Assembly: GCA_963205105.1 (NCBI GenBank)
Contig: CAUJJW010000364.1
Coordinates: 1-64,000 of the forward strand
Direction: 5' to 3'
Source: Verrucomicrobiota bacterium
Lineage (GTDB): Bacteria > Verrucomicrobiota > Verrucomicrobiia > Limisphaerales > CAIMTB01
DNA length: 64,000 nt
Shown here: positions 1 through 64,000 of the stretch, piece after piece
Layout: every line of letters begins with the position of its first letter
Position numbering within the stretch: the first letter of the stretch is position 1
Position numbers and translations under genes: made by a program
Notes under the pieces: generated by a model
What the model saw: the letters and a program-made list of their open reading frames with translations, nothing else
Told to the model about the DNA's origin: nothing
Database searches by the model: none

Positions 1-113
1 TTCCGGGGGGCGAGACGCCCGCCGCTACGAACGACGGGTTCGAGAGAAGATGAAAATCGCCGGACCCCGCGGAGGGCCCGGCGTTAGGTTTCGTTCAAGG
101 AATCGGCCGGACC
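1..113. repeat. Non-coding start of window with dispersed GC-rich repeat
   Basis: No gene is seen. Positions 2-29 hold a short palindromic motif, consensus GGGGCGRGACGCCCGCCGCTA, which recurs near 13322-13375 and 47590-47615 and on the opposite strand near 35075-35105. This makes it an interspersed repeat. It lies downstream of the sulfatase stop codon. Confidence 0.5.
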
Positions 114-1673
114 TCAGTTACCGCCGCCGTGCGGCTTGGTCACCATTTCCATCACGCGATCCAGGTTGAAGCTGCCAGGCTTCTGGCGCGGGGGAAATTC
201 CTTGAAACTCTGGAGCCAGTTGCCCACGTAGCCCGCCGCCGGTGCGATCAGAAACATGTGCTCGGCAAACCAGCGGTTGTAATCCATGCCTTCCTCGAAG
301 GCCCGCTCGAAGGGATCCATGCGCAGGTTGGTCAGCATCGGCGCGCGCAAGGCTTCGAAGGGTTCCATCCACACGTGCAGTCCATGCGCATTCTGGCGCA
401 GAAATGTGGCCTTCCAGGGACCATAGCGCAGGGCCGCCACGCTGCCGTCGTCGGTCCAGTAAATGAACTCCTTGCGCGGCCATTCGCCTTCGCCTTTCAG
501 AGCGGGCATCAAGTTGTAGCCGTCGAGGTGAACCTTGTAGGTGGCATTGCCAATCTTGCGGCCCTTGAGCAGATCCTCCTTCACCGTCGTGTCACCCGCG
601 GCGGCGAGCAGGGTGGGCACCATGTCCTCGTGCGCACCGATGTCATTGATGATGGTTCCCGGCTTGATCACGCCCGGCCAACGAATGACGCAGGGCACCC
701 GGTAACCGCCCTCCCATTGGGTGTTCTTCTCACCGCGAAACATCGTGGAACCGCCATCGGGCCAGCTCATGAATTCCGCGCCATTGTCGGTCGAATACAT
801 CACGATGGTGTTCTCTTCGAGACCGAGCTGCTTGAGCTTGGCGAGCACCTGCCCGACGTGGCCGTCGTGTTCCACCATGCCGTCCGCGTAAATGCCCAAC
901 CCCGTCTTGCCTTCGGACTCCTTCTTCAAATGGGTGAAGATGTGCATGCGGGTGGAGTTCCACCACAGCAGGAACGGCTTGTCCGCGCTCTTGGCGCGCT
1001 CCATGAAGTCCAGCGCCTTGACCGTGACTTCCTCGTCAATGGTCTCCATGCGCTTCCGGGTCAGCGGCCCGGTGTCGGTGATCCGGCCATCCGCGAAGCT
1101 GTGAATGACACCGCGGGGTCCGAACCGTTTCTTGAAGGCCGGGTCCTTGGGATAGTCCGGGTGCTCGGGTTCCTCCTCGGCATTCAGGTGGTAAAGATTG
1201 CCAAAGAATTCATCGAATCCGTGCGCCGTCGGCAGCATCTCGTCGCGGTCGCCGAGGTGGTTCTTGCCGAACTGACCCGTCATGTACCCCAGCGGCTTGA
1301 GCAGGGTGGCGATGGTGGGGTCTTCCTTCTTCATGCCTTCAGGGGCACCCGGCAGCCCGACCTTGGTCAGGCCAGTGCGGATCGGGGATTGGCCGGTCAC
1401 GAAGGCAGCCCGCCCGGCGGTGCAGCTCTGCTGTCCGTACCAGTCGGTGAACATCGCGCCTTCGCGGCCGATGCGGTCGATGTTGGGCGTCTTGTATCCC
1501 ATCATCCCGTGGTTGTAGGCGCTGACATTGAACTGGCCAATGTCGTCGCCCCAGATGATGAGGATGTTGGGTTTTTTGTCCGCTGCGTGGGACGGGACCA
1601 CGGCGCCGAAAAGGGCCAGGCCCGCCGCCAGCAGCGACAGAGCACGTTGATGGAATGATGGGGTTGGAGTCAT
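114..1673 (-). CDS. Secreted type I sulfatase (short arylsulfatase subfamily)
   Basis: A 519-residue sulfatase with a signal peptide over about residues 1-30, so it is exported. The sulfatase core starts at PNILIIWGDD (35-44), whose Asp43/Asp44 are candidate Ca-binding residues. The formylglycine motif is C-T-A-G-R at 84-88, the Cys-type signature that needs maturation by a formylglycine-generating enzyme; none is seen in the window. It hydrolyses sulfate esters, but the substrate cannot be read from sequence. It is closely similar in length and motifs to the sulfatase at 24811, so the two are paralogues. It lies 49 bp downstream of the DUF2950 gene on the same strand and may be the last gene of that transcript. 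Confidence 0.93.
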   Translation of the reverse strand: MTPTPSFHQRALSLLAAGLALFGAVVPSHAADKKPNILIIWGDDIGQFNVSAYNHGMMGYKTPNIDRIGREGAMFTDWYGQQSCTAGRAAFVTGQSPIRTGLTKVGLPGAPEGMKKEDPTIATLLKPLGYMTGQFGKNHLGDRDEMLPTAHGFDEFFGNLYHLNAEEEPEHPDYPKDPAFKKRFGPRGVIHSFADGRITDTGPLTRKRMETIDEEVTVKALDFMERAKSADKPFLLWWNSTRMHIFTHLKKESEGKTGLGIYADGMVEHDGHVGQVLAKLKQLGLEENTIVMYSTDNGAEFMSWPDGGSTMFRGEKNTQWEGGYRVPCVIRWPGVIKPGTIINDIGAHEDMVPTLLAAAGDTTVKEDLLKGRKIGNATYKVHLDGYNLMPALKGEGEWPRKEFIYWTDDGSVAALRYGPWKATFLRQNAHGLHVWMEPFEALRAPMLTNLRMDPFERAFEEGMDYNRWFAEHMFLIAPAAGYVGNWLQSFKEFPPRQKPGSFNLDRVMEMVTKPHGGGN

Positions 1674-1722
1674 GTTGGATGGTGGGTTGTGAACGATGGA
1701 ATGGATGTTCCAGAGCCATGCG

Positions 1723-2667
1723 TCAGTCCGGCGAAACCGTCCAACCGGAGTCTGGATTGTAGGCCTGGATGCTTCTGGCGAGCTTGGTGGTTCGGGGACC
1801 CAGATCCTTCTGATAGACGCGCCCCTGTTGATTCACGATGAAGGTCATGATGCCGGTTTCACCGTAGCCGGCAGGCCAAGCCAGCATGGCGAAGCCTCCG
1901 ATCATGTTCCCGTTGATCACATAACCGTGTTTTCCGCCGGGCGCGTTCGGCCCCTGACGCAATAGCGGCTTGAACAGATAGCCGTGGAGCGGCCTGGGCC
2001 CCGACGTTTCCCCGGTGCTCTTTCGGTATCCTTCAGCCTGCGCCGCGGCCACCAGAGGACCCAGCGGACTGATCTCACCGTCGGTTTGAGGGGACCAGTA
2101 GAGCCCATCCTTGGTGCCCGGAGTGCTGAGGACGTTCTGCGCGAACTCCAAAACCTCATCCTGGTCCCGATCCCGGCTGGCGTACTCCCGTTGCGCCAGA
2201 ACATAGGCCCGCAGAACCTCGATGGTCTCCAGTTCATTGGCGCCAATCCTGCGGTTCAGCAGTTCGTCCGCGCCCGCCGCCGTGTCAAAAACCCAGGAGC
2301 CGTCCTTTTCAACGATCGGCACCGGGAAAGGCCACGCCTCATGCCCAATCTCCAGGGTCTGGCGGCTGGCCGACTCACGCACCAACCGATTCGCTTCGGC
2401 AAAACGATTCACGAAGGAAGAGAACTCATTCTCCGCCTGGACGACGTCCGGATTCACCAGGACGTCCGTCGCCGGTCCGAAGATGGCGCGTAGTTCCGTT
2501 CGGTTGGTGGTTGCCAAGGCACTGGTGAGGGCGGCCACCGCAGCCTCCGCCGAGGTAAAGGCTCTCCCAGTCTCGGCGGCGCCGGTGTTCCATGCCAAGA
2601 GCATGGACAGGGCGACGCCCATCAGGCCGCTGACATTCCGGGACGGTCGCAGATAACGCATCTTCAT
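1723..2667 (-). CDS. DUF2950 family secreted protein
   Basis: A 314-residue protein with an N-terminal signal peptide (hydrophobic about 14-30, cleavage near GAAETG). The body matches the DUF2950 family as I know it: an N-terminal helical part containing NPDVVQAENEF, a central DGLYW segment, and a conserved C-terminal half with the GYLFK, GYVINGNMIGGFAMLAWPA and TFIVNQ blocks. The family's function is unknown; it is thought to be periplasmic or outer-membrane associated. It sits 37 bp after the DUF3300 gene, a pairing that recurs in many bacteria and supports both calls. The start may instead be Met3. Confidence 0.85.
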   Translation of the reverse strand: MKMRYLRPSRNVSGLMGVALSMLLAWNTGAAETGRAFTSAEAAVAALTSALATTNRTELRAIFGPATDVLVNPDVVQAENEFSSFVNRFAEANRLVRESASRQTLEIGHEAWPFPVPIVEKDGSWVFDTAAGADELLNRRIGANELETIEVLRAYVLAQREYASRDRDQDEVLEFAQNVLSTPGTKDGLYWSPQTDGEISPLGPLVAAAQAEGYRKSTGETSGPRPLHGYLFKPLLRQGPNAPGGKHGYVINGNMIGGFAMLAWPAGYGETGIMTFIVNQQGRVYQKDLGPRTTKLARSIQAYNPDSGWTVSPD

Positions 2668-2704
2668 GGGAAATAGTGGTCGGAAGGTTGTGGAAGTCTC
2701 GTGG

Positions 2705-3901
2705 TTACCGCCGGCGTCCCCCAGCCCCGCCCCCGCCTCGACTCATCGCTCCGCGATGGCTGGATTGCCTCGCCCCGGCCCCCCCGCCTCCGCTTCCGAA
2801 GGCGCTCGTATGGGATCCTCCGGAGGCAGGCGCTGCCGTCGCGCGACCGCTGGAGGGACTGGGACTCGGCCGACCGGCCGCCGGCGTCGTGGCCGGTCTC
2901 GGGGCGGCGGATGAAGCCACAGGAGATGGCCTGGCCGCTGGAGCGGCACTGGTTGCCGCAGAACTCCACCCTCGCGATTGCGCCGTGTTGGCGGAGGGCT
3001 TGGCGGTCATCGCCCCCGAAGTGCTCATGCGATTCGAGTCCGGCTGCCACTTCTGGGCCGTCGTGGTCGATCGGTTGATGTTATTAACGTTTACGTTGTT
3101 GTTGTTGATGTTGACGTTTCGATTGATGTCGATGTCGACATCCCCGTGGTACCCTCCCCCGCCACCCCACACGGCAACACCATGGTGTCCCACGTAAATG
3201 CCCCCGCCATGCCAGTCGCACGTGTTGTTAGCAATGATCGCCCCCACCGCCACGCCGACGGCGAACGTGATCACGGGCGGCGGCCCCACATAAACCGGCG
3301 GAGGGTAGTAGATGGTCGGCGGGTAGGTCGGGACGTACACCACCTGCGGATTCGCCGGCTGAATCTGGACGACCGTGTTGGTCACCACGACAACCTTCGT
3401 CTCGATGGTCTTTTCGATGATGGTGTTGGTGACCACGATCACCTGCTGCGGGGTGGTCTTGAGAACCCCGGCTGAGTTGGCCTTGGCACGCAGCATCTGG
3501 ATGGTGTCCATCAACTCCTTGGGCTGCTGTACGAACGCCTGCCCCAGACTCATCGTCCAGGTGAGGTCCTCGTTCATCTTCCGGATCATGTCCGGAAACT
3601 TGGCCACGGCCTTCACGTTCTCGTCCCAGGGCTGCTCATCGACTTTGGCGATATTGTTCGTGTCCTGGATGAACCGGGCCGCCTGCACGATCTCCAGGGG
3701 ATACACCGACGCCGGCAAAACAATGGCGATCAAGGGATCTGGATGAAGGGCGATGGGCGCCACCAGCTTTTCCAGGTCCGCGGCGCTGGCCTGGGGGGGA
3801 GCCGAAGGAGGCGGGGCCGCTCCGGTCGACTGAGCGCGGACACCCAACCCAAGGGTGAGGCCCAGTGCGACCATCAAAAGCCGGAAGATCATCGTGTTCA
3901 T
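2705..3901 (-). CDS. DUF3300 family secreted protein with low-complexity tail
   Basis: I use the start at 3901 (MNTMIFRLL), which puts a clean signal peptide at the N-terminus; a longer reading frame upstream to 3997 has no signal-like start. The DUF3300 core begins with LEKLVAPIALHPDPLIAIVL and continues through the family's 'QAARFI' and 'PQVVYVPTYPP' regions. A hydrophobic segment (ITFAVGVAVGAII) follows, then an Asn/Val/Asp-rich stretch (nt about 3080-3135) typical of the family. The C-terminal third is Ser/Ala/Pro then Gly/Arg rich and probably disordered. Function is unknown. It is first in a likely operon with DUF2950 and the sulfatase. Confidence 0.85.
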   Translation of the reverse strand: MNTMIFRLLMVALGLTLGLGVRAQSTGAAPPPSAPPQASAADLEKLVAPIALHPDPLIAIVLPASVYPLEIVQAARFIQDTNNIAKVDEQPWDENVKAVAKFPDMIRKMNEDLTWTMSLGQAFVQQPKELMDTIQMLRAKANSAGVLKTTPQQVIVVTNTIIEKTIETKVVVVTNTVVQIQPANPQVVYVPTYPPTIYYPPPVYVGPPPVITFAVGVAVGAIIANNTCDWHGGGIYVGHHGVAVWGGGGGYHGDVDIDINRNVNINNNNVNVNNINRSTTTAQKWQPDSNRMSTSGAMTAKPSANTAQSRGWSSAATSAAPAARPSPVASSAAPRPATTPAAGRPSPSPSSGRATAAPASGGSHTSAFGSGGGGAGARQSSHRGAMSRGGGGAGGRRR

Positions 3902-4386
3902 AATGGTTCTGTAGCCCCAAATCCTGGGACCCTCGTGGCAACGTGAATGGGCAGTTGAGGCAGTGCCGAGAATCAAGCGATGGGCCCGAAGAAGCATCCT
4001 CGGGATTCGCTAATCGTGCGACGGAGGGTGAGGCATCGCCGCGACTTTGTCATGCCGCCATTTCAAGCTCGTGGGCCGCGGGGCTTATCTCCGTCTTGAG
4101 AATGGGAGATCCAAGCATCGGAGGGTTTTGGACAGGATTCACAGGATGAACAGGATTCACAGGATTCACAGGATTCACAGGATTCACAGGATTCACAGGA
4201 TTCACAGGATTCACAGGATTCACAGGATGAACAGGATGCTGAGCGGAACGATTCAGATGAAATCCATGGAGTTCACGCCAAGACGCCAGGACCTCGAATC
4301 GCCAACCCAAAGCGGATCCATCTGCGACTGGACGCCCCGGTGTTGCGACCCGTAATCATACCCGGCCCTCGATCCCGGGCGTCCCC
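3902..4386. other. 485-bp intergenic region dominated by a repeat
   Basis: No credible gene is seen. The open frames here arise from the 9-bp tandem repeat at 4132-4239, which keeps frames open on both strands (HRIHRI and NPVNPV translations). It separates the divergent DUF3300 and DevB-like genes and should hold promoters for both, but I could not identify convincing -35/-10 pairs. Confidence 0.6.
4132..4239 (+). repeat. 12 x 9-bp tandem repeat (ACAGGATTC) within a dispersed element
   Basis: Twelve consecutive 9-bp units can be read from 4132 to 4239. Nine are exactly ACAGGATTC; units 2 and 11 end in GA (ACAGGATGA) and the last ends in GC. The left flank (about 4085-4131, containing ATCCAAGCATCGGAGGG) and the right flank (AGCGGAACG near 4243-4251) are shared with the inverted copy at 20550-20660, where only about three units are present. 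Confidence 0.95.
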
Positions 4387-5385
4387 ATGAACACAACCCG
4401 TTTTCATGCTACGCGGCGGCGGATGGCGACCGGACTTCTGTTGTGTCTGTTCGCCTCGGCAACCGCAGCCGCCAACGATTCTGTCGCGATGGCCCTGGGG
4501 AAGATCCGGCCTCAGGGAGGGGTGGTTCGAGTCGCCGCCCCGTTCTCGCTCCAAGGCCCTTCGCTCGTCGCCGAACTGGGTGTCGAGGCCGGAGACCAGG
4601 TCGAACGCGGCCAACTTCTCGCCCGCACCCACATGCATCGAGCCGCCGAGGCCGCGGTGAACCAAGCCGCTTCGGCGGTCGCCGTCAGTCAAGCTCGGCT
4701 GGCCATCGTGGAAAGCGGCCTCAAGCCCGCCGAAGTCGCTGCCCTCGCCGCCGAGGCGGCTCGCGAGCGCTCGGACATGGCGGAAGCGGCTCTGCTCTTG
4801 GGCCGCGCCCAGCGTCTGCGCGCGGAGAACACCATTTCCGCCCAGGAACTTGAAAACGCCCAAACCCGCTGGCAATCGGCCTCCAACCGCGTCTCCGCCG
4901 CAACCCAGCGGCTCGCGGCAGGCGCGGAAGTGCGGGCCGTGGATGTCGACCTCGCCCGGGCGGAGGTCGCCGCCGCGGAAGCCCTGACGGAACGCGCGCG
5001 TCGGGAACTGGAACAAACCGAGATTCGCGCACCGTTCGACGGTGAGGTCATCGACATCCACGCCTTCCCCGGAGAGGTCGCCTCCGCCGGGCTTCTCGAT
5101 CTTGGACGTACCCGCACGATGGAAGTGCTGGCCGAGGTTTACGAATCGGACATCCGAAAGGTGAAGCTCCAGCAGAAGGCGGAGGTCCGCGGTGACGCCC
5201 TGGTCCATCCAATGCAAGCCCGGGTCATCGCCATCGGACGCCAGGTGAAACCCAACCGGCTGATGAACCCGGATCCCGCCGCGTTCGCCGACAACCGGGT
5301 CATCGAAGTCACCTTGGAGCTGACGGACTCCGACCTGGCCGCCGGGCTTTCGGGAGCTTTGGTGAACGTTCGATTCCTACCGTGA
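4387..5385 (+). CDS. DevB/HlyD-type periplasmic adaptor of an ABC exporter
   Basis: A 332-residue membrane-fusion protein. An N-terminal hydrophobic segment (about 13-28) acts as signal or anchor. A short lipoyl-like half follows (about 40-75, GDQVERGQLLART), then a long Ala/Glu-rich coiled-coil hairpin (about 76-185), then a beta-barrel part with the family-typical EIRAPFDGEVIDI (about 212-225). It would link the inner-membrane permease to an outer-membrane channel; no TolC homologue is in the window. Its stop overlaps the start of the permease by 3 bp (GTGA), so the two are translationally coupled. With the next two genes it forms a DevBCA-like exporter; the substrate is unknown. Confidence 0.85.
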   Translation: MNTTRFHATRRRMATGLLLCLFASATAAANDSVAMALGKIRPQGGVVRVAAPFSLQGPSLVAELGVEAGDQVERGQLLARTHMHRAAEAAVNQAASAVAVSQARLAIVESGLKPAEVAALAAEAARERSDMAEAALLLGRAQRLRAENTISAQELENAQTRWQSASNRVSAATQRLAAGAEVRAVDVDLARAEVAAAEALTERARRELEQTEIRAPFDGEVIDIHAFPGEVASAGLLDLGRTRTMEVLAEVYESDIRKVKLQQKAEVRGDALVHPMQARVIAIGRQVKPNRLMNPDPAAFADNRVIEVTLELTDSDLAAGLSGALVNVRFLP

Positions 5386-6575
5386 TCCTTCCATCCGTCT
5401 CCCAGGTGCTTCACGGCATCCGCCCTTCCGGCGTTCCGCTGGCCTGGCGTCAGTTGCTGGCGCGACCGCTCCGCTTCGCGGCCGCCGTCTCCGGAATCGC
5501 GTTTGCCTCGCTCATGATGCTGATGCAACTCGGCTTCCGCGATGCCCTCTACGACAGCGTTTGCCTCTTCCATCAAGCCCTCGATGGCGACCTCGTCCTG
5601 ATCAGCCGCGACTACGATTACCTCGCCGATCCACGCACGCTTCCACGCCGACGACTGACCCAGGCCCTCGCGGTGCCTGGCGTCCAGGACGCCGGAGCCT
5701 TCGCCCTGGCACTGGCCCCCTGGAAAAACCCCGACACGCTCCATGACCGCACCATTTTCGTCATCGCCTTCGAACCGGACGGGCCTGGGTTGAAGTTGGA
5801 AGGACTGGAACCTCTTCGCGATGCGCTGAAGCTGGAAAACCGCGTCCTCTTTGACAGCGCGTCCAGACCCGAGTTCGGCAGCGTCATGGACCGACTGGGC
5901 CGGGGTGAGGACCTGAGCACCGAACTCGCCAGACGCCGAGTCCAGGTCGCTGGCGCGGTCCGGATGGGAACGTCCTTCGCCGCGGACGGGAATCTGGTCA
6001 TGGGCATGCCCGCCTACCGTCGACTGTTCCCGGAACGCCCGCCGGGCAGCGTGAACCTGGTCCTCCTGCAGCTTGAACCGGGCGCGGATCCCAAGGCGGT
6101 CCAGGTGAAACTGCGCCAAACCCTGCCCGACGACACCCGGGTCCTGACCCGCGCGGAACTCATGCGTGAGGAAGTCGATTACTGGGCACGCCGGACACCC
6201 ATCGGGTTCGTCATCACGGCAGGGCTTGTCGTGGGTTTCATCGTGGGCGCGGTCATCGTGTACCAGATCCTTTACACCGACCTCACCGATCACCTCCGGG
6301 AATACGCCGTGCTCAAGGCGACCGGCTGCTCCGACGCCTTCCTGCATGGCATCGTCTGGCAACAATCCGTCATCCTCGCCGTCGGCGGTTTCCTGCCCGC
6401 CACGCTTCTCGCCTGGGCCGTTCTCGCCCTCACGCGGGCCGCGACGTCGCTTCCCGCCGGCCTGAGCCTGGGAAAATCCGCCCTGGTCCTCACCCTCACC
6501 ACCGGCATGTGTGTGGTGGCGGGGACCTTTGCCCTTCGCGTCCTTCGGCAAGCCGACCCCGCCGAGGTCTTCTAG
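5382..6575 (+). CDS. DevC-type ABC transporter permease
   Basis: A 397-residue permease starting at a GTG that overlaps the stop of the adaptor gene. The N-terminus PLAWRQLLARPLRF leads into TM1 (about 30-50), a long periplasmic domain follows (about 55-265), and three TM segments (about 270-295, 320-345, 365-390) make up the FtsX-like C-terminal part. This MacB/FtsX-like topology (1 + 3 TM) and the sequence near TM1 match DevC of cyanobacterial DevBCA exporters. It works with the ATPase encoded 14 bp downstream. Confidence 0.85.
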   Translation: MILPSVSQVLHGIRPSGVPLAWRQLLARPLRFAAAVSGIAFASLMMLMQLGFRDALYDSVCLFHQALDGDLVLISRDYDYLADPRTLPRRRLTQALAVPGVQDAGAFALALAPWKNPDTLHDRTIFVIAFEPDGPGLKLEGLEPLRDALKLENRVLFDSASRPEFGSVMDRLGRGEDLSTELARRRVQVAGAVRMGTSFAADGNLVMGMPAYRRLFPERPPGSVNLVLLQLEPGADPKAVQVKLRQTLPDDTRVLTRAELMREEVDYWARRTPIGFVITAGLVVGFIVGAVIVYQILYTDLTDHLREYAVLKATGCSDAFLHGIVWQQSVILAVGGFLPATLLAWAVLALTRAATSLPAGLSLGKSALVLTLTTGMCVVAGTFALRVLRQADPAEVF

Positions 6576-6589
6576 ACCGGCGCCGTCCC

Positions 6590-7945
6590 ATGAAGCCTGC
6601 CCCCCTCCTGACCTTGCGCGACGTGCGCCATGGATTCGGAACGGGCTCCGCCCACAAGCAGGTGCTGCATGGCATCGACATGGACCTTTACCCCGGCGAG
6701 ATCGTCATCCTCACCGGACCGTCGGGGAGCGGAAAAACCACCCTGCTGACGCTCGGAGGCGCCTTGCGCACCGTCCAGGCCGGCCAGGTTTCCGCCTTCG
6801 GATTCGAACTGGCAGGCGCCTCGCCATCGACGCAGCTCGAGGTGCGCCGTCGGATTGGATTCATCTTCCAACAACCCAATTTGCTCGAGTCGCTGACAGC
6901 GGCTCAAAACGTCCAACTCGCCCTCGCCTGGAAGGGCCCGGTCCCACCCCAGGAAGCACGCCGCCTCGCACTCGATCAGCTCCGCGCCGTCGGCCTTGGG
7001 GATTTCGCTGAACGCCAACCTTCCCAGCTTTCCGGCGGCCAACGCCAGCGGGTCGCCATTGCTCGAGCTTTGGTCGTCCAACCGAAGCTGATCCTGGCGG
7101 ATGAACCCACCAGCGCTCTCGACCGCACCACCGGCAGGGAGATCGTCGACCTGCTTCAGCACCTCGCCCGTCGCGAGCAATGCGCGATCCTCCTGGTCAC
7201 CCACGATCACCGGATCCTCGACATCGCCGACCGCCACCTTGCGCTCGAGGACGGACGGCTGGTTTCCCTGGCCCGGGAAGCCTCCCTCCAAACCCATCAG
7301 GTGCTCGACGGACTGGCACGTGCCAGTCGAGCCAAGGATTTGACCCGGGAAATTGCGTCCCTCGACGAACCGCAGCTGTTCCAATTCCTCGCAGAATCCA
7401 CGGAGGAACTTGCGCAGTTGGGTCGGGGCATCGATGCCGCCCGCCAACACCTGGCGACCTCGCTGCTGGACCGCCTGTTGGTCGCCGCCACCGTCAAGGC
7501 TGGGCAATGGCTGGAAGCGGAGCGTGTCACCCTGTTCCTGGTCGACCAGCCCGCGCGCAAACTCCGGTCACGCGTGGCCCAGACGGATGGGCTCGGCATG
7601 CTCAGCATCGAAGTGAGTCTGGACGCTGGCATCGCCGGTCACGTGGCTCGGCACGGGGAGATTCTCAACCTCTCCGACGCCTACACCTCTCCCCTCTTCA
7701 ACCCCGAAGTGGACCAGCGCACCGGGTATCGCACCCGGAGCGTTCTTTGCGTCCCGCTGCGCGACGAAACGCACCGGGTCTTCGCCGTGGCCCAGGCCCT
7801 CAACAAGCAAGGCGGGGCCGCATTCTCCACTGAGGATGCGGATCGTTTCCAAACCCTGTTGCACCCCTTGGGAAGGCTGCTCCGACAGGTTCTTGAGACT
7901 GAGAAGACGCTGCACCCCATCTCATCGACTCCAACGTCCAAGTGA
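6590..7945 (+). CDS. DevA-type ABC ATPase fused to a C-terminal GAF domain
   Basis: The start is placed at ATG 6590 (MKPAPLLTL); the frame upstream reads through the permease gene. The 452-residue protein has a complete ABC ATPase: Walker [10 protein letters not shown] (43-51), Q-loop at QQPNLL (94-99), signature LSGGQ (147-151), Walker B LILADE (167-172) and switch His205. A linker and then a GAF domain (about 290-425) follow, recognised from its [10 protein letters not shown] strand, [14 protein letters not shown], a [13 protein letters not shown] block and a QALNKQGG segment. GAF domains bind small ligands or mediate dimerisation, so export may be allosterically controlled. The plain DevA family is only about 230 residues long, so the extension is real. 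Confidence 0.9.
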
Positions 7946-8058
7946 GTGAGAGCAACTTCTTCCACCCATTGACGTCGCCGGGCAGCCACGTAGTGTCCCA
8001 TCCCGATTCCCAGACTGGCAGGGCATTCAGCCTCAACCCGACAACCCATTCTCCCCCC

Positions 8059-9351
8059 ATGCATCCTCCCCTCCTACGTCTCTTCCAACGTCCGCTCCGA
8101 ACCCTCGGTGCCCTCACCATCGCTTGGATGACAGGGTCGGCAGACGCCGGTGACTGGCCCCAATGGCGGGGACCAGCACGCGACGGAGTCTCCGCGGAGA
8201 CGGGGCTCTTGAAGGAATGGCCTGCCGGTGGACCACCGCTGGTGTGGCAAATCAACCATGCGGGATCGGGCTACTCCACACCTGCGGTTGTCGGCGATCG
8301 GATCTTCCTCCTGGGCAATGACGGGCTCGACGATGAATTCGTCCGATCCTTGGCCGCCCGCGATGGCAAACAGATCTGGAGCACGCGGCTTGGGAAGGTC
8401 GGAAACCCCAACCAGCAACCGAAGTTCCCCGCCGCACGATCGACACCCACCGTCGAGGGCGAGGTTCTCTACGCATTGGGTTCCGACGGCGATCTCGCCT
8501 GTCTCGAGTCCGCCACGGGCAAGGTGCGGTGGCAAAAGAGTCTGCGTGCGGATTTCGGCGGAAAGCCGGGCATCTGGGCCTATTCCGAGTCCCCGCTGGT
8601 GGACGGCGACCGACTGATCGTCACGCCCGGCGGTGCGGACGCCACGATGCTGGCTCTGGACAAGCGAACGGGCGGCGTGGTGTGGAAGCTGGCAGTACCG
8701 GGTGGCGAAGATGCGGCCTACTCCTCCGTGGTGACCGCGGAGGTGGGCGGTGTCCGCCAGTACGTTCAGATGCTTCACAAGGGACTGGTCGGGGTCGACG
8801 CCAAGTCGGGGCGCCTGCTGTGGCGGCACGACAAGACGACCAGCCGGTACAACGCGAACATCCCCACCCCGGTGGTTCACGGCGCTCAGGTCTATAGCGC
8901 AGGCGCCGGCACGGGTGGCGGGTTGGTCCAACTGAAATCCACGTCCTCCGGCGTCGATGCGGAGCCGGTTTATTTCTCCGCCAAACTCCCGACCGCCATT
9001 GGCGGAGCCGTGCGCGTCGGCGAACTTCTGTTCGGCACCACCGGCCAGGGCATGCTCTGCGCGGAGTTCGGCACGGGAACCCTCCGGTGGGAGGAACGAG
9101 CGTTGGGCGCCGCTTCCATCTGCCTGGCCGACGGTCGGTTGTACCTCAACGCCGAGAATGGAGAGGTTGGCCTCGTGGAGCCTTCCGGGGATGCGTACCG
9201 CGAAAAGGGGCGCTTCACCCCGCCGGGCCGTCCTGCCAGGAGTCAACCGATGGAGAAAGGCTGGGCGTATCCGGTGGTGGCGGACGGCCGGCTCTACCTT
9301 CGGGATCACGACCAACTGTGGTGTTACGACGTCCGCAGCAACCCGCGCTGA
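8059..9351 (+). CDS. Secreted PQQ-type beta-propeller protein
   Basis: I choose ATG 8059 because it gives a signal peptide (hydrophobic about 15-30) directly before the mature start GDWPQWRGP (31-39), the hallmark of planctomycete/verrucomicrobial outer-membrane PQQ-like propellers; the frame upstream overlaps the ATPase gene. The 430 residues hold repeats of the type 'LYALGSDGDLACLESATGKVRW' at regular spacing, each closing one propeller blade. Catalytic PQQ-dehydrogenase residues are not evident, so this is likelier a structural or binding protein than an alcohol dehydrogenase. It starts 113 bp downstream of the exporter genes on the same strand. Confidence 0.85.
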   Translation: MHPPLLRLFQRPLRTLGALTIAWMTGSADAGDWPQWRGPARDGVSAETGLLKEWPAGGPPLVWQINHAGSGYSTPAVVGDRIFLLGNDGLDDEFVRSLAARDGKQIWSTRLGKVGNPNQQPKFPAARSTPTVEGEVLYALGSDGDLACLESATGKVRWQKSLRADFGGKPGIWAYSESPLVDGDRLIVTPGGADATMLALDKRTGGVVWKLAVPGGEDAAYSSVVTAEVGGVRQYVQMLHKGLVGVDAKSGRLLWRHDKTTSRYNANIPTPVVHGAQVYSAGAGTGGGLVQLKSTSSGVDAEPVYFSAKLPTAIGGAVRVGELLFGTTGQGMLCAEFGTGTLRWEERALGAASICLADGRLYLNAENGEVGLVEPSGDAYREKGRFTPPGRPARSQPMEKGWAYPVVADGRLYLRDHDQLWCYDVRSNPR

Positions 9352-9471
9352 ATCCGCCAGGACGCAGCACCGGATGGATACACCCGCCGGTTCAGGCAGG
9401 TGGGCCCACCCCGGCGAGTCTCACGGAAACCCAGGAGGCAGGTCCGCCGCCTCCACCGAACAGGAACAAGG

Positions 9472-9708
9472 TCAGTCGTTCTTGTTGATGATGGCCTTCT
9501 TGAGCCGGTTGTACTCGCGTTCGGTGATGACCCCATCCTTGTAGGACTTCTCCAGGTCGAGCAACTGCTGGCCCACCGAATCCTGATTCTGGATTTTGGT
9601 GCTGCCACAACCGGTCACCAGTCCGATGCCCGCGGAAGCCACAGCGAGAGCGGAGGCACGAAGGAAGACACGACGGGGGAGGTTCGAGACCGACGTCAGT
9701 TGCGTCAT
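9472..9708 (-). CDS. Small SHOCT-domain lipoprotein
   Basis: A 78-residue protein starting at MTQLTSVSNL. An Arg-Arg-containing signal (PRRVFLRASALAVASAG) ends in a lipobox LVTGC, with Cys34 as the lipid attachment residue. The remainder is a SHOCT motif (about 46-76): LLDLEKSYKDGVITEREY followed by LKKAI. SHOCT domains are short helical oligomerisation modules at protein C-termini. It is convergent with the PQQ-propeller gene. An upstream ATG at 9744 is in frame but would bury the signal peptide. Confidence 0.7.
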   Translation of the reverse strand: MTQLTSVSNLPRRVFLRASALAVASAGIGLVTGCGSTKIQNQDSVGQQLLDLEKSYKDGVITEREYNRLKKAIINKND

Positions 9709-9841
9709 AGATGGGCCGAGATTCGGACGATGGTTGGAGTTCATGGCGTTCAGCGAAAAGACGCTGAAATGTCGCGGATCGACTCTCCGGAGTCACGCAT
9801 GGATCGGTCGAGGCAAGGACTTTCGTCCCGCTCCCCCTTTC

Positions 9842-11440
9842 TCAAAGATTGCCGCTAGCCTGAATGGCCTCGGCCACGGTCTTGGTGCCCATGGGTTGCT
9901 TGTCGTCAAAGGGACCGTCGGACCCCGTCTTGGGCCACGTGGATGGGTCGGCGTACTGACCATCGTCCTTGTACTCCTTCTGAAGCCTCGCGATTTCGGC
10001 CTTCAGTTCGGCGAATTTGGCCGCGACCTCGGGTTGGCTGGCGTCTGCGGCGGAGTAGAGCAGGTTGCGCTGTTCGGTTGGGTCGCGGGTGAGGTCGTAC
10101 ATCTCGTAAACCCCGGTTTTCCAATAGTGGATGAGCTTGTGGGTGGCCGTGCGGACGCCCAGGTGTGCGGCCGTGTTGTGATGGCCGGGATCGTGATAGT
10201 AGCGGTAGTAAATGCTCGTGCGCCAACCGGCGGGAGTTTCGCCGCGCAGGAGGGGAGCCAGGGATCGGCCCTGCATGGAGGCCGGAACCTGCAGTCCCGC
10301 CAGGTCCAGAAACGTGGGGGCAAGATCCAGGTTGGAAACGAACTCAACAGGAACGTGCCCTGCCCGTATGCCGGGACCACGCGCCAGCAAAGGCACCTGG
10401 AGGCCGGGTTCGTACATGAACCGCTTGTCGTACAGACCCAGGTCACCGAGATACCATCCGTTGTCCGCCGAGTAGATCACGATGGTGTTCTTCGCCAAAC
10501 CGGCCTGGTCCAGGTAATCCAGCACCTTGCCAACCCCATCATCCACGCCCTGCACGCAGGCCAGGTAATCCTGCATGTAGCGTTGATACTTCCACTTCAC
10601 CAGGTCCTTGCCGGTGAGGGTCTGCCCATCCACCACCACTTCCATGGGCACGGCGTTGAGCCACTGGTTCAGAGCCGGTCCCTTCAAGTCGGAGGGCGGA
10701 ACGAGCTTCAGATCGCGGCGGGTCAGATCGCGGGCGACGGTTTGCCGATTCGCTGGTAACGCGCCCGGTCGGGTGGCGTAGTCGTCCCACAGCGTTTCCG
10801 GTTCGGGAATGATCTTGTCCTTGAAGATGGCCTTGTTGCGCTCGTCCGGTTCCCACGCACGATGCGGGGCCTTCTGGTGCAGCATCAGGAAGAACGGCTT
10901 GTCCTTCGGGCGCGTCTTGAGGAACTCGATGCCAAGGTCGGTGGTGATATCCGTGCAATGCCCCTCGATGGTGAGTTTGCGACCGGAGACCAGGAAGGAC
11001 GGGTTCCAGTACACACCCTGCCCTGGAAGAACGATCCAGCGGTCGAAGCCGGTGGGGTCCGAACCCAGATGCCACTTGCCGATCATGCCGGTGTGATAAC
11101 CACCAGCCTGCATGCGCTTGGCCACATTGTCCCGGGAGCCGTCGAACCGGTTGAACACCGGCACATCATTGAGATGCGAGTATTGCCCGGTGAGCAACGT
11201 GGCCCGGCTGGGGGTACAAATGGAGTTCAGGACAAACGAGTTCTTGAACCGGACACCTTCCTTGGCCAGTCGGTCAATGTGCGGGGTCTGGTTGACCTTC
11301 GAGCCGTAGGCCGAAACCGCGTGCTGGGCGTGGTCGTCGGAAAAGATGAACAGAATGTTGGGTTTCGATTCGGCAGCCCGGACGGAGGGTTGCGGGGCGA
11401 AGCCGATCAGGAGGATCGCGAGCAGGAGGAAGTGCTTCAT
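9842..11440 (-). CDS. Secreted type I sulfatase
   Basis: A 532-residue enzyme; the start at 11440 (MKHFLLLAILL) gives a clear signal peptide (1-23). The core opens with PNILFIFSDDHAQ (27-39, metal-binding Asp35/Asp36). The formylglycine site is C-T-P-S-R at 75-79. Downstream are the KWHLGSDPTGFDRW block and a C-terminal part ending in YDLTRDPTEQRNL, typical of the heparan/iduronate-type S1 sulfatases found in Verrucomicrobiota and Planctomycetota. It is 44 bp from the next sulfatase upstream on the same strand, so probably co-transcribed. A long open frame upstream of 11440 is the antisense-like shadow of the neighbour's 3' end. Confidence 0.93.
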   Translation of the reverse strand: MKHFLLLAILLIGFAPQPSVRAAESKPNILFIFSDDHAQHAVSAYGSKVNQTPHIDRLAKEGVRFKNSFVLNSICTPSRATLLTGQYSHLNDVPVFNRFDGSRDNVAKRMQAGGYHTGMIGKWHLGSDPTGFDRWIVLPGQGVYWNPSFLVSGRKLTIEGHCTDITTDLGIEFLKTRPKDKPFFLMLHQKAPHRAWEPDERNKAIFKDKIIPEPETLWDDYATRPGALPANRQTVARDLTRRDLKLVPPSDLKGPALNQWLNAVPMEVVVDGQTLTGKDLVKWKYQRYMQDYLACVQGVDDGVGKVLDYLDQAGLAKNTIVIYSADNGWYLGDLGLYDKRFMYEPGLQVPLLARGPGIRAGHVPVEFVSNLDLAPTFLDLAGLQVPASMQGRSLAPLLRGETPAGWRTSIYYRYYHDPGHHNTAAHLGVRTATHKLIHYWKTGVYEMYDLTRDPTEQRNLLYSAADASQPEVAAKFAELKAEIARLQKEYKDDGQYADPSTWPKTGSDGPFDDKQPMGTKTVAEAIQASGNL

Positions 11441-11484
11441 GGGAGTAGGTTTGAAAGGCGACAGCGGAACAGAGCGTTCAGTGC

Positions 11485-12870
11485 TCATCGGGAGCGATGT
11501 CCAGGTGGTTGCCATGGCCAGGCGCCACCCCGCTGGATGTGTTGGCGAAGCGCGGCGGCGAGTGAATGGAAGACCTGCGGCCGGGCCAGGGCGAGGTTGT
11601 TTTTTTCCTGAGGGTCGTCCGCAAGGTGGTAGAGCTCCAGGGGGCTGAAGGGATCGTTCTGAAGCAACTTCCATTCGCCTCGAATCAGAGCTTCGTAGCT
11701 CTTGCCGCCGTAAGCCTTCCCGCCTTCGCGTCGCACGAAATACAGGTCACGCACCTCGGCGCGACGCACATCCTCCAGTTCGGAGCGAAGGCTCACGGCA
11801 TCGAGAGCCGATCCAGGAGTCGCTCCCGCCAATTCCAGAAACGTGGGAAACAGGTCAAAGCTCAATCCAGCCAGATCACTGCGGGATCCCGGCCTGATAT
11901 GCCCGGGCCAGCGCACCAGGAACGGCACGCGCAGCCCACCGTCGTAGTGGTCCTGTTTGCCACCCCGCCAGGGACCGTTGCTTTGGGCGTGTGGCAGCGA
12001 GCCCCCATTGTCCGCGGTAAACACCACAACCGTGTCCTGCTCCAAACCCAAATCCTTCAGCGCCGCGAGCACACGACCGATGCCCGAATCCAGATGCTCG
12101 ACCAGGGCGACGTTCCTTGCCCGTTTCGCGTCGAGCCCGGGCGAGCGTTGCTGCACACGCGCCAGTTCTTCTGGAGGAGGTTCGATCGGGAAATGGGGCG
12201 CGTTGTAGGCCAGGTATAGAAAGAACGGCTGCTCCTTTGTCCGCGCACGTTGTCGGAGATGGTCCACTGCCCAATCCGAGAACAGATCCGTGGCGTGCCC
12301 GTCCGGGTCAATGACCTCGGCGTTGCGACGCATGTAGTTCATCCCGTGGCGCCGGTGTGTGGTGTAGCTGTCCATCATGTCGCCAAGGAATCCCTCGAAA
12401 TGGTCGAACCCACGCTCTTTGGGCGTGTTGGGGGACTCCAGGCCAAGGTGCCACTTGCCAATGATGCCAGTGTGGTAGCCGGCCTTCTTCAGTTCATCCG
12501 CCAGCGTCGGCACACCCGGAGCGAGGAAGCCCCACGAATCCTTGGGGTCGGTCCGAATCACGCCCGGAACACCCACGCGGTCCGCGTAGTGGCCCGTAAG
12601 CAGCGCCGCACGCGAGGGCGAACAGACCGTGGCATTCGCCCGCATGGCGGTGAACAGCATCCCTTCCCGGGCAAGCCGGTCGATGTGGGGTGTCTGCACA
12701 TCCGAGCCGTGGTAGGCCGAAACATCGCCACAGCCATGGTCATCCGTGAGAATCAGCAGGAAATTTGGCCGGGAAGCCCGCGGCAGGTCGCCACGCGCGC
12801 CGACGGCCAGGAGCGCAAGAAGGGCGATGACGATCGCGAGCCGGTTGGCCGATGTGCCTGAGTGCCTCAT
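11485..12870 (-). CDS. Secreted type I sulfatase
   Basis: A 461-residue sulfatase with its start at 12870 (MRHSGTSANR). The signal peptide is hydrophobic over about 11-24. The core begins RPNFLLILTDDHGCGD (34-49), and the formylglycine motif is C-S-P-S-R at 83-87 followed by AALLTGHY. The alternative much longer frame reaching to 14172 runs through intergenic repeats and is rejected as coding. Resembles the N-acetylgalactosamine-6-sulfatase-like/arylsulfatase A-like group, but substrate specificity cannot be assigned. It forms a tandem pair with the sulfatase 44 bp downstream. Confidence 0.92.
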   Translation of the reverse strand: MRHSGTSANRLAIVIALLALLAVGARGDLPRASRPNFLLILTDDHGCGDVSAYHGSDVQTPHIDRLAREGMLFTAMRANATVCSPSRAALLTGHYADRVGVPGVIRTDPKDSWGFLAPGVPTLADELKKAGYHTGIIGKWHLGLESPNTPKERGFDHFEGFLGDMMDSYTTHRRHGMNYMRRNAEVIDPDGHATDLFSDWAVDHLRQRARTKEQPFFLYLAYNAPHFPIEPPPEELARVQQRSPGLDAKRARNVALVEHLDSGIGRVLAALKDLGLEQDTVVVFTADNGGSLPHAQSNGPWRGGKQDHYDGGLRVPFLVRWPGHIRPGSRSDLAGLSFDLFPTFLELAGATPGSALDAVSLRSELEDVRRAEVRDLYFVRREGGKAYGGKSYEALIRGEWKLLQNDPFSPLELYHLADDPQEKNNLALARPQVFHSLAAALRQHIQRGGAWPWQPPGHRSR

Positions 12871-12938
12871 GGGTAGTCGCAGCGGTTCGGGAATCGCGCC
12901 TTGGGACCATGAACCGAGGCGCGAGGAGTGGAGCGGGC

Positions 12939-13119
12939 GGCCCTCATCCCGGCCTTCTCCCGGAGGGAGAAGGAGAATCGGCTCCTCGAGGTTTGCAGGG
13001 TTGAGGCAGGCGTTCGCTGGAACGAGTTGAGACGGCTCGGAAGAACCGGGTACAGGCATGTCCCCGAGGGCAGGACGCGACACCCTCTCCCCCCGGGAGA
13101 GGGTTGGGGTGAGGGGGCC
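12939..13119. repeat. Palindrome-ended dispersed element (CCCTCATCC...GGGTGAGGG)
   Basis: The segment begins GGCCCTCATCC and ends GGGTGAGGGGGCC, giving imperfect inverted ends. Internal hairpins are TTCTCCCGGAGGGAGAA at the left and TCTCCCCCCGGGAGAG at the right. This end structure is common to non-autonomous interspersed elements seen in many GC-rich bacterial genomes; no coding capacity is apparent. Confidence 0.6.
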
Positions 13120-13150
13120 TGTATCAACCCTCGCGATGGCTTTCATGGGA

Positions 13151-13312
13151 AGGTTCATGGGAAGCGGCGTTGGCGCGGGCGCCATGCTCACGGGCCATGA
13201 ACCTGGGGAGGCGGGGGGATTACGATGAGGAGTAGGAGTACGATGACGAGGGGAAGGGAGGTTCATGGGAAGCGGCGTTGGCGCAGGCGCCATGCTCACA
13301 GACCATGAACCA
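13151..13312. repeat. Two direct copies of a 54-bp hairpin repeat
   Basis: Copy 1 is 13151-13204 and copy 2 is 13259-13312; they match at about 50 of 54 positions. Copy 1 is bounded by a perfect 10-bp inverted repeat, AGGTTCATGG ... CCATGAACCT; copy 2 keeps 9 of those 10. The inner part holds GGCG/CGCC complementary stretches, so each copy can fold into a hairpin. A half-site CCATGAACC also occurs near 12908. Confidence 0.85.
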
Positions 13313-13382
13313 GGATGGACTCCGGGGGGCGGGACGCCCCCCTCTACGGCAGGCGGGACGCCCGCCGCTACGGACGCACGGT

Positions 13383-15008
13383 TCATCGAGAGGGGCGTGC
13401 GTCGATGTTCCCTGCCGGCTTGGCGGCACCCGAACGCCGGGCCAAGTCCAGGAACGCATCGGTCTGTGCTTGCCAGACCGCATCCATCTCCCTCACCCGT
13501 TCCGGCATGCCTTCCGCGAGATCCTGTTGCTCTGCACGGTCGGTCCGGAGGTCGTACAACGCCCAGGGTGCGCCCTTGGCCGCCACAATCTTCCAATCGC
13601 CGACGCGCAGGGCACGGTTGCCCTCGTGCAACCACCAGAGGCTGTCGCGTGCGATGGTTTCGTCGCGGACGAACGCCGGCACCAGACTCCGGCCTGGCGC
13701 CGCGGGGATGGGTTCGCCGTTCCACTGCGCTGGCTTTTCGATGCCGGCGAGGGCCAGCACCGTCGGCACGATGTCGATCATATGGGCCGGGGTGTGCCGG
13801 AGTTCGTTCGTGGCGGGGATGCCTTTCGGCCAATGCACGATCAGGGGCGTGGCGATGCCGCCTTCGTGCACCCAGGTCTTGTGGCGGCGGTGCGGCGTGT
13901 TGCAAGCACTGGAGAACCCCGGCCCGAGGCAAAGATAGGTGGCCGAACTTCCAGGCGCAGCCTGGGGATCGTGACCGCCATGGCGAACCATGATCTCCGC
14001 GCTCGCACCGTTGTCGGAGGCGAAGAAGATCAACGTGTTGTCGAAGGCTCCCATAGCCTTGAGCTGGGCGATCACGCGACCGATCTCGTGGTCCATGCGG
14101 TCGATCATCGCGGCGTGGATGGCCATTTTTGTCGCCTGAAACCGACGCTGTGCCTCGCTCAACTCGTCCCAAGGCAGTGGGCGGTTGACTTCGCCAGGCC
14201 CCAGTTTCTGCAGCGCCTCCGGAAACGCATACGGGGGACCGACCTCGCGCTCCAGCGGCGACAGCGTCGTCGCGGTCAACCCGGCCTTCTTTTGACGTTG
14301 GAAACGCGCCTCGCGCATGGCCTCCCAGCCGGCGAGATACCGATCGCGATACTTGGCGATGTCCCCGGGCAGCGCGTGGAGCGGGAAATGCGGCGCGATG
14401 AAGGGAATGAAGTGGAAGAAGGGTTGGGAGGAATGGTGGGCGGCGTGGTCCTTGAGGCAGTCGATGGCGTGCTGGGCGGTCGCAACGGTGACGTAATAGC
14501 CGGATTCATCGGCAGCCGGCGTGATGGGGCGATCGTCGAGCAGGTTCCCCTTGGCGGTGAAATAATTGCCGTCATTCCGGACATGCAGGGAGCGATCAAA
14601 TCCCCCCGCCAGCACGTCGCCGTCGATGTGCCATTTCCCGCTGTGGTAGCAGCGATACCCGGCCGGCTTGAGAAAGTCCGGAAGCAACCGCGCCCAGCCG
14701 GGTCGTCGGCCCTGCGCACCGCCCCCGACCTCCGGTAGCGCATCGCGCTGGACCTGCTGGGCATAGTAGCCGGTGAGCAGCGCAGCCCGGGTGGGCCAGC
14801 AGCGCGCGGTGTTGTAGAACTGCGTGAAGCGCAGACCGCCCGCCGCGAGGGAATCCAGCTGTGGCGTCTGAATCTCGCCCCCGTAACAGCCCAGGTCCGA
14901 CCACCCCATGTCATCCGCCAGGATGAAAACAATGTTCGGCTTCTCGGCGGCTGAAGAAAAAGGACACGCGAGCGCGCCGAGCAGCAACAGGGCAAACAGG
15001 GCTTTCAT
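13383..15008 (-). CDS. Secreted type I sulfatase
   Basis: A 541-residue enzyme starting at 15008 (MKALFALLLLG), signal peptide 1-21. The core opens EKPNIVFILADDMGWSDLG (22-40), and the formylglycine motif is C-W-P-T-R at 70-74. The family-typical KWHIDGD and NGASAEIMVR blocks are present, and the C-terminus carries a Gly/Ala/Pro-rich tail. Its ATG overlaps the stop of the upstream DTW-domain gene (ATGA), so the two are translationally coupled. This is an odd pairing of a tRNA-modification-like protein with a secreted hydrolase. Confidence 0.92.
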   Translation of the reverse strand: MKALFALLLLGALACPFSSAAEKPNIVFILADDMGWSDLGCYGGEIQTPQLDSLAAGGLRFTQFYNTARCWPTRAALLTGYYAQQVQRDALPEVGGGAQGRRPGWARLLPDFLKPAGYRCYHSGKWHIDGDVLAGGFDRSLHVRNDGNYFTAKGNLLDDRPITPAADESGYYVTVATAQHAIDCLKDHAAHHSSQPFFHFIPFIAPHFPLHALPGDIAKYRDRYLAGWEAMREARFQRQKKAGLTATTLSPLEREVGPPYAFPEALQKLGPGEVNRPLPWDELSEAQRRFQATKMAIHAAMIDRMDHEIGRVIAQLKAMGAFDNTLIFFASDNGASAEIMVRHGGHDPQAAPGSSATYLCLGPGFSSACNTPHRRHKTWVHEGGIATPLIVHWPKGIPATNELRHTPAHMIDIVPTVLALAGIEKPAQWNGEPIPAAPGRSLVPAFVRDETIARDSLWWLHEGNRALRVGDWKIVAAKGAPWALYDLRTDRAEQQDLAEGMPERVREMDAVWQAQTDAFLDLARRSGAAKPAGNIDARPSR

Positions 15009-16216
15009 GGTTTGGAACAGGGTGTCGATGGCTTGCTGTCTTTCGCGGCTCGCTTCTCCTCGAGCAACCGCTCCACGAACGCGCCGATCGCTTGGAGGGT
15101 GCGGCCGGCTCGGCCTGGTGCCAGCGATTCCTGGCCAAGCGTGCCCCCAATCGCGCGCGTCGCCGCTTCCGCACGGCCAGGTCGCCGTTTCATGCGCTGG
15201 GCCGCCACGAGACGTAGATCGATCGGTCGGTATTCCGGTTGCCAACCCTCCCTCACCAGCAGGTCCCAACCGAAGGGTCCCCAACCCACGACCCGGTCTC
15301 CCGGTCGAAGGAACCGCTTCCACTCCTCAAGCACCTCGGGAAGGCCTCGGCCGCCCAGCAGCGATTCAATCGGGACATCCAGGTGATGCGCCGCACACGG
15401 CGCCAGCGGTCGACGCGGCGCAATAAAGGCTTGGAAGACCTCGCCGGTGGCCAGGCGTTTCGCGGCCAGCTGAATGATCTCGGGATCGCCCTCCACGCCG
15501 CTGCCCTGACGGTGGGCGTTCGCTTCGCCCGCGATCGCCACCAGTTGCGGCCATAACCCATCGAGGTCCGGCATGCTCCGCACCGTCCACCACGGATCAC
15601 CGGGTTTGTGACGCCGACGCGGCGGTTCGGTCCGGGCGGCGATTCCGGCCAATTGCCGGTCCACCATCCGGTCGAACGCCCGCAGCAGATGCGCGAACCG
15701 GGAGTCGTCGCGTTCAAAGGATGCCAGTACCTCCACCACGGCTTCGACCGTCGCGACACAGTGGGGGGCGGGTTCCCGGCGGATGCGGTAGTTCCCCGGC
15801 TGTCGCGGGACAAATCCGATCCGTGGCAGCGCGCGCAGGGCCGGATTCAGGGCCATGATCTGCCGCGCTTGCGGCCAGGTGCCGTCGATCACCAGCAGGA
15901 CGTCCGGTGGACGCAGGAGGGAACCGGGAGCCACCGCGCCTTCGCCTGGGAAAAGGAGCGCGGTTCCCGGCCGGGCCACGATCTCTGCAACACGGGCGTG
16001 TTGGGAGAAATCGATGCCCTTGTGGAGTTCACTTCGGGAAAGTCCGAGGTGGGCAATGCGCGCGGTGCCGATGGCGACCTTGGCTTCGCGCGGGTGCTGA
16101 AGGAAGACGATGCGGGTCGTCGTGTCGACCGGCTGCAAGTCCGCGCACCAGCAGGCGCTGGTGGGACGACGGCACCGTTCGCAGGTGGTGCGCGGAGTTC
16201 GAACGGACATGGACAT
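15005..16216 (-). CDS. DTW-domain protein (tRNA aminocarboxypropyltransferase-like) with exonuclease-like C-terminus
   Basis: A 403-residue protein. The N-terminal half is a DTW domain, the family of TapT/YfiP enzymes that transfer the 3-amino-3-carboxypropyl group of SAM to tRNA uridine. Visible are the Cys cluster C12, C15, C22, C24, the IVFLQHPREAK strand (37-46) and the signature DGTWPQAR (111-118). The second half (about 215-403) is unusual: its pattern EIIQLAAKRLATGEVF, VVGWGPFGWDLL and a C-terminal helix resembles a DnaQ-like 3'-5' exonuclease fold, but the N-terminal DxE pair and the final His/Asp are not seen. It is probably catalytically dead, if the fold is right. Standard DTW proteins are about 200-250 residues. 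Confidence 0.8.
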   Translation of the reverse strand: MSMSVRTPRTTCERCRRPTSACWCADLQPVDTTTRIVFLQHPREAKVAIGTARIAHLGLSRSELHKGIDFSQHARVAEIVARPGTALLFPGEGAVAPGSLLRPPDVLLVIDGTWPQARQIMALNPALRALPRIGFVPRQPGNYRIRREPAPHCVATVEAVVEVLASFERDDSRFAHLLRAFDRMVDRQLAGIAARTEPPRRRHKPGDPWWTVRSMPDLDGLWPQLVAIAGEANAHRQGSGVEGDPEIIQLAAKRLATGEVFQAFIAPRRPLAPCAAHHLDVPIESLLGGRGLPEVLEEWKRFLRPGDRVVGWGPFGWDLLVREGWQPEYRPIDLRLVAAQRMKRRPGRAEAATRAIGGTLGQESLAPGRAGRTLQAIGAFVERLLEEKRAAKDSKPSTPCSKP

Positions 16217-16264
16217 GCGAGCGAACCATGTGGACGACGATCGGGCAAGCGGGCCGGCGGCTGT

Positions 16265-18826
16265 TCACTTGGGCAGCCAAGGCACCGCAGCCCTGAAGAA
16301 TTCCGCATCCAGCGCGTTCGCCCAGAGGCGGGCGGCCTTCGCGGCGCCGGATTCGCTCAGGTGAATTCGGTCGGTCGTGTCTTCCTTCGCCAGCGTGTCG
16401 TAGTCCGGCCCGGGGAAGCAGTCGGGGTGTTGCGCAATCATGCGTTCCTGCACCCGGCGGATTTGGCCAAACCCACCTGGGGGTGACTGACGATTGATGA
16501 CCACCGCCAGACGGGCGAGTCCCGGGCTTCTGCGGACATGATCGATCCACGCCTTGTAGTTCGCGAAGACCTTGTCCTCGTCCTTCTCGGGCCAATCGTT
16601 TTGGCCTTGGTCGGCGAGAATCGCGCGGAGACCAGTGACGGCACAGTACTTCGTCAGCGCATGTTCCAGTCGTATGTAGGGCATGCGAATCGAAGAGATG
16701 ACAAAGGGATGCTCAAACAATTCACCACGAGCGGACTTGGCCCAGTGCTCGAGACTGGTGCCACCAAAGGCCGCGTTCAGCAGCAACACCGGCACGTTGT
16801 GCGCCTTCGCGACATGTTCCGCAAAGGCCGCCCAGAAATAGGTTCCGTTTCCAGCCGGAGCGGGTCGAACGTCGGATTCGAAATGTCGTCCGACGGCGTC
16901 CGGCAGAAATCCCGGGTCGCCGGTCGACTGATAACGTCGCTGGGCTTCCCGATCCCCCGCAGGCAGCGCGATGGTGCTGACTCGGTCGTCGGCTGCTCCG
17001 GCAAGGTTGATTCCCCCTCCGTGCGCGACCGAATGGCCCACGACCACGAACACTTCACCAATACCCACACGCTCCACGGTGGCGCTGGTGAGACCCAAGT
17101 TCCCCGGCCCACCCGCACGGATCTCCAGCGAATACCAGCCAGCCACGGCCCTCAGTTCTCCCCGATAGCTGAAATCCGACTGTACCGTCCCGATCGCCTT
17201 CCACTCTCCAACCTTCCCCGTGTCAACCTCCACGAGCCGTGCCTCGATGCTCACACCCGGCCACGCACAATTCCCGGCGACCGGAATCGTTGCTTCTCCG
17301 GCTTGGCTTCGCTGGAAGACCAAACGGTTCGCGGGCGCAGTGATGGAGAGCATCGCCTTCGCTGGCGCACCATCGGTCGGGCGCAGCCGAACCCAGGTGA
17401 TCGACGGCGCCTTCAGCGTCAGTCGCATGGAACCGACCTCGCCTTCGTTCTCGACCGATTCGGTCCGAGGCACTGAAAAATCGCGCCCTGCATCGACGGT
17501 TCGGATCTCGGCTGTCACGCCGCCGGTCCAGGCGAATCCTTTCCACTTCAGCACGATGTCGGAACGCGGGTCAGCGAAGTTCACAACCAGCATTGTTGCT
17601 TCCCGTCCATCCGCACTTCGGCCGGCGGCGAAGGCCAGTTTGCCCGCAACAGCGCCGCGCGTCTCCACCCGCCTCGGGGTTTCAAGCAATCCACGAAACG
17701 CCCTCAAGGCCTGGTAGGACTTCTGCGGAACACCCTGCTCTGTGAAAATGCCAAACGCACCGACTTCGCCGTGGAAGAGATTGCAGACATCGATCGGCGT
17801 ATCCTGAAGTTCGATCAGCGACGCGGCGATGAACGCGGCCCCGGGGGCTCCCGCCATCTCCTGATAGTACCGCTGTCGCCCCGCGGCGGTCCCCGACCTG
17901 GTGATGGGTTCCCAAGTGTTGCCGGGAAGGAAGTTCCATTCGTTCAGGTGGTTCTCGGTCTCGGTGTAACCCTTGGAATCCAGGAAACCCCGAATGGCCC
18001 GGGAACGCGCGGTGAGTTCCGTGGGGTCCGCTGTGTAACAATGCCAGGAGAAGAAGTTCAACGGTACGTTGTCCTGGCGGCACATTTCCAGAAAGCGCAC
18101 GGCGAAGTCGGTGGGAACGAACTCGCCTCGCACCAGATTGCCACTGGCGCCGAGCGACGGGCCGCCGACCTTTAGCGCGGGGAAGCGCTTCTTGATGGCG
18201 GTTGCGGTGACGCGATAGAGCCGAAGGTAGTCGTCGTCGGTGCCGCTCCACATCACCGGACGGTTCTCCGGTTCGTTCCAGATCTCCCAGTAGCGGATGT
18301 TGTGATGAAAGCCATTCGCCCATCCCTCGTTGTAGTGACGGATGATGCCGAGGCAGATTGCCGCCCATTTCTCCGGATCCGCGGGCGGATGAACGAACCG
18401 CTTCACGCTCGTGTGCTCGATGCTCTCGCCCAAACGGTAGATGGGTTCCGCTCCGGTCTTCCGCACCGCTTCCAGGTACTCGTCGGTCAGCCGGAAGTCG
18501 TAGCTCTCGGGAAGCTCAGGGTCGGCGTCGGGGTTCGGAAACACCGCATGGTGATCCACCACGTACGGATTGGGCCAACCGCAGTCGTGCAGCCGCGTGA
18601 AGGGAATCCCCAGCTCCTTCTGTTCCGCGATCACATCGAAGATTCCGCCGGGGGCCAGGGGCCCTTTGTTGACGCCATGGAGGGCTCGGAGGGTTCCGGT
18701 GTGAACGGAGAAGTCGGCGGTGAGCCAGGCAACTTCCGCGCGCAGCGGGATCCAGCCGAGCATGCCGACGACAAGCCAACCGAGACATCGGCTGGTGAGA
18801 CAGTGGAAGGTGTTCATGGGGAACAT
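16265..18826 (-). CDS. Secreted glycosidase (GH39-like) fused to SGNH/sialate O-acetylesterase-like domain
   Basis: An 853-residue secreted protein (signal about 5-30). Residues about 35-400 look like a clan GH-A TIM barrel related to GH39: WEIWNEPE (180-187) with Glu185 as candidate acid/base, and HLNEWNF (293-299) with Glu296 as candidate nucleophile. A beta-rich linker follows (about 400-600). Residues about 600-853 are an SGNH hydrolase: GHSVAHGG near its start in place of the usual GQSN, NAAFGGTSLEHW (block II), ADQGQND (block III) and DRIHLSESG carrying the Asp/His pair. Such a protein could deacetylate and cleave a decorated glycan. It lies upstream of the DTW and sulfatase genes, same strand, 48-bp gap. 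Confidence 0.8.
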   Translation of the reverse strand: MFPMNTFHCLTSRCLGWLVVGMLGWIPLRAEVAWLTADFSVHTGTLRALHGVNKGPLAPGGIFDVIAEQKELGIPFTRLHDCGWPNPYVVDHHAVFPNPDADPELPESYDFRLTDEYLEAVRKTGAEPIYRLGESIEHTSVKRFVHPPADPEKWAAICLGIIRHYNEGWANGFHHNIRYWEIWNEPENRPVMWSGTDDDYLRLYRVTATAIKKRFPALKVGGPSLGASGNLVRGEFVPTDFAVRFLEMCRQDNVPLNFFSWHCYTADPTELTARSRAIRGFLDSKGYTETENHLNEWNFLPGNTWEPITRSGTAAGRQRYYQEMAGAPGAAFIAASLIELQDTPIDVCNLFHGEVGAFGIFTEQGVPQKSYQALRAFRGLLETPRRVETRGAVAGKLAFAAGRSADGREATMLVVNFADPRSDIVLKWKGFAWTGGVTAEIRTVDAGRDFSVPRTESVENEGEVGSMRLTLKAPSITWVRLRPTDGAPAKAMLSITAPANRLVFQRSQAGEATIPVAGNCAWPGVSIEARLVEVDTGKVGEWKAIGTVQSDFSYRGELRAVAGWYSLEIRAGGPGNLGLTSATVERVGIGEVFVVVGHSVAHGGGINLAGAADDRVSTIALPAGDREAQRRYQSTGDPGFLPDAVGRHFESDVRPAPAGNGTYFWAAFAEHVAKAHNVPVLLLNAAFGGTSLEHWAKSARGELFEHPFVISSIRMPYIRLEHALTKYCAVTGLRAILADQGQNDWPEKDEDKVFANYKAWIDHVRRSPGLARLAVVINRQSPPGGFGQIRRVQERMIAQHPDCFPGPDYDTLAKEDTTDRIHLSESGAAKAARLWANALDAEFFRAAVPWLPK

Positions 18827-19099
18827 GCCGAGGACATCGACGCTGCGACTAGGGTGTGTCCTTCTCGGTGGGACTCGGTGCGATGGCCGACGGCATGGTT
18901 TCGTTGGCTTTTCGGTACAGGCGCCTCAAGGCCGCTCTTCTGACGAACAGGATCAATTCTCCAAAGTCAGTGTGGAATGCGACGGCGTGCCGTCGGGAGG
19001 AGTGCCTCCGGTGCCGCCACATCCCAACCCGATGGAACACACCAGCCGATGAGTCCCCGCGGCGCTCACACCGGACGGGCGCCTCCAACTCGATCCTGC
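18827..19099. other. 273-bp intergenic region
   Basis: I see no gene, tRNA or clear terminator hairpin with a T-run here. The short open frames have no family resemblance and no convincing start. Confidence 0.4.
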
Positions 19100-20428
19100 T
19101 CAAACCGACCAAGGAGCCCGATAGTCGCGCGTGAGCCACTTGGGATCGCCGGTTCCCCCGGTGAATTCGAAGCGGACCGGGTCCCACCCGAACGACGCGT
19201 GGTGATAGTAGCTCTGGTTCAACAGGTGACAGCAGATCGCGGAGCGCGCACCCACCTGTTCACTGGTGATGGGCTTCGTGCGGCTCTTCACGCAGTCGAG
19301 GAAGTCCGCGATGTGATTCGCGCTGACGTAGAGCCGCACTTTGGCTTCCTTGAGAAAGAGAGCCTCGGCCTTCCGAACCTCCGCCGTGACGGACGTCTCG
19401 GTCTCCTTGCCCTTGTAGGACGCCACCGTCTTGCCATCGACGACGACGACGAACCGGCCGCGGTTGACGCTCACCACGCCGCCCTCGCCGAAGAACTCGA
19501 TGCCAAACCCGTCGCCATGCTCCACGGGAATGCCACCGGGGAAGATCAGTTTCGCGCCGCGTTTGGCGGTGGCATCGCCGGCCGCCTTGACCTCCACCGG
19601 CCCGCTGGCGTCCATGCCGAGCCCCCATTGAGCGATGTCCAGATGATGCGCACCCCAGTCGCCCACGCCCCCGCTGCCGTATTCGCGGTAGTTGCGCCAC
19701 GCGGGAAATCCCTGATGAATGCCGCGTGGGCTGAGCACCGAACTGTACGCCCGCAAGGGGCCCGGACCACACCAACGGTCCCAGTCCAGTCCCGGTTCCG
19801 CCGCCTCTTCCGCCAAGTCGCAGGTGAGGCCCGGATCCCCAAAGCTGCAGGCGACCCGGTTTATCTTGCCGATGACCCCATTGCGCACGAGTTCACAGGC
19901 CACCCGGAATTCATTGCTCGAGCGCTGCATCGAGCCGGTCTGTAGCACGCGCCCGTTGGCGTCCACCGCCTTCAGCACCTCCACGGCCTCCCGGATGTTG
20001 TGCGTCAGCGGCTTCTCACAATACACATCCTTGCCGGCCCGGAGCGCGGCCAGCATGGGGATCGCGTGCCAATGGTCCGGGGTGGCGATGCAGACGGCGT
20101 CGATGTCCTTCCGCTCGATGAGCTCGCGAAAATCATTGTACGCCGTGCAGGCGGTGTTGCCGTAGTGCTTGTCCACCCGACGCTTGGCGTCGTCGCGTCG
20201 GTTAGAGTCCACGTCGCACACCGCCAGCACCTGGGTTCCCCGGGAAAGAAAACCGCCCAGCAAACCGCGCGATTGGGTTCCCATGCCGATAAACCCCATC
20301 CCGAGCCGGGAATTCGCCGGTGTCTCCGCACTCCAAAGGCGGCCTGGCAAAAGAAAGGGAACGCCCGCGCCGAGGGTGGATGCGGCTTTCAGGAAATGGC
20401 GACGGTTGATCGGAGAGGTGGCTTTCAT
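19100..20428 (-). CDS. Secreted Gfo/Idh/MocA-family oxidoreductase
   Basis: The start is placed at 20428 (MKATSPINRRHFLKAAS), which gives a twin-arginine signal (N-R-R-H-F-L-K); the upstream extension has none. The 442-residue protein carries a Rossmann domain (GMGFIGMGTQSRG, 43-55), the Asp of CDVD (71-74) for NAD(P) binding, ATPDHWHA (115-122) and the family-defining EKP (138-140), then a C-terminal beta-sheet substrate domain with WGAHHLDIAQWG. Enzymes of this group oxidise or epimerise sugars; Tat export with cofactor pre-bound is common in Planctomycetes and Verrucomicrobia. It is the first gene of the minus-strand glycan-degradation run. Confidence 0.88.
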   Translation of the reverse strand: MKATSPINRRHFLKAASTLGAGVPFLLPGRLWSAETPANSRLGMGFIGMGTQSRGLLGGFLSRGTQVLAVCDVDSNRRDDAKRRVDKHYGNTACTAYNDFRELIERKDIDAVCIATPDHWHAIPMLAALRAGKDVYCEKPLTHNIREAVEVLKAVDANGRVLQTGSMQRSSNEFRVACELVRNGVIGKINRVACSFGDPGLTCDLAEEAAEPGLDWDRWCGPGPLRAYSSVLSPRGIHQGFPAWRNYREYGSGGVGDWGAHHLDIAQWGLGMDASGPVEVKAAGDATAKRGAKLIFPGGIPVEHGDGFGIEFFGEGGVVSVNRGRFVVVVDGKTVASYKGKETETSVTAEVRKAEALFLKEAKVRLYVSANHIADFLDCVKSRTKPITSEQVGARSAICCHLLNQSYYHHASFGWDPVRFEFTGGTGDPKWLTRDYRAPWSV

Positions 20429-20549
20429 GCGCGGGGTGACGTGGGACCGTGCACCTGCGGGTGAAGCCCGGACAAGGAAGAATCTCCGAGGCCCCATCCA
20501 GTCGGTGCATCTCCGTGTTATCGGAGGACACGGCCCTCTTTTTGACAGG

Positions 20550-20660
20550 ATGAACACGATGAACAGGATGAAATGCCGTTCCGCTTGGGATCCTGAGCAT
20601 CCTGTTCATCCTATGAATCCTGTCCAAAACCCTCCGATGCTTGGATCGCCCTTCCACAAC
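20550..20660 (-). repeat. Inverted second copy of the ACAGGATTC-containing dispersed element
   Basis: Read on the minus strand, this segment carries GATCCAAGCATCGGAGGG, then GTTTTGGACAGGATTCA, then about three degenerate 9-bp units and AGCGGAACG. The same landmarks occur in the same order around 4108-4251 on the plus strand. On its own it also forms an inverted repeat: GACAGGATGAACACGATGAA (20554-20573) faces CCTATGAATCCTGTC (20610-20624). Confidence 0.8.
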
Positions 20661-20780
20661 TCGGAGATCCGCCCCATCCGGTCCGTGCATCCGGGAGTTG
20701 TTGGCGGTGTTACTGGCCGCCCAACGTTACGGTGAGGACTTCACGTCGCGATGCGCCCAGCCAAAGGCGCGCTCCGCGGG

Positions 20781-21168
20781 TTACGGCCAGAGAAACCCCG
20801 GGTGCTTCGACTTCAGCGTCGCACGGATCTTTGGATACTCCGCCTTCCGCCACGCGGACCAGTCCCGCGTCGATGCGAGACGCTTGCCACTTGGGTCCTG
20901 AATCCAGATGCGGATCGGCACGCGTCCTTCGGCGATCCGCGGGTGCTCCGGAAGGGGCCGAGAACCCATGGTCCCGGGCGAACTGCTGCGCCCGCAGCAG
21001 CGTGTGGAAGTCGCTCGTCCCTCCATCCTCGAACGCATCCCGCCGATCTTGAAGATGTCCCACGTCGCGACCGATGCGAATCAGCAGATCACGACCACTC
21101 ACCAGCCCCGCGCACAGCGCTGCCTCCGGAACGCAACCCCGTTGCCCCGCCTCCAATACCCGCACCAC
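20781..21168 (-). pseudogene. Internally deleted hrpB helicase relic
   Basis: Read on the minus strand, this segment encodes EAGQRGCVPEAALCAGLVSG, IGRDVGHLQDRRDAFED and TLLRAQQFARDHGFSA. These match the intact HrpB-like protein at 31908 (about its residues 440-500) at nearly every position. The reading frame then shifts, and the next sequence is EHPRIAEGRVPIRIWIQD ending HPGFLWP and a stop, matching the last 45 or so residues of the same protein. The roughly 300 residues between are missing. This is a partial duplicate with an internal deletion and frameshift at the junction near 20945-20955; it should not be functional. Confidence 0.9.
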
Positions 21169-21191
21169 CGGGGCGGCAAGCCTTCACCCCC

Positions 21192-23135
21192 TCACATTTT
21201 GCGGCGAAGGTGAAACGTCCAGAAAAAGCTCTGGGGCACTCCGTTCGCGCCGATCTTTGTGCCCTTGGCGTTTCCCTCAATCTCGCCGGGGCTCTGCTGC
21301 GTGAAGCTGACATCCTGGAGGTTGATCTCCCGAGCGAAAACATCGTGGATGAGGCTCGACTCGGAAACCTGGGTACCACCGGCATCCGGTTGTCCTCCGC
21401 AGAAGGTCTTGCTGATCGAATGGACCGTCCGAAGTTCCACCGGCAGGGCGCTCATCTGCGCCGCGGTGAACGTTGTCAGGTTCCCATTGAGAAAACTGAA
21501 CTGAACGCGGACCTCCACCGACTGGGAGGCCGTCCCCACGGTGCGCCACCGGGTGGAAGTGGTCGCGCCGCACTCGAACCACTGGTCCTCGTCCTTGTCC
21601 GAGGTGATTGCCGCCATCGCGTCACCCCGCAGGGTGAGCGTGACGACCTGCTGGGTGAAAAAAGGGGTGACGATTTCGTCGATCTCCGCCTCATCCACCT
21701 CCACTTCGAACTGCTCGGCGGAAGCATCCCCCTCGGAACAGGCATACGACGTTTCGGGACGGGAACAATCCTGCCTCCGGTTGCCGATGTCGGCATAGCT
21801 CGCGACCCCAACCCAGTCCAACAAACAGGGCAGCTTCTGGGCCACCATCTGGTCCAGAAACTCAGGCACGGTTCCCAGTCCACACGTGGCGAGGATATCC
21901 TCGTTGCCCGTGAGCTGGGACTCCCGCGCAAAGCCCAGCACGGTCCTCGCGAGGTTCCGGTTGGAGCTGGTTCCCTTTGCGCAGGCGTCGAACGCCTCGG
22001 TGAGGCAGTTGCACTGCCACTTCTCCCAGGCACCGGACGAAAAGAAGCCGGCTGCCGGTCCGTCCGGCCAACCCAGCAGTTCGCCCTCCCGCGCAAGTCC
22101 AAGAATTTCTCGGATCAGGAACTTGGCCAGCACGCAATCCCGCTCCGCCTCTGCAAAGGAAGGCTCCAGGTGGTTTCGGAAATAATCTTCCGCGCGCAAC
22201 AGAATTTCGGCCCCGACATTGGTCTGCGGGTTGGCTCCAAGGAGGGCATTCTGGCGTTCACGGCTCAGAATCCCGCCGAGCTCGGCCTGGTAACGGTCAC
22301 GGACATCCTGAATCGACGCGATCGTCACCGCCGCGCGGCCCGCGGGTTCCCACACCGCCGTGCCTACGCCACTGAAGTGGGTGACCGGAATGACAACCCG
22401 GTTGCTCGCTGTAAGATCCGGGACCAGGTGGAAATCCTTGCCGTTCCCGTCGAACGCGAAACTCGAGAGCTTCAGCGGGGGCTTGTCCACGGGGAATTGG
22501 ATCTCCAAACGCCCCGCACCATGGAAAGCGAAACCGTCGGGCGCGAAGACCACGGCGGAGCGTTCCGAGTTTCCAGACGGGAAGGTGGTGAATTCGGACA
22601 CCACGCTCATGGTGATAGGAACGGTCTCCACCACGTTGCTCGGTGCCACCGTGAAAACGAACCGAGTGCCGTCCCGATTTGTCAGCGTCAGGCTTCCTCC
22701 GGCCGCGGGCGTTATGAGGCCCGCGGCCACCGCACCCGGTTCCAACACCGCGACGACCTCCGGGCCGGCCGCGTCCGGCAGCTTCATGCCCCGGAAAAAC
22801 ATTGCCGTGTCGCCGGGTATCCCGAGGTACTGGTGACGGAATATTCCATCCACCGCCGCACCGGAGGAGAGCTCTGTCCAAGTCAAAAGATCGGAACAAG
22901 CCTGAACCGCATACCGGCCTGGCTCGAGTCCGGACAGTACCAAGGTTGGCCCGCGGGCGGGGGCAACCCAGGAAATCGATACGTTCATCCCCGCAGCCCA
23001 AACAGGCAGCTGGCCCCAGACCGAGAGCGCGATCGCGAGCTGGAGAAACCCGGAAAAGGCGAACACTCGAAGATGAGGGTTTCCCCGGGGGTTGGATCGG
23101 ATCGGAAAATCCAACCCTTGGCGTCGAAGAGTCAT
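21192..23135 (-). CDS. Large secreted protein of unknown function
   Basis: A 647-residue protein with an N-terminal hydrophobic signal (about 25-45) after a basic stretch. A short module follows (about 55-120: LEPGRYAVQACSDLLTWTEL then MFFRGMKL) that is common in verrucomicrobial secreted proteins. Next is a beta-rich region (about 125-250) and a helical, Cys-containing half with no family I recognise (WQCNCLTEAFDACAKG, CLLDWVGVASYADIG). The C-terminus ends in a basic HLRRKM. ATG 23135 is preferred over an upstream TTG. It is probably cell-surface or periplasmic; no catalytic motif is seen. Confidence 0.7.
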   Translation of the reverse strand: MTLRRQGLDFPIRSNPRGNPHLRVFAFSGFLQLAIALSVWGQLPVWAAGMNVSISWVAPARGPTLVLSGLEPGRYAVQACSDLLTWTELSSGAAVDGIFRHQYLGIPGDTAMFFRGMKLPDAAGPEVVAVLEPGAVAAGLITPAAGGSLTLTNRDGTRFVFTVAPSNVVETVPITMSVVSEFTTFPSGNSERSAVVFAPDGFAFHGAGRLEIQFPVDKPPLKLSSFAFDGNGKDFHLVPDLTASNRVVIPVTHFSGVGTAVWEPAGRAAVTIASIQDVRDRYQAELGGILSRERQNALLGANPQTNVGAEILLRAEDYFRNHLEPSFAEAERDCVLAKFLIREILGLAREGELLGWPDGPAAGFFSSGAWEKWQCNCLTEAFDACAKGTSSNRNLARTVLGFARESQLTGNEDILATCGLGTVPEFLDQMVAQKLPCLLDWVGVASYADIGNRRQDCSRPETSYACSEGDASAEQFEVEVDEAEIDEIVTPFFTQQVVTLTLRGDAMAAITSDKDEDQWFECGATTSTRWRTVGTASQSVEVRVQFSFLNGNLTTFTAAQMSALPVELRTVHSISKTFCGGQPDAGGTQVSESSLIHDVFAREINLQDVSFTQQSPGEIEGNAKGTKIGANGVPQSFFWTFHLRRKM

Positions 23136-23278
23136 CAAGCGGCTGGGAACCTATTCAGAGTCCTCCCCGGGTACCACTGCGCAGTGGATGGCGTGGGGGT
23201 GGAAGGTCATCGGTGGACCCGGAGCAAGGCGGGGGGACCGAGCTCAGTGTCATGAGTAAGGACTGAACCGGTTACGAC

Positions 23279-24295
23279 TCATTCCACGCGCCGAGGACAT
23301 CCTTGAAGGGTCGCCGATGGGCTCTCGCCGAAGAGTTGCCGGTAGTCGACGGCGAGCCGGCCGAAATCCCAGAACCCGTTCGATAGGGCGACCGCTTTGA
23401 CGCTGTTCGTCCCCGGGATCGCGGTGCGCAGAGTCTGGCGGACCTGATGGAGCCGGCGCAATTTCAGGTATCGGATCGGCCCCATGCCGTAGTGCCGGAC
23501 GAACGCATCGCGCAGTGTCCGCTCGCTGACGCCGGTCACGGCGCAGAGGTCGAGCAGGTACACCGGTTGGTGGGCGTGCTCCCGCAGATGATCCTGGGCC
23601 CGCCGCAGGATGGCGGATCGCTCGCCTAGGGAAGCGCTCGTGGACTTCGGGCGGTCTGTCCCTCGGTCCGCCACGACCGCCAGCACGACTGCGCCCAGGA
23701 GCGACCGTTCCATCGCGGCCCGCCACATCGGGTTGGCCCAGGCCATCGGCGTGTGTTCGGCCTGGCGCCGTATTCCGTCGATCGTGCCGAGCAACGCCTG
23801 CCATGGCGCAGCCTGTGGTCGCACCCGCCGGAACTCACCAGGTGCAATCCCGGCGTCATCACCCGTGGCGGCGCGCATGGCCTCCTGGAAGCGCGCCTCA
23901 GGGATCGGCGCATAGAAATACTCGCCTGGCGAGGATCGCGAGAAGTGCTCTGCCCCGGAACCGTGCAACCCCAGCGCCTGCTCCTCGAAGATCCGCTGCC
24001 CGTTTTGCAGCGTCGGCCCACGACTGGCGGTATCGAGTACGACCGAGACGTGTTGCCGTAACGCCGTTCCCGAGCACAGCCACGACGCCTCATGGAATCC
24101 ATAGCGAACGAGGGTCTCCCCCAGAGGGATCAATTGGATTCGGTTCGAGAACCGGCCTCCCACCGTCTGCACCACCTCCACTCCCTCATGCCGAATGGCC
24201 TCGGCAAACTGGTCGCATTCGGTGAACGACACGTCGACAACCCCAGGGAAGCAGGGCGCCGCGGGATTCACGGCGTCGTCCTGCCGAAAATGCAT
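23279..24295 (-). CDS. AraC-family transcriptional regulator
   Basis: A 338-residue regulator from ATG 24295; a TTG start at 24331 is also possible. The N-terminal two-thirds is a sensing domain of the AraC-binding-like type (resembling the ligand domain of EutR/OruR-like regulators). The C-terminus has both helix-turn-helix motifs: LLDLCAVTGVSERTLRDAF (first HTH) and AVALSNGFWDFGRLAVDYRQLFGESPS (second HTH), the arrangement that defines the family. It is transcribed divergently from the sulfatase-sulfatase-sulfatase-aqpZ cluster and may regulate it; that is inferred from position only. Confidence 0.88.
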   Translation of the reverse strand: MHFRQDDAVNPAAPCFPGVVDVSFTECDQFAEAIRHEGVEVVQTVGGRFSNRIQLIPLGETLVRYGFHEASWLCSGTALRQHVSVVLDTASRGPTLQNGQRIFEEQALGLHGSGAEHFSRSSPGEYFYAPIPEARFQEAMRAATGDDAGIAPGEFRRVRPQAAPWQALLGTIDGIRRQAEHTPMAWANPMWRAAMERSLLGAVVLAVVADRGTDRPKSTSASLGERSAILRRAQDHLREHAHQPVYLLDLCAVTGVSERTLRDAFVRHYGMGPIRYLKLRRLHQVRQTLRTAIPGTNSVKAVALSNGFWDFGRLAVDYRQLFGESPSATLQGCPRRVE

Positions 24296-24507
24296 AGGGT
24301 TTCTGCTAGCAGATCGATTATGCTGTGCCAAGATTTCTTAATGAAGCCCGCCTGATGCAGTGAATCAGGCCAGCTCGTGGCTTTATCCGTGCGGTCGGGG
24401 AACGGTGACGACACCAGGATTCGCCCCTCATTCCATCCTCCGGTGAGGCGAGGGGCGCCGAGGTAAACCGGCGCGGTCGTGCACAGATGCTTTCATGAAG
24501 TCTCAAC
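24296..24507. other. Intergenic region upstream of AraC regulator
   Basis: This 212-bp gap is locally more AT-rich (for example AAGATTTCTTAATGAAG near 24330) than its surroundings, consistent with promoter DNA for the divergent regulator. I could not assign -35/-10 elements or operators. Confidence 0.3.
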
Positions 24508-24768
24508 TTGGCCTTCGGGTTTTCATTGGGCCCGATCCTCAACTACCCCCTCGGCCAGGGATGGTCCGTGGGTTGCCCGGAGATGACCTGCACCTACGAT
24601 TTTGATGAGGGCGGTTGGAGCAGCATGCCAGTCGGCGGAAAGGTCTCCAAGCTGGGCAAGGTGCCCACTCAGTTGAGCCTCCAATACGAGCACGACTTTG
24701 CCGCCGGACGCGGTGACCCGGAGGATACGATTCGGTTCGCCCTGAAATTCCTTTTCCCGAAACTCTGA
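24508..24768 (+). pseudogene. C-terminal remnant of an outer-membrane beta-barrel/transporter-like protein
   Basis: An 86-codon open frame with only a TTG as possible start and no signal sequence. It reads like the end of a barrel protein: NYPLGQGWSV, MPVGGKVSKLGKVPTQLSLQ, then a strand ending RFALKFLFPKL with a C-terminal hydrophobic alternation. It resembles the last strands of the 'neuromedin U'/MetA-pathway-type transporter proteins of Planctomycetes and Verrucomicrobia. The 5' part of such a gene is absent, so I call it a remnant. It sits 42 bp before the sulfatase at 24811. Confidence 0.5.
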
Positions 24769-24810
24769 TCCGTTCCCGAACTCACAATCTCGAGTCCGAC
24801 GCCACCCATC

Positions 24811-26343
24811 ATGCAATCCAAGTCCCTGCTTCTTGCCGCGCTCCTCGGTCTGCTCGCCGTGGCATCCGGGCGCGCCGCCGACCCGCCGAACATCCTGGTC
24901 ATCATGGCCGATGACGTCGGCTGGATGAATGTCTCCGCCTATGGAGGGGATGTGATGGGTGTCAAGACCCCTAACATCGACCGTATCGGCCGCGAGGGTC
25001 TTCGCCTTACCTCGTACTACGCCCAACCAAGCTGCACCGCAGGACGCGCCGCCTTCCTGACCGGCCAACTCCCCGTCCGCACCGGGCTGACGACGGTCGG
25101 AACGCCCGGATCGCCCGCAGGCCTGCAGAAGGAGGACATCACCCTGGCCGAGGTGCTCAAGGCACGCGGCTACGTCACGGCTCAGTTCGGCAAGAACCAC
25201 CTCGGCGACCGGGAGGAACACCTTCCCCACCGCCATGGATTCGACGAATACTGGGGTAACCTCTACCACCTCAACGCCAACGAGGACCTCGAGGATCCTG
25301 ATCGCCCCTCAGACCCGGAGTTCCGCAAGAAATTCGATCCCCGCGGGATCATTTCCGGCACCGCGAGCGGGCCGACCAGGGAGGAAGGTGCCTTGACCGT
25401 GAAGCGCATGGAGACGTTCGACGACGAACTCGTCAGCAAATCCCTAGGGTTCCTCGACCGTCGGGCAGCCGACAACAAGCCCTTCTTTCTCTGGCATTGC
25501 CCCTCGCGTCTGCACGTCTTCCTTCACTTGAAGCAGGCATCCCAGGGTCAATCCCGCGGAGGACATGAGGACGTCTATGGCGATGCCCTCGCGGAGCACG
25601 ATGCGCACGTGGGTCAATTGCTGGCCAAACTCGATCAAACCGGCTTGGCCACGAACACCATCGTCGTTTGGACGACCGATAACGGCGCTTACCAGTACAT
25701 GTGGCCCCAAGGTGGCACGAGTCCGTTTCGCGGGGACAAAGGCACGACCTGGGAAGGCGGGGTCCGCGTGCCCGCCATGGTTCGTTGGCCTGGCGCCCCT
25801 GCCGGCCGCGTGACGAGCGAGATTGTCGACAGCATGGACTTCTTCCCCACTCTCGCGGCTGCGGCCGGAGAAGCCGACGTCGTCGAGAAACTGGCCAAGG
25901 GCGCCGAGTATGGCGGCAAGAGTTACAAGGTCCATCTGGATGGCTATGACCAGACCGCGCTCTTCACGGGAAAGAGTGAGAAATCGGCACGAAATCTCAT
26001 CTTCTATTACGACGAAACCATCCTCACCGCGATCCGCTACGGGGCCTTCAAGGTGAGCTTTTCTGTCAAGGATGGCGGACGCTGGGACAACCCGCTCCTC
26101 GGCCTTGGGCGCCCCCTGATTTCGAATCTCCGAATGGATCCTTTCGAGCGCCAGGATGGAGACGTGGCCCGCCAGTACGAGGAGCACAAGACCTGGGTCC
26201 TCACGCCTCTGGTCGGCATCACCGAGAAGCACCTCATGACCTTTCGTGACTTCCCCGTCCGCCAATTGGGCTTGAGCGCCCAGATGGGCAAAACCATCGA
26301 GACCATCCAGTCCCAGATCCTGAAAATCCAACAACGGCAGTGA
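24811..26343 (+). CDS. Secreted type I sulfatase (short arylsulfatase subfamily)
   Basis: A 510-residue enzyme with a signal peptide (about 1-22). The core opens PPNILVIMADDVGWMNVSAY, and the formylglycine motif is C-T-A-G-R within SCTAGRAAFLTG. It shares this motif, FGKNHLGDR, the GFDEYWGNLYHLNA block and its length with the sulfatase at 114-1673, so they are paralogues of one subfamily. Its stop overlaps the GTG start of the next sulfatase, implying translational coupling. First of three tandem sulfatases. Confidence 0.93.
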   Translation: MQSKSLLLAALLGLLAVASGRAADPPNILVIMADDVGWMNVSAYGGDVMGVKTPNIDRIGREGLRLTSYYAQPSCTAGRAAFLTGQLPVRTGLTTVGTPGSPAGLQKEDITLAEVLKARGYVTAQFGKNHLGDREEHLPHRHGFDEYWGNLYHLNANEDLEDPDRPSDPEFRKKFDPRGIISGTASGPTREEGALTVKRMETFDDELVSKSLGFLDRRAADNKPFFLWHCPSRLHVFLHLKQASQGQSRGGHEDVYGDALAEHDAHVGQLLAKLDQTGLATNTIVVWTTDNGAYQYMWPQGGTSPFRGDKGTTWEGGVRVPAMVRWPGAPAGRVTSEIVDSMDFFPTLAAAAGEADVVEKLAKGAEYGGKSYKVHLDGYDQTALFTGKSEKSARNLIFYYDETILTAIRYGAFKVSFSVKDGGRWDNPLLGLGRPLISNLRMDPFERQDGDVARQYEEHKTWVLTPLVGITEKHLMTFRDFPVRQLGLSAQMGKTIETIQSQILKIQQRQ

Positions 26344-28721
26344 AGACCATCATCCTCCGAGCCATTTACGGCTCCATCATGGCCGCGGCGCTGGTGCGCA
26401 CCGCATTCGCGCAAGAGGTCCTGCCCTTCCCGCCCACGCCGTCCGCCTCCACGGCGGGTCTGACGATGCAGGAATCCACCTACAGGAAGCGCTTCGATCC
26501 CAAGCGCCTGCCCGAGGGCGCGCCCAACATCCTCATCCTCCTGATGGACGACTTGGGTCCGGCCACTCCATCAACGTACGGCGGCGAGATCCACACGCCG
26601 ACGCTCGATCGCGTCGCAGGGATGGGCATCTCTTACAATCGCTTTCATTCCACCGCGATGTGTTCCCCAACCCGGGCCTCGCTCCTGACCGGACGAAATC
26701 ATACCCGTGTCGGCAATGGCCAGATCGCCGCCCTGGCCAACGACTTCGATGGCTTCAGCGGGACGATTCCCAAATCCTCGGCCACCGTCGCCGAGGTGCT
26801 CAAAAATTACGGCTACAACACCGGAGCCTGGGGCAAATGGCACAACACCCCCGAGGAACAGATCACCTCCAAAGGCCCGTTCGACTATTGGCCGACCGGC
26901 TACGGCTTTGAGTATTTCTACGGCTTCCTGGCCGGAGAGGCCTCGCAGTACGAGCCAACCATGGTCCGCAACACCACGCAGGTGACCGGCCACCGTGGAA
27001 CAGGCTACCACCTGAGTGATGACATCGCGACGGACGCGATCCAGTGGCTGCGCGAGCAGCGGGCCTATTCCAAGGACAAACCCTTCTTCATGTACTGGGC
27101 TCCGGGTGCCTCCCATGGGCCGCACCAGGTCATGAAATCCTGGGCCGACAAGTACAAGGGAAAGTTCGACGACGGCTGGGACAAATACAGGGAACGCGTC
27201 TTTGCCCGCCAGAAGCAGCTGGGCTGGATACCGCCCAACACCCAACTCACTCCCCGCCCCGCCTCAATGGCTTCCTGGGACTCGATTCCCGAGGACGAAA
27301 AGCCTTTCCAACGTCGACTCATGGAGGTTTTCGCCGGCTTCACCGAGCACGCCGACCACAACGCCGGCCGGGTGATCGACGAGATCGAGCGACAGGGAAG
27401 ACTCGAGAACACCCTCATCTTCTATATCTGGGGCGACAACGGGTCCTCCGCCGAAGGGCTGAATGGCACGATCAGTGAGCAACTCGCCCAAAATGGGATT
27501 CCCACCCGCATCTCGCAGCACCTCGAAGCACTCGAAGAACTCGGTGGCCTGGATGCGCTGGGCGGCCCAAAGACCGACAATATGTACCACGCCGCCTGGG
27601 CCTGGGCAGGCAGCACACCGTACAAGTCCACCAAACTTGTCGGCGCCCATTTCGGCGGCACTCGGCAGCCCATGGCCGTCGCCTGGCCAAAAGGCATCCG
27701 TCACGATGCGACCCCGCGGGCGCAGTTTCATCACGTCAACGACATCGTACCCACCATTTACGAAGTCATGAAGATCTCCCCGCCGCGGGTGGTCCATGGC
27801 GTTCCGCAGGACTCGATCGATGGCATCAGCATGGCCTACACCTTTGCCGATGCGACGGCCAAGGGCCGGAAGACCACCCGGTTCTTCGACATCATGGCCA
27901 GCCGGGGCATCTACCATGAAGGCTGGTTCGCCAGCGCCATGGGCCCCCGCGAACCCTGGGTGGGCGGCATCCCCAAGGGCGCGCGCGACTGGTCCCCGGA
28001 GAAGGATGTCTGGGAACTCTACAACCTCGAGGAGGACTGGAGCCAGGCCAGGGACCTCGCCGCACAGATGCCGGAACGGCTCGCGCGCATGAAGGAACTG
28101 TTCCTGATCGAATCCACCAGGAATGGAAACCTGCCCATCGGAGGAGGTTTGTGGTCCACCGCGCTGTTCCACCCCGAGGACGCTCCCTCCACGCCGCTCA
28201 CCGATTGGATCTTCGAAGGAGCCATGGCTGGAATGCCCGAATCGGCGGCCCCGAAACTCGGGAAAGTGGGTAGCCTGGTCCGCATGGAAGTGGTCGTGCC
28301 GACGAATGCCAACGGGGTGCTCTACGCTCTGGCTGGATTTTCCGGAGGGATCACCTGCTACGTGAAAGACGGCTTCCTCTGCTACGAGTTCAACCTGTTC
28401 GAGATCACACGCACGAAACTCAAGTCCAAGGACAAGCTTCCGACCGGCAAGGTGACGATTGAGGTGGAATCGAAACTCGTCGGCAGGATCGGCGGACCCA
28501 TGGACATCCTGCTGTCGGTGAACGGCACCCCGGTGGCCACCGGGCAGGTGCCGGCTGCCATGTCACTTCACTTCACCAGCAACGCCACCTTGGACATCGG
28601 AAGCGACCAGGATTCCCCCGTGTCACTCGACTACTTCGACCAGGCACCGTTCCCCTTCAACGGCACCCTCGGCACCACAAGAATCGCCTATTTGCCGGTA
28701 GCCAAGTCCCGGGGCGAATGA
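26340..28721 (+). CDS. Secreted AtsA-like long sulfatase
   Basis: A 793-residue sulfatase starting at a GTG that overlaps the preceding stop (GTGA). Signal peptide about 1-24. After a TMQESTYRKRFDPKRLPEG leader, typical of the long AtsA-type arylsulfatases, comes APNILILLMDDLGPATPSTY and the formylglycine motif C-S-P-T-R in AMCSPTRASLLTG. GKWHNTPEEQ and YIWGDNGSSAEG are further active-site blocks. The last 150 or so residues form a beta-rich C-terminal domain also seen in AtsA homologues. It is about 50-60% alike by eye to the following gene, with shared blocks throughout, so tandem duplication is likely. Confidence 0.93.
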   Translation: MKTIILRAIYGSIMAAALVRTAFAQEVLPFPPTPSASTAGLTMQESTYRKRFDPKRLPEGAPNILILLMDDLGPATPSTYGGEIHTPTLDRVAGMGISYNRFHSTAMCSPTRASLLTGRNHTRVGNGQIAALANDFDGFSGTIPKSSATVAEVLKNYGYNTGAWGKWHNTPEEQITSKGPFDYWPTGYGFEYFYGFLAGEASQYEPTMVRNTTQVTGHRGTGYHLSDDIATDAIQWLREQRAYSKDKPFFMYWAPGASHGPHQVMKSWADKYKGKFDDGWDKYRERVFARQKQLGWIPPNTQLTPRPASMASWDSIPEDEKPFQRRLMEVFAGFTEHADHNAGRVIDEIERQGRLENTLIFYIWGDNGSSAEGLNGTISEQLAQNGIPTRISQHLEALEELGGLDALGGPKTDNMYHAAWAWAGSTPYKSTKLVGAHFGGTRQPMAVAWPKGIRHDATPRAQFHHVNDIVPTIYEVMKISPPRVVHGVPQDSIDGISMAYTFADATAKGRKTTRFFDIMASRGIYHEGWFASAMGPREPWVGGIPKGARDWSPEKDVWELYNLEEDWSQARDLAAQMPERLARMKELFLIESTRNGNLPIGGGLWSTALFHPEDAPSTPLTDWIFEGAMAGMPESAAPKLGKVGSLVRMEVVVPTNANGVLYALAGFSGGITCYVKDGFLCYEFNLFEITRTKLKSKDKLPTGKVTIEVESKLVGRIGGPMDILLSVNGTPVATGQVPAAMSLHFTSNATLDIGSDQDSPVSLDYFDQAPFPFNGTLGTTRIAYLPVAKSRGE

Positions 28722-28740
28722 CGGCCGGAAACCGAATCCC

Positions 28741-31107
28741 ATGAAGACCAGATCCCGCATCCTGCTCGCTTACCTGGGTGCCTGCCTCGCGGCTCCCGGG
28801 ACCGGTGCCATCGATGCTGGTGACGACGGTTCCGTCCTGCCGTTCCCGTCCGCCCACTCCGCGAGTGTCGCCGGGCCAACCCTTCAGGAATCCAGGCACC
28901 AACGACGGGTCGAACCCAACCGCCTGCCGAAGGGGGCGCCGAACGTGCTCATGGTGCTCATTGACGATGCCGGCTTCGGAGTGCCGGACACGTTTGGTGG
29001 ATTCGCGCACACCCCGACCCTTTCGCGCCTGCGCAACGAGGGCATCAGCTACAACCGATTTCACACCACCTCGATCTGTTCACCCACCCGGGCTTCGCTG
29101 CTGACCGGAAGAAACCACCAGCGCGTCGGCAGCGGCACGATCGCGGAGCGTGCGGTGGACTGGGACGGCTACACGGGAGTCATTCCCAGGACTTCGGCCA
29201 CCATCGCCGAGGTTCTCAAAAACTACGGCTACAAGACCTCCGCCTTCGGCAAGTGGCACAACACACCGGCCGACCAAACCACGGCCATGGGCCCGTTCAC
29301 GTATTGGCCGACCGGGTACGGCTTCGAATACTTCTACGGGTTCCTGGCGGGAGAAACCTCTCAGTGGGAACCGCGCCTGGTCGAGAACACCACCGCCATC
29401 GAGCCGCCGCACGACGAGAAGTACCATCTCACCGAAGACCTGGCGGACCAGGGCATCGTCTGGTTGAAGAAGCATCGCTCCTTCTCGCCGGACAAGCCGT
29501 TCTTCATGTACTGGGCGCCCGGCGGGGTGCACGGCCCCCACCACGTGGCGCAAGAGTGGGCCGACAAGTACAAGGGCAGGTTCGATCAGGGCTGGGACCA
29601 ACTTCGGGAGGAGATCTTCGCACGCCAGAAAGCGCTTGGCTGGGTTCCCCCCAACACCCAACTGACTCCACGCGACCCGACCATGCCGGCTTGGGCGGAC
29701 ATTCCTGAAGCGGAACGTGCCTTCCAGACGCGGCTGATGGAGCTTTACGCCGGCTTCTGCGAACACACCGACGCGCAAGTCGGCCGATTGATCGACCATC
29801 TCGACAAGACCGGCCAGCGGGACAACACCCTCATCTTCTACATCTGGGGAGACAATGGTTCCTCAGCCGAGGGACAAAACGGTTCGATCAGCGAACTCCT
29901 CGCTCAGAACCAGATTCCCAACACCATCCGTCAGCAGATCCAAGCCCTCGAGGAACTCGGCGGCTTGAAGGCCCTCGGTGGTTCTCTCACAGACAACATC
30001 TACCACGCCGGTTGGGCCTGGGCCGGAAGCACACCCTTTCGCCATACCAAGCTCGTTGCCTCCCACTTCGGCGGCACCCGCAACCCCCTCGTGGTCTCGT
30101 GGCCCAAGAGCATCCAGCCGGACCGGACCCCGCGGCCTCAATTCCACCACGTCAACGATGTCGCCCCGACCGTCTACGAAATCCTCGGCATCGAGGCACC
30201 CAGCGTGGTGAACGGATTCCCGCAGGACCCCATCGACGGCGTGAGCATGGCCGCCAGCTTCCGTGATCCGCAGGCACCGGAACGCAAGGTCATTCAATAC
30301 TTCGACAACAACGGCAGCGACGGCATCTACCATGATGGCTGGTACGCCTGCACGTTCGGCCCGCTCGTTCCCTGGTTGAACGCACAGAAGGGACTCGCCG
30401 ACTGGGATTCATCCAAGGCCGTCTGGGAGCTTTACGATCTCACCCGGGATTTCTCCCAGATGCACGACCTCGCCGGGCAGCGACCCGAAAAGGTGGAGGA
30501 GTTGAAGAAGCTCTTTCTCGCGCAGGCCAGGGAAAACAAGGTCTTCCCCATCGGTGCCGGCATCTGGCTGCGGCTGCATCCCGAGGACCGAATCAAGACG
30601 CCTTACACGAACTGGACCTTCGACAGCACCACCACCCGCATGCCCGAGTTCACCGCGCCCGGCCTGGGCAACCACAACAACACGGTGACCATCGACCTCG
30701 AGTGCGGTGCCGAAGCCAACGGCGTGCTGTACGCCCTTGGAGGCGCGGGCGGAGGTCTCACCTGCTACCTGGACCAGGGCCAACTCGTCTTCGAGTACAA
30801 CCTGATGATCATCGACCGTTCCATCGCCAAGGCGCCAACGAAGCTCGAACCCGGGAAGCACACCATCGTGGTCGAGACTCTGCTCAAGGCACCGAAACCG
30901 GGCGCGCCGGCCGACATCGTGCTCAGCGTCGATGGAACCGAGGTTGCCCGAACAACGGTCAGGATGACCGTTCCCGCCGCCTTCACCGCCAGCGAAAGCT
31001 TTGACGTCGGCACCGACCTGGGGTCGCCGGTCTCGCGCGATTACTTCGAGCGGCGGCCCTTCCGGTTCAGCGGAACGATTGGCAACCTGAAGGTGGCGTT
31101 GAAGTAG
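28741..31107 (+). CDS. Secreted AtsA-like long sulfatase (tandem paralogue)
   Basis: A 788-residue sulfatase 19 bp after its paralogue. Signal peptide about 1-24. The core opens APNVLMVLIDDAGFGVPDTF, the formylglycine motif is C-S-P-T-R in SICSPTRASLLTG, and it shares GKWHNTPADQ, WPTGYGFEYFYGFLAGE and YIWGDNGSSAEG with the previous protein. It has the same C-terminal beta-rich domain. Substrate is unknown; AtsA-type enzymes often act on small aryl or alkyl sulfates as well as glycans. Followed after 33 bp by aqpZ. Confidence 0.93.
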   Translation: MKTRSRILLAYLGACLAAPGTGAIDAGDDGSVLPFPSAHSASVAGPTLQESRHQRRVEPNRLPKGAPNVLMVLIDDAGFGVPDTFGGFAHTPTLSRLRNEGISYNRFHTTSICSPTRASLLTGRNHQRVGSGTIAERAVDWDGYTGVIPRTSATIAEVLKNYGYKTSAFGKWHNTPADQTTAMGPFTYWPTGYGFEYFYGFLAGETSQWEPRLVENTTAIEPPHDEKYHLTEDLADQGIVWLKKHRSFSPDKPFFMYWAPGGVHGPHHVAQEWADKYKGRFDQGWDQLREEIFARQKALGWVPPNTQLTPRDPTMPAWADIPEAERAFQTRLMELYAGFCEHTDAQVGRLIDHLDKTGQRDNTLIFYIWGDNGSSAEGQNGSISELLAQNQIPNTIRQQIQALEELGGLKALGGSLTDNIYHAGWAWAGSTPFRHTKLVASHFGGTRNPLVVSWPKSIQPDRTPRPQFHHVNDVAPTVYEILGIEAPSVVNGFPQDPIDGVSMAASFRDPQAPERKVIQYFDNNGSDGIYHDGWYACTFGPLVPWLNAQKGLADWDSSKAVWELYDLTRDFSQMHDLAGQRPEKVEELKKLFLAQARENKVFPIGAGIWLRLHPEDRIKTPYTNWTFDSTTTRMPEFTAPGLGNHNNTVTIDLECGAEANGVLYALGGAGGGLTCYLDQGQLVFEYNLMIIDRSIAKAPTKLEPGKHTIVVETLLKAPKPGAPADIVLSVDGTEVARTTVRMTVPAAFTASESFDVGTDLGSPVSRDYFERRPFRFSGTIGNLKVALK

Positions 31108-31140
31108 CAGGTCTCACCACTCGACTCACACCCAACAACC

Positions 31141-31878
31141 ATGAAAAACAAACTCATCGCAGAAATCCTGGGCACCTTCTGGCTCGTCTTTGGCGGGTGC
31201 GGTAGTGCCGTGCTGGCCGCCAAGTTCATCGCCACCGAAGGCGCCACTCCGATCAATCTGGGCATCGGCCTGGTCGGTGTGTCCCTCGCCTTCGGGTTAA
31301 CGGTCCTCACGATGGCGTTCGCCATCGGACACATCTCGGGCTGCCACCTCAATCCGGCGGTCTCGATAGGGCTGTGCGTCGGTGGACGCTTCAAGGCCGG
31401 TGAACTGCTGCCGTACATCGTGGCGCAGGTGGTGGGCGCGTTGGCAGGCGCCTGGGTCCTTTCGATCATCGCTGGCGGCCAGGCGGGCTTTACAACCGCC
31501 GCCGGATTCGCCTCCAACGGCTACGGCGAACACTCACCCGGCAACTACTCCATGATGTCGGCCTTCGTGGCCGAGGTCGTGCTCACGTTCTTCTTCCTGA
31601 TCATCATCCTCGGAGCGACGGACAAACGCGCCCCCCAAGGGTTCGCCCCGATCGCCATCGGATTGGGACTCACGCTGATCCACCTCATCGGCATTCCCGT
31701 CACCAACCTTTCCGTGAATCCCGCGAGAAGCACCGGACCGGCCTTCTTCGTCGGCGGTTGGGCCCTCCAACAGTTGTGGCTGTTCTGGGTGGCGCCCATC
31801 CTCGGGGCTGTCCTCGCGGGAGTCGTCTATCCCCTGATGGCGGGAAGCGCGAACGAGAAGAACAGCGCGGCCCGTTGA
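31141..31878 (+). CDS. aqpZ: Aquaporin Z
   Basis: A 245-residue major intrinsic protein with six TM segments and both NPA boxes: HLNPAVS (NPA at 71-73) and SVNPARS (NPA at 193-195). His181 and Arg196 fit the narrow, water-selective filter of AqpZ rather than the wider glycerol facilitators. It conducts water across the inner membrane. It is 33 bp downstream of three tandem sulfatases and probably shares their transcript. A role in osmotic balance during sulfated-polymer breakdown is an inference from position. Confidence 0.92.
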
Positions 31879-31907
31879 CAGGCCACCGGATCGGGCGGTC
31901 GCAGGAG

Positions 31908-34487
31908 TCAGGGCCAGAGAAACCCCGGGTGCTTCGACTTTAACGCCGCCCGGAGTTTCGGGTATTCCGCTTTCCGCCACGCGGGCCAGTCCCGCGTCGA
32001 TGCCAGACGCTTGCCAGCCGGGTCCTGGATCCAGATGCGGATCGGCACGCGTCCCTCCGCAATCCGCGGATGTTCCTGGATCGGCAGGCAATCCAGCAGT
32101 TTGACCTGCACCTCCGGGACCGGTGGCGCCTCCGGCTCGTCGCGTTCCGTGGTGTAGGTCAACTTCCAGGGCTTGCCCTCCGGGACGGCGATCTGCAACG
32201 GGGCCAATTCGTCCACGAACGCCTGTTGATCCTTCGACAACACGCCGCGAAACGCCGGCAGCAACGCGGCGGACTGGGCATCGCGCCCCAGCGTCAGGCC
32301 GCGAAACGCCGTCTCCAAAGCCCGACGCCGTCCGTCGGTCCGCAGGGGGGGCAGCTCCAGTTCCGGAACCGCCACACGCAGGCATTCCACCCGACCGATC
32401 CATTGCTGCACGGCGTGATCGAGGTTGGGCAGGTCGAGCCAACCCTGAGCGACGGCGTCGGCGAGGCACCGGCCGGAGGCGACCGGATCCACGTCGCGCC
32501 GATGTTGCTGCTCCACCACCAGATCCAGGAACCGGATCACGTCGATCGCCGCCACGCGTTTGTGGGTCCGGTCGTAAAGATGTTCCAACCGCGAACTAAA
32601 ATGTTGGGGAAACATCTCCCGCAGCCACTCCAACTTCACCGCGGTGCACTGCGACAACAACGTCAGCGTCCCGCCCCGCCCGCTCACGTCACGCACGGAA
32701 GCCGCCACCAGCATCTTGGCCTTCTGGACGACACTCTCGCGCACCAACGTTCCGGTCCGGCCTTCCGTCAGTTCGCAGTCCAGCGTTCCCGAATCCTTCC
32801 GGATGCAGAGTTGATCGATGAACCCCGCCACCAGACATCGCTCCAGCGCTTCCGGCGAGGGCGCCTCCGAGGAGGCGGCGATCCCGGAAACCCACCCTTC
32901 GCGCCCGGCCAGATTCAGGATCTGGCGGTAGGTGTCCTCCACCTGGCGCGCGGTCTGCCCATGAATGGCGTTCCGACGACATTCCTCCGCAGAAAATCCG
33001 TGCTCTCGGGCAAATCGATGCGCCCGCAGCAGCGTGTGAAAATCGCTCGTCTCCTGATCCTCGAACGCTTCGCGTCGATCCTGAAGATGCCCCTCGTCGC
33101 GACCGATGCGAACCAGCAGATCGCGACCACTCACCAGCGCCGCGCACAGGGCCGCCTCCGGAACGCATCCCCGTTTTCCCGCCTCCACCAGCATCCGGCC
33201 AAACCGCGGGTGCATGGGCAGCCGCAACATCCGCCGCCCGATCTCGGTCAACTCCCCGTGCCCGGCATCGCCCGCGGCCAGCGCCCCCAGCGTGACCAGC
33301 AACCGTTCCGCCCGTTCCACCGCCTCGCGGTCCGGTCGGTCCAGCCAGTCGAACTCCACCGCGCGCTGCACACCCAGCGAATGCAGCAGCAGGACGGTCT
33401 CCGCCAAATCCGCACGCTGGATTTCGGGGGTGTTGCGGGCAGGGCGGCTTCGGTGGGAACCCTCGGTCCACAGGCGCCAGCACGTCCCCGGAGCCGTCCG
33501 TCCCGCCCGCCCCGCACGCTGGTCGGCCGAGGCCTGGCTGATCTCCTCGAGCAGCAACGTCTGGATCCCGCGCTCGGCATCGTACCGCGCCACCCGCGCC
33601 AGTCCGGCATCCACCACGTGCCGCACACCGTCGATGGTCACGCTGGTCTCCGCCACGTTGGTGCTGACCACGATCTTCCGTCGATCACTCGGCAGAAAGG
33701 CCCGATCCTGTTCCTCCGGCGCCAAGTCTCCGTGCAAGGCGATCAGGGTCACCTTCTCGCTCAGCCGTGCCGCCCCCAGTTCCCGGATCGTCGTCTGGAT
33801 CTCGCTCTTCCCCGGCATGAACACCAGGACGTCCCCTTCCCATCCGTTCGAAACGATCTCCTCGACCGCCGACACCGCCTTCTCCCACTCCGGCCGGGCA
33901 TCGGTGTAGTCGGTCCACCGAACTTCCACCGGATAGGTGCGTCCCTCCGAGGCCAGAATCGGAACCTCGGTCCCCAGATACCGCGCCACCGGCTCCGCCT
34001 CGAGCGTGGCTGACATCACGACGATCCCGAGATCCGGTCGGGACGTTCGTCGGAGGTCCTTCACCAGGGCCAGCGCGACATCGCTGAGCAGGTTCCGTTC
34101 GTGGAATTCGTCGAACACGACGATGCCCACGTCGGCGAGCGTCCGGTCATCCTGCAACCACCGCAGCAGAATGCCCTCCGTCACAAAGCAGAGGCGGGTG
34201 TCCCTGGCGATGTGGTCCTCGAAACGCACTTGATACCCCACGTCGCCGCCCAGCTTCCCGCCGCGTTCCCAGGCCACCCGGGACGCCACCGTGCGCGCGG
34301 CCACCCGGCGAGGTTGAAGAACCACAATGCGCTTCCCGCCGGCGAGCCCGGCGTCGAGCAGCATCTGGGGAACCTGCGTGGTCTTGCCCGAGCCGGTGGC
34401 GGCGACCAGCACGAGGCGTCCATGCTCGCGCAGGGCCGTCACAATCGAATCGTGCAGGTCCCAAATGGGCAGTTGTCCAGGGTCCAT
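31908..34487 (-). CDS. hrpB: ATP-dependent DExH helicase, HrpB-type
   Basis: An 859-residue helicase. Walker A is TGSGKTT (31-37), the DExH box is DEFH (125-128), motif III is MSATLE (about 156-161), and motifs V/VI lie in VVSTNVAETSVTIDGV and DQRAGRAGR. HA2-type winged-helix and helical regions follow. The C-terminus GRVPIRIWIQD ... HPGFLWP matches the HrpB C-terminal domain, and the length fits HrpB (about 800-850) rather than HrpA (about 1300). It is an RNA/DNA-dependent ATPase whose cellular role is poorly defined. It is convergent with aqpZ (29-bp gap). A partial copy lies at 20781-21168. Confidence 0.9.
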   Translation of the reverse strand: MDPGQLPIWDLHDSIVTALREHGRLVLVAATGSGKTTQVPQMLLDAGLAGGKRIVVLQPRRVAARTVASRVAWERGGKLGGDVGYQVRFEDHIARDTRLCFVTEGILLRWLQDDRTLADVGIVVFDEFHERNLLSDVALALVKDLRRTSRPDLGIVVMSATLEAEPVARYLGTEVPILASEGRTYPVEVRWTDYTDARPEWEKAVSAVEEIVSNGWEGDVLVFMPGKSEIQTTIRELGAARLSEKVTLIALHGDLAPEEQDRAFLPSDRRKIVVSTNVAETSVTIDGVRHVVDAGLARVARYDAERGIQTLLLEEISQASADQRAGRAGRTAPGTCWRLWTEGSHRSRPARNTPEIQRADLAETVLLLHSLGVQRAVEFDWLDRPDREAVERAERLLVTLGALAAGDAGHGELTEIGRRMLRLPMHPRFGRMLVEAGKRGCVPEAALCAALVSGRDLLVRIGRDEGHLQDRREAFEDQETSDFHTLLRAHRFAREHGFSAEECRRNAIHGQTARQVEDTYRQILNLAGREGWVSGIAASSEAPSPEALERCLVAGFIDQLCIRKDSGTLDCELTEGRTGTLVRESVVQKAKMLVAASVRDVSGRGGTLTLLSQCTAVKLEWLREMFPQHFSSRLEHLYDRTHKRVAAIDVIRFLDLVVEQQHRRDVDPVASGRCLADAVAQGWLDLPNLDHAVQQWIGRVECLRVAVPELELPPLRTDGRRRALETAFRGLTLGRDAQSAALLPAFRGVLSKDQQAFVDELAPLQIAVPEGKPWKLTYTTERDEPEAPPVPEVQVKLLDCLPIQEHPRIAEGRVPIRIWIQDPAGKRLASTRDWPAWRKAEYPKLRAALKSKHPGFLWP

Positions 34488-35190
34488 CGCGGATTAGGGC
34501 CCTCCCCCCCGGAACCATTGAGCTCGGGGAGAATCACGCATCAAAGGTCACGGTGTGTCTAACGCCGGCACCCTGGCGACAAACAGAGAGCTGTCAAGAC
34601 AGCATATCCATATCCCTCTTGTTCCCAGCATGTTGCATACTAAACTCGATCAAGGGCGACGAAGCCGTTGCTGCCAAAGCCCGAAGACCCCAAGGGCCCC
34701 CGACAGCAGCCAGCCGGTGCTCCCAGCATCCGGAACGTTGGAAACGGAGTTCTTCACGACAATGTTGTCGATCAGAAGATTGTAGCGATCGAACACATGG
34801 GTCGCTGCCGGCACCTCAAAGATGATATCCAACCAGCCCATCCCAGCCTGGGCCGAAGGCCCAGGAAGCGTTGCCCCGAAGTCTGCCGAGGGCTGAAGGC
34901 CCGACCCATCGGTGGAACGGGCTTTCAGCCCTCGGATTTCGGTGAAACCGCTGACCTGGGCCGTTGGCCCAGGCTGAGGTAGGACGGGCCGTTGGCCCTG
35001 GCACCCGGCTGGCTCACGCCTCACGGAGGGATCCTTCCATTCTGTCCAGACGCGGATCTCCATGTGCCGCGCATCCGTCGAAGCGGGCGTCTCGCCCCTC
35101 GGAATACCCGGTTCATCGGCCGTGACCTGGTCGATTTCGAACCGGTGGCTCTCCAGGCCGCTTCGCGTTCTTCCAACGCCGGAGAGGCTG
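34488..35190. other. Gene graveyard and dispersed repeats
   Basis: No intact gene. It contains the VPDSG-CTERM tail (34650-34845), a block of repeated palindromes (34846-35010) such as GCCTGGGCCGAAGGCCCAGG and a GGGCTTTCAGCCCT motif, and a further GACGCCC-type element (about 35075-35105). The long open frame on the minus strand is a chance joining of these pieces. Confidence 0.6.
34650..34845 (-). pseudogene. 3' remnant of a VPDSG-CTERM surface protein gene
   Basis: Read on the minus strand the frame ends with LLIDNIVVKN, SVSNVPDAGST, a hydrophobic helix (WLLSGALGVFGLW) and a basic tail QQRLRRP before the stop. This is the tripartite VPDSG-CTERM sorting signal (motif, TM, Arg cluster) known from Verrucomicrobiota, here with VPDAG. 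Upstream the coding similarity ends at a block of dispersed repeats, so the gene's 5' part has been lost or displaced. No start codon or signal peptide is present. Confidence 0.7.
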
Positions 35191-35577
35191 TCAGGGCTTG
35201 CGCTCTTTCGATTCGGCGGCGGCGATTTCGTCCCAAGACGGAGCGCGCCAAACATGCAGGCCTTTTCTGCCGCGGGAGCCGAGGAACCGTCCGTCGCGGG
35301 AGAATTCGGTACGCGCAAATTGCGATCCCTGGCCTTCCAGCGTCAGCAACGCCTCTCACAGGTTCGCGTCCCACACTTGGACGACCTCCATGCCGTCGCT
35401 GCCAATGCCCGTCTCATGCAGGAGGTCCGTCAGTCGAAGCGTCTGACTGGTTTCCTCGCGGGCCAGACGCGACGTGGCCAGGCAACGAAGCTCCTCGTAA
35501 ACCAGGGGCAGCAATTCGTTCCCCGCACGGCCGCCACCTTGATCCAGCCTCTCGATCAGCACCGTGACGTCGCTCAT
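35191..35577 (-). pseudogene. Deletion fusion of ECF sigma-factor head to WD40-kinase tail
   Basis: From ATG 35577 the minus strand encodes MSDVTVLIERLDQGG, ELLPLVYEELRCLATSRLA, then TSQTLRLTDLLHET, the N-terminal 55 or so residues of the planctomycete/verrucomicrobial ECF sigma family that is normally followed by a Ser/Thr kinase gene. Without a break it passes into VVQVWDANL, a stop (TGA at 35356-35358), then in the same frame EALLTLEGQG, FSRDGRFLGSRG and WRAPSWDEIAAAE before the final stop. That ending is the standard C-terminus of WD40-repeat kinases of those phyla. A large deletion has joined the two genes; the TGA is most simply a GGA-to-TGA nonsense change of a Gly codon. Confidence 0.85.
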
Positions 35578-35810
35578 ACCCGAAGCCTACCCCTCGGCGC
35601 ACTCTGTTGGAAAGCAGGCTGCCACGGGCAAAGGGGTTCGTTCTCACTCTTGTAGAGTGGAGTCCATACCCAAGGTGATGTCGCGTCGCCCAAAGGACCC
35701 GGGACCCGTGTCTTTACTCCTGCCCCTCACACGTTCGCTGGCGAGCCATTCGCACACAGAATGCGGCCCTCACATTTACCAAAGTGAGAACCGCTCCCTT
35801 TTCGTGGTTC

Positions 35811-36905
35811 TCAGCGATTCCGCCGCCGGATGGACTTCGGTTTTGGCTGGATACAGAGATGAGGGTCGGCGCCGATGGTGGCGCAGAGTTCGCGGACGAC
35901 CTGCTCGCGTTCGGCCAGATTGGCCGTGTTGAAGCGGAGGAAGAAGGGACGCTGTGCCCAGTCGAAGGGCTCGGGTGCCTTTCCGTGAATGTAGTAAAGC
36001 AGGGCCGCGAAGTGCACCGCCGCGGTCCCGTCCCGCGCCATCAGGCCGCGCAACAGGCTTTGAACGATTTCGGGCGGATGGAACTCCGCCACCTCGTCCA
36101 GCGCCTCGCTCAGGCCCGTGCCCATCTCGGACTGCTCCAGGGCATGGACCAGGGAATCGATGCGCTGCCGTTCCGTCACCAACTCAGGCGCATGGGCGCA
36201 CACGGCCAACCGAATCTTCGCGTCGCCCAGGGCCAGTGCTTCTTTCAGTGCCTTCTGCGCCCTCTTGGAATGGAGGGCCGCCAACGCCTGGATGTCCCGC
36301 CAATCATTGAGCCGCCGGTCCATCAGAAGGCTTTCGATGCGCTCCAATTCTTCCGGAGTCGCCTCCTTGAGAACCGAGAGGTCGTAGCCAATGCCGTCGT
36401 GCCATTTCTCGTGGGTGATCTCCATGCTCGCCTTGAAGCGGGCCACGGCGGACATGGGGTCGTCGCGGGATGGCTTCCGGACGGCGCCCTCCGCTGGAGT
36501 GAACCGTTCGGGATCAAAACCCTCCGGGGCCGAGCCCTGAGCCGCGTAGCGCGCGGCGTCGGCGGCGCGTTGCTTCGCTTCCAACTCGGCCCGAATGGCG
36601 TCCATGTCCGGCGGTGGCTTCGGTGGATGGGCCGGTTCCAGCACAAAATAATGGCGTTGCGCATCCGTGTATTCGCCGGAGTAGCCGCTGCAATCGCGGT
36701 CGTAAAAGTGGAGCTCCGGCGTCTTGACCCGCGGCCTCGTGGTCACCTCGCGGGCCAGCTTGATGTAGGCGCCGCAAGGAGCGGCGGGAAAGCTGTGGCC
36801 AAGTTCTTCAATCGAGTTTCCGGCGGCCAGCTCGGCCAAAACCAATTCGCGCAGCACAGCGGGAAACTTCACAAACTCCGGCTCGTGTTCCTCGGGAATG
36901 CTCAT
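35811..36905 (-). CDS. Unrecognised protein, last gene of a six-gene unknown cluster
   Basis: A 364-residue soluble protein; no signal peptide or TM. The N-terminal module (about 10-95) has the pattern ELVLAELAAGNSIEELGHSF, a CGAYIKLAR strand and YSGEYTDAQRHYFVLEP, which looks like a compact alpha/beta domain I have seen in hypothetical proteins but cannot name. A Lys/Arg/Glu-rich helix (about 105-125) leads to a helical C-terminal half with repeat-like helix pairs (LNDWRDIQALAALHSKRAQK and following) suggestive of HEAT-like repeats. It starts 16 bp after the 36922 gene, so it is co-transcribed with it. Confidence 0.7.
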   Translation of the reverse strand: MSIPEEHEPEFVKFPAVLRELVLAELAAGNSIEELGHSFPAAPCGAYIKLAREVTTRPRVKTPELHFYDRDCSGYSGEYTDAQRHYFVLEPAHPPKPPPDMDAIRAELEAKQRAADAARYAAQGSAPEGFDPERFTPAEGAVRKPSRDDPMSAVARFKASMEITHEKWHDGIGYDLSVLKEATPEELERIESLLMDRRLNDWRDIQALAALHSKRAQKALKEALALGDAKIRLAVCAHAPELVTERQRIDSLVHALEQSEMGTGLSEALDEVAEFHPPEIVQSLLRGLMARDGTAAVHFAALLYYIHGKAPEPFDWAQRPFFLRFNTANLAEREQVVRELCATIGADPHLCIQPKPKSIRRRNR

Positions 36906-36921
36906 GGGGTGGGATTCCCAA

Positions 36922-38241
36922 TCAACGGGGCTTCGGATCGGTGGGCAGCGGCTCCAGCCCGGTCCATTCCTTCATGTAGTAGCTCGCCACCCGGCAGACG
37001 CTGCCCTGCATGGCCCGGCTTTCCGGCCGGAGACGGGACAGCTCGAGGATCGTCTTGAGCTCGGGCGCGAAATCGCCGTTGGCCTTCTCGCGGAGCGTGC
37101 GCACGGCGACCATCCACGCACTGAAGCGGATCGAGACGTCGGCCGCGCCCTCGTAGGCTGGATCCTCTTCGACCGTCGTGGTGTTCACCTTGCGGATGCG
37201 CTGGGCGATATCCTGGCCGAATCGGGTCACCGACCCGATCCATGCCGGCGACGGAGTCGGCAGGTGCTCGATCAACCGCAACGCTTCGGCCGCCAACTCC
37301 GAGTCCTGCCCGAAGATCAGCTCCTGCATCTCGGCCTCGAAGGTTGGCTTGGCGGTCATTTTGGCGATGGCAACCGCGCGGCGATCTGGGCGGCTTACAT
37401 CCCGGGTGTAAGGAAACCAGGAGGCGAGGGGTCCATCGGCCTTCATGGCGTCGAACTCTGCCTGCTGTTCAGCGGCACGCTGGGCCTGAATCTCCTCAGC
37501 GGTGGGGCCTGGCGGCGGCTCGGCGATCTTCTGCACGCGGAAACGGTAGGATGGCTTCGTGTCCGGCCAGGGAGGATTCGGTGCGGGCGGGCGCGGGCTC
37601 CAGTCGCTCCACTCCAGAAACTCTCGTCCCGGTCGCGCCGGGAGGGGGACAAGAAAGCCCATGACCTGTTCACCGTTCAGCTTGAAGTCGAGCGAACGCT
37701 TGCCGCGCATCGTGAACAGCGCGACCTCGCCGGGCACAATCCAACGGCCGTTCTCCCGCCGTGCGTCCTTGGGGCGCAGAGTGCCGGACTCATGCTTGCG
37801 CCCGGTGTGGTTCACCACCGAGTAGAGCTCCATGGACGACACACCGGTCCCTTGTGCAGGCGGGTGGGTCACGCCGATCGGCAGGCGAAGCTCCACCTCG
37901 AGCGTCAAAGGACGACCGTCAATCTCCGGCGGGATGTCCGCCAGGGACCAGCACAGGCCGGTGATGACCGCGGCCAGGATCCCCAGCACGCCGACCGCCG
38001 CCCCAAACGTCTTCAGATAGCCGGTACCGTTCTGCGGAGCGAGCAACCCGGCGGTAACGAGACCCGTGATCAGGCCGACGATCGCGCCAAGCAGTGCCAG
38101 GCCGATCACGAAATAGCCGGAGCCGCCCTCGAAACTGGACACGCGATACCAGCGCACGCAGGCGTTGCCGATGAAGCCGCCGCCGAGGAGGCCCAGCGCG
38201 GCGGTCGGCAGGGAGATGAGGAAGTAGTAGATCCAGTGCAT
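36922..38241 (-). CDS. Unrecognised membrane protein with large soluble C-terminus
   Basis: A 439-residue protein. Three N-terminal TM segments are visible (about 5-25, 44-66, 80-100), followed by a soluble part of about 330 residues: a beta-rich domain (about 105-235), a Pro/Glu/Ala-rich linker (EEIQAQRAAEQQAEFDAMKA, about 255-275) and a helical end. No catalytic motif or known family is recognised. It is the second-last gene of the cluster: 32 bp after the 38274 gene and 16 bp before the 35811 gene. Confidence 0.7.
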   Translation of the reverse strand: MHWIYYFLISLPTAALGLLGGGFIGNACVRWYRVSSFEGGSGYFVIGLALLGAIVGLITGLVTAGLLAPQNGTGYLKTFGAAVGVLGILAAVITGLCWSLADIPPEIDGRPLTLEVELRLPIGVTHPPAQGTGVSSMELYSVVNHTGRKHESGTLRPKDARRENGRWIVPGEVALFTMRGKRSLDFKLNGEQVMGFLVPLPARPGREFLEWSDWSPRPPAPNPPWPDTKPSYRFRVQKIAEPPPGPTAEEIQAQRAAEQQAEFDAMKADGPLASWFPYTRDVSRPDRRAVAIAKMTAKPTFEAEMQELIFGQDSELAAEALRLIEHLPTPSPAWIGSVTRFGQDIAQRIRKVNTTTVEEDPAYEGAADVSIRFSAWMVAVRTLREKANGDFAPELKTILELSRLRPESRAMQGSVCRVASYYMKEWTGLEPLPTDPKPR

Positions 38242-38273
38242 GGGAGTTTAGAATAAGAACCAGCGGAACGCGG

Positions 38274-39557
38274 TCATGGCAGGTAGGGTCCCTGCTGCGA
38301 CGGCGGTGGCTCGCCCAGCAATTCGCGCAGGACAAGGGTGATGTAGCTCACCAGACTGGAGTCATGGCGGATCAACCGCCGTTGGAGTGCCTTCAAGGCC
38401 GCGAGCACATCCCCCGAGGCGAGCTTCAGATCGGCGATCACGACGAGAATCTCCTCGAACCGTCGGCAGCTCACGATGCGGCCCGGCACGTCGGGCAGCG
38501 GCTCGAACGAAAGCCCGTTCAGGATCTCGATCAGCACGTCCGCCAACCGGGGATCCACGGGCCGGGCTGCACGCGCCATCGCGATCCCGGCGCTTTGCAT
38601 CACAGCCTCCGAGCTTCGCAACGCGGTGACCATGACTTCAAAGGCGTCCGGACGGCGGAGCAGCCGCTCGACGGCGATCGCGCTGCCCGGGCTTCCCAGT
38701 TGGGCAAACGACAAAAGCCGAGGAAGGTCACTCTCCGGCGTGAGCCGCAGGGCCGCCTGAAAATAGCGGAACGCCTCCAGCTGCTTCGGCAGATCCACGG
38801 GCGGCTGGGCGGTGGGAAAACTGATTTCATAGGTCCGCCCCAGGAGCTTGCTTTCCAGTGCGTTCAGTTCGGCCAAGGTTTCGCAGCGGGTGTCGGCCGG
38901 CAGGTAGATGACGTCGCGCTGGTCGAGAACGGCTGTGGTCGGCCAGCGATTCAACCCGTGGCGGCGGACGGTGACACGGGACCACTGCGAGAGCCAGTGG
39001 AGGACCGAGGGCGAAACACCCACGGCGAGGTAGGCCAGCCAGGAGTTGCCGGTATGGCGGCCGTCATCACCGATGGTGCGGGTGACCGTGACGGTGCCGC
39101 AGCGCATGCAGGCTTTGACTCCGGAAAATTCGATCAACACCGCCCGATGAAGTGCGGGATCACAGTCGCAGGCGACGGCCACCTCGCCCAGGTTGGTCTC
39201 CGCCGGTGGATGCTGACCGGAGTAACTCGCGCCACGGACTCTCCGAGGCGGCTCGGCTTCAACCTTTGCCTCGCGAGGCGCTGGCAACGTCGTGCCTGGG
39301 TCATACGCGCCCACTTCGAAGTACTCCCGCATGCGGCCATTCCCGGGGCCGGTGGTCGAATCGAGCGCGAAGTGCAGTCGCTCGGGTGCGCCGTTGTGTT
39401 CCCAGTCGATCCATAGTTCGCGCTGAGCCCAATCCAGGCCCATCCGGCGAACAATGCCCGTCGCCCCAGCGGAATGTGAATGACCGCGTGCATCGGTGAA
39501 GTCGCGGAGCACGCACACGCCGTGGTCGGGCCGAAGATGATCGATGGTCATGGCCAT
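38274..39557 (-). CDS. Unrecognised protein with Cys-rich centre and repeat-like helices
   Basis: A 427-residue soluble protein with three visible parts. Residues about 1-80 are a small beta domain with the pattern GVCVLRDFTDARGHSHSAG and WIDWEH. About 125-165 contain CDCD and CMRCG, a possible zinc-binding pair of knuckles. From about 250 on there are helix-turn-helix repeats (PRLLSFAQLGSPGSAIAVER and following) like HEAT/Armadillo-type counting of subunits. No family name can be given. The cluster neighbours also carry helical C-termini, suggesting they may bind one another. Confidence 0.7.
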   Translation of the reverse strand: MAMTIDHLRPDHGVCVLRDFTDARGHSHSAGATGIVRRMGLDWAQRELWIDWEHNGAPERLHFALDSTTGPGNGRMREYFEVGAYDPGTTLPAPREAKVEAEPPRRVRGASYSGQHPPAETNLGEVAVACDCDPALHRAVLIEFSGVKACMRCGTVTVTRTIGDDGRHTGNSWLAYLAVGVSPSVLHWLSQWSRVTVRRHGLNRWPTTAVLDQRDVIYLPADTRCETLAELNALESKLLGRTYEISFPTAQPPVDLPKQLEAFRYFQAALRLTPESDLPRLLSFAQLGSPGSAIAVERLLRRPDAFEVMVTALRSSEAVMQSAGIAMARAARPVDPRLADVLIEILNGLSFEPLPDVPGRIVSCRRFEEILVVIADLKLASGDVLAALKALQRRLIRHDSSLVSYITLVLRELLGEPPPSQQGPYLP

Positions 39558-39637
39558 GGGAGTGGGATTTGTGGCAAACGAACCGCTATTCGGTCAGCCA
39601 ACGGAGCGGCTTGGGGGCGGTCCATGGGGGACAGATG

Positions 39638-40195
39638 TCAACGGTTGAAAAGGGAAGCGACACCGACATAGACGCTCAGAGCCGCGCCCAACACGAACGT
39701 CATCGCCGCCCCGATGGGAACGGCGGCGAAGGCCGTCAGAGTGGACCCCATGAACCGGTGGGCCCGAAACCATTCCGCGAAGGCTGGCCTGGCTTCGGCA
39801 AGGATGAGGGCGCCCACGACCGCGTTGGCCAGCGCCGCGAAAACAACTCCGAATGAGATGACCGCGACGATGCCGTAGGCGCCCGCACTCGGTCCGGCCC
39901 CGGGGGCGACAAAGCCGCCCACCACTTTGTTCGCGCTGACGAGCAACGCGACGAACAACGCGACATTGACCCGCCCCAGCCACCACCAACCCTTTGCACC
40001 AGGCACAAAGATCGTGGCGTAAGCCAGCGGCACCGCGAGGAAAGGCAAGGCCCACATGAGACGCTCGAGGCTGTCCACGTCGCGAGAGCTGTAGGAGCCA
40101 TGGCGCGAGCAGAAGAGAGACACGGCGGCGGTGAGGAGCGCCATGGCGGCCTCCGGTCCGAGGAGAATTGAGGAGGAACGGCTCATGGGGGTCAT
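39638..40195 (-). CDS. Small integral membrane protein, unrecognised
   Basis: A 185-residue protein from ATG 40195 (MTPMSRSSS). Five hydrophobic segments are visible: about 10-28, 45-62, 72-92, 105-135 (possibly two) and 155-180. There are no charged motifs in the membrane, no signal peptide cleavage and no known family. It sits inside the unknown cluster (80 bp before the 38274 gene, 69 bp after the 40265 gene). Confidence 0.65.
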   Translation of the reverse strand: MTPMSRSSSILLGPEAAMALLTAAVSLFCSRHGSYSSRDVDSLERLMWALPFLAVPLAYATIFVPGAKGWWWLGRVNVALFVALLVSANKVVGGFVAPGAGPSAGAYGIVAVISFGVVFAALANAVVGALILAEARPAFAEWFRAHRFMGSTLTAFAAVPIGAAMTFVLGAALSVYVGVASLFNR

Positions 40196-40264
40196 TTCAG
40201 GCCGACGGTGTGGTTGCATGATCCCGAGTCCCAGGTTTCACGGAAATCCGGGTTCATCGGACCT

Positions 40265-41425
40265 TCATTTCCAAAGCGTGTTTGTCGCAGCTGTTCCGTT
40301 CTGTGCGTCGATGATCACCAACAGCGGTTCGGAAACTTTGTCCGGAACCGGCAGGCGGGTGCCAATGAAGGCCGGAAAGCGAGGGTCGGGGAGGATCTGC
40401 CGCAGGCGGAGCCGGTCGAGGCCGGTGTCGATCGTCCACACAAGCCGGCCGGCGAGGTCCACGCGGGCCACCGCCAGCGTTCCCTTCTGTTCCGATGACG
40501 AAGTGTAAACCAGGAGGAAACCTTCAGGGTTGGAGAGCCGGACGGAATCACGATCCGCGCCGGAGCTGAGAAATGCCGCGCCGGGCAATCCCTCGCCGGG
40601 CACCGGTGAAAGCGAAAGCAGTTCGTAGGCGGACGGCTGCGGGGCCGGCGCGATCGTGCCCCTGAAGAGCTGGCGCACCGCACTGCCCTCGTCGGCGAGC
40701 GTGCCGCGGCGAACCCACGATCCCGGCCGATAGCTCCGCTCGGCGTCTCTCGCTGAGAGCAGTCCAAGCCACTCGTTCGTGGACGGAAACGCGCCTTGGG
40801 TGAGGAAGTCCTCCGGCTTGAGCTCGAATGGATACCGGGCGATCGCGCGGCTGCGATCCACCGGCGACGCCCTGAGGGTATCGGGATCGAGCTCGAACAG
40901 GTGCTGGCGGTCGGGTGACGCGACTCGGAGCCGATCCTCGACCGTCATTCGCCGCGTGTCGTCCCATGATTCGGCAAGCCCGGGATTGGCGCGCCGAAGG
41001 TCCTCTGCGCGGATGATTTTACCAGTCCGGGTATCCACGCCGACCAGACCCTTGATGTGGCACCAGACATACCGACCGTCGCCGCCCAGCAGCTTCATCG
41101 TGCTCGAGTCATTTGCCCTGAAACCACCGCCGATGGGGAGAAGACGGCCAGGTGAACGTTGGTCGACCGGGCAGATAAACACCCCGATGCGAAAGCGGTC
41201 ATTGCCCCCACTGCGGCTCAGCGAGGGAATGTAGGGTTGGAGGGTCTCCATGAGCGTGACGATGTACTGCCCCGTGCGGATGGATGGGCCAAAGGGCGAA
41301 CCGTGGGGAACGCCGATCGAAAGCAATTGAGTGGCCGTGGCGGCGGCGATGACGAACAACAGGACGACGGCGACAAGCATCGTCAGGACCTTCGTGTTTC
41401 GTCGGAGCGGAAAGGGAAGAATCAT
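40265..41425 (-). CDS. Membrane-anchored protein, possibly PA2928-like
   Basis: A 386-residue protein with one N-terminal TM anchor (about 13-33) and a large extracytoplasmic domain. Motifs such as GGDGRYVWCHIKGLVGVDTRTGKI, read in parts, and LAVARVDLAGRLVWTID are beta-propeller-like. Their arrangement reminds me of the PA2928 family of uncharacterised proteins, but I hold that weakly. It begins 25 bp after the 41451 gene, so it belongs to the same transcript. Confidence 0.65.
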   Translation of the reverse strand: MILPFPLRRNTKVLTMLVAVVLLFVIAAATATQLLSIGVPHGSPFGPSIRTGQYIVTLMETLQPYIPSLSRSGGNDRFRIGVFICPVDQRSPGRLLPIGGGFRANDSSTMKLLGGDGRYVWCHIKGLVGVDTRTGKIIRAEDLRRANPGLAESWDDTRRMTVEDRLRVASPDRQHLFELDPDTLRASPVDRSRAIARYPFELKPEDFLTQGAFPSTNEWLGLLSARDAERSYRPGSWVRRGTLADEGSAVRQLFRGTIAPAPQPSAYELLSLSPVPGEGLPGAAFLSSGADRDSVRLSNPEGFLLVYTSSSEQKGTLAVARVDLAGRLVWTIDTGLDRLRLRQILPDPRFPAFIGTRLPVPDKVSEPLLVIIDAQNGTAATNTLWK

Positions 41426-41450
41426 CGCGCGGGTAGGTTTCGGCCGGAGT

Positions 41451-41783
41451 TCAGCGGATGTTGATGAAGCCGCCCTGATCGTCGATTTCCGCCCGACATC
41501 CCGGCGCCTTCTGGCGAATCACCTCGTCGGCGATGCGACGCAGGATTTCGGTGCGGCGGGCCGCGGCCCAGCGGTGATGACGGGTCCACTCGGCCTCGGT
41601 ACCGACGCCGATGGTGGCCACGGTGTCGCCGCCACCGAATTCCCAGTAGCAGGCAAGCATCCCAGAAGTGTCCCGGTAGGTCACGGAACCGCATGGGCCG
41701 GCGCCTCCGATGTCCACACTCCAGTCCCGGCTCCTGGTTCCGAGGCCGAAGGTGCTTTTCAGGGCTTCAACAATGCGCGTCAT
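41451..41783 (-). CDS. Small protein, unrecognised, first gene of the unknown cluster
   Basis: A 110-residue protein from ATG 41783 (MTRIVEALKST); the longer frame to 41882 lacks support. It has a beta-rich first half (WSVDIGGAGPCGSVTYRD, LACYWEFGGGD) and a helical second half (RRTEILRRIADEVIRQKAPG) ending in a strand GGFINIR. No signal, TM or known family. It is divergent from the WD40-histidine kinase gene, so the 190-bp gap between them should contain the cluster promoter. Confidence 0.6.
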   Translation of the reverse strand: MTRIVEALKSTFGLGTRSRDWSVDIGGAGPCGSVTYRDTSGMLACYWEFGGGDTVATIGVGTEAEWTRHHRWAAARRTEILRRIADEVIRQKAPGCRAEIDDQGGFINIR

Positions 41784-41974
41784 GACAGTGGATGTATTGC
41801 GACGGTCTTTCGGTGAACCGTTGCAGTGCGAGATCGTTGGGTAACCGGCGGGCGGGACGGAATCGGACTTTGGTCGGAACAATGTTCATCCCGTGAGCCG
41901 GTGGTTTCTGACTTTCGTCCGAGGCAGCCAGTTTCGCGTCGTCTGCGGCGCCCCGCTTGTCTAACTAGTTGCCG

Positions 41975-44900
41975 GTGTCCGACGTGTTCAATACGCCAGT
42001 CCCGCCCGCACCCGATTCAGGTCCGGGCGACAGGGCGACACTTCGCGATTCGCTCAGGCGCAGTCTCCTGAGGGCAAACACCGTGGTGGGCGTGGTTCTG
42101 GCCACGGTGCTGACCCTGGCGGCGGCCGCGTGGTGGCAGGGATTCCGCGCAACCCGGATGCAGTCGGTGGCCACCCGCGAACAGGTGCGGGCCGAGCACG
42201 CGGAAGCGTCGTCGCAGCGGGAACTGGGGCGCGCCCTGCTGTCGGAAGCCCGGGCTACCCGCGTCGGGCAGGGGCTCGAACGCCGCCAGGAAGCTCTCGA
42301 AGCGATCGAGCGCGCGGCGGTCATCGCTCCGAATGCCGAGCTTCGCCAGGAGGCTGTCGCCGCCCTCGCCCTGCCCGAGTTCCGCCTCGAGGCGTCCCTC
42401 CCGCTCGACGATTCCGTACGGGCCTACGAGTTCGATCCCGAGCTTCGGCACTGTGCCCTCGGCCTGACCCATGGCGACGTGGTGATCCAGCGATTGTCCG
42501 ACGGCGCGGAAGTCCGTCGGTTTCGCCCTCAGGACGGCCCGGTCCCCAGCGACCAAGGCCCGCCGTTGCTGATGGATTTCAGCCCCGACGGCTCGCTGAT
42601 CACCGTGCGCTACAGCCGCGGTGCGTTCGCGGTTTGGGAACTGTCGTCGGGGCGGATGCGATTCCTCCGGGACGCCGATCAGCTGCGGCGACCGGCTAGT
42701 CGGGCGTTGTTCAGCAGCGATGGCCGCGCAGTCGTGGCCCCGGTTTTCACGCCGGACGGATTCGAGGTCATGGACGCGCAGACCGGCAACACGCTGGCCC
42801 ATTTCCCACAGATCGGCTCGTTCCATCACGCGGCGGTGCGTCCGGGAACGAACCAGTTCGCCGCCTATGCCGACGGGAAGGTGTGGCTGCTCGACTGGGC
42901 CACGCGCGAGGCGAGGGTCGAACTCCCCTTTCCCGCCGGCGCCCGGCGTCTGGCGTGGAGTCGCGACGGCCGGCAGTTGGCCGTGGTGGGCAATCAGCTG
43001 GAAGCCGAGGTGTGGAACCCGGAAAGCCGGCAGGTTCGGCGGTTATCCGGGCACCGGGACAGCCTCTTCGACGTCACGTTCGACCCCGCGGGCGAGCGGC
43101 TGGCGACCGCATCCTTCGACGGCACGTCTCGGCTCTGGGATCTGCGCGATGGCCGCCTGCTCGGGGAGACCACCGACCGACGTCTGATCCGCTGGGGGAC
43201 GGAGGATCGCTCGGGCTGGTCGGTTTCCCGGGCGCAGTTGGAGGTCCGCAAGCATTCGGCCAGCCCTGCGTATGCCACACGGATCGGTGTCCCGGGGCAG
43301 GCCGACGGCATGACGCTCGATATCAGCCCCGACGGCAACTGGGCGTTGACCCGGGCCAACTCCGGCGACCTGTTGATCTGGAACTTGTCCGAACCGGGTG
43401 CCCCGGAGGTCGGGCAGTACACTGGTGTCGAGTCGCTGTCCTTTCACCCAACGGAAGACCGATTGTTCCTGACCCGGGCAGGCGCGCTGGAGGAATGCGA
43501 CGTCACGGTGGGCACGAACTCCGGTCGCGCGTCGCTCCGTCTGGGTGCGCCGCGGCGGCTTCCCGGAGTTCCGGGGCGCGACCTGAATCTCGTCACCTCG
43601 TCGGCGAACGGATCCACCCGCGCCTACGTGCATCTGAATGCGGGCGCGATCTGGGTGGAGCACCTGGGCCGGGAACCTTCGATCGTCCCGCTCGAGAGGG
43701 TCCTGCACAGCAGTCTGGAAGCCCGTTCCGGCAGTGTTCGCGGTACCGGCACGATCGCGCTCAGCCCCGACGGCAAGTGGCTGGTCTGCGGGGCTGATGG
43801 CCATCTGGGAACGTACGCCTTCGACACGGGCACCGGCCGGCCGGTGGCCGCGCTGGACGACGCTTCCGGTGGCGTGCAGTTCAGCCCGGATGGCCGTTGG
43901 GTGCTGCTGGCCAGCAGCGACGGCTGCCGGCTCTTCCGGACCGACGATTGGAAGCCCGTCTGGAAACTGCCGAACGATCCGCGCACTCCCAGCTATGCCG
44001 GCGTGGCGGCGTTCTCACCGGACGGAAACCAGCTCGCGTACGCCGCATCGTCCCGCGGGGCCCGCCTGGTGGAGACCGCGACCGGCCGCACGTTGGCCGT
44101 GCTTGAGGCCCCGGCAGGTTCACCCCTCAACGGATTGCGCTGGACGGCGGATGGCCGACGCCTGGTCGGTGCCACGCGCGAGAACACGATCGATGTCTGG
44201 GAGCCGGCCGCGCTGCGACGCGAACTGGCGGGCCTGGGGCTGGACTGGGATCTGCCGGATTCGTCGGTTTTGGAGGAACCTTTCGCGCTGCCACTCGCGT
44301 CCGGCATTTCGCCCTGGATTGCGGGGGCGATTCCCCTGACCACCTTCGCGGTCGCGGCGGTGCTGTTGTTCGCGCTCCGGCGCCACCGGCAACTGATCGA
44401 GCAGTTCTCGCGGACCGAGGATCGGGCCTCGCGGCGTGAGCGGGAGTTGGCCGTGGAGCGCGAGGTGAACGAGCTCAAGGGCCGCTTTGTTTCCATGGTA
44501 TCGCACGAGTTTCGCACCCCGCTCGGCATCACGATGAGCGCTGTGGAGTTGCTCCGGAATTATCTCGATCGGCTGCCACCGGCGAAACTGGCCGAACTGC
44601 TCGACGACATCTACCACTCCACCCTTCGCATGTCCGGCCTCATGGAGCAGGTGCTGCTGCTGGGGCGCGTCGAATCCGGCCGGGCTGGTTTCCAGAGACT
44701 GGCGCTGAACTTGCCCGAACTGGTTGCGCGCATCGGGGACGAGGCCCAGTCCGCAACCCATCGGCGCTGCGAACTCCGGTTGCAGGCCGACGCGGCGGAG
44801 CTGGCGGAAGCCAGCGGGGATGAGTCGTTGCTCCGGCATATCCTCTCCAACCTGTTGTCCAACGCGGTCAAGTATTCGCCGCCTGGAGGCTGCGTGGAGC

Positions 44901-45193
44901 TCGGGGTCCGCCGTTCGGGCGACGAGGCTGTGTTCTCGGTGGTCGACCGGGGCCTGGGCATTCCCCCGGCGGATCAGGCGCGACTGTTTGAGGCGTTCCA
45001 CCGCGCCGCCAACGTGGGCCAGACGCCAGGGACCGGCCTCGGACTGCTGATCGTCAAACGCTGCGTTGATCTGCATCGGGGCCGGATCGAGTTCCAATCG
45101 GTGGAAGGTGCCGGCTCGACGTTTGTCGTTCGTGTGCCGTTATTCGGTACCAGCCCGGTCAACGCATATCCCGCGGTCCGCAGCAGCAACTGA
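41975..45193 (+). CDS. WD40 beta-propeller sensor histidine kinase
   Basis: About 1072 residues from GTG 41975 (a TTG at 41969 is also possible). TM1 (about 35-55) is followed by a coiled coil with EQVRAEHAEASSQRELGRAL and a helical bridge ending ALPEFRLEASLPL. A WD40/quinoprotein-like propeller follows (about 140-750, repeats of the type FSPDG...VWELSSG), then TM2 (about 780-805), a coiled coil, and the HisKA domain with SHEFRTPLG (His about 844). The HATPase domain has LSNLLSNAVKYSPP, DRGLGIP and GTGLGLLIVK. The TM-coil-WD40 part is laid out like the C-terminus of planctomycete Ser/Thr kinases, here attached to a histidine kinase. Partner: the response regulator at 45771. Confidence 0.9.
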   Translation: MSDVFNTPVPPAPDSGPGDRATLRDSLRRSLLRANTVVGVVLATVLTLAAAAWWQGFRATRMQSVATREQVRAEHAEASSQRELGRALLSEARATRVGQGLERRQEALEAIERAAVIAPNAELRQEAVAALALPEFRLEASLPLDDSVRAYEFDPELRHCALGLTHGDVVIQRLSDGAEVRRFRPQDGPVPSDQGPPLLMDFSPDGSLITVRYSRGAFAVWELSSGRMRFLRDADQLRRPASRALFSSDGRAVVAPVFTPDGFEVMDAQTGNTLAHFPQIGSFHHAAVRPGTNQFAAYADGKVWLLDWATREARVELPFPAGARRLAWSRDGRQLAVVGNQLEAEVWNPESRQVRRLSGHRDSLFDVTFDPAGERLATASFDGTSRLWDLRDGRLLGETTDRRLIRWGTEDRSGWSVSRAQLEVRKHSASPAYATRIGVPGQADGMTLDISPDGNWALTRANSGDLLIWNLSEPGAPEVGQYTGVESLSFHPTEDRLFLTRAGALEECDVTVGTNSGRASLRLGAPRRLPGVPGRDLNLVTSSANGSTRAYVHLNAGAIWVEHLGREPSIVPLERVLHSSLEARSGSVRGTGTIALSPDGKWLVCGADGHLGTYAFDTGTGRPVAALDDASGGVQFSPDGRWVLLASSDGCRLFRTDDWKPVWKLPNDPRTPSYAGVAAFSPDGNQLAYAASSRGARLVETATGRTLAVLEAPAGSPLNGLRWTADGRRLVGATRENTIDVWEPAALRRELAGLGLDWDLPDSSVLEEPFALPLASGISPWIAGAIPLTTFAVAAVLLFALRRHRQLIEQFSRTEDRASRRERELAVEREVNELKGRFVSMVSHEFRTPLGITMSAVELLRNYLDRLPPAKLAELLDDIYHSTLRMSGLMEQVLLLGRVESGRAGFQRLALNLPELVARIGDEAQSATHRRCELRLQADAAELAEASGDESLLRHILSNLLSNAVKYSPPGGCVELGVRRSGDEAVFSVVDRGLGIPPADQARLFEAFHRAANVGQTPGTGLGLLIVKRCVDLHRGRIEFQSVEGAGSTFVVRVPLFGTSPVNAYPAVRSSN

Positions 45194-45211
45194 GTTCGAC
45201 GGGAATAGGCC

Positions 45212-45676
45212 CTACGATCCCGCTCGGACCGTGGCGTGGTGTGGGTTGCCCCCGGCGTCGGCACTCTTGCCAGCGGCAGCTCCGCGCTGCATCGCGGCGG
45301 CCAACAGCTCGTACAGCTTCGCCCAGGCCGCGCGCACCTCGGGTGTGAATCCGTCACCAAGGACGTCGCTCAGCATCCCCAACAGTGCTTCTCCGACGAT
45401 GGGGTAGTGCGCCGTTTGGACACCATAGCCAGCGTGTCGGTGTCCCAGCTCCATCAGGATGGCGTTGAGCCGGGTCGGTTGTTCGAGCCGATCCACGGCA
45501 TCCCCGAGTATTGCCATGAGCTTCTGCGCCTGCCCCTCGATGTCGGCCTGAAAGAGCCTTCGGAGCGAGGGATCCAGGGCGAACAGCCGGCGATAGAAGA
45601 TCAGTGCAGCGATGTGGGACTGCCGTTCCACGGTCAAGAAGCTGTCGCGTACCCGTTGAATCTCCACCGCTCGCAT
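45212..45676 (-). CDS. Single-domain globin
   Basis: A 154-residue globin from ATG 45676 (MRAVEIQRVRDSF); an upstream ATG at 45712 is also in frame. The B/E-helix region IAALIFYRRLFALDPSLRRLF and the proximal-His segment LGHRHAGYGVQTAHY match single-domain globins related to Vitreoscilla haemoglobin and the haem part of flavohaemoglobins. It binds haem and would bind O2 or NO; there is no reductase domain. It lies on the opposite strand between a histidine kinase (convergent, 18-bp gap) and a response regulator (divergent, 94-bp gap), which suggests the two-component pair controls or senses through it. Confidence 0.88.
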   Translation of the reverse strand: MRAVEIQRVRDSFLTVERQSHIAALIFYRRLFALDPSLRRLFQADIEGQAQKLMAILGDAVDRLEQPTRLNAILMELGHRHAGYGVQTAHYPIVGEALLGMLSDVLGDGFTPEVRAAWAKLYELLAAAMQRGAAAGKSADAGGNPHHATVRAGS

Positions 45677-45770
45677 GTCCCTGACCTTCGCGCCGACCGC
45701 TCCGGCCCGCATTCGGACTTAAGTCGGATGACAAGTCAGGCGTGGGCAGGGCACGCTGTTCGCACCGCCC

Positions 45771-46451
45771 ATGAAACGGATTCTCGTCATTGAAGACCAG
45801 GCGCCCATGCGGCGAAACCTCGCCCTGCTGCTGGAGATGGAAGGCTTCACCGTGCTGACAGCCGCCGATGGCCGCGCCGGGCTTGAACTCGCCCGGGCCG
45901 AGAAGCCGGACCTCGTGGTCTGCGATGTGATGATGCCGGAACTCGACGGCCATGGGGTCGTGCAATCACTCCGGGCCGAACCCGCCACGGCCCACATTCC
46001 GTTCGTCTTCCTCACGGCCAAGGGTGACAAGGCAGATGTCCGCGCCGGCATGAATCTGGGGGCCGACGACTACCTGACCAAGCCGGTCATCCGGGAGGAT
46101 CTTCTGGCCGCGGTGCAAACGCGGCTGGCGCGGGCGCAGTCCGTGCAGGAACTCGTCACCCAGGCGGCGGGCAAGAGCGGATTTCACCCCGACTTCAGTT
46201 CAGCCGAACCGCTGCGGGCACAGCTTGCACTGACCCTGCGCGAGGCGGAAGTGCTGCTCTGGACGGCGCAAGGCAAGAGCAACAGTGACATTGCGACGAT
46301 CCTGGGAATGGCGGAGAAGACGGTGAAGCAGCATCTCGGCAGCATCTTTCAGAAACTGTCCGTCGAGGGTCGCGCCGCCGCCAGCCTTCGCGCTCTCGAG
46401 GTGCTGGCCAACCCAGTCGCAGCCGCGTTTCCCTTCCAGGCCCGGGGGTAG
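45771..46451 (+). CDS. Response regulator with LuxR-type DNA-binding domain
   Basis: A 226-residue regulator. The receiver domain (1-125) has acidic pair Glu8/Asp9, phospho-acceptor Asp52 in CDVMMPELDG, Thr in VFLTAKG and Lys in LTKPV. The output domain (about 155-215) is a LuxR/NarL-like HTH: LTLREAEVLLWTAQGKSNSD, then MAEKTVKQHLGSIFQKL. It activates or represses promoters when phosphorylated. Its likely kinase is the WD40-HK 577 bp upstream; the gene between them is a globin on the other strand. Confidence 0.92.
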   Translation: MKRILVIEDQAPMRRNLALLLEMEGFTVLTAADGRAGLELARAEKPDLVVCDVMMPELDGHGVVQSLRAEPATAHIPFVFLTAKGDKADVRAGMNLGADDYLTKPVIREDLLAAVQTRLARAQSVQELVTQAAGKSGFHPDFSSAEPLRAQLALTLREAEVLLWTAQGKSNSDIATILGMAEKTVKQHLGSIFQKLSVEGRAAASLRALEVLANPVAAAFPFQARG

Positions 46452-47140
46452 ACTGCGGCATTCCCACGGTATCGCCCGCGCGGTTTCTGGAAGGGCTGAA
46501 AACCAAACGCTCGTGAGCGACTCCAGCAGCGGCCATTCGATCCGGCTTCAATTGCTGAAGCCGCGGGCGCTGGCGCAGAGGGAGCGAATCGAACACTCCT
46601 GAGCCAGTCGGACCGGCAGCGCTTATCCAAAACACTCCAATTGTGGATTGTCGTGACCGGACCCCATTGTCCCTGCTACCTGGTTCTCGACGACACGTTG
46701 CCGAACGAGATCCAAACGGGTTCTCGGCTGAGGAACTGACCAAGGTCCTCGGCTGCCGGGGAAGTCGGTGGGCGGTCATCACCGGGAACATGGGCCGCAT
46801 CGTCCTCTCCGGCCCCGCCCAGGCGCCGCGCTTCCCGGTTCCCCACGGAAGCCTTCCGGCCCAGGCGGTTGGCATTCAGGGCACAATTCCGCGGACGGAG
46901 ACCCGATGCCGCGCAAAGCCAGACGACCCCGTTGCGGGGTGCTGAAGTGCTTTGGGTGGGCAACTCCGAGAACGGCAACCCGCAGAGTTCCCACCCCGAA
47001 TCTCTTGACGAACAGGCAATACAGGACAGAGCTACCCCAGCTCAATTTCCGTGTAGGAGCCTCCAAGAGAGCGGACCCCCTGGATAGCCTGCGATTGGCC
47101 CGCCTAAACGGTGTTCAACAAGATCGCCACACGAGACACA
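46452..47140. other. 689-bp region without a convincing gene
   Basis: Apart from the partial tRNA-Sec 3' copy at 46571-46619, nothing recognisable is seen. The open frames (for example about 46643-46945) have no family resemblance or plausible start context. This is probably the decayed left end of the selC-associated island. Confidence 0.5.
46571..46619 (-). repeat. Partial tRNA-Sec 3' copy, distal att-like site
   Basis: Read on the plus strand, TGGCGCAGAGGGAGCGAATC and then GAACACTCCTGAGCC repeat the 3' end (acceptor, T-arm, start of the long variable arm) of the selC gene at 52333, in the same orientation. One mismatch occurs in the acceptor part; the match decays after the variable-arm start. 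No anticodon half is present. Consistent with a direct-repeat att site left by integration at selC. Confidence 0.8.
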
Positions 47141-47425
47141 ATGAACGCTATCACCTCAAAAATGCCGGCATTCGCCCTCGGACTCATTCTCCTTTGTTCG
47201 ATGTTTCCACCACGGCGTCACGCCACGACCGGCGAGTCGGCGGGTCGTGGCTTCATTTTCTCACCCACCTCCTTGACTCGGTCCATTACCCAGCGCGATG
47301 GGAACGGGATCACGTTCATTACCGTGGTGGTGGACGGCTCCCGTTTTGCAGTGGAATGCATTTTCATTCTGTCCTTTTCCGGACTTTGGGTCCTGTCAGC
47401 AAATTGGAGGCGGACCGTCAAATGA
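47141..47425 (+). CDS. Small two-TM protein, putative integron cassette gene
   Basis: A 94-residue open frame from ATG 47141 (MNAITSKMPAFALGL). Two hydrophobic segments are visible: about 8-20 and 71-88 (FILSFSGLWVLSANW near the end). The base composition is less GC-rich than that of the flanking genes. The stop codon lies only 8 bp before the attC-like structure at 47433, the standard geometry of an integron gene cassette. No family is recognised; cassette genes usually have none. Confidence is limited because the frame is short. Confidence 0.45.
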   Translation: MNAITSKMPAFALGLILLCSMFPPRRHATTGESAGRGFIFSPTSLTRSITQRDGNGITFITVVVDGSRFAVECIFILSFSGLWVLSANWRRTVK

Positions 47426-47432
47426 TCCCACT

Positions 47433-47524
47433 GTCGAACAAACCGACTGCACCGAACCCCGCGATAGCGTCTCAGTTGCTTTGGGGCCTCATTGGCGCGG
47501 TATCGGTGAGCCGGAACGTTAGGC
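47433..47524 (+). other. Integron attC-like recombination site
   Basis: The 92-bp segment runs from GTCGAAC (R''-like) to GTTAGGC (R', fits GTTRRRY). Inside, CCGACTGCACCGA and TCGGTGAGCCGG pair with one unpaired G on the left arm (the extrahelical base of attC sites) and one A-C mismatch. Deeper in, CCGCG pairs with CGCGG. Spacers of 3 nt separate R''/L'' and L'/R'. This reproduces the folded single-strand attC recognised by integron integrases. No intI gene is in the window. Confidence 0.6.
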
Positions 47525-47531
47525 GAAAGCA

Positions 47532-47639
47532 GTGAAAAGCGAGATGGCAGCAATGGTTACAGTCAGCGTATTCATCATAATCGTGTATGCGTGGGAGGCA
47601 CGCGCGCCGCTACGGCGCGAGGGTTCGAGGCGCGGTTGA
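47532..47639 (+). pseudogene. Truncated second cassette frame after attC
   Basis: Directly after GTTAGGC a frame opens at GTG 47532 (ATG at 47544): MKSEMAAMVTVSVFIIIVYA, an N-terminal TM helix. It then runs into the GCGCGCCGCTACGG dispersed repeat and stops at about 47639. Cassette genes start this close to attC, so I read it as the head of a second cassette whose remainder was replaced. Weak because it is short. Confidence 0.35.
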
Positions 47640-50204
47640 AGGCGGGGTGGATGACGGTTCTGTGGGGCGGGAGGGCTGGCGCGCTTCGAGAGCCTGGATG
47701 CGATCGGCCAGCGAGTGGAGTTGGGCGTCCTTCTCAGCGAGTCGGCTTTCGAAGATCCGGTTCTGGTCCTTCATGGCTTCGACCAGCACGGGGATGATGC
47801 CGTCGTAGTTCACGCTGAGGAAGCCGTCGATATTGGTATGGACGAGTTCGGGGAGCACCGTGACGACCTCCTGGGCGAGCAGGCCGAGCTGGCGGCCGGC
47901 GGGGCGGTTGGTTTTTTGCTCGGTGACCAACCATTCGAAACTGACCCCGCGAAGCTGGCTCACTTTCCCCAGGGAATCCGGCAAGGATGCGATGGAGGTC
48001 TTCGCTCGGGAATCGGAGGACAGATAGAAGCCGTTGTCAGCGTATCCGGTGCCTTCGACTTTCAGGTCACCGTAGACGGTCAGTTTCATATTCCCATGGC
48101 CTGTGCCACCGATACCGACATTCCCGCTGCTATAGCTCACGGAGATGTCGTGGTCGCGAAGCCCCGCAGCGCCAAGGCTGAACCTCCCACCAACGTAGCT
48201 CACGCCGAGGAGCCACCGGGGGTTGTCGAATTCGTTATTCAGGGAAATGCAGTAACCGAAATCGTCGTTGGCTTCCTGGCTCGCGATGTTCAGCCGGCCC
48301 GCGCTCGAAGTGGAGCCCACGCCCACTGAATCCAGGAAGTTTCTTCGGCCCAGAAGCGTCCCGGGTATCGTGGATGAATCGAACACGCCGGAAGTGATCT
48401 GTGAAGTGGACAATGCCGGAATCTCGCGGACCGGAATCAGGCCCGTATCGTCGAGAGTGACCCGTGAGGTCGAGGTCCAAACCCCAGGATCCGAGCACCT
48501 GAACTCGGTGCTTTCATGGCGGTCGCGCAGGGTCCGCGCCCGGGAGATATGGAGGTCTCCGATCTCAGCGCCGGCGAGCAAGATTCTGGCGTCCGTGGAC
48601 ATTGCCACCGCGGTCCACGGCCCGACGGGTCCACGGGCCGCCCAGGTGACTCCGAAGTCCGACGAGGTGTAGATCCTTCCATCACGAACCGAGGCCACCA
48701 GGGACCTGCCGTCGGCTGACGAAGCGACCGAGTTCCATGCGGCCGAGGGAGCTCGTGCGGTCCAATTCACGCCGCCGTCCACGGAGATGTGGATGTTTCC
48801 TCCATCCACGCAGGCGGCGAGCCGGGAGCCGTCGGCCGAGCTGGAGACGGAGGTCCACTGGCGCGCCGTCGCCCGCTCGGTCCAGGTCGCGCCGGAGTTT
48901 CTGGAAATAAGGAGCGGCGCCGTGGAGGCGCAGGCGATCCATCGGGTGCCGTCGGCGGAAGAGGCCACCGAGGTCCAGTTTTTGAAGGATCCGGAGGTGT
49001 TCCAGGTCAGGCCGGAGTCGAGGGAGACCAGGAGATAGCTGGAGGTGGCGCCTCCGATGAGACGGGTGCCGTCAGCGGAGGATGCGATCGACGTCCAGGA
49101 AGGGTTTTTGGTGTCGCGAGAGGCCCAGGTTTGCCCGGAATCGATCGAGGTGTAGACGCGGCCCGGGTTGGCACAGGCGACCAACTTGGTGCCATCGGAA
49201 GACGAGGCCACCGAGGTCCAGTTCGTCGAGGGACCATGGGACGACCAATTCGTGCCGGAGTTGATGGACGTGAAGAGGGTGTCGTTGAAGGCACACGCCA
49301 CCAATTTGCGGCCGTCCGCCGAACAGGCGGCGGATCGCCAGGATTTGGGTAAACCAAGAGTCGTGAGTTCCGTCCAGGTTGTCCCAGGTGCCCCGATCAG
49401 GACACTCAGCCCGTTGGCGTCCCGAACCTCCCATCCGCCGGAGCCCTCACCATCGATCCATATGACGTCCCCGACCTGGGCGGTCGCCGGGAAGGTGAAG
49501 GTGACCGGGGTATCAGCCCTCGTGGCGATATACCCCCGGTTGGGTTGGGCCTGTTCGCTGGCGCTGCTGGTGCGGGTCCACGGAAGGGCACCAGCTCCGA
49601 GAAATGTGTTGGCGGTGATATTCCCCGTAAAGGTCGGGCTGGAGTTGAGTCGGGCGACGGTGTTGGGAAGTTGGCTGTCGGGGAGCGTGCCGGTGATCTG
49701 GGCCATGGGCACAGGCCCGGACACGGACGCGGCGGTGGTGGCGATCGTTGCCGAGGTGGCGGTGTTGGCGGTCGCTGCGGAGAAACTGCGGTGTGCGTAG
49801 GGAACGGAGGCGAGGGGTTGATCCGGGGTCAGTTGTTGCTCGCTGTGGAAGCCGTCGCTGAACCAGACACGGAGGCGGAGGTCCACGGTCTGGGTCAGGA
49901 GTTGGAGGGGGACAGGGATGGTATCGACGCCAAACCGTACGGAGAACAGGCCTTTTGAGACCGGCAGCGGGATGGCGCCGAGCGGCGGGCCGGCCGGGGG
50001 ATCCAAGTGGAGGAGTGGAGAGGGGGATTCGCCGACGACGAGGGCGAACCTGAACGAGCCGGTTCCGGTGAAGGGAACTCCTTCGACCGAGACGCGACCC
50101 TGGAAACTGATGGCGTCGGGCGTGTCGGAGCGAGTGGCGCTTGCGCTGATAAGGAGAACCGCGAGGAGAACGGCCCAAGGCGGAAGGAGGTTCAATCGTT
50201 GCAT
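47610..50204 (-). CDS. Large secreted protein with BNR/YCF48-like repeats and S74 chaperone domain
   Basis: An 864-residue protein from ATG 50204 (MQRLNLLPPW), with a signal peptide about 8-25. The N-terminal beta domain begins AISFQGRVSVEGVPFTG. The middle (about 255-560) holds repeats of the form TSVASSADGTRL ... ISRNSGATW at about 43-residue spacing, a BNR/Ycf48-like propeller. The C-terminal S74 (intramolecular chaperone of endosialidase) domain starts near 727 with SSDSRAKTSI, then LRGVSFEWL and GLLAQEV, a coiled coil and a Pro/Ser tail. S74 domains trimerise tail-spike and surface fibres and then cleave themselves off. Probably a surface adhesin or fibre, inside the selC island. Confidence 0.85.
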   Translation of the reverse strand: MQRLNLLPPWAVLLAVLLISASATRSDTPDAISFQGRVSVEGVPFTGTGSFRFALVVGESPSPLLHLDPPAGPPLGAIPLPVSKGLFSVRFGVDTIPVPLQLLTQTVDLRLRVWFSDGFHSEQQLTPDQPLASVPYAHRSFSAATANTATSATIATTAASVSGPVPMAQITGTLPDSQLPNTVARLNSSPTFTGNITANTFLGAGALPWTRTSSASEQAQPNRGYIATRADTPVTFTFPATAQVGDVIWIDGEGSGGWEVRDANGLSVLIGAPGTTWTELTTLGLPKSWRSAACSADGRKLVACAFNDTLFTSINSGTNWSSHGPSTNWTSVASSSDGTKLVACANPGRVYTSIDSGQTWASRDTKNPSWTSIASSADGTRLIGGATSSYLLVSLDSGLTWNTSGSFKNWTSVASSADGTRWIACASTAPLLISRNSGATWTERATARQWTSVSSSADGSRLAACVDGGNIHISVDGGVNWTARAPSAAWNSVASSADGRSLVASVRDGRIYTSSDFGVTWAARGPVGPWTAVAMSTDARILLAGAEIGDLHISRARTLRDRHESTEFRCSDPGVWTSTSRVTLDDTGLIPVREIPALSTSQITSGVFDSSTIPGTLLGRRNFLDSVGVGSTSSAGRLNIASQEANDDFGYCISLNNEFDNPRWLLGVSYVGGRFSLGAAGLRDHDISVSYSSGNVGIGGTGHGNMKLTVYGDLKVEGTGYADNGFYLSSDSRAKTSIASLPDSLGKVSQLRGVSFEWLVTEQKTNRPAGRQLGLLAQEVVTVLPELVHTNIDGFLSVNYDGIIPVLVEAMKDQNRIFESRLAEKDAQLHSLADRIQALEARQPSRPTEPSSTPPSTAPRTLAP

Positions 50205-50527
50205 GCTTTGGTGGGGCTGGAGTGGTTGCTTTCGCGTTGGAGAACGAAGGACGGCCCAATCCAGTGAGAAGAATTGTCGCAAGAAGGTTCCGCGGAATCG
50301 GAATCCGGGTTTCCGAAGGGGAAGCGGAGGCGAGGTTCATCGGGAGCCGGCTGAGCACCAGTATCCCCCATTCTTACCGGCCAGTAATAACGGTCTTTCT
50401 GATTAAACAAATCATCATACGGCACGAGAGCGAGCTGGAGCCTCGGAACGCATTTGTCGGCAAGAGTGCCCGCATCGTCCGGTGCCTGCTGACGTACCGG
50501 GACCGCGTTTAGGGACAACGCGAACTC

Positions 50528-50737
50528 GTGGCCCGAACCAAGGCCAGCTCCGGCCTGGTTTCCCGAATCGCCAAACATCTTCTGCATCAGGGCTTCATCG
50601 AGAAGAAGAGTGCTCGCGAGTTTTGCCTTCGCGAGCCTCTGGCGCTGCTCGACGCCTGGGCCGAAGCGGACAACTTCGCCCGGCGCTCCCGGACTGCTTT
50701 CAGGGAGTGCTGGTCTCGTGTTCATTCTCGGCCCTGA
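50528..50737 (+). pseudogene. Winged-helix (AbiEi-like) fragment
   Basis: The frame from GTG 50528 reads ASSGLVSRIAKHLLHQGFIE, then LREPLALLDAWAEADNFARR. This order (wing helix, 'dP.aLLdaW', Arg) reminds me of the DNA-binding part of AbiEi-type antitoxins and related winged-helix proteins. There is no complete gene on either side: an upstream stop is near, and similarity ends after about 60 residues. Called a fragment; the family assignment is weak. Confidence 0.35.
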
Positions 50738-50770
50738 GTCCACCAAAGGTCCTCACTCAACAAAGGAACG

Positions 50771-50986
50771 GGGCTAGTTGGATCGTCCGCAACGATCACG
50801 GTGAACGGATTGGGCGGAGGAACCACGCCGCCGGCATTGCTCGCGGGACTCAGCGGGTTCTCTATCGTTGATATTCCCGAGCCTCAGATCACGAGACTCA
50901 GCCTCTGTGGTATCCTCTCCCTGGCGGTTTGCTCGAAACGGAACGCGCGGATTAGGTTTCCGTGTTCAGCCCGGCCCACGGAATAA
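50771..50986 (+). pseudogene. PEP-CTERM-like protein 3' remnant
   Basis: In frame, GLVGSSATITVNGLGGG is followed by FSIVDIPEPQITRLSLCGIL and a basic end SKRNARIRF. A PEP motif, a hydrophobic helix and an Arg-containing tail make a PEP-CTERM-type sorting signal, but the upstream part of a carrier protein is absent. It lies just before the middle selC copy. Confidence 0.45.
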
Positions 50987-51133
50987 CCATTGTCCAGCCG
51001 AATTCGGGTTGCCAGGCCAGCATTCACCTCAGCACCACGCCATCCATCACACTAAGCGATTGGATCGCGCCCTCCCCCTCCAATTTTTCCAGATTCAAAT
51101 CACCGTCTGCAAAACCTGGGCCGTGGATCGTTG

Positions 51134-51200
51134 TGGCGGAGAGGGAGCGAATCGAACACTCCTGAGCCGGGTGGACCGGCTCACGGCGGTTTTAAAGACC
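51134..51200 (-). repeat. Partial tRNA-Sec copy (3' two-thirds), internal att-like site
   Basis: A 67-bp stretch identical to the selC gene at 52333-52399 except for two substitutions. It covers CCA, acceptor 3' strand, T-arm, the full long variable arm and the anticodon loop, then diverges before the D-arm and 5' acceptor strand. The anticodon position reads TTA instead of TCA. It cannot fold as a tRNA. Same orientation as selC, so it forms a direct repeat with it. Confidence 0.9.
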
Positions 51201-51618
51201 GAGATCTGCGCTTCGGAAAATCCGGTCGAACCTTCACGATAACCGCGTCAATACAGGGCGATCCGCAGCTCGACCCCAAAGTGCCACCGCGACAGTTCCC
51301 GCAGATTTCCGACGGTTAACTGTCTGACATTGTCTGACAAAATCCCGTCTTCGACGTCGGGCCAAGCGACGCTTCACCATGGATGATCTTGGGGCCATGG
51401 CCCGCGTTTGCCGGGTTCACAACGTGATCCGTCCCTATCTGGAGGCGCTGACGTGAAGTCACCGAACGTCGGCGCGTCGGCTCGGCAAAGGCTGCCATGC
51501 CCCTGGCAAGGCCACGCAGTGGAAAGCGTTGTCCGGCAGGCGGCAGTCGCGGATCACACGCTGGACCTGTCGGAAGTGGTCGGCCGCTTGGGGGAATTCT
51601 TGGAGGCCTTGCCGGGGT
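51201..51618. other. 418-bp region without a recognised gene
   Basis: I see a short direct repeat TGTCTGACA TTGTCTGACA at 51321-51340 and a related CTGTCTGA at 52260, but no gene. A 25-codon frame beginning at ATG 51379 ends RVHNVIRPYLEALT and could be the tail of a lost gene. Confidence 0.35.
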
Positions 51619-51948
51619 CTATCCGAGACCGAGCCAGCTCCGCAATCGGGAATGCAGCTCCGCTTGGTCCCGGGATGAAATCCTTCCGACCACTCGACGA
51701 ACCAGACGATGCTCGACCGTGCAGATTTGGCCCTTGATCCCGCTCGGCACGTTGAGCCCGGCGCCGCTCCAGTCGGCAAGAATCTGGTCTGCGTTCGTCA
51801 GTTGGGAGGTGACAGGGACCACGAAGAGATCGCCTGGAAAAGTACCCAAGCCCACCACCACGGCCGGCCGCACCTTGCTGCTGCTCAGATCCGTGAACGG
51901 GATCGGCAGCAAAACAACGTCACCGCGTGAGCAACTCGTTGTAGACAT
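51619..51948 (-). CDS. MazF/PemK-type endoribonuclease toxin
   Basis: A 109-residue protein from ATG 51948 (MSTTSCSRGDVVLLPIPFTD). GDVVLLPIPFTDLSSSKVRP followed by AVVVG is the MazF/PemK signature, including the Arg-Pro turn near the active site, and the VVPVTSQLTNAD strand and a C-terminal GRISSRDQAE helix complete the fold. Such toxins cleave mRNA. Its start lies 29 bp inside the preceding antitoxin gene, the usual antitoxin-first overlap. The longer frame to 52017 is not needed. Confidence 0.85.
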   Translation of the reverse strand: MSTTSCSRGDVVLLPIPFTDLSSSKVRPAVVVGLGTFPGDLFVVPVTSQLTNADQILADWSGAGLNVPSGIKGQICTVEHRLVRRVVGRISSRDQAELHSRLRSWLGLG

Positions 51949-52135
51949 CGTCTGCCGGGTTCTCCCAGACGGCCCGCAACCTGCGCTCACTCTGTTCCAG
52001 CCAGGCTTGGCGCTCAATGTCCCCGCCTACCGGCATCTCGATCGCCACGCGCACCTGGGTGTTTTCCGGCAACGGCAGGGGTTGGAGCAGGCGCAGGTGC
52101 CCGTGTTCGTAGATGGCATCAACCGCTGTCTGCAT
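51920..52135 (-). CDS. Antitoxin of the MazF-like toxin (AF2212/DUF104-like)
   Basis: A 71-residue protein from ATG 52135. MQTAVDAIYEHGHLRLLQPL followed by PLPENTQVRV is the AbrB-like beta module of the 'antitoxin family protein' (AF2212/DUF104) group; the C-terminal helix SERRLRAVWENPADDVYNEL would bind and block the toxin. It overlaps the toxin start by 29 bp and lies inside the 1.2-kb interval between selC and its nearest partial copy, where it may stabilise the inserted segment. Confidence 0.75.
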   Translation of the reverse strand: MQTAVDAIYEHGHLRLLQPLPLPENTQVRVAIEMPVGGDIERQAWLEQSERRLRAVWENPADDVYNELLTR

Positions 52136-52332
52136 GGAGGAATCGTGCCATCCCGAGGGATTGGCGCAAGGCTGCATCCACCCCAGGCCGAGACCCGGGT
52201 TCTGATCACATGATTCCGCTGGCGACCTCGGGCCGGGGAACGGGAGAAAAATCGCCCGGACTGTCTGAAAACTGCCTGACACACCGCTATTGCCGATGGG
52301 AACTTCGAGCCCACACCCTCGCTATGTAATTC

Positions 52333-52429
52333 TGGCGGAGAGGGAGCGAATCGAACACTCCTGAGCCGGGTGGACCGGCTCACAGCGGTTTTGAAGACCG
52401 CGGGGGCCACCAGGCACCCTCCACTCTCC
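52333..52429 (-). tRNA. selC: tRNA-Sec (anticodon TCA)
   Basis: The minus strand gives a 97-nt tRNA that begins GGAGAGTGGAGGGTG and ends CTCTCCGCCA with encoded CCA. The anticodon arm is GCGGT-CTTCAAA-ACCGC, with TCA reading UGA. A long variable arm (GAGCCGG ... CCGGCTC) and T-arm (TTCGATT) follow, as expected for selenocysteine tRNA. Its 5' end lies 4 bp after the moxR stop codon on the same strand, so the two may share a transcript. Partial direct repeats of its 3' end at 51134 and 46571 mark it as an integration target. The gene implies a selenoprotein system elsewhere in the genome; no selenoprotein gene is seen here. Confidence 0.95.
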
Positions 52430-52433
52430 CGAC

Positions 52434-53438
52434 TCAGTGCTTGGGAATCGCTTCGATGATCCGCCGCACGATCTCGTCCGGAGTGACGCCTTCGCTTTGA
52501 GCGGCAAAATTCGGCCCCAGGCGGTGGCGCATCACCGCCGGCGCGATGGCCGCAACGTCGTCGCAACTGACACACGTCTCACCCCGCAGCAGCGCCCTGG
52601 CCCGTGCCGCCACCACCAGACTCAGACTCGCGCGCGGACCGGCGCCCCAGTTCAGCCATTTCTTGCAGAAATCGAGAGCACTCGGGTCCTTGGGCCGCGT
52701 GACCCGCACGAGTCGTTCCGCGTATTGGTAGACGTGGTCGGCGATCGGAATGCGTTTGACCGCCGATTGCAGCTCAATGATCTGCTCCGCGGAAAGCACA
52801 GCCTCGGGAGATCCTCCGCCCGCGGTGGTGCCACGCCGCATAATCTCGAGTTCTTCCGCCGTGCTGGGGTAGTCGACGGTGATCATGAACAGGAACCGGT
52901 CGAGCTGCGCCTCGGGCAGCGGGTAGGTGCCTTCCTGTTCGAGCGGGTTCTGGGTGGCCAGCACAAAGAACGGGTCGGGAAGCTGGTGGTCCGTGCCGCC
53001 TGCGGTGACCTTGCGTTCCTGCATCGCTTCCAGCATGGCCGCTTGAGTCTTCGGCGGGGTGCGGTTGATTTCGTCCGCCAAAATCACGTTGGCGAAAATC
53101 GGGCCGGGCAGGAATTTGAAGCGGCGCTCGCCCGAGACCGGGTCCTGGTAGATCACCTCGGTGCCGGTGATGTCCGAGGGCATCAAGTCAGGCGTGAACT
53201 GAATGCGCTTAAAGCTGAGGTGCAAGGTCTTGGCCAGGCTGGAAACGAGCAGGGTTTTCGCCAGACCCGGAACGCCCACCAGCACGGCATGGCTCCGAGT
53301 GAAGATCGCGATGAGGATCTGTTCGATGACGTCGTGCTGCCCCACGATGACCTTCGCCAATTCGCGCTCCAATATCGCGCGCGCGTCCTGGAGCCGGGAG
53401 AGAGAGGCAAGAGAGTCGGATGAACTTGGTGGAGTCAT
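52434..53438 (-). CDS. MoxR-family AAA+ ATPase
   Basis: A 334-residue AAA+ protein. Walker A is GVPGLAKTLL, Walker B is VILADEINRTPPKTQAAML with the family DEINR, the sensor is FVLATQNP, and the lid region is at LPEAQLDRFLF. MoxR ATPases act as chaperones that load metal centres or remodel von Willebrand-domain complexes and usually precede a DUF58/BatA gene; here the next gene downstream is selC after 4 bp, so the usual partners are missing. ATG 53438 is well placed. Confidence 0.92.
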   Translation of the reverse strand: MTPPSSSDSLASLSRLQDARAILERELAKVIVGQHDVIEQILIAIFTRSHAVLVGVPGLAKTLLVSSLAKTLHLSFKRIQFTPDLMPSDITGTEVIYQDPVSGERRFKFLPGPIFANVILADEINRTPPKTQAAMLEAMQERKVTAGGTDHQLPDPFFVLATQNPLEQEGTYPLPEAQLDRFLFMITVDYPSTAEELEIMRRGTTAGGGSPEAVLSAEQIIELQSAVKRIPIADHVYQYAERLVRVTRPKDPSALDFCKKWLNWGAGPRASLSLVVAARARALLRGETCVSCDDVAAIAPAVMRHRLGPNFAAQSEGVTPDEIVRRIIEAIPKH

Positions 53439-53666
53439 GTCGCCGTGGTCGTGATGCGATTCCGGCGAAGCTTCTCCGCGCGAGGCTCGAATGCAAACTC
53501 GGAGTTGCCCGCCCGTTCATCGGCGAAGAACCGCGGCACGATCCAAACCATTGCCTGACCGTCGCTTTCCGACATACTCGCCACACGTCCGCCTCAGGAG
53601 GTGGACCCTCGCACCATGATGCGCCTTGGCCTCGATTCGTTCCCGATCCTGTCGATGTCGAGTAGT

Positions 53667-55487
53667 ATGCAACCTTCGCCGAACTACAGGGCCTTCCCGA
53701 TCTTAGCCCTTGCCCTGCTCACCCTGCTGAGGCCAGCCGACTCCCGAGCCGCCACCACCGCCGATTTCTTCCCCGTCGTCCCGGGATCGGAATGGCGCTA
53801 CAGCGTCGGCGGCTCCGAGGCGGTGCGGCGCATCATCCCAGGCCCGCTGACGCTCCATGGGACCAGTGCCGCCGGTTTCCAGTCGTCGGTCAATGGCCGG
53901 TTTGTCGACACCTACTGGTGGAGCGCCTCGGCGGGCCTCCAGGTCCACCGGATCGACGAAGAAATTGGCACCCTCCCGGCGGGCATCCGGTTCCAGCAAC
54001 CTCTGGTGTACGCCCCCGCCACACTCACCCCCGGAGTGGGGCATAGCTTCTACACCGCCTATGGCTACGCGGATTCGGGGATGGCGGAACCCTTCAACTA
54101 CGGAGGCGCCGTTCAGGGAACCACGCAGATCTCCGGCCCCGAGTCGGTCACCACGGCGGCCGGCACGTTCTCCTGCTTCCGGGTCGCCCTGAACGAGACA
54201 TGGTCGGAACTGGGCGAAGTCGTGTACGCCGGCACCACCACGATGTGGCTGGCGTCGGGCGTGGGTCTGGTGAAGGGCAGCGACAGCTCGGGCGCGGTGC
54301 TTGAGCTTCGGTCGTACAACATCCCCGGCAGCGGTCCGCCGATTGTACCCGCCGCTCCGCCCGTCATCACGGCGGCTCGTCGCCGAGCCGCGGGGGATCT
54401 CGAAGTCGACTTCACCGCCGCCATCGGGAAAACCTGGCAATTCGAGACCTCGGAGGATCTTCGGGTCTGGAGCCCATTGCCCGGCGTGACCGCGGACGGT
54501 TCCGGCACCCGATCCTTGGGAGCGATCGCCGGCACGGGACGCCGCTTTTTCCGCCTGCGCGAGGGAGTCAACGTTCCGGCGGATCTGACCTTGCCCGAGC
54601 CGGGCAAACTGTATGAGGCAGGGACGCGGCTGGGCGGCGAACTCTTCGGATTCGAGTTCACCATCGCACCCCAATGGAAAGGCGGACTGCGCGTGAACTC
54701 ACCGTGGATGCTGTTCGGATCGGACACCGAGCCCGGCTTGATCCTGGCGCTCATCGGATTTGCCGGAACCCGGGAGCAACTTTTGCAAGATCCCAGCCTG
54801 CGTGATGGGTTCGAGACGGAGATCGACGCCAACAACAAGCTCTTCTTCCGCGCGGTTCGACCGGTGACGGCCGGGGCGAACAACCGTTTGTCCGCCGGTT
54901 TCACCGCCACCGGAGCGGACGGCTCAACCTACGCGCTGAACCTTGAATTCCTGGTGCATCCCAGCGGCGGTTTCCTGGGTTTTCTCGGACTCACCACCCA
55001 GGCGCAAATCGCGGGACTGCAAACGCAACTGCTCCGGTTCGTGGAGGGGGCAAAGACCCCGGCTCGCAACACGAACACCGACTACCTCAACGCGCTGCCC
55101 GGACGTTCGTTCAAGTGGGAAAGCAGCGGCAACGAGTGGTATTCCGGCAACTGGCAGGGTTCCGCTTCCTCCACGAGTTGGAGCGAGAGCTACGCGTTTT
55201 TCTGCTCGGACGGCAGCTTCGAGATCAACAAGGAGTCCACCTCCTATGTCAACAGCCGCAACAGCGGCGGCTGGAGCAGCACGTACATGTCCCTGAGCTA
55301 CGGCAGTTCGACCAAGGAATACGGGCAGTTCACCGTGATCCAGCATCCGCAGCACGGGAACCTCATGCTCATCGCCACGCTCGCGGGCTACCAGGTCACC
55401 CCCGTGCAATTCCAGCCCAACGGCAGCCTGCTCCTCGGAAAAAACCAACTGGTGCCGCACGAACGCTTCAGCTGCGCGGGACCTTGA
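53667..55487 (+). CDS. Large secreted protein of unknown function
   Basis: A 606-residue protein from ATG 53667 (MQPSPNYRAF), signal peptide about 10-29. The N-terminal half (about 30-230) is beta-rich (FFPVVPGSEWRYSVGG, FSCFRVALNETWSELG) like verrucomicrobial extracellular domains. About 250-310 is the FETSEDLRVWSPLPG ... RRFFRLREG module. The C-terminal 300 residues contain SSGNEWYSGNWQGS and a Tyr/Ser-rich tail. No catalytic motif is seen. Its stop overlaps the 3' end of the convergent pseudouridine synthase gene by 20 bp. Confidence 0.72.
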   Translation: MQPSPNYRAFPILALALLTLLRPADSRAATTADFFPVVPGSEWRYSVGGSEAVRRIIPGPLTLHGTSAAGFQSSVNGRFVDTYWWSASAGLQVHRIDEEIGTLPAGIRFQQPLVYAPATLTPGVGHSFYTAYGYADSGMAEPFNYGGAVQGTTQISGPESVTTAAGTFSCFRVALNETWSELGEVVYAGTTTMWLASGVGLVKGSDSSGAVLELRSYNIPGSGPPIVPAAPPVITAARRRAAGDLEVDFTAAIGKTWQFETSEDLRVWSPLPGVTADGSGTRSLGAIAGTGRRFFRLREGVNVPADLTLPEPGKLYEAGTRLGGELFGFEFTIAPQWKGGLRVNSPWMLFGSDTEPGLILALIGFAGTREQLLQDPSLRDGFETEIDANNKLFFRAVRPVTAGANNRLSAGFTATGADGSTYALNLEFLVHPSGGFLGFLGLTTQAQIAGLQTQLLRFVEGAKTPARNTNTDYLNALPGRSFKWESSGNEWYSGNWQGSASSTSWSESYAFFCSDGSFEINKESTSYVNSRNSGGWSSTYMSLSYGSSTKEYGQFTVIQHPQHGNLMLIATLAGYQVTPVQFQPNGSLLLGKNQLVPHERFSCAGP

Positions 55488-56268
55488 TCGCCGGGCTCAC
55501 CGTCGCCGGCGGCGTCGCCTCGGACCCACGTTCCGACGCCATTTCCTGCACCCGCGCAAAACCATGTTCGCGCAGGAAAATGTCCACTGGCGCCCTGACC
55601 CGCACGGCGCGGCGGATGAAGGGGTCGGTGTAGGCCAGTTCGACCGCGCGCAATCCCAGGGGCACCGCCGAGCCGCCCCCGTACATCTCATCGCCCACGA
55701 TCGGCAGACCTGCCGCCGCGAGATGGACCCGGATCTGGTGGGTGCGTCCCGTGACCGGCAACGCCTCGATCAAGGTTCGACCCTCCCGGCTTTCGAGCAC
55801 GCGAAATCCTGTCTCGGCGTCCTTCCCCCGGCTCGCATCCACGCGCATGCGGCCGATTTGGGCCGGGTCCTGGTCCAGTTTCAGGCGGCACACCCATTCC
55901 GCTTCGACCGGCACACCCTGAACCACGGCGAGGTAGCGTTTCTTCATCTGCCGTGATTCGAACAAATCACCCAGGCTCTGCACGGCGCCCGGGCTCTTGC
56001 CAAACAGGAGCACCCCGGAGGTGTCCGCGTCCAGGCGGTGAACGTAGCGCAGAAAGCGGAGATGCCGGGAACGGGCCCAAAAAGAACCGGCGCCGATCGA
56101 CGATTGGATCGCCGCCTGCAGGTTCCGGTTGGTTTTCTGCCAGGTGAAGGGGACCAGCATCCAGCCACGGGGCTTGTCGATGGCGATCACCGACCTGTCC
56201 TCATGCAGGATCGCGAGACGTTCGATGTCACGCCCGTGCCCAAGTTCGATGTAGGGCGGCTTCGCCAC
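55468..56268 (-). CDS. RluA-type pseudouridine synthase
   Basis: About 266 residues from GTG 56268; a TTG 138 bp upstream (56406) would overlap the anti-sigma gene and is less likely. Catalytic motif HRLDADTSG carries the nucleophile Asp; the RTHQIRVHLAAAGLPIVGD block and a MYGGG segment complete the RluA/RluC/RluD fold. The enzyme isomerises uridine in rRNA or tRNA. There is no S4 domain and the protein is short, so the exact target (RluA-, TruC- or RsuA-like) is unclear. Confidence 0.85.
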   Translation of the reverse strand: MAKPPYIELGHGRDIERLAILHEDRSVIAIDKPRGWMLVPFTWQKTNRNLQAAIQSSIGAGSFWARSRHLRFLRYVHRLDADTSGVLLFGKSPGAVQSLGDLFESRQMKKRYLAVVQGVPVEAEWVCRLKLDQDPAQIGRMRVDASRGKDAETGFRVLESREGRTLIEALPVTGRTHQIRVHLAAAGLPIVGDEMYGGGSAVPLGLRAVELAYTDPFIRRAVRVRAPVDIFLREHGFARVQEMASERGSEATPPATVSPAIKVPRS

Positions 56269-56312
56269 GCCCCGAGCAAACCGGCTTCCCGAACAAAAGC
56301 AAAGCGGCGGGT

Positions 56313-57104
56313 TCAGACGCCCAAAAACCGCTTCAAATCCGAAAGTCCGGCCGGGGAGCAGACGATCAGGACTTTTTCTCCATCCCGCCACCCCGCCACG
56401 GACCAATCCCCTTCGCGGGAAATCTTCATGCGGGAATCCGGCGGATTACGGATGGCCTTGGCGTCGACGACGAACAAGTGGGCAATCGAAACCTCGCTGG
56501 CCCGGAAACAGATCAGCACCACGGTTTCGCCGTGCCAGTCGAAGGCCTGGCATCCGTAAGTGGCCAATGGTTCCAGTGCCGAAGGAATCGAGACCTCCAA
56601 ACCCTGCCCGCGATCGGCAAGGAAACGCTTCACCGTGGCCAGACGATCGGCGTCGAGATCCAAGCGATAAGAGCCCGTCGCCACAAAGCGGACCATTTCG
56701 GATTTAAAATCCTCCATGCCTGCGGCGGTCGCTCGCGCCGCACCCGAGACTTTCGGCGCGGTTCGCGAAGCCGACCCCGGGGGCCGAGCGAACTGGATTC
56801 CCAGGAACACGACCACGGCAGCAGCGGCGGCCAACACTGAAGTCCACGCCGGCGACCGCCTCCACCAAGGGACCACCGTGATCTTCGACGCAGCGAGAAT
56901 GCTTTCCCGCAGTCCAGGCGGCGGAGTCACTTCGGATAGGGCCCTTCGGATGGAGCGGTCGGCTGAAAGCTCCTGCTCCAGCCAGGCACCCAGCGACGGG
57001 TCTTCAGCAGCGTAGGCGAGGGCCTTCGCCAATTCGGAATCGGGCGGAACCGATTCGCCAAGACGGTACGCGAGGAGGATGCGCTGGGCTTGGTTGCGAT
57101 TCAT
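56313..57104 (-). CDS. Membrane anti-sigma-factor-like protein
   Basis: A 263-residue protein from ATG 57104 (MNRNQAQRILLAYRLG). The cytoplasmic N-terminus (about 1-85) is helical, as in anti-sigma domains but without the HxxxCxxC zinc motif. One TM segment (about 88-105: SVLAAAAAVVVFLG) is followed by a periplasmic domain. Its start is 4 bp after the stop of an ECF sigma-factor gene, the standard operon layout, so I infer an anti-sigma function; sequence alone does not prove it. Confidence 0.75.
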   Translation of the reverse strand: MNRNQAQRILLAYRLGESVPPDSELAKALAYAAEDPSLGAWLEQELSADRSIRRALSEVTPPPGLRESILAASKITVVPWWRRSPAWTSVLAAAAAVVVFLGIQFARPPGSASRTAPKVSGAARATAAGMEDFKSEMVRFVATGSYRLDLDADRLATVKRFLADRGQGLEVSIPSALEPLATYGCQAFDWHGETVVLICFRASEVSIAHLFVVDAKAIRNPPDSRMKISREGDWSVAGWRDGEKVLIVCSPAGLSDLKRFLGV

Positions 57105-57108
57105 GGTG

Positions 57109-57714
57109 TTAGGAAGGTGCGCTTGGAAACCGCAAAACCCGACTCGGACCCTGGGTCGCACGCCGTGGACCTTCGGCCATAAGCGCCTTCAGTTGCGCTT
57201 TACCCCGGGAAAGCCGGGACATCACCGTGCCTATGGGCACTTCGAGAATCTCCGCGATTTCCTGGTAGGAATAATCCTCCAGATAAAACAAGGCCAGTGG
57301 CGCTCGGAACGCCTCGTCCAAAGCCGCCAATAACTCGATCACGGTGCGGCCATCCATCGACTCGGTCACACGCTCGTCCATCGACGGAAGCTCGATTTCC
57401 GAATCGTCCAGGGTTTCTTCTGGAAACCGCGCCGCATGGCGCCGCCCCGCATTGAACTCGCGAAACACCGTCGTCATCAGCCAGCTCTTGACCTTGGAAA
57501 CATCGCGGATCTGACCACGCTTCTGCGCGAATTTCAGGAAGGTCTCCTGGGTCAGATCCGAGGCATCCGAGGAGCCCTTCACCAGACTCAGGGCAAATCG
57601 ATAGACGTCCGCATAAAAGCGGTCGACGACCGACTCAAACTCCAAGTCCTCCGATGTCACGGTTGGAACCGTGCCACAAGCGGACCGACAGGGCGACGCC
57701 AACATCGTAAGCAT
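57109..57714 (-). CDS. ECF sigma factor
   Basis: A 201-residue sigma-70 factor of the extracytoplasmic-function type. Region 2 is VVDRFYADVYRFALSLVKGS, DASDLTQETFLKF and KVKSWLMTTVFREF; region 4 is FYLEDYSYQEIAEILEVPIG and VMSRLSRGKAQL. It would recruit RNA polymerase to stress or envelope genes and is probably held by the membrane protein encoded 4 bp downstream. A second ATG at 57705 is an alternative start. Confidence 0.92.
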   Translation of the reverse strand: MLTMLASPCRSACGTVPTVTSEDLEFESVVDRFYADVYRFALSLVKGSSDASDLTQETFLKFAQKRGQIRDVSKVKSWLMTTVFREFNAGRRHAARFPEETLDDSEIELPSMDERVTESMDGRTVIELLAALDEAFRAPLALFYLEDYSYQEIAEILEVPIGTVMSRLSRGKAQLKALMAEGPRRATQGPSRVLRFPSAPS

Positions 57715-57817
57715 CTCGTCTCGGATGGCCCGTGCTCGTTGCCCAGGCCATGGAACACCATGCCGCGATGGGCCAGCACGCTGTCACGCGCGCCGGCCCA
57801 CGAGTGAGCGATAGGTT

Positions 57818-58666
57818 TCAGGACTTGCGGTTGCGACGGAACCTGAGCCCGAACGCCAGGACTGACCCAGCCACAAGCGATTCGGTCAGGACCGTTGTTC
57901 CCTCGGGAACCGCCGTCACCCGAACGCGGGCCACCCGGTAGCCATCCGCCTTGAAATCAGCGGAAGCGAAACTGAAGCCCGCAAAGCTGCCATCCAGAAT
58001 GCCGCCCTGACCCGCCGGGGCGAAACCCGGATGCGTCTGAACGGTGCCGCCCTCCGGGGTGCCGGTGTCGGGTGCGGCCTGGCCGAGAAATGCGGTGTTC
58101 GCCGGCAGTTCATCGTTCACCTCGCTTCCAGCATCCAAAACCATGGACCCTAGAATGGTGAAGTCAGCTCCCAGGAACTTTCCATTCCCGTCAAAGAGGG
58201 GAATGGCCATCGGATTGCCGTTGGCAATAAACGCGTCGTTACTCGGAATCACCATGGAGGCAAAACTGAGATACCGGTTCGCTCCGGTGCCCGGGTTCAG
58301 TGAGAAATCCATCGAAGCCTTCGCTCCGGGAGCGAAGGGCGGAAACGCTCCACTGACGATCGTCCCGTCTATCCCCCCGGCGGTGCTGGCAGCGAAGGCG
58401 GCGCTCAAGGGTGCGGTGTTGCCATCCTCGGCCAATCGTTCCAGTTCGGCGCTGACGACCGCGTCGCGATCGTAGAGATCAAACGTTCCGTCGTGGAATC
58501 CTACCCACACCGGGGTCAGCAGGGTGCCCCCGGCGGGCGAGAGGTTTTCGAAAGTCACTCGCACCTGGACAGCGGAGGCATGAAGAACCGGCACCAGTAG
58601 GAGCGCGGTCAGCACGGCAGCCACCGAGAGGTGGGGATGCTGGGACTGGGACAAACGAGGATTCAT
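57818..58666 (-). CDS. Secreted spondin-domain protein with PEP-CTERM-like tail
   Basis: A 282-residue protein from ATG 58666 (MNPRLSQSQHPHLSV), signal about 11-33. The core (about 35-235) matches the spondin N-like domain: VRVTFENLSPAGGTLLTPVW, FDLYDRDAVVSAELERLAED and a GFSFASADF segment. The C-terminus VPEGTTVLTESLVAGSVLA followed by RFRRNRK is a PEP-CTERM-type sorting signal (VPEG, TM, Arg-rich). Such proteins are thought to be processed by exosortase and placed in the outer surface or matrix. The longer frame to 58786 adds no signal. Confidence 0.82.
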   Translation of the reverse strand: MNPRLSQSQHPHLSVAAVLTALLLVPVLHASAVQVRVTFENLSPAGGTLLTPVWVGFHDGTFDLYDRDAVVSAELERLAEDGNTAPLSAAFAASTAGGIDGTIVSGAFPPFAPGAKASMDFSLNPGTGANRYLSFASMVIPSNDAFIANGNPMAIPLFDGNGKFLGADFTILGSMVLDAGSEVNDELPANTAFLGQAAPDTGTPEGGTVQTHPGFAPAGQGGILDGSFAGFSFASADFKADGYRVARVRVTAVPEGTTVLTESLVAGSVLAFGLRFRRNRKS

Positions 58667-58831
58667 CGTGGGAGTTCTGTGGTTGAAGTGGGGCCGATGT
58701 CCCTCGTTCAGCGTTCCACCGGCAAACGCCGATGTGGTTGACCGCCGATGAGGCACCGGGTTGTCACTGTCTCCCATGGGAGGCACATCCCTGGGTTCTA
58801 TTCCCCAGTCATTTCGAGAGAACCTGCCCCC

Positions 58832-59650
58832 TCACGGCGCCGGTTCCAGCCACCGCCGGACGTCGCTCGAGATTTCCCGAAGGCGAACGTGCATCGGTGA
58901 GAACAGGCGGCGTGCGCGGACGGTCACCTCAGCATGCCGGGGATACCACACGCCCAGCGGGCTTCGGTCGCGATCCAGATGGAGTTGAAAGGTCTCCAGG
59001 CTGCCCAGCACCCCGCCCCAAAGCTTCAGGCCACCCTCCGTCTTCACATCGGCCCGCACGATCTCATGCTCTTCCATCGAAACCCACACCCGTCCGTGCA
59101 GCAGGTTGATCACGCGATCCATCAGGCGCTCCTCCGGCAGATCGCCCGTGCGAGGTTTGAAGTCCAGAACCCAGCAGCGCCGGTCCCGCACGGAGTCTCG
59201 ACCCGCCACGGTGAACTCGAACCGCGACAACAGGCGTTCATTCACCAAGGCGTCCATGCGTTCAGCCATCGACCCACCCTTCCCTCCGGCGTACGTGTCG
59301 CGCCAGCGCTTCTCTTTTTCGCTCTGCACCTCGCTTTCCCCCGCGCTCAGGGGGCGCCCATCGATGGCCACCAGCCGGTTGTGGGTCATCCCGCGACGAA
59401 GGGTAACCTGGTAGAGTTTCTCCTTGGTGCGCCGAACCGCTCCCGAGGCATCCAGGGTCTCGAAGTAGGAGAGGTTCTTGTACACCACGATGGGGAGGTT
59501 GGTGTCCTTCGCCACCTCACGCGCGCGCTCCGCCATGCGACGCAACAGAACCGACACGTCGACATCCGCCACCGGCTCAATGTCGGCCATGCCCAGGCAC
59601 CTCGACATCAGCCAGATCGTCACCATCCAATTTCGAAATCCGCCCAACAC
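58832..59650 (-). CDS. Periplasmic protein, possibly LolA-like fold
   Basis: A 272-residue protein (GTG at 59650 or ATG at 59626), with an N-terminal hydrophobic segment that may be a signal. Motifs are [40 protein letters not shown] and a C-terminal [20 protein letters not shown]; the end pattern (Trp-Tyr-Pro, then Arg-Arg-Leu-Phe) resembles verrucomicrobial/acidobacterial proteins of the outer-membrane lipoprotein-sorting (LolA-like) type. Function is uncertain. It is divergent from pxpB (61-bp gap). Confidence 0.6.
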
Positions 59651-59711
59651 GTCGCGAAGGGTGGCGTCGACACCTCCTCACGGCAAGCGGTCGCACCCCC
59701 CTCGCCGAAAA

Positions 59712-60461
59712 ATGGTCTCGCCGTCCCCCGCGGCTTCCCCCTACGACTGTCGCCCGCCAGCACCCGTGAATTCCCGCGTCGAACCTTTTGGCCCGAATGC
59801 CCTGCTGGTCCGATTCCAAAACCCGGACCCCGACGCCGCTTTTTTGCTCATCCAGGCGCTCCTGCGGAACCTTGAAACCCATCCGCTTACGGGTCTGATC
59901 GAGACCACCCCCGGCTTTCATACCCTGCTGTTCGAGTTTGACCCGGGCCATCGGCCCCCGCCCGACGCGTTGGCCAGCCTTCTGGATCAGCTGCCGGCCC
60001 CCACCCCGTCCCCCCCCACCCGGCGGCGGGTCGTCGATATCCCCGTCACCTACGACGGACCGGACCTGGACCGGGTCGCCGCCCAACGCGGGCTGTCCCC
60101 ACAGGAGGTTGTCGTGCTTCATTCGGCGCCAGTTTATCGCGTGCAAATGCTGGGGTTCTCTCCCGGCTTCCCCTACCTGGCCGGCCTTGACCCGAAATTG
60201 CATGTGCCTCGCATGGCCACCCCGCGGCCCAAAGTACCCGCCGGGTCCGTGGCCATCGGAGGCGAACACACCGGCATCTACCCGGTCGCAACCGCCGGCG
60301 GATGGCACCTGATCGGACGCACCTCATTGACCCTGATGGATCTGGATCGGGCTGCCCGCGAAGATCCCGACGCTTTTCTCTTACACCCTGGGGATGGGGT
60401 TCGTTTTGTGCCCGTGACTTCATCCCCGCAACCGTCGGCGCCCCCACCAGCAACGCAGTAA
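59712..60461 (+). CDS. pxpB: 5-oxoprolinase subunit B (KipI-like)
   Basis: The 249-residue protein starts at ATG 59712; upstream frame is antisense to the neighbouring gene. It matches PxpB/Kip[27 protein letters not shown], then [16 protein letters not shown] and [20 protein letters not shown] followed by GWHLIGRT. PxpB and PxpC form the part of the bacterial ATP-dependent 5-oxoprolinase that phosphorylates pyroglutamate; PxpA finishes the hydrolysis to glutamate. First of three genes: pxpC starts 15 bp downstream. Confidence 0.92.
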
Positions 60462-60476
60462 GAGAGAGCCAATGGC

Positions 60477-61343
60477 ATGACCCGGCCGATCCTGGAAATC
60501 GTCGACCTTGGCATGGGCGTGTCGTTTCAAGATGGGGGACGACGCGGGTGGAAACGCTTCGGTGTCCCGCCAGGAGGCGCGCTGGACGATCACGCGTGTC
60601 GGTGGGCGAATCGCCTCCTGGGCGACGCGGAGGATCTGCCTGTGTTGGAAATCTTGCTGATGGGTGCCCGGTTCAGGGCGCTGGAGAGCGTGGAAATCGC
60701 GATCACCGGCGCCGCGGTCAGCGGCAGCGCCGAGCGGTGGCAGACTCGCCGGCTCGAAGCCGAGGAGATCCTGACATTCGGGCAGCCCTCCCATGGCGTC
60801 TGGAGCTATCTGGCCTGCGCCGGCGGGTTTGAGGCCCCGCGCTGGTTCGGCAGTGTGAGCACCTTTCCCCGCGGCGGATTGGGCCGTCCCCTGGCCCGCG
60901 GCGACTTTCTCCATGCCTCGGGATTTCCGACCACGCCGAGTTCATCCTCCATCGGTACCCGTTGGGTGCAACCCAGTGAACGACGGGATTATCGGGACCC
61001 CGGCATGCTCCGGGTCTGGAAGGGGCCTCAGTGGGAGAGTTTCGACGCCTCCACCCGTGCCACCTTCTTTCAGGCTCGCTGGGAAATCAGCGCCCAAAGC
61101 GATCGGACCGGCTACCGATTGGTTGGCCCAACCTTGACCACGCCGTCCGCAGGCATCCCGAGCGAACCAGTACTTCCCGGGTCCATTCAGGTGCCTCCCA
61201 ACGGTCAGCCCATCCTCACGATGCGGGACGGACCCACCGTTGGCGGGTATCCGAAGCTCGGCCTGCTGGATCCCCTGGATCTGTCTCGGCTTGCCCAGTG
61301 TCGCCCCGGCCAATCGGTCCAATTCCAACCCGTCGACAGATGA
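60477..61343 (+). CDS. pxpC: 5-oxoprolinase subunit C (KipA-like)
   Basis: A 288-residue protein of the biotin-dependent carboxylase-like/KipA family. Motifs are VSFQDGGRRGWKRFGVPPGG (about 16-35), WANRLLGD, SYLACAGGFEAPRWFGS, DRTGYRL and MRDGPTVGGYPKLGLL near the end. It is the partner of PxpB. Its stop overlaps the pxpA start by 3 bp (ATGA), implying coupled translation. Confidence 0.92.
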   Translation: MTRPILEIVDLGMGVSFQDGGRRGWKRFGVPPGGALDDHACRWANRLLGDAEDLPVLEILLMGARFRALESVEIAITGAAVSGSAERWQTRRLEAEEILTFGQPSHGVWSYLACAGGFEAPRWFGSVSTFPRGGLGRPLARGDFLHASGFPTTPSSSSIGTRWVQPSERRDYRDPGMLRVWKGPQWESFDASTRATFFQARWEISAQSDRTGYRLVGPTLTTPSAGIPSEPVLPGSIQVPPNGQPILTMRDGPTVGGYPKLGLLDPLDLSRLAQCRPGQSVQFQPVDR

Positions 61344-62092
61344 CTCTGCTCCCCATCAACTGCGATCTCGGCGAGGGGGAGAGCCTCGAACAGACCCGAT
61401 CTCTGATGGGCTGGATCGACTGGGCCAACATCGCGTGTGGGGGACATGCGGGCGACGACGCCAGCCTCGCCCGCTGCCTCCAACTGGCCCAGGAAAACGG
61501 CGTCAAAGCCGGTGCGCATCCAGGAATCCCCGACCGCATCCATTTCGGCCGCAACGACTCTCGCCAGCCAAACGTCTCGGATTTGGTCGTCTGGCTGGAA
61601 GACCAGGTGGGGAGTTTTGCCTCGAAAGCGCGCGAACTTGGGATCCCGTTCCACCATATCAAGCTCCATGGCGCGTTGTATCACCAGGTCGACCGCGAGC
61701 CGGACCTGGGACATGCCTATCTCCAAACTGTGTCCCGGCTTTGGCCCGGAGTGGCCGTTGTGGTCCGGGACGGGGGAGGGACGGCGTCGTTGGCCGGCAA
61801 GTATCCGTTAACCCTTCGACGTGAAGCATTTCTGGATCGCGCCTACCGCCCGAATGGCGAGTTGATGCCGCGAGCCGAACCCGGCGCCATCCTGGAGGAT
61901 CCCGAAGCCGTTCTGCAGCGGATCCGGGAGTTCCAGGAACGGGGCGGATGGCGATCATGCGATGATTTCTGGATTTACCTCGATCCGGACACCTTCTGCG
62001 TTCACGGTGACACGCCTCAGGCCGCGGCCATGTTGGCGCGGCTGCGGTCGGTTCATCCGAAGGCGATCTCGGACGGAGATCCCGGTGGGTGA
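61340..62092 (+). CDS. pxpA: 5-oxoprolinase subunit A (LamB/YcsF family)
   Basis: The ATG at 61340 overlaps the pxpC stop; a longer frame beginning at 61031 is only a shadow of pxpC. The 250-residue LamB/YcsF protein has INCDLGEG (6-13, metal-binding Asp), NIACGGHAGD, GAHPGIPD and LKLHGALYHQ-type blocks (here IKLHGALYHQ), and CVHGDTPQA near the end. It hydrolyses the activated 5-oxoproline intermediate. Together, pxpBCA recycle or use pyroglutamate. Confidence 0.93.
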   Translation: MTLLPINCDLGEGESLEQTRSLMGWIDWANIACGGHAGDDASLARCLQLAQENGVKAGAHPGIPDRIHFGRNDSRQPNVSDLVVWLEDQVGSFASKARELGIPFHHIKLHGALYHQVDREPDLGHAYLQTVSRLWPGVAVVVRDGGGTASLAGKYPLTLRREAFLDRAYRPNGELMPRAEPGAILEDPEAVLQRIREFQERGGWRSCDDFWIYLDPDTFCVHGDTPQAAAMLARLRSVHPKAISDGDPGG

Positions 62093-62328
62093 CCCGGTGA
62101 TAAACAAGCAACGACGTGGTGCCCAAGGCATCGCTCGGCGATCAGGCCACGGCCCGCTCAAGCGGTCCCAGGTGATTCCGAGCAAGTCCGGGCGCCCGAG
62201 GTGGCTGGTTGCGATGGAAGACGTTCGATGGTGTGCAAATCGGGAAAGAGTGATCCTTCCCAAAATACGCCATTGACAGTCTTCGAGAGAATCGCACACA
62301 GTCCCTCCCCTTTTTCGGGATAGATTTT
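62093..62328. other. Intergenic region upstream of rplU
   Basis: No gene is seen in this 236-bp gap. A perfect TTGACA hexamer occurs at 62273-62278, 52 bp before the rplU ATG. The hexamer 17 bp downstream (ACACAG) is a poor -10, so I record it only as a possible promoter element. Confidence 0.35.
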
Positions 62329-62640
62329 ATGTATGCGGTTCTAGAGACAGGCGGGAAGCAGTATCGCGTCGCCGCCGGCGATAAGGTTGAAATCGAACGC
62401 GTCAGCGTCGATGTCGGCCAGCCGGTGACATTTGATCGCGTGCTGCTCGTTAACCGGGACGGACAACTCAGCGTCGGCGCTCCAGTCGTCGACGGCGCTA
62501 AGGTTGTCGCCGATGTTTTGGAACATAAACGCGGCGACAAGGTCGTCATCTGGAAGATGAAGCGCCGCAAGGGGTACCACAAGAAGCAGGGACATCGCCA
62601 GGAGCTGACCGTCGTTCAGGTCAAAGAGATCCAGGCTTAA
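62329..62640 (+). CDS. rplU: 50S ribosomal protein L21
   Basis: A 103-residue protein matching L21 over its full length: MYAVLETGGKQYRVAAGDKV, then RVLLVNRDGQLSVGAPVVDG and the C-terminal KRRKGYHKKQGHRQ. L21 binds 23S rRNA and stabilises the large subunit. It leads the conserved rplU-rpmA-obgE order. Confidence 0.97.
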   Translation: MYAVLETGGKQYRVAAGDKVEIERVSVDVGQPVTFDRVLLVNRDGQLSVGAPVVDGAKVVADVLEHKRGDKVVIWKMKRRKGYHKKQGHRQELTVVQVKEIQA

Positions 62641-62680
62641 TCCCCGTTCCGAATCCCCCCATCTGCACGCGAGGTGATTT

Positions 62681-62953
62681 ATGGCACATAAGAAAGGTCA
62701 AGGCAGCTCCCGTAACGGGCGCGACAGCCACAGCAAACGCCTGGGCGTCAAGCGCTTCGGCGGCGAACTCGTCTCAGCTGGCACGATCATCGTCCGCCAG
62801 CGGGGCAGCAAATTCAACGCAGGCAAGAACGTCGGAGTCGGCCGCGACTGGACGCTCTACGCCCTTGCCGATGGCCGGGTGAAATTCGACACCCACCTCC
62901 GCCGCGTGAATATCGTGCCGGACGCCACCGTTGCCGCAGCGGCCCAAAACTGA
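62681..62953 (+). CDS. rpmA: 50S ribosomal protein L27
   Basis: A 90-residue L27 protein: [47 protein letters not shown] and [15 protein letters not shown]. The N-terminus starts directly with the mature form, with no cleavable Firmicutes-type extension. A good Shine-Dalgarno (GAGGTGA) lies just before the ATG. It contacts the peptidyl-transferase centre. Starts 40 bp after rplU. Confidence 0.97.
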
Positions 62954-62991
62954 CTCCTCTCCCGCCGGCTTTGAGCCGGAATCGCTCTCAG

Positions 62992-63019
62992 GGCGAGGCT
63001 CAAGGCCTCGCCTTTTTTT
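62992..63019 (+). terminator. Intrinsic terminator between rpmA and obgE
   Basis: GGCGAGGC (62992-62999), loop TCAAG, GCCTCGCC (63005-63012), then seven T. This is an 8-bp perfect GC-rich stem with a T-run, a textbook rho-independent terminator. It ends only 9 bp before the obgE ATG, so it may act as an attenuator for obgE rather than a simple end. A second small hairpin, CCGGC TTTGA GCCGG, lies at about 62965-62979. Confidence 0.85.
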
Positions 63020-63028
63020 CTTCATCCG

Positions 63029-64000
63029 ATGTTTGTCGACGAGGTCAAGGTGTTCGCCCGCGCTGGGCATGGAGGCAAAGGCTGCGTGGCCTTCCGCCGT
63101 GAGGCCTACCGCCCCAAAGGCGGCCCCGAAGGCGGCAATGGTGGTCGCGGAGGTGACGTGATTCTCGAGGCCGATCACGACCTCAACAACCTCGTCGCCC
63201 AGTTCTACCAACCCAGGCTGCTCGCCCAAAACGGCGAGTTCGGCATGGGGAAAGGCATGGATGGCCACGCCGGCAAGGACCTCATCGTCAAGGTCCCCTG
63301 CGGCACCGTCGTGTGGCGCATTCCCCCACCTCCTTCCGCCACCCCTGCCCCCGGTGAAACCGATCCCGATGCGGACGCCGAGGACGATGATGCCGAGGAC
63401 CTTCCCGAAGGTTCACGCCCCTTGCTGATGTCGGCAGGGCACCACCGACCCGTCATCCGCCATGCCGGGGGCATCCGAGCCCTGGAAATCGACCTGGATT
63501 CCGATGATTCCTCCTCGCCCAGCGAGTCCGAGGATCGGGAACTGGTCGCGGACCTGACCGAGCATGGCCAGCGCTTTGTCCTGTGCAAGGGCGGTCGCGG
63601 CGGACTCGGGAATCGAAATTTTGCCAATTCCGTCCGGCAAACGCCGCGGTTTGCCCAGCCCGGCGAGGCGGGCCAGGAAGGTGCCTTTCTGTTCGAACTG
63701 CGGCTGATCGCCGACGTCGGACTGGTGGGATACCCCAATGCCGGCAAATCCACCCTGCTGTCGGCGATTTCGAAGGCCCGGCCGAAGATCGCTCCGTACC
63801 CCTTCACCACCCTCACCCCCCAGGTCGGAATCGTCGATTATCCCGACTTCCGCCGGATCGTGGTGTGCGACGTCCCGGGTCTGATCGAGGGCGCCAGCCG
63901 TAATGTCGGGCTCGGACACGCTTTCCTGCGCCACATCCAACGGTGTTCCGTGATGGTGGTGGTGGTCGATATGGCCGGCACGGATGGCCGAAAGCCCTGG
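63029..64000 (+). CDS. obgE: GTPase ObgE/CgtA, 3' end beyond window, with acidic insertion
   Basis: 324 codons are visible; the gene runs off the window edge. The Obg domain is clear: [35 protein letters not shown] and [15 protein letters not shown]. Between CGTVV (91-95) and [11 protein letters not shown] (171-181), where other Obg proteins have about 8 residues, there is an insertion of about 65-70 residues (97-168) with runs of Asp/Glu and Ser. The GTPase domain has P-loop GYPNAGKS (234-241), switch PFTTLTP and G3 DVPG. Obg is an essential ribosome-assembly and stress GTPase. Only 9 bp of unstructured leader and no Shine-Dalgarno precede the ATG. Confidence 0.95.

Follow-up and report, generated by a model that had tools for sequence, protein, structure and literature searches.

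A probable deletion remnant of a sigma factor/kinase-WD40 gene pair in a Verrucomicrobiota genome

We report a gene remnant in a 64,000-nucleotide stretch of a Verrucomicrobiota genome (contig CAUJJW010000364.1, positions 1 to 64,000; hereafter the window), in which the head of an ECF sigma factor runs, within one open reading frame, into the end of a Ser/Thr kinase-WD40 protein. The ORF lies on the minus strand at positions 35191-35577, 387 bases that make up 128 codons and a final stop (a 129-codon frame), and its translation reads MSDVTVLIERLDQGGGRAGNELLPLVYEELRCLATSRLAREETSQTLRLTDLLHETGIGSDGMEVVQVWDANL*EALLTLEGQGSQFARTEFSRDGRFLGSRGRKGLHVWRAPSWDEIAAAESKERKP*. Judging from the sequence, we regard it as a pseudogene that would have arisen by a deletion of about 4 kb within a sigma/kinase-WD40 pair and later acquired an in-frame TGA, a reading to which we assign a probability of roughly 0.9.

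The sigma-factor head starts with an ATG at 35575-35577 and comprises residues 1-55 (35413-35577, minus strand). It is up to 60% identical to the heads of intact sigma factors and matches PF07638 Sigma70_ECF with an E-value of 3.3e-9 and 37.3 bits, against a gathering score of 21.1. With TIGR02999 (Sig-70_X6), residues 1-55 align to model positions 1-55 of 183 only, LLPLVYEELR included, and the score of 32.5 bits falls under the full-length cut-off of 126 bits, as expected of a fragment; an intact sigma paralogue on contig C43 of the same genome obtains 213 bits. Unlike the ECF sigma factors of the TIGR02999/PF07638 type, the remnant has nothing past position 55, neither the rest of region 2 nor region 4, and lacking the DNA-binding region and a score at the TIGR02999 cut-off it does not qualify as a full-length ECF sigma factor. 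The head departs from the family at five of 23 strongly conserved columns, where the median among 31 intact heads is one, and one intact head, from contig C43 of the same genome, likewise departs at five. The changes at columns that are nearly fixed in the family include Q48R, A51D and V53L.

From about residue 57-58 (IGSDG...) the translation corresponds, by tblastn, to the last WD40 blade and the C-terminus of Ser/Thr kinase-WD40 proteins (35191-35406, minus strand), ends in WRAPSWDEIAAAESKERKP and closes with a TGA at 35191-35193. Its identity to homologous tails is 61% (G227:C726), 56% (G007:C249) and 51-58% (locus L031, the same as G022:C469). The C-terminal blade and the ending, of the form W-x-APSW-x-EI, are those of the membrane-bound Ser/Thr kinase-WD40 proteins of the Planctomycetota-Verrucomicrobiota group (PF00069 plus WD40 repeats), with which the remnant shares WRAPSWDEIAAAE; in contrast to these proteins it has no kinase domain, no membrane segment and none of the other blades, its WD40 part being confined to the last blade and the C-terminal tail. 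The kinase domain with its HRDIKPxN motif, present in the intact relatives, is absent from the 129-codon frame. The matches collected to gauge how conserved the tail is comprised ordinary WD40 blades alongside true tails. The expansion of STK-WD40 proteins in Planctomycetota has been documented (PMC11032199). By their similarities, neither half of the remnant is a chance match. The first-pass annotation had proposed that a sigma head of about 55 residues is fused in frame to a kinase-WD40 end, and the PF07638 match and the tail identity of up to 61% bear this out.

The position of the join was obtained by comparing the DNA with the sigma and WD40 sequences of relatives. Codons 56-57, ACG GGC (35407-35412, minus strand), fully match neither side, so that the join lies within these six bases. 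The reading frame passes over it unbroken, in the 129 codons there is a single stop and no frameshift, and GC3 is 0.75 in the head and 0.73 in the tail, compared with 0.75-0.83 in neighbouring genes; these features speak against a pseudogene. As GC3 is still gene-like, the decay is probably not very old.

Five intact pairs from other genomes of the order (G007:C363, G129:C9, G218:C38, G109:C14 and G108:C506) show what the parent may have looked like. In each, the sigma gene, the kinase-WD40 gene and the remnant-type ending follow one another in that order on one strand, and the two points joined in the remnant are 3.7-4.2 kb apart, which makes an internal deletion of one pair the simplest origin. 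Formerly, an ECF sigma gene of the TIGR02999/PF07638 type and, downstream of it in the same orientation, a membrane Ser/Thr-kinase-WD40 gene would have stood intact at the locus. About 4 kb, from around sigma codon 56 to where the last WD40 blade begins, would have been deleted and the ends joined in frame, and the in-frame TGA would have come later by a substitution. What the DNA shows directly is the homology of both halves, their order and the place of the join. No intact parent copy turned up and the nearest intact relatives are only 50-60% identical, so that we infer the single deletion, its exact size and the sequence of events. The earlier proposal that a large deletion made the fusion thus stands insofar as the five pairs fit it and no relative carries a conserved fusion, with the single event as its inferred part. 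The spacing in some of the five pairs is not a multiple of three, and the frame may have been kept across the join by chance, at odds of one in three, or through the exact endpoints. Direct repeats were searched within 34487-35850, and the only ones found do not flank the join; nor did the DNA around both endpoints in the five intact pairs contain a shared stretch assignable to the lost parent.

The remnant carries a TGA at codon 74 and has lost both functional cores, and intact relatives have its two ends in the same order. We would expect it to have no present function, because what is left is only part of sigma region 2 and roughly one blade out of many, while region 4 and the kinase domain are gone. 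It resembles the deletion-fusion pseudogenes of expanded bacterial paralogue families in its joined gene ends and later nonsense change, and nothing distinguishes it from them; its own two ends derive from a pair of genes linked in function.

The in-frame TGA (codon 74; 35356-35358, minus strand) falls in a column that is variable among homologues. In 22 homologous tails, read by eye from alignments and counted as distinct loci after removal of duplicates, this column holds Leu (7), His (4), Gln (3), Trp (3) and Arg (2), and Ser, Phe, Tyr and Gly once each. With Gly in only one of the 22, the suggestion of the first-pass annotation that the stop derives from a Gly codon, GGA, is unlikely; a single transition from Trp TGG or Arg CGA would be the likelier source.

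Searches for the fused ORF in relatives covered several ranges. None was found at the protein level in the order, represented by a sample of 293 genomes, where matches cover only about residues 1-74 or 40-128, nor at the DNA level among 40 near genomes. The four genomes of the same genus hold no copy of the remnant in their DNA, with the limit that the G002 contig stops inside hrpB, so that the G002 version of the locus may be missing. Peptide patterns run against 84,980 species genomes revealed four relatives of the tail, none over 58% identical, and no fused ORF. The first-pass annotation had put forward a conserved fused gene in relatives as the finding to look for against its own reading; these searches gave no such gene and support the deletion. 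A literature search found nothing on the deletion of sigma-kinase pairs.

These results bear directly on whether the fusion could be a real small gene, whose product, a 73-residue fragment of sigma region 2, would compete with a complete sigma factor for either RNA polymerase or an anti-sigma factor. In its favour, the ORF retains its start codon, preceded by a GAGGGG-like stretch, and a conserved sigma head; no stop interrupts the first 73 codons, and GC3 is gene-like. Against these features stand the absence of the gene from the four same-genus genomes and from the 293 genomes sampled in the order, the altered columns named above (Q48R, A51D, V53L) that are otherwise nearly fixed, and the other gene fragments that surround it, and we consider a real small gene very unlikely. 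It is slightly more doubtful still that the 73-residue frame before the TGA continues to be made and competes with the full-length sigma factor, whereby deletion of the pair would have given rise to a new small regulator. Decoding of the TGA as an amino acid, which would yield an intact 128-aa protein, might be entertained since clear homology continues in frame beyond it; however, TGA terminates nine of the ten neighbouring genes that were checked, which makes it a true stop in this genome, and Rfam recognised no recoding element, so that we give this notion virtually no credence.

Other explanations accept both halves and question how they came together. With a draft genome in 412 contigs and a multi-copy repeat 33 bases away from the 3′ end of the remnant, one might suspect an assembly chimera between draft contigs. 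The join, however, is between unlike sequences inside a 387-base ORF, some 250 bases from the repeat; neither half recurs elsewhere in the genome at high identity, and hence there is no shared stretch to mislead an assembler. The in-frame TGA is moreover consistent with decay, and a chimera seems highly improbable. More room must be left for an origin of the two ends from different sigma-kinase units, brought together by recombination or by a deletion spanning a tandem array: in some genomes (L026, L113, L120, L125 and L135) kinase tails directly adjoin sigma heads on one strand, and in G227, the genome with the closest tail, the DNA examined upstream of that tail contains no sigma gene. Nevertheless, one pair already supplies the right order and strand, for which a single deletion is simpler, and there is no trace of a second unit around the fragment; we judge this course of events unlikely and favor deletion within one pair.

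At least two other pairs of sigma and kinase genes persist in the genome (contigs C43 and C107), and additional sigma paralogues lie on C394, C270, C201 and C276. The join had been taken initially as the loss of a whole signalling pair, which holds for one paralogous pair but not for the pathway, at least two pairs being left (C43 and C107). It was likewise too strong to say that a sigma gene of this type usually precedes a kinase-WD40 gene: among the intact kinases retrieved with a remnant-type tail and enough upstream DNA, five have a sigma gene directly upstream and several do not, and several sigma genes have no kinase motif within the next 1.5 kb. Two further cases indicate that breakage in the kinase-WD40 family is not unique to this genome. 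In a 200-aa ORF of G192:C197 (L137 4847-5446), the segment that follows the kinase domain, together with the first blade, runs directly into the last blade and keeps the ending seen in the remnant, and G227:C726 has a TAG in the homologous tail. Together with the remnant, these cases suggest that the family is under steady turnover. Sigma-kinase pairs are numerous in these genomes, and the remnant would be a clear snapshot of how they are lost, by a deletion within the pair that leaves both ends in place. By itself it matters little and represents ordinary gene decay.

On the minus strand the remnant follows gA (36905-35811) and is itself followed by the multi-copy repeat (35157-34838), by what is left of a PEP-CTERM-type gene, its 3′ end (34844-34650), and by hrpB (34487-31908). 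Separated from the end of the remnant by 33 bases, the repeat (34838-35157, no strand assigned) includes hairpins, and pieces matching it number at least 83 across the genome, many of them located at contig ends. It consists of two modules that are also found apart, a palindromic part (34838-35000) and an 81-base part (35075-35155), and left only a weak trace in one of the four same-genus genomes. Its hairpin at 34955-34999 resembles Rfam RF01687 Acido-Lenti-1 with 32.9 bits, under the gathering score of 37. The PEP-CTERM-type gene (34650-34844, minus strand) ends in VPDAGSTGWLLSGALGVFGLWQQRLRRP and is missing its 5′ part. It was identified by DNA identity to G004:C621, the region matching at 80% (query 3457-3974 vs. 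G004:C621:1313-1795). G004:C621 carries two whole tandem PEP-CTERM genes upstream of the hrpB start, which implies that the window has lost the 5′ portion of one such gene at the point where the repeat begins. With a truncated PEP-CTERM end and a multi-copy repeat beside the remnant, this stretch is a zone of gene decay and rearrangement.

An intact pair was not encountered at the corresponding position in the relatives compared: in G004 there is no sigma or kinase gene in the stretch from PEP-CTERM to hrpB, and hrpB there is cut short after some 55 codons, while G001 and G003 keep homologues of gA and gB and differ in the genes beyond. The nearest relative by HrpB is G002 (92%), whose contig ends inside hrpB. 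The hrpB helicase gene itself (31908-34487) is 92% identical to that of G002 and only 46-47% to those of other same-genus genomes, and a second hrpB of the same genome, on contig C353, is 47% identical. On the other side of the remnant, three adjacent minus-strand genes of 364, 439 and 427 aa (35811-39557) have no Pfam match; the first two are paired in G001 and occur singly, on separate contigs, in G003. Farther along, at 41969-45193, an ORF of 1074 aa is predicted, from its translation, to combine an apparent WD40-like propeller with a histidine-kinase domain.
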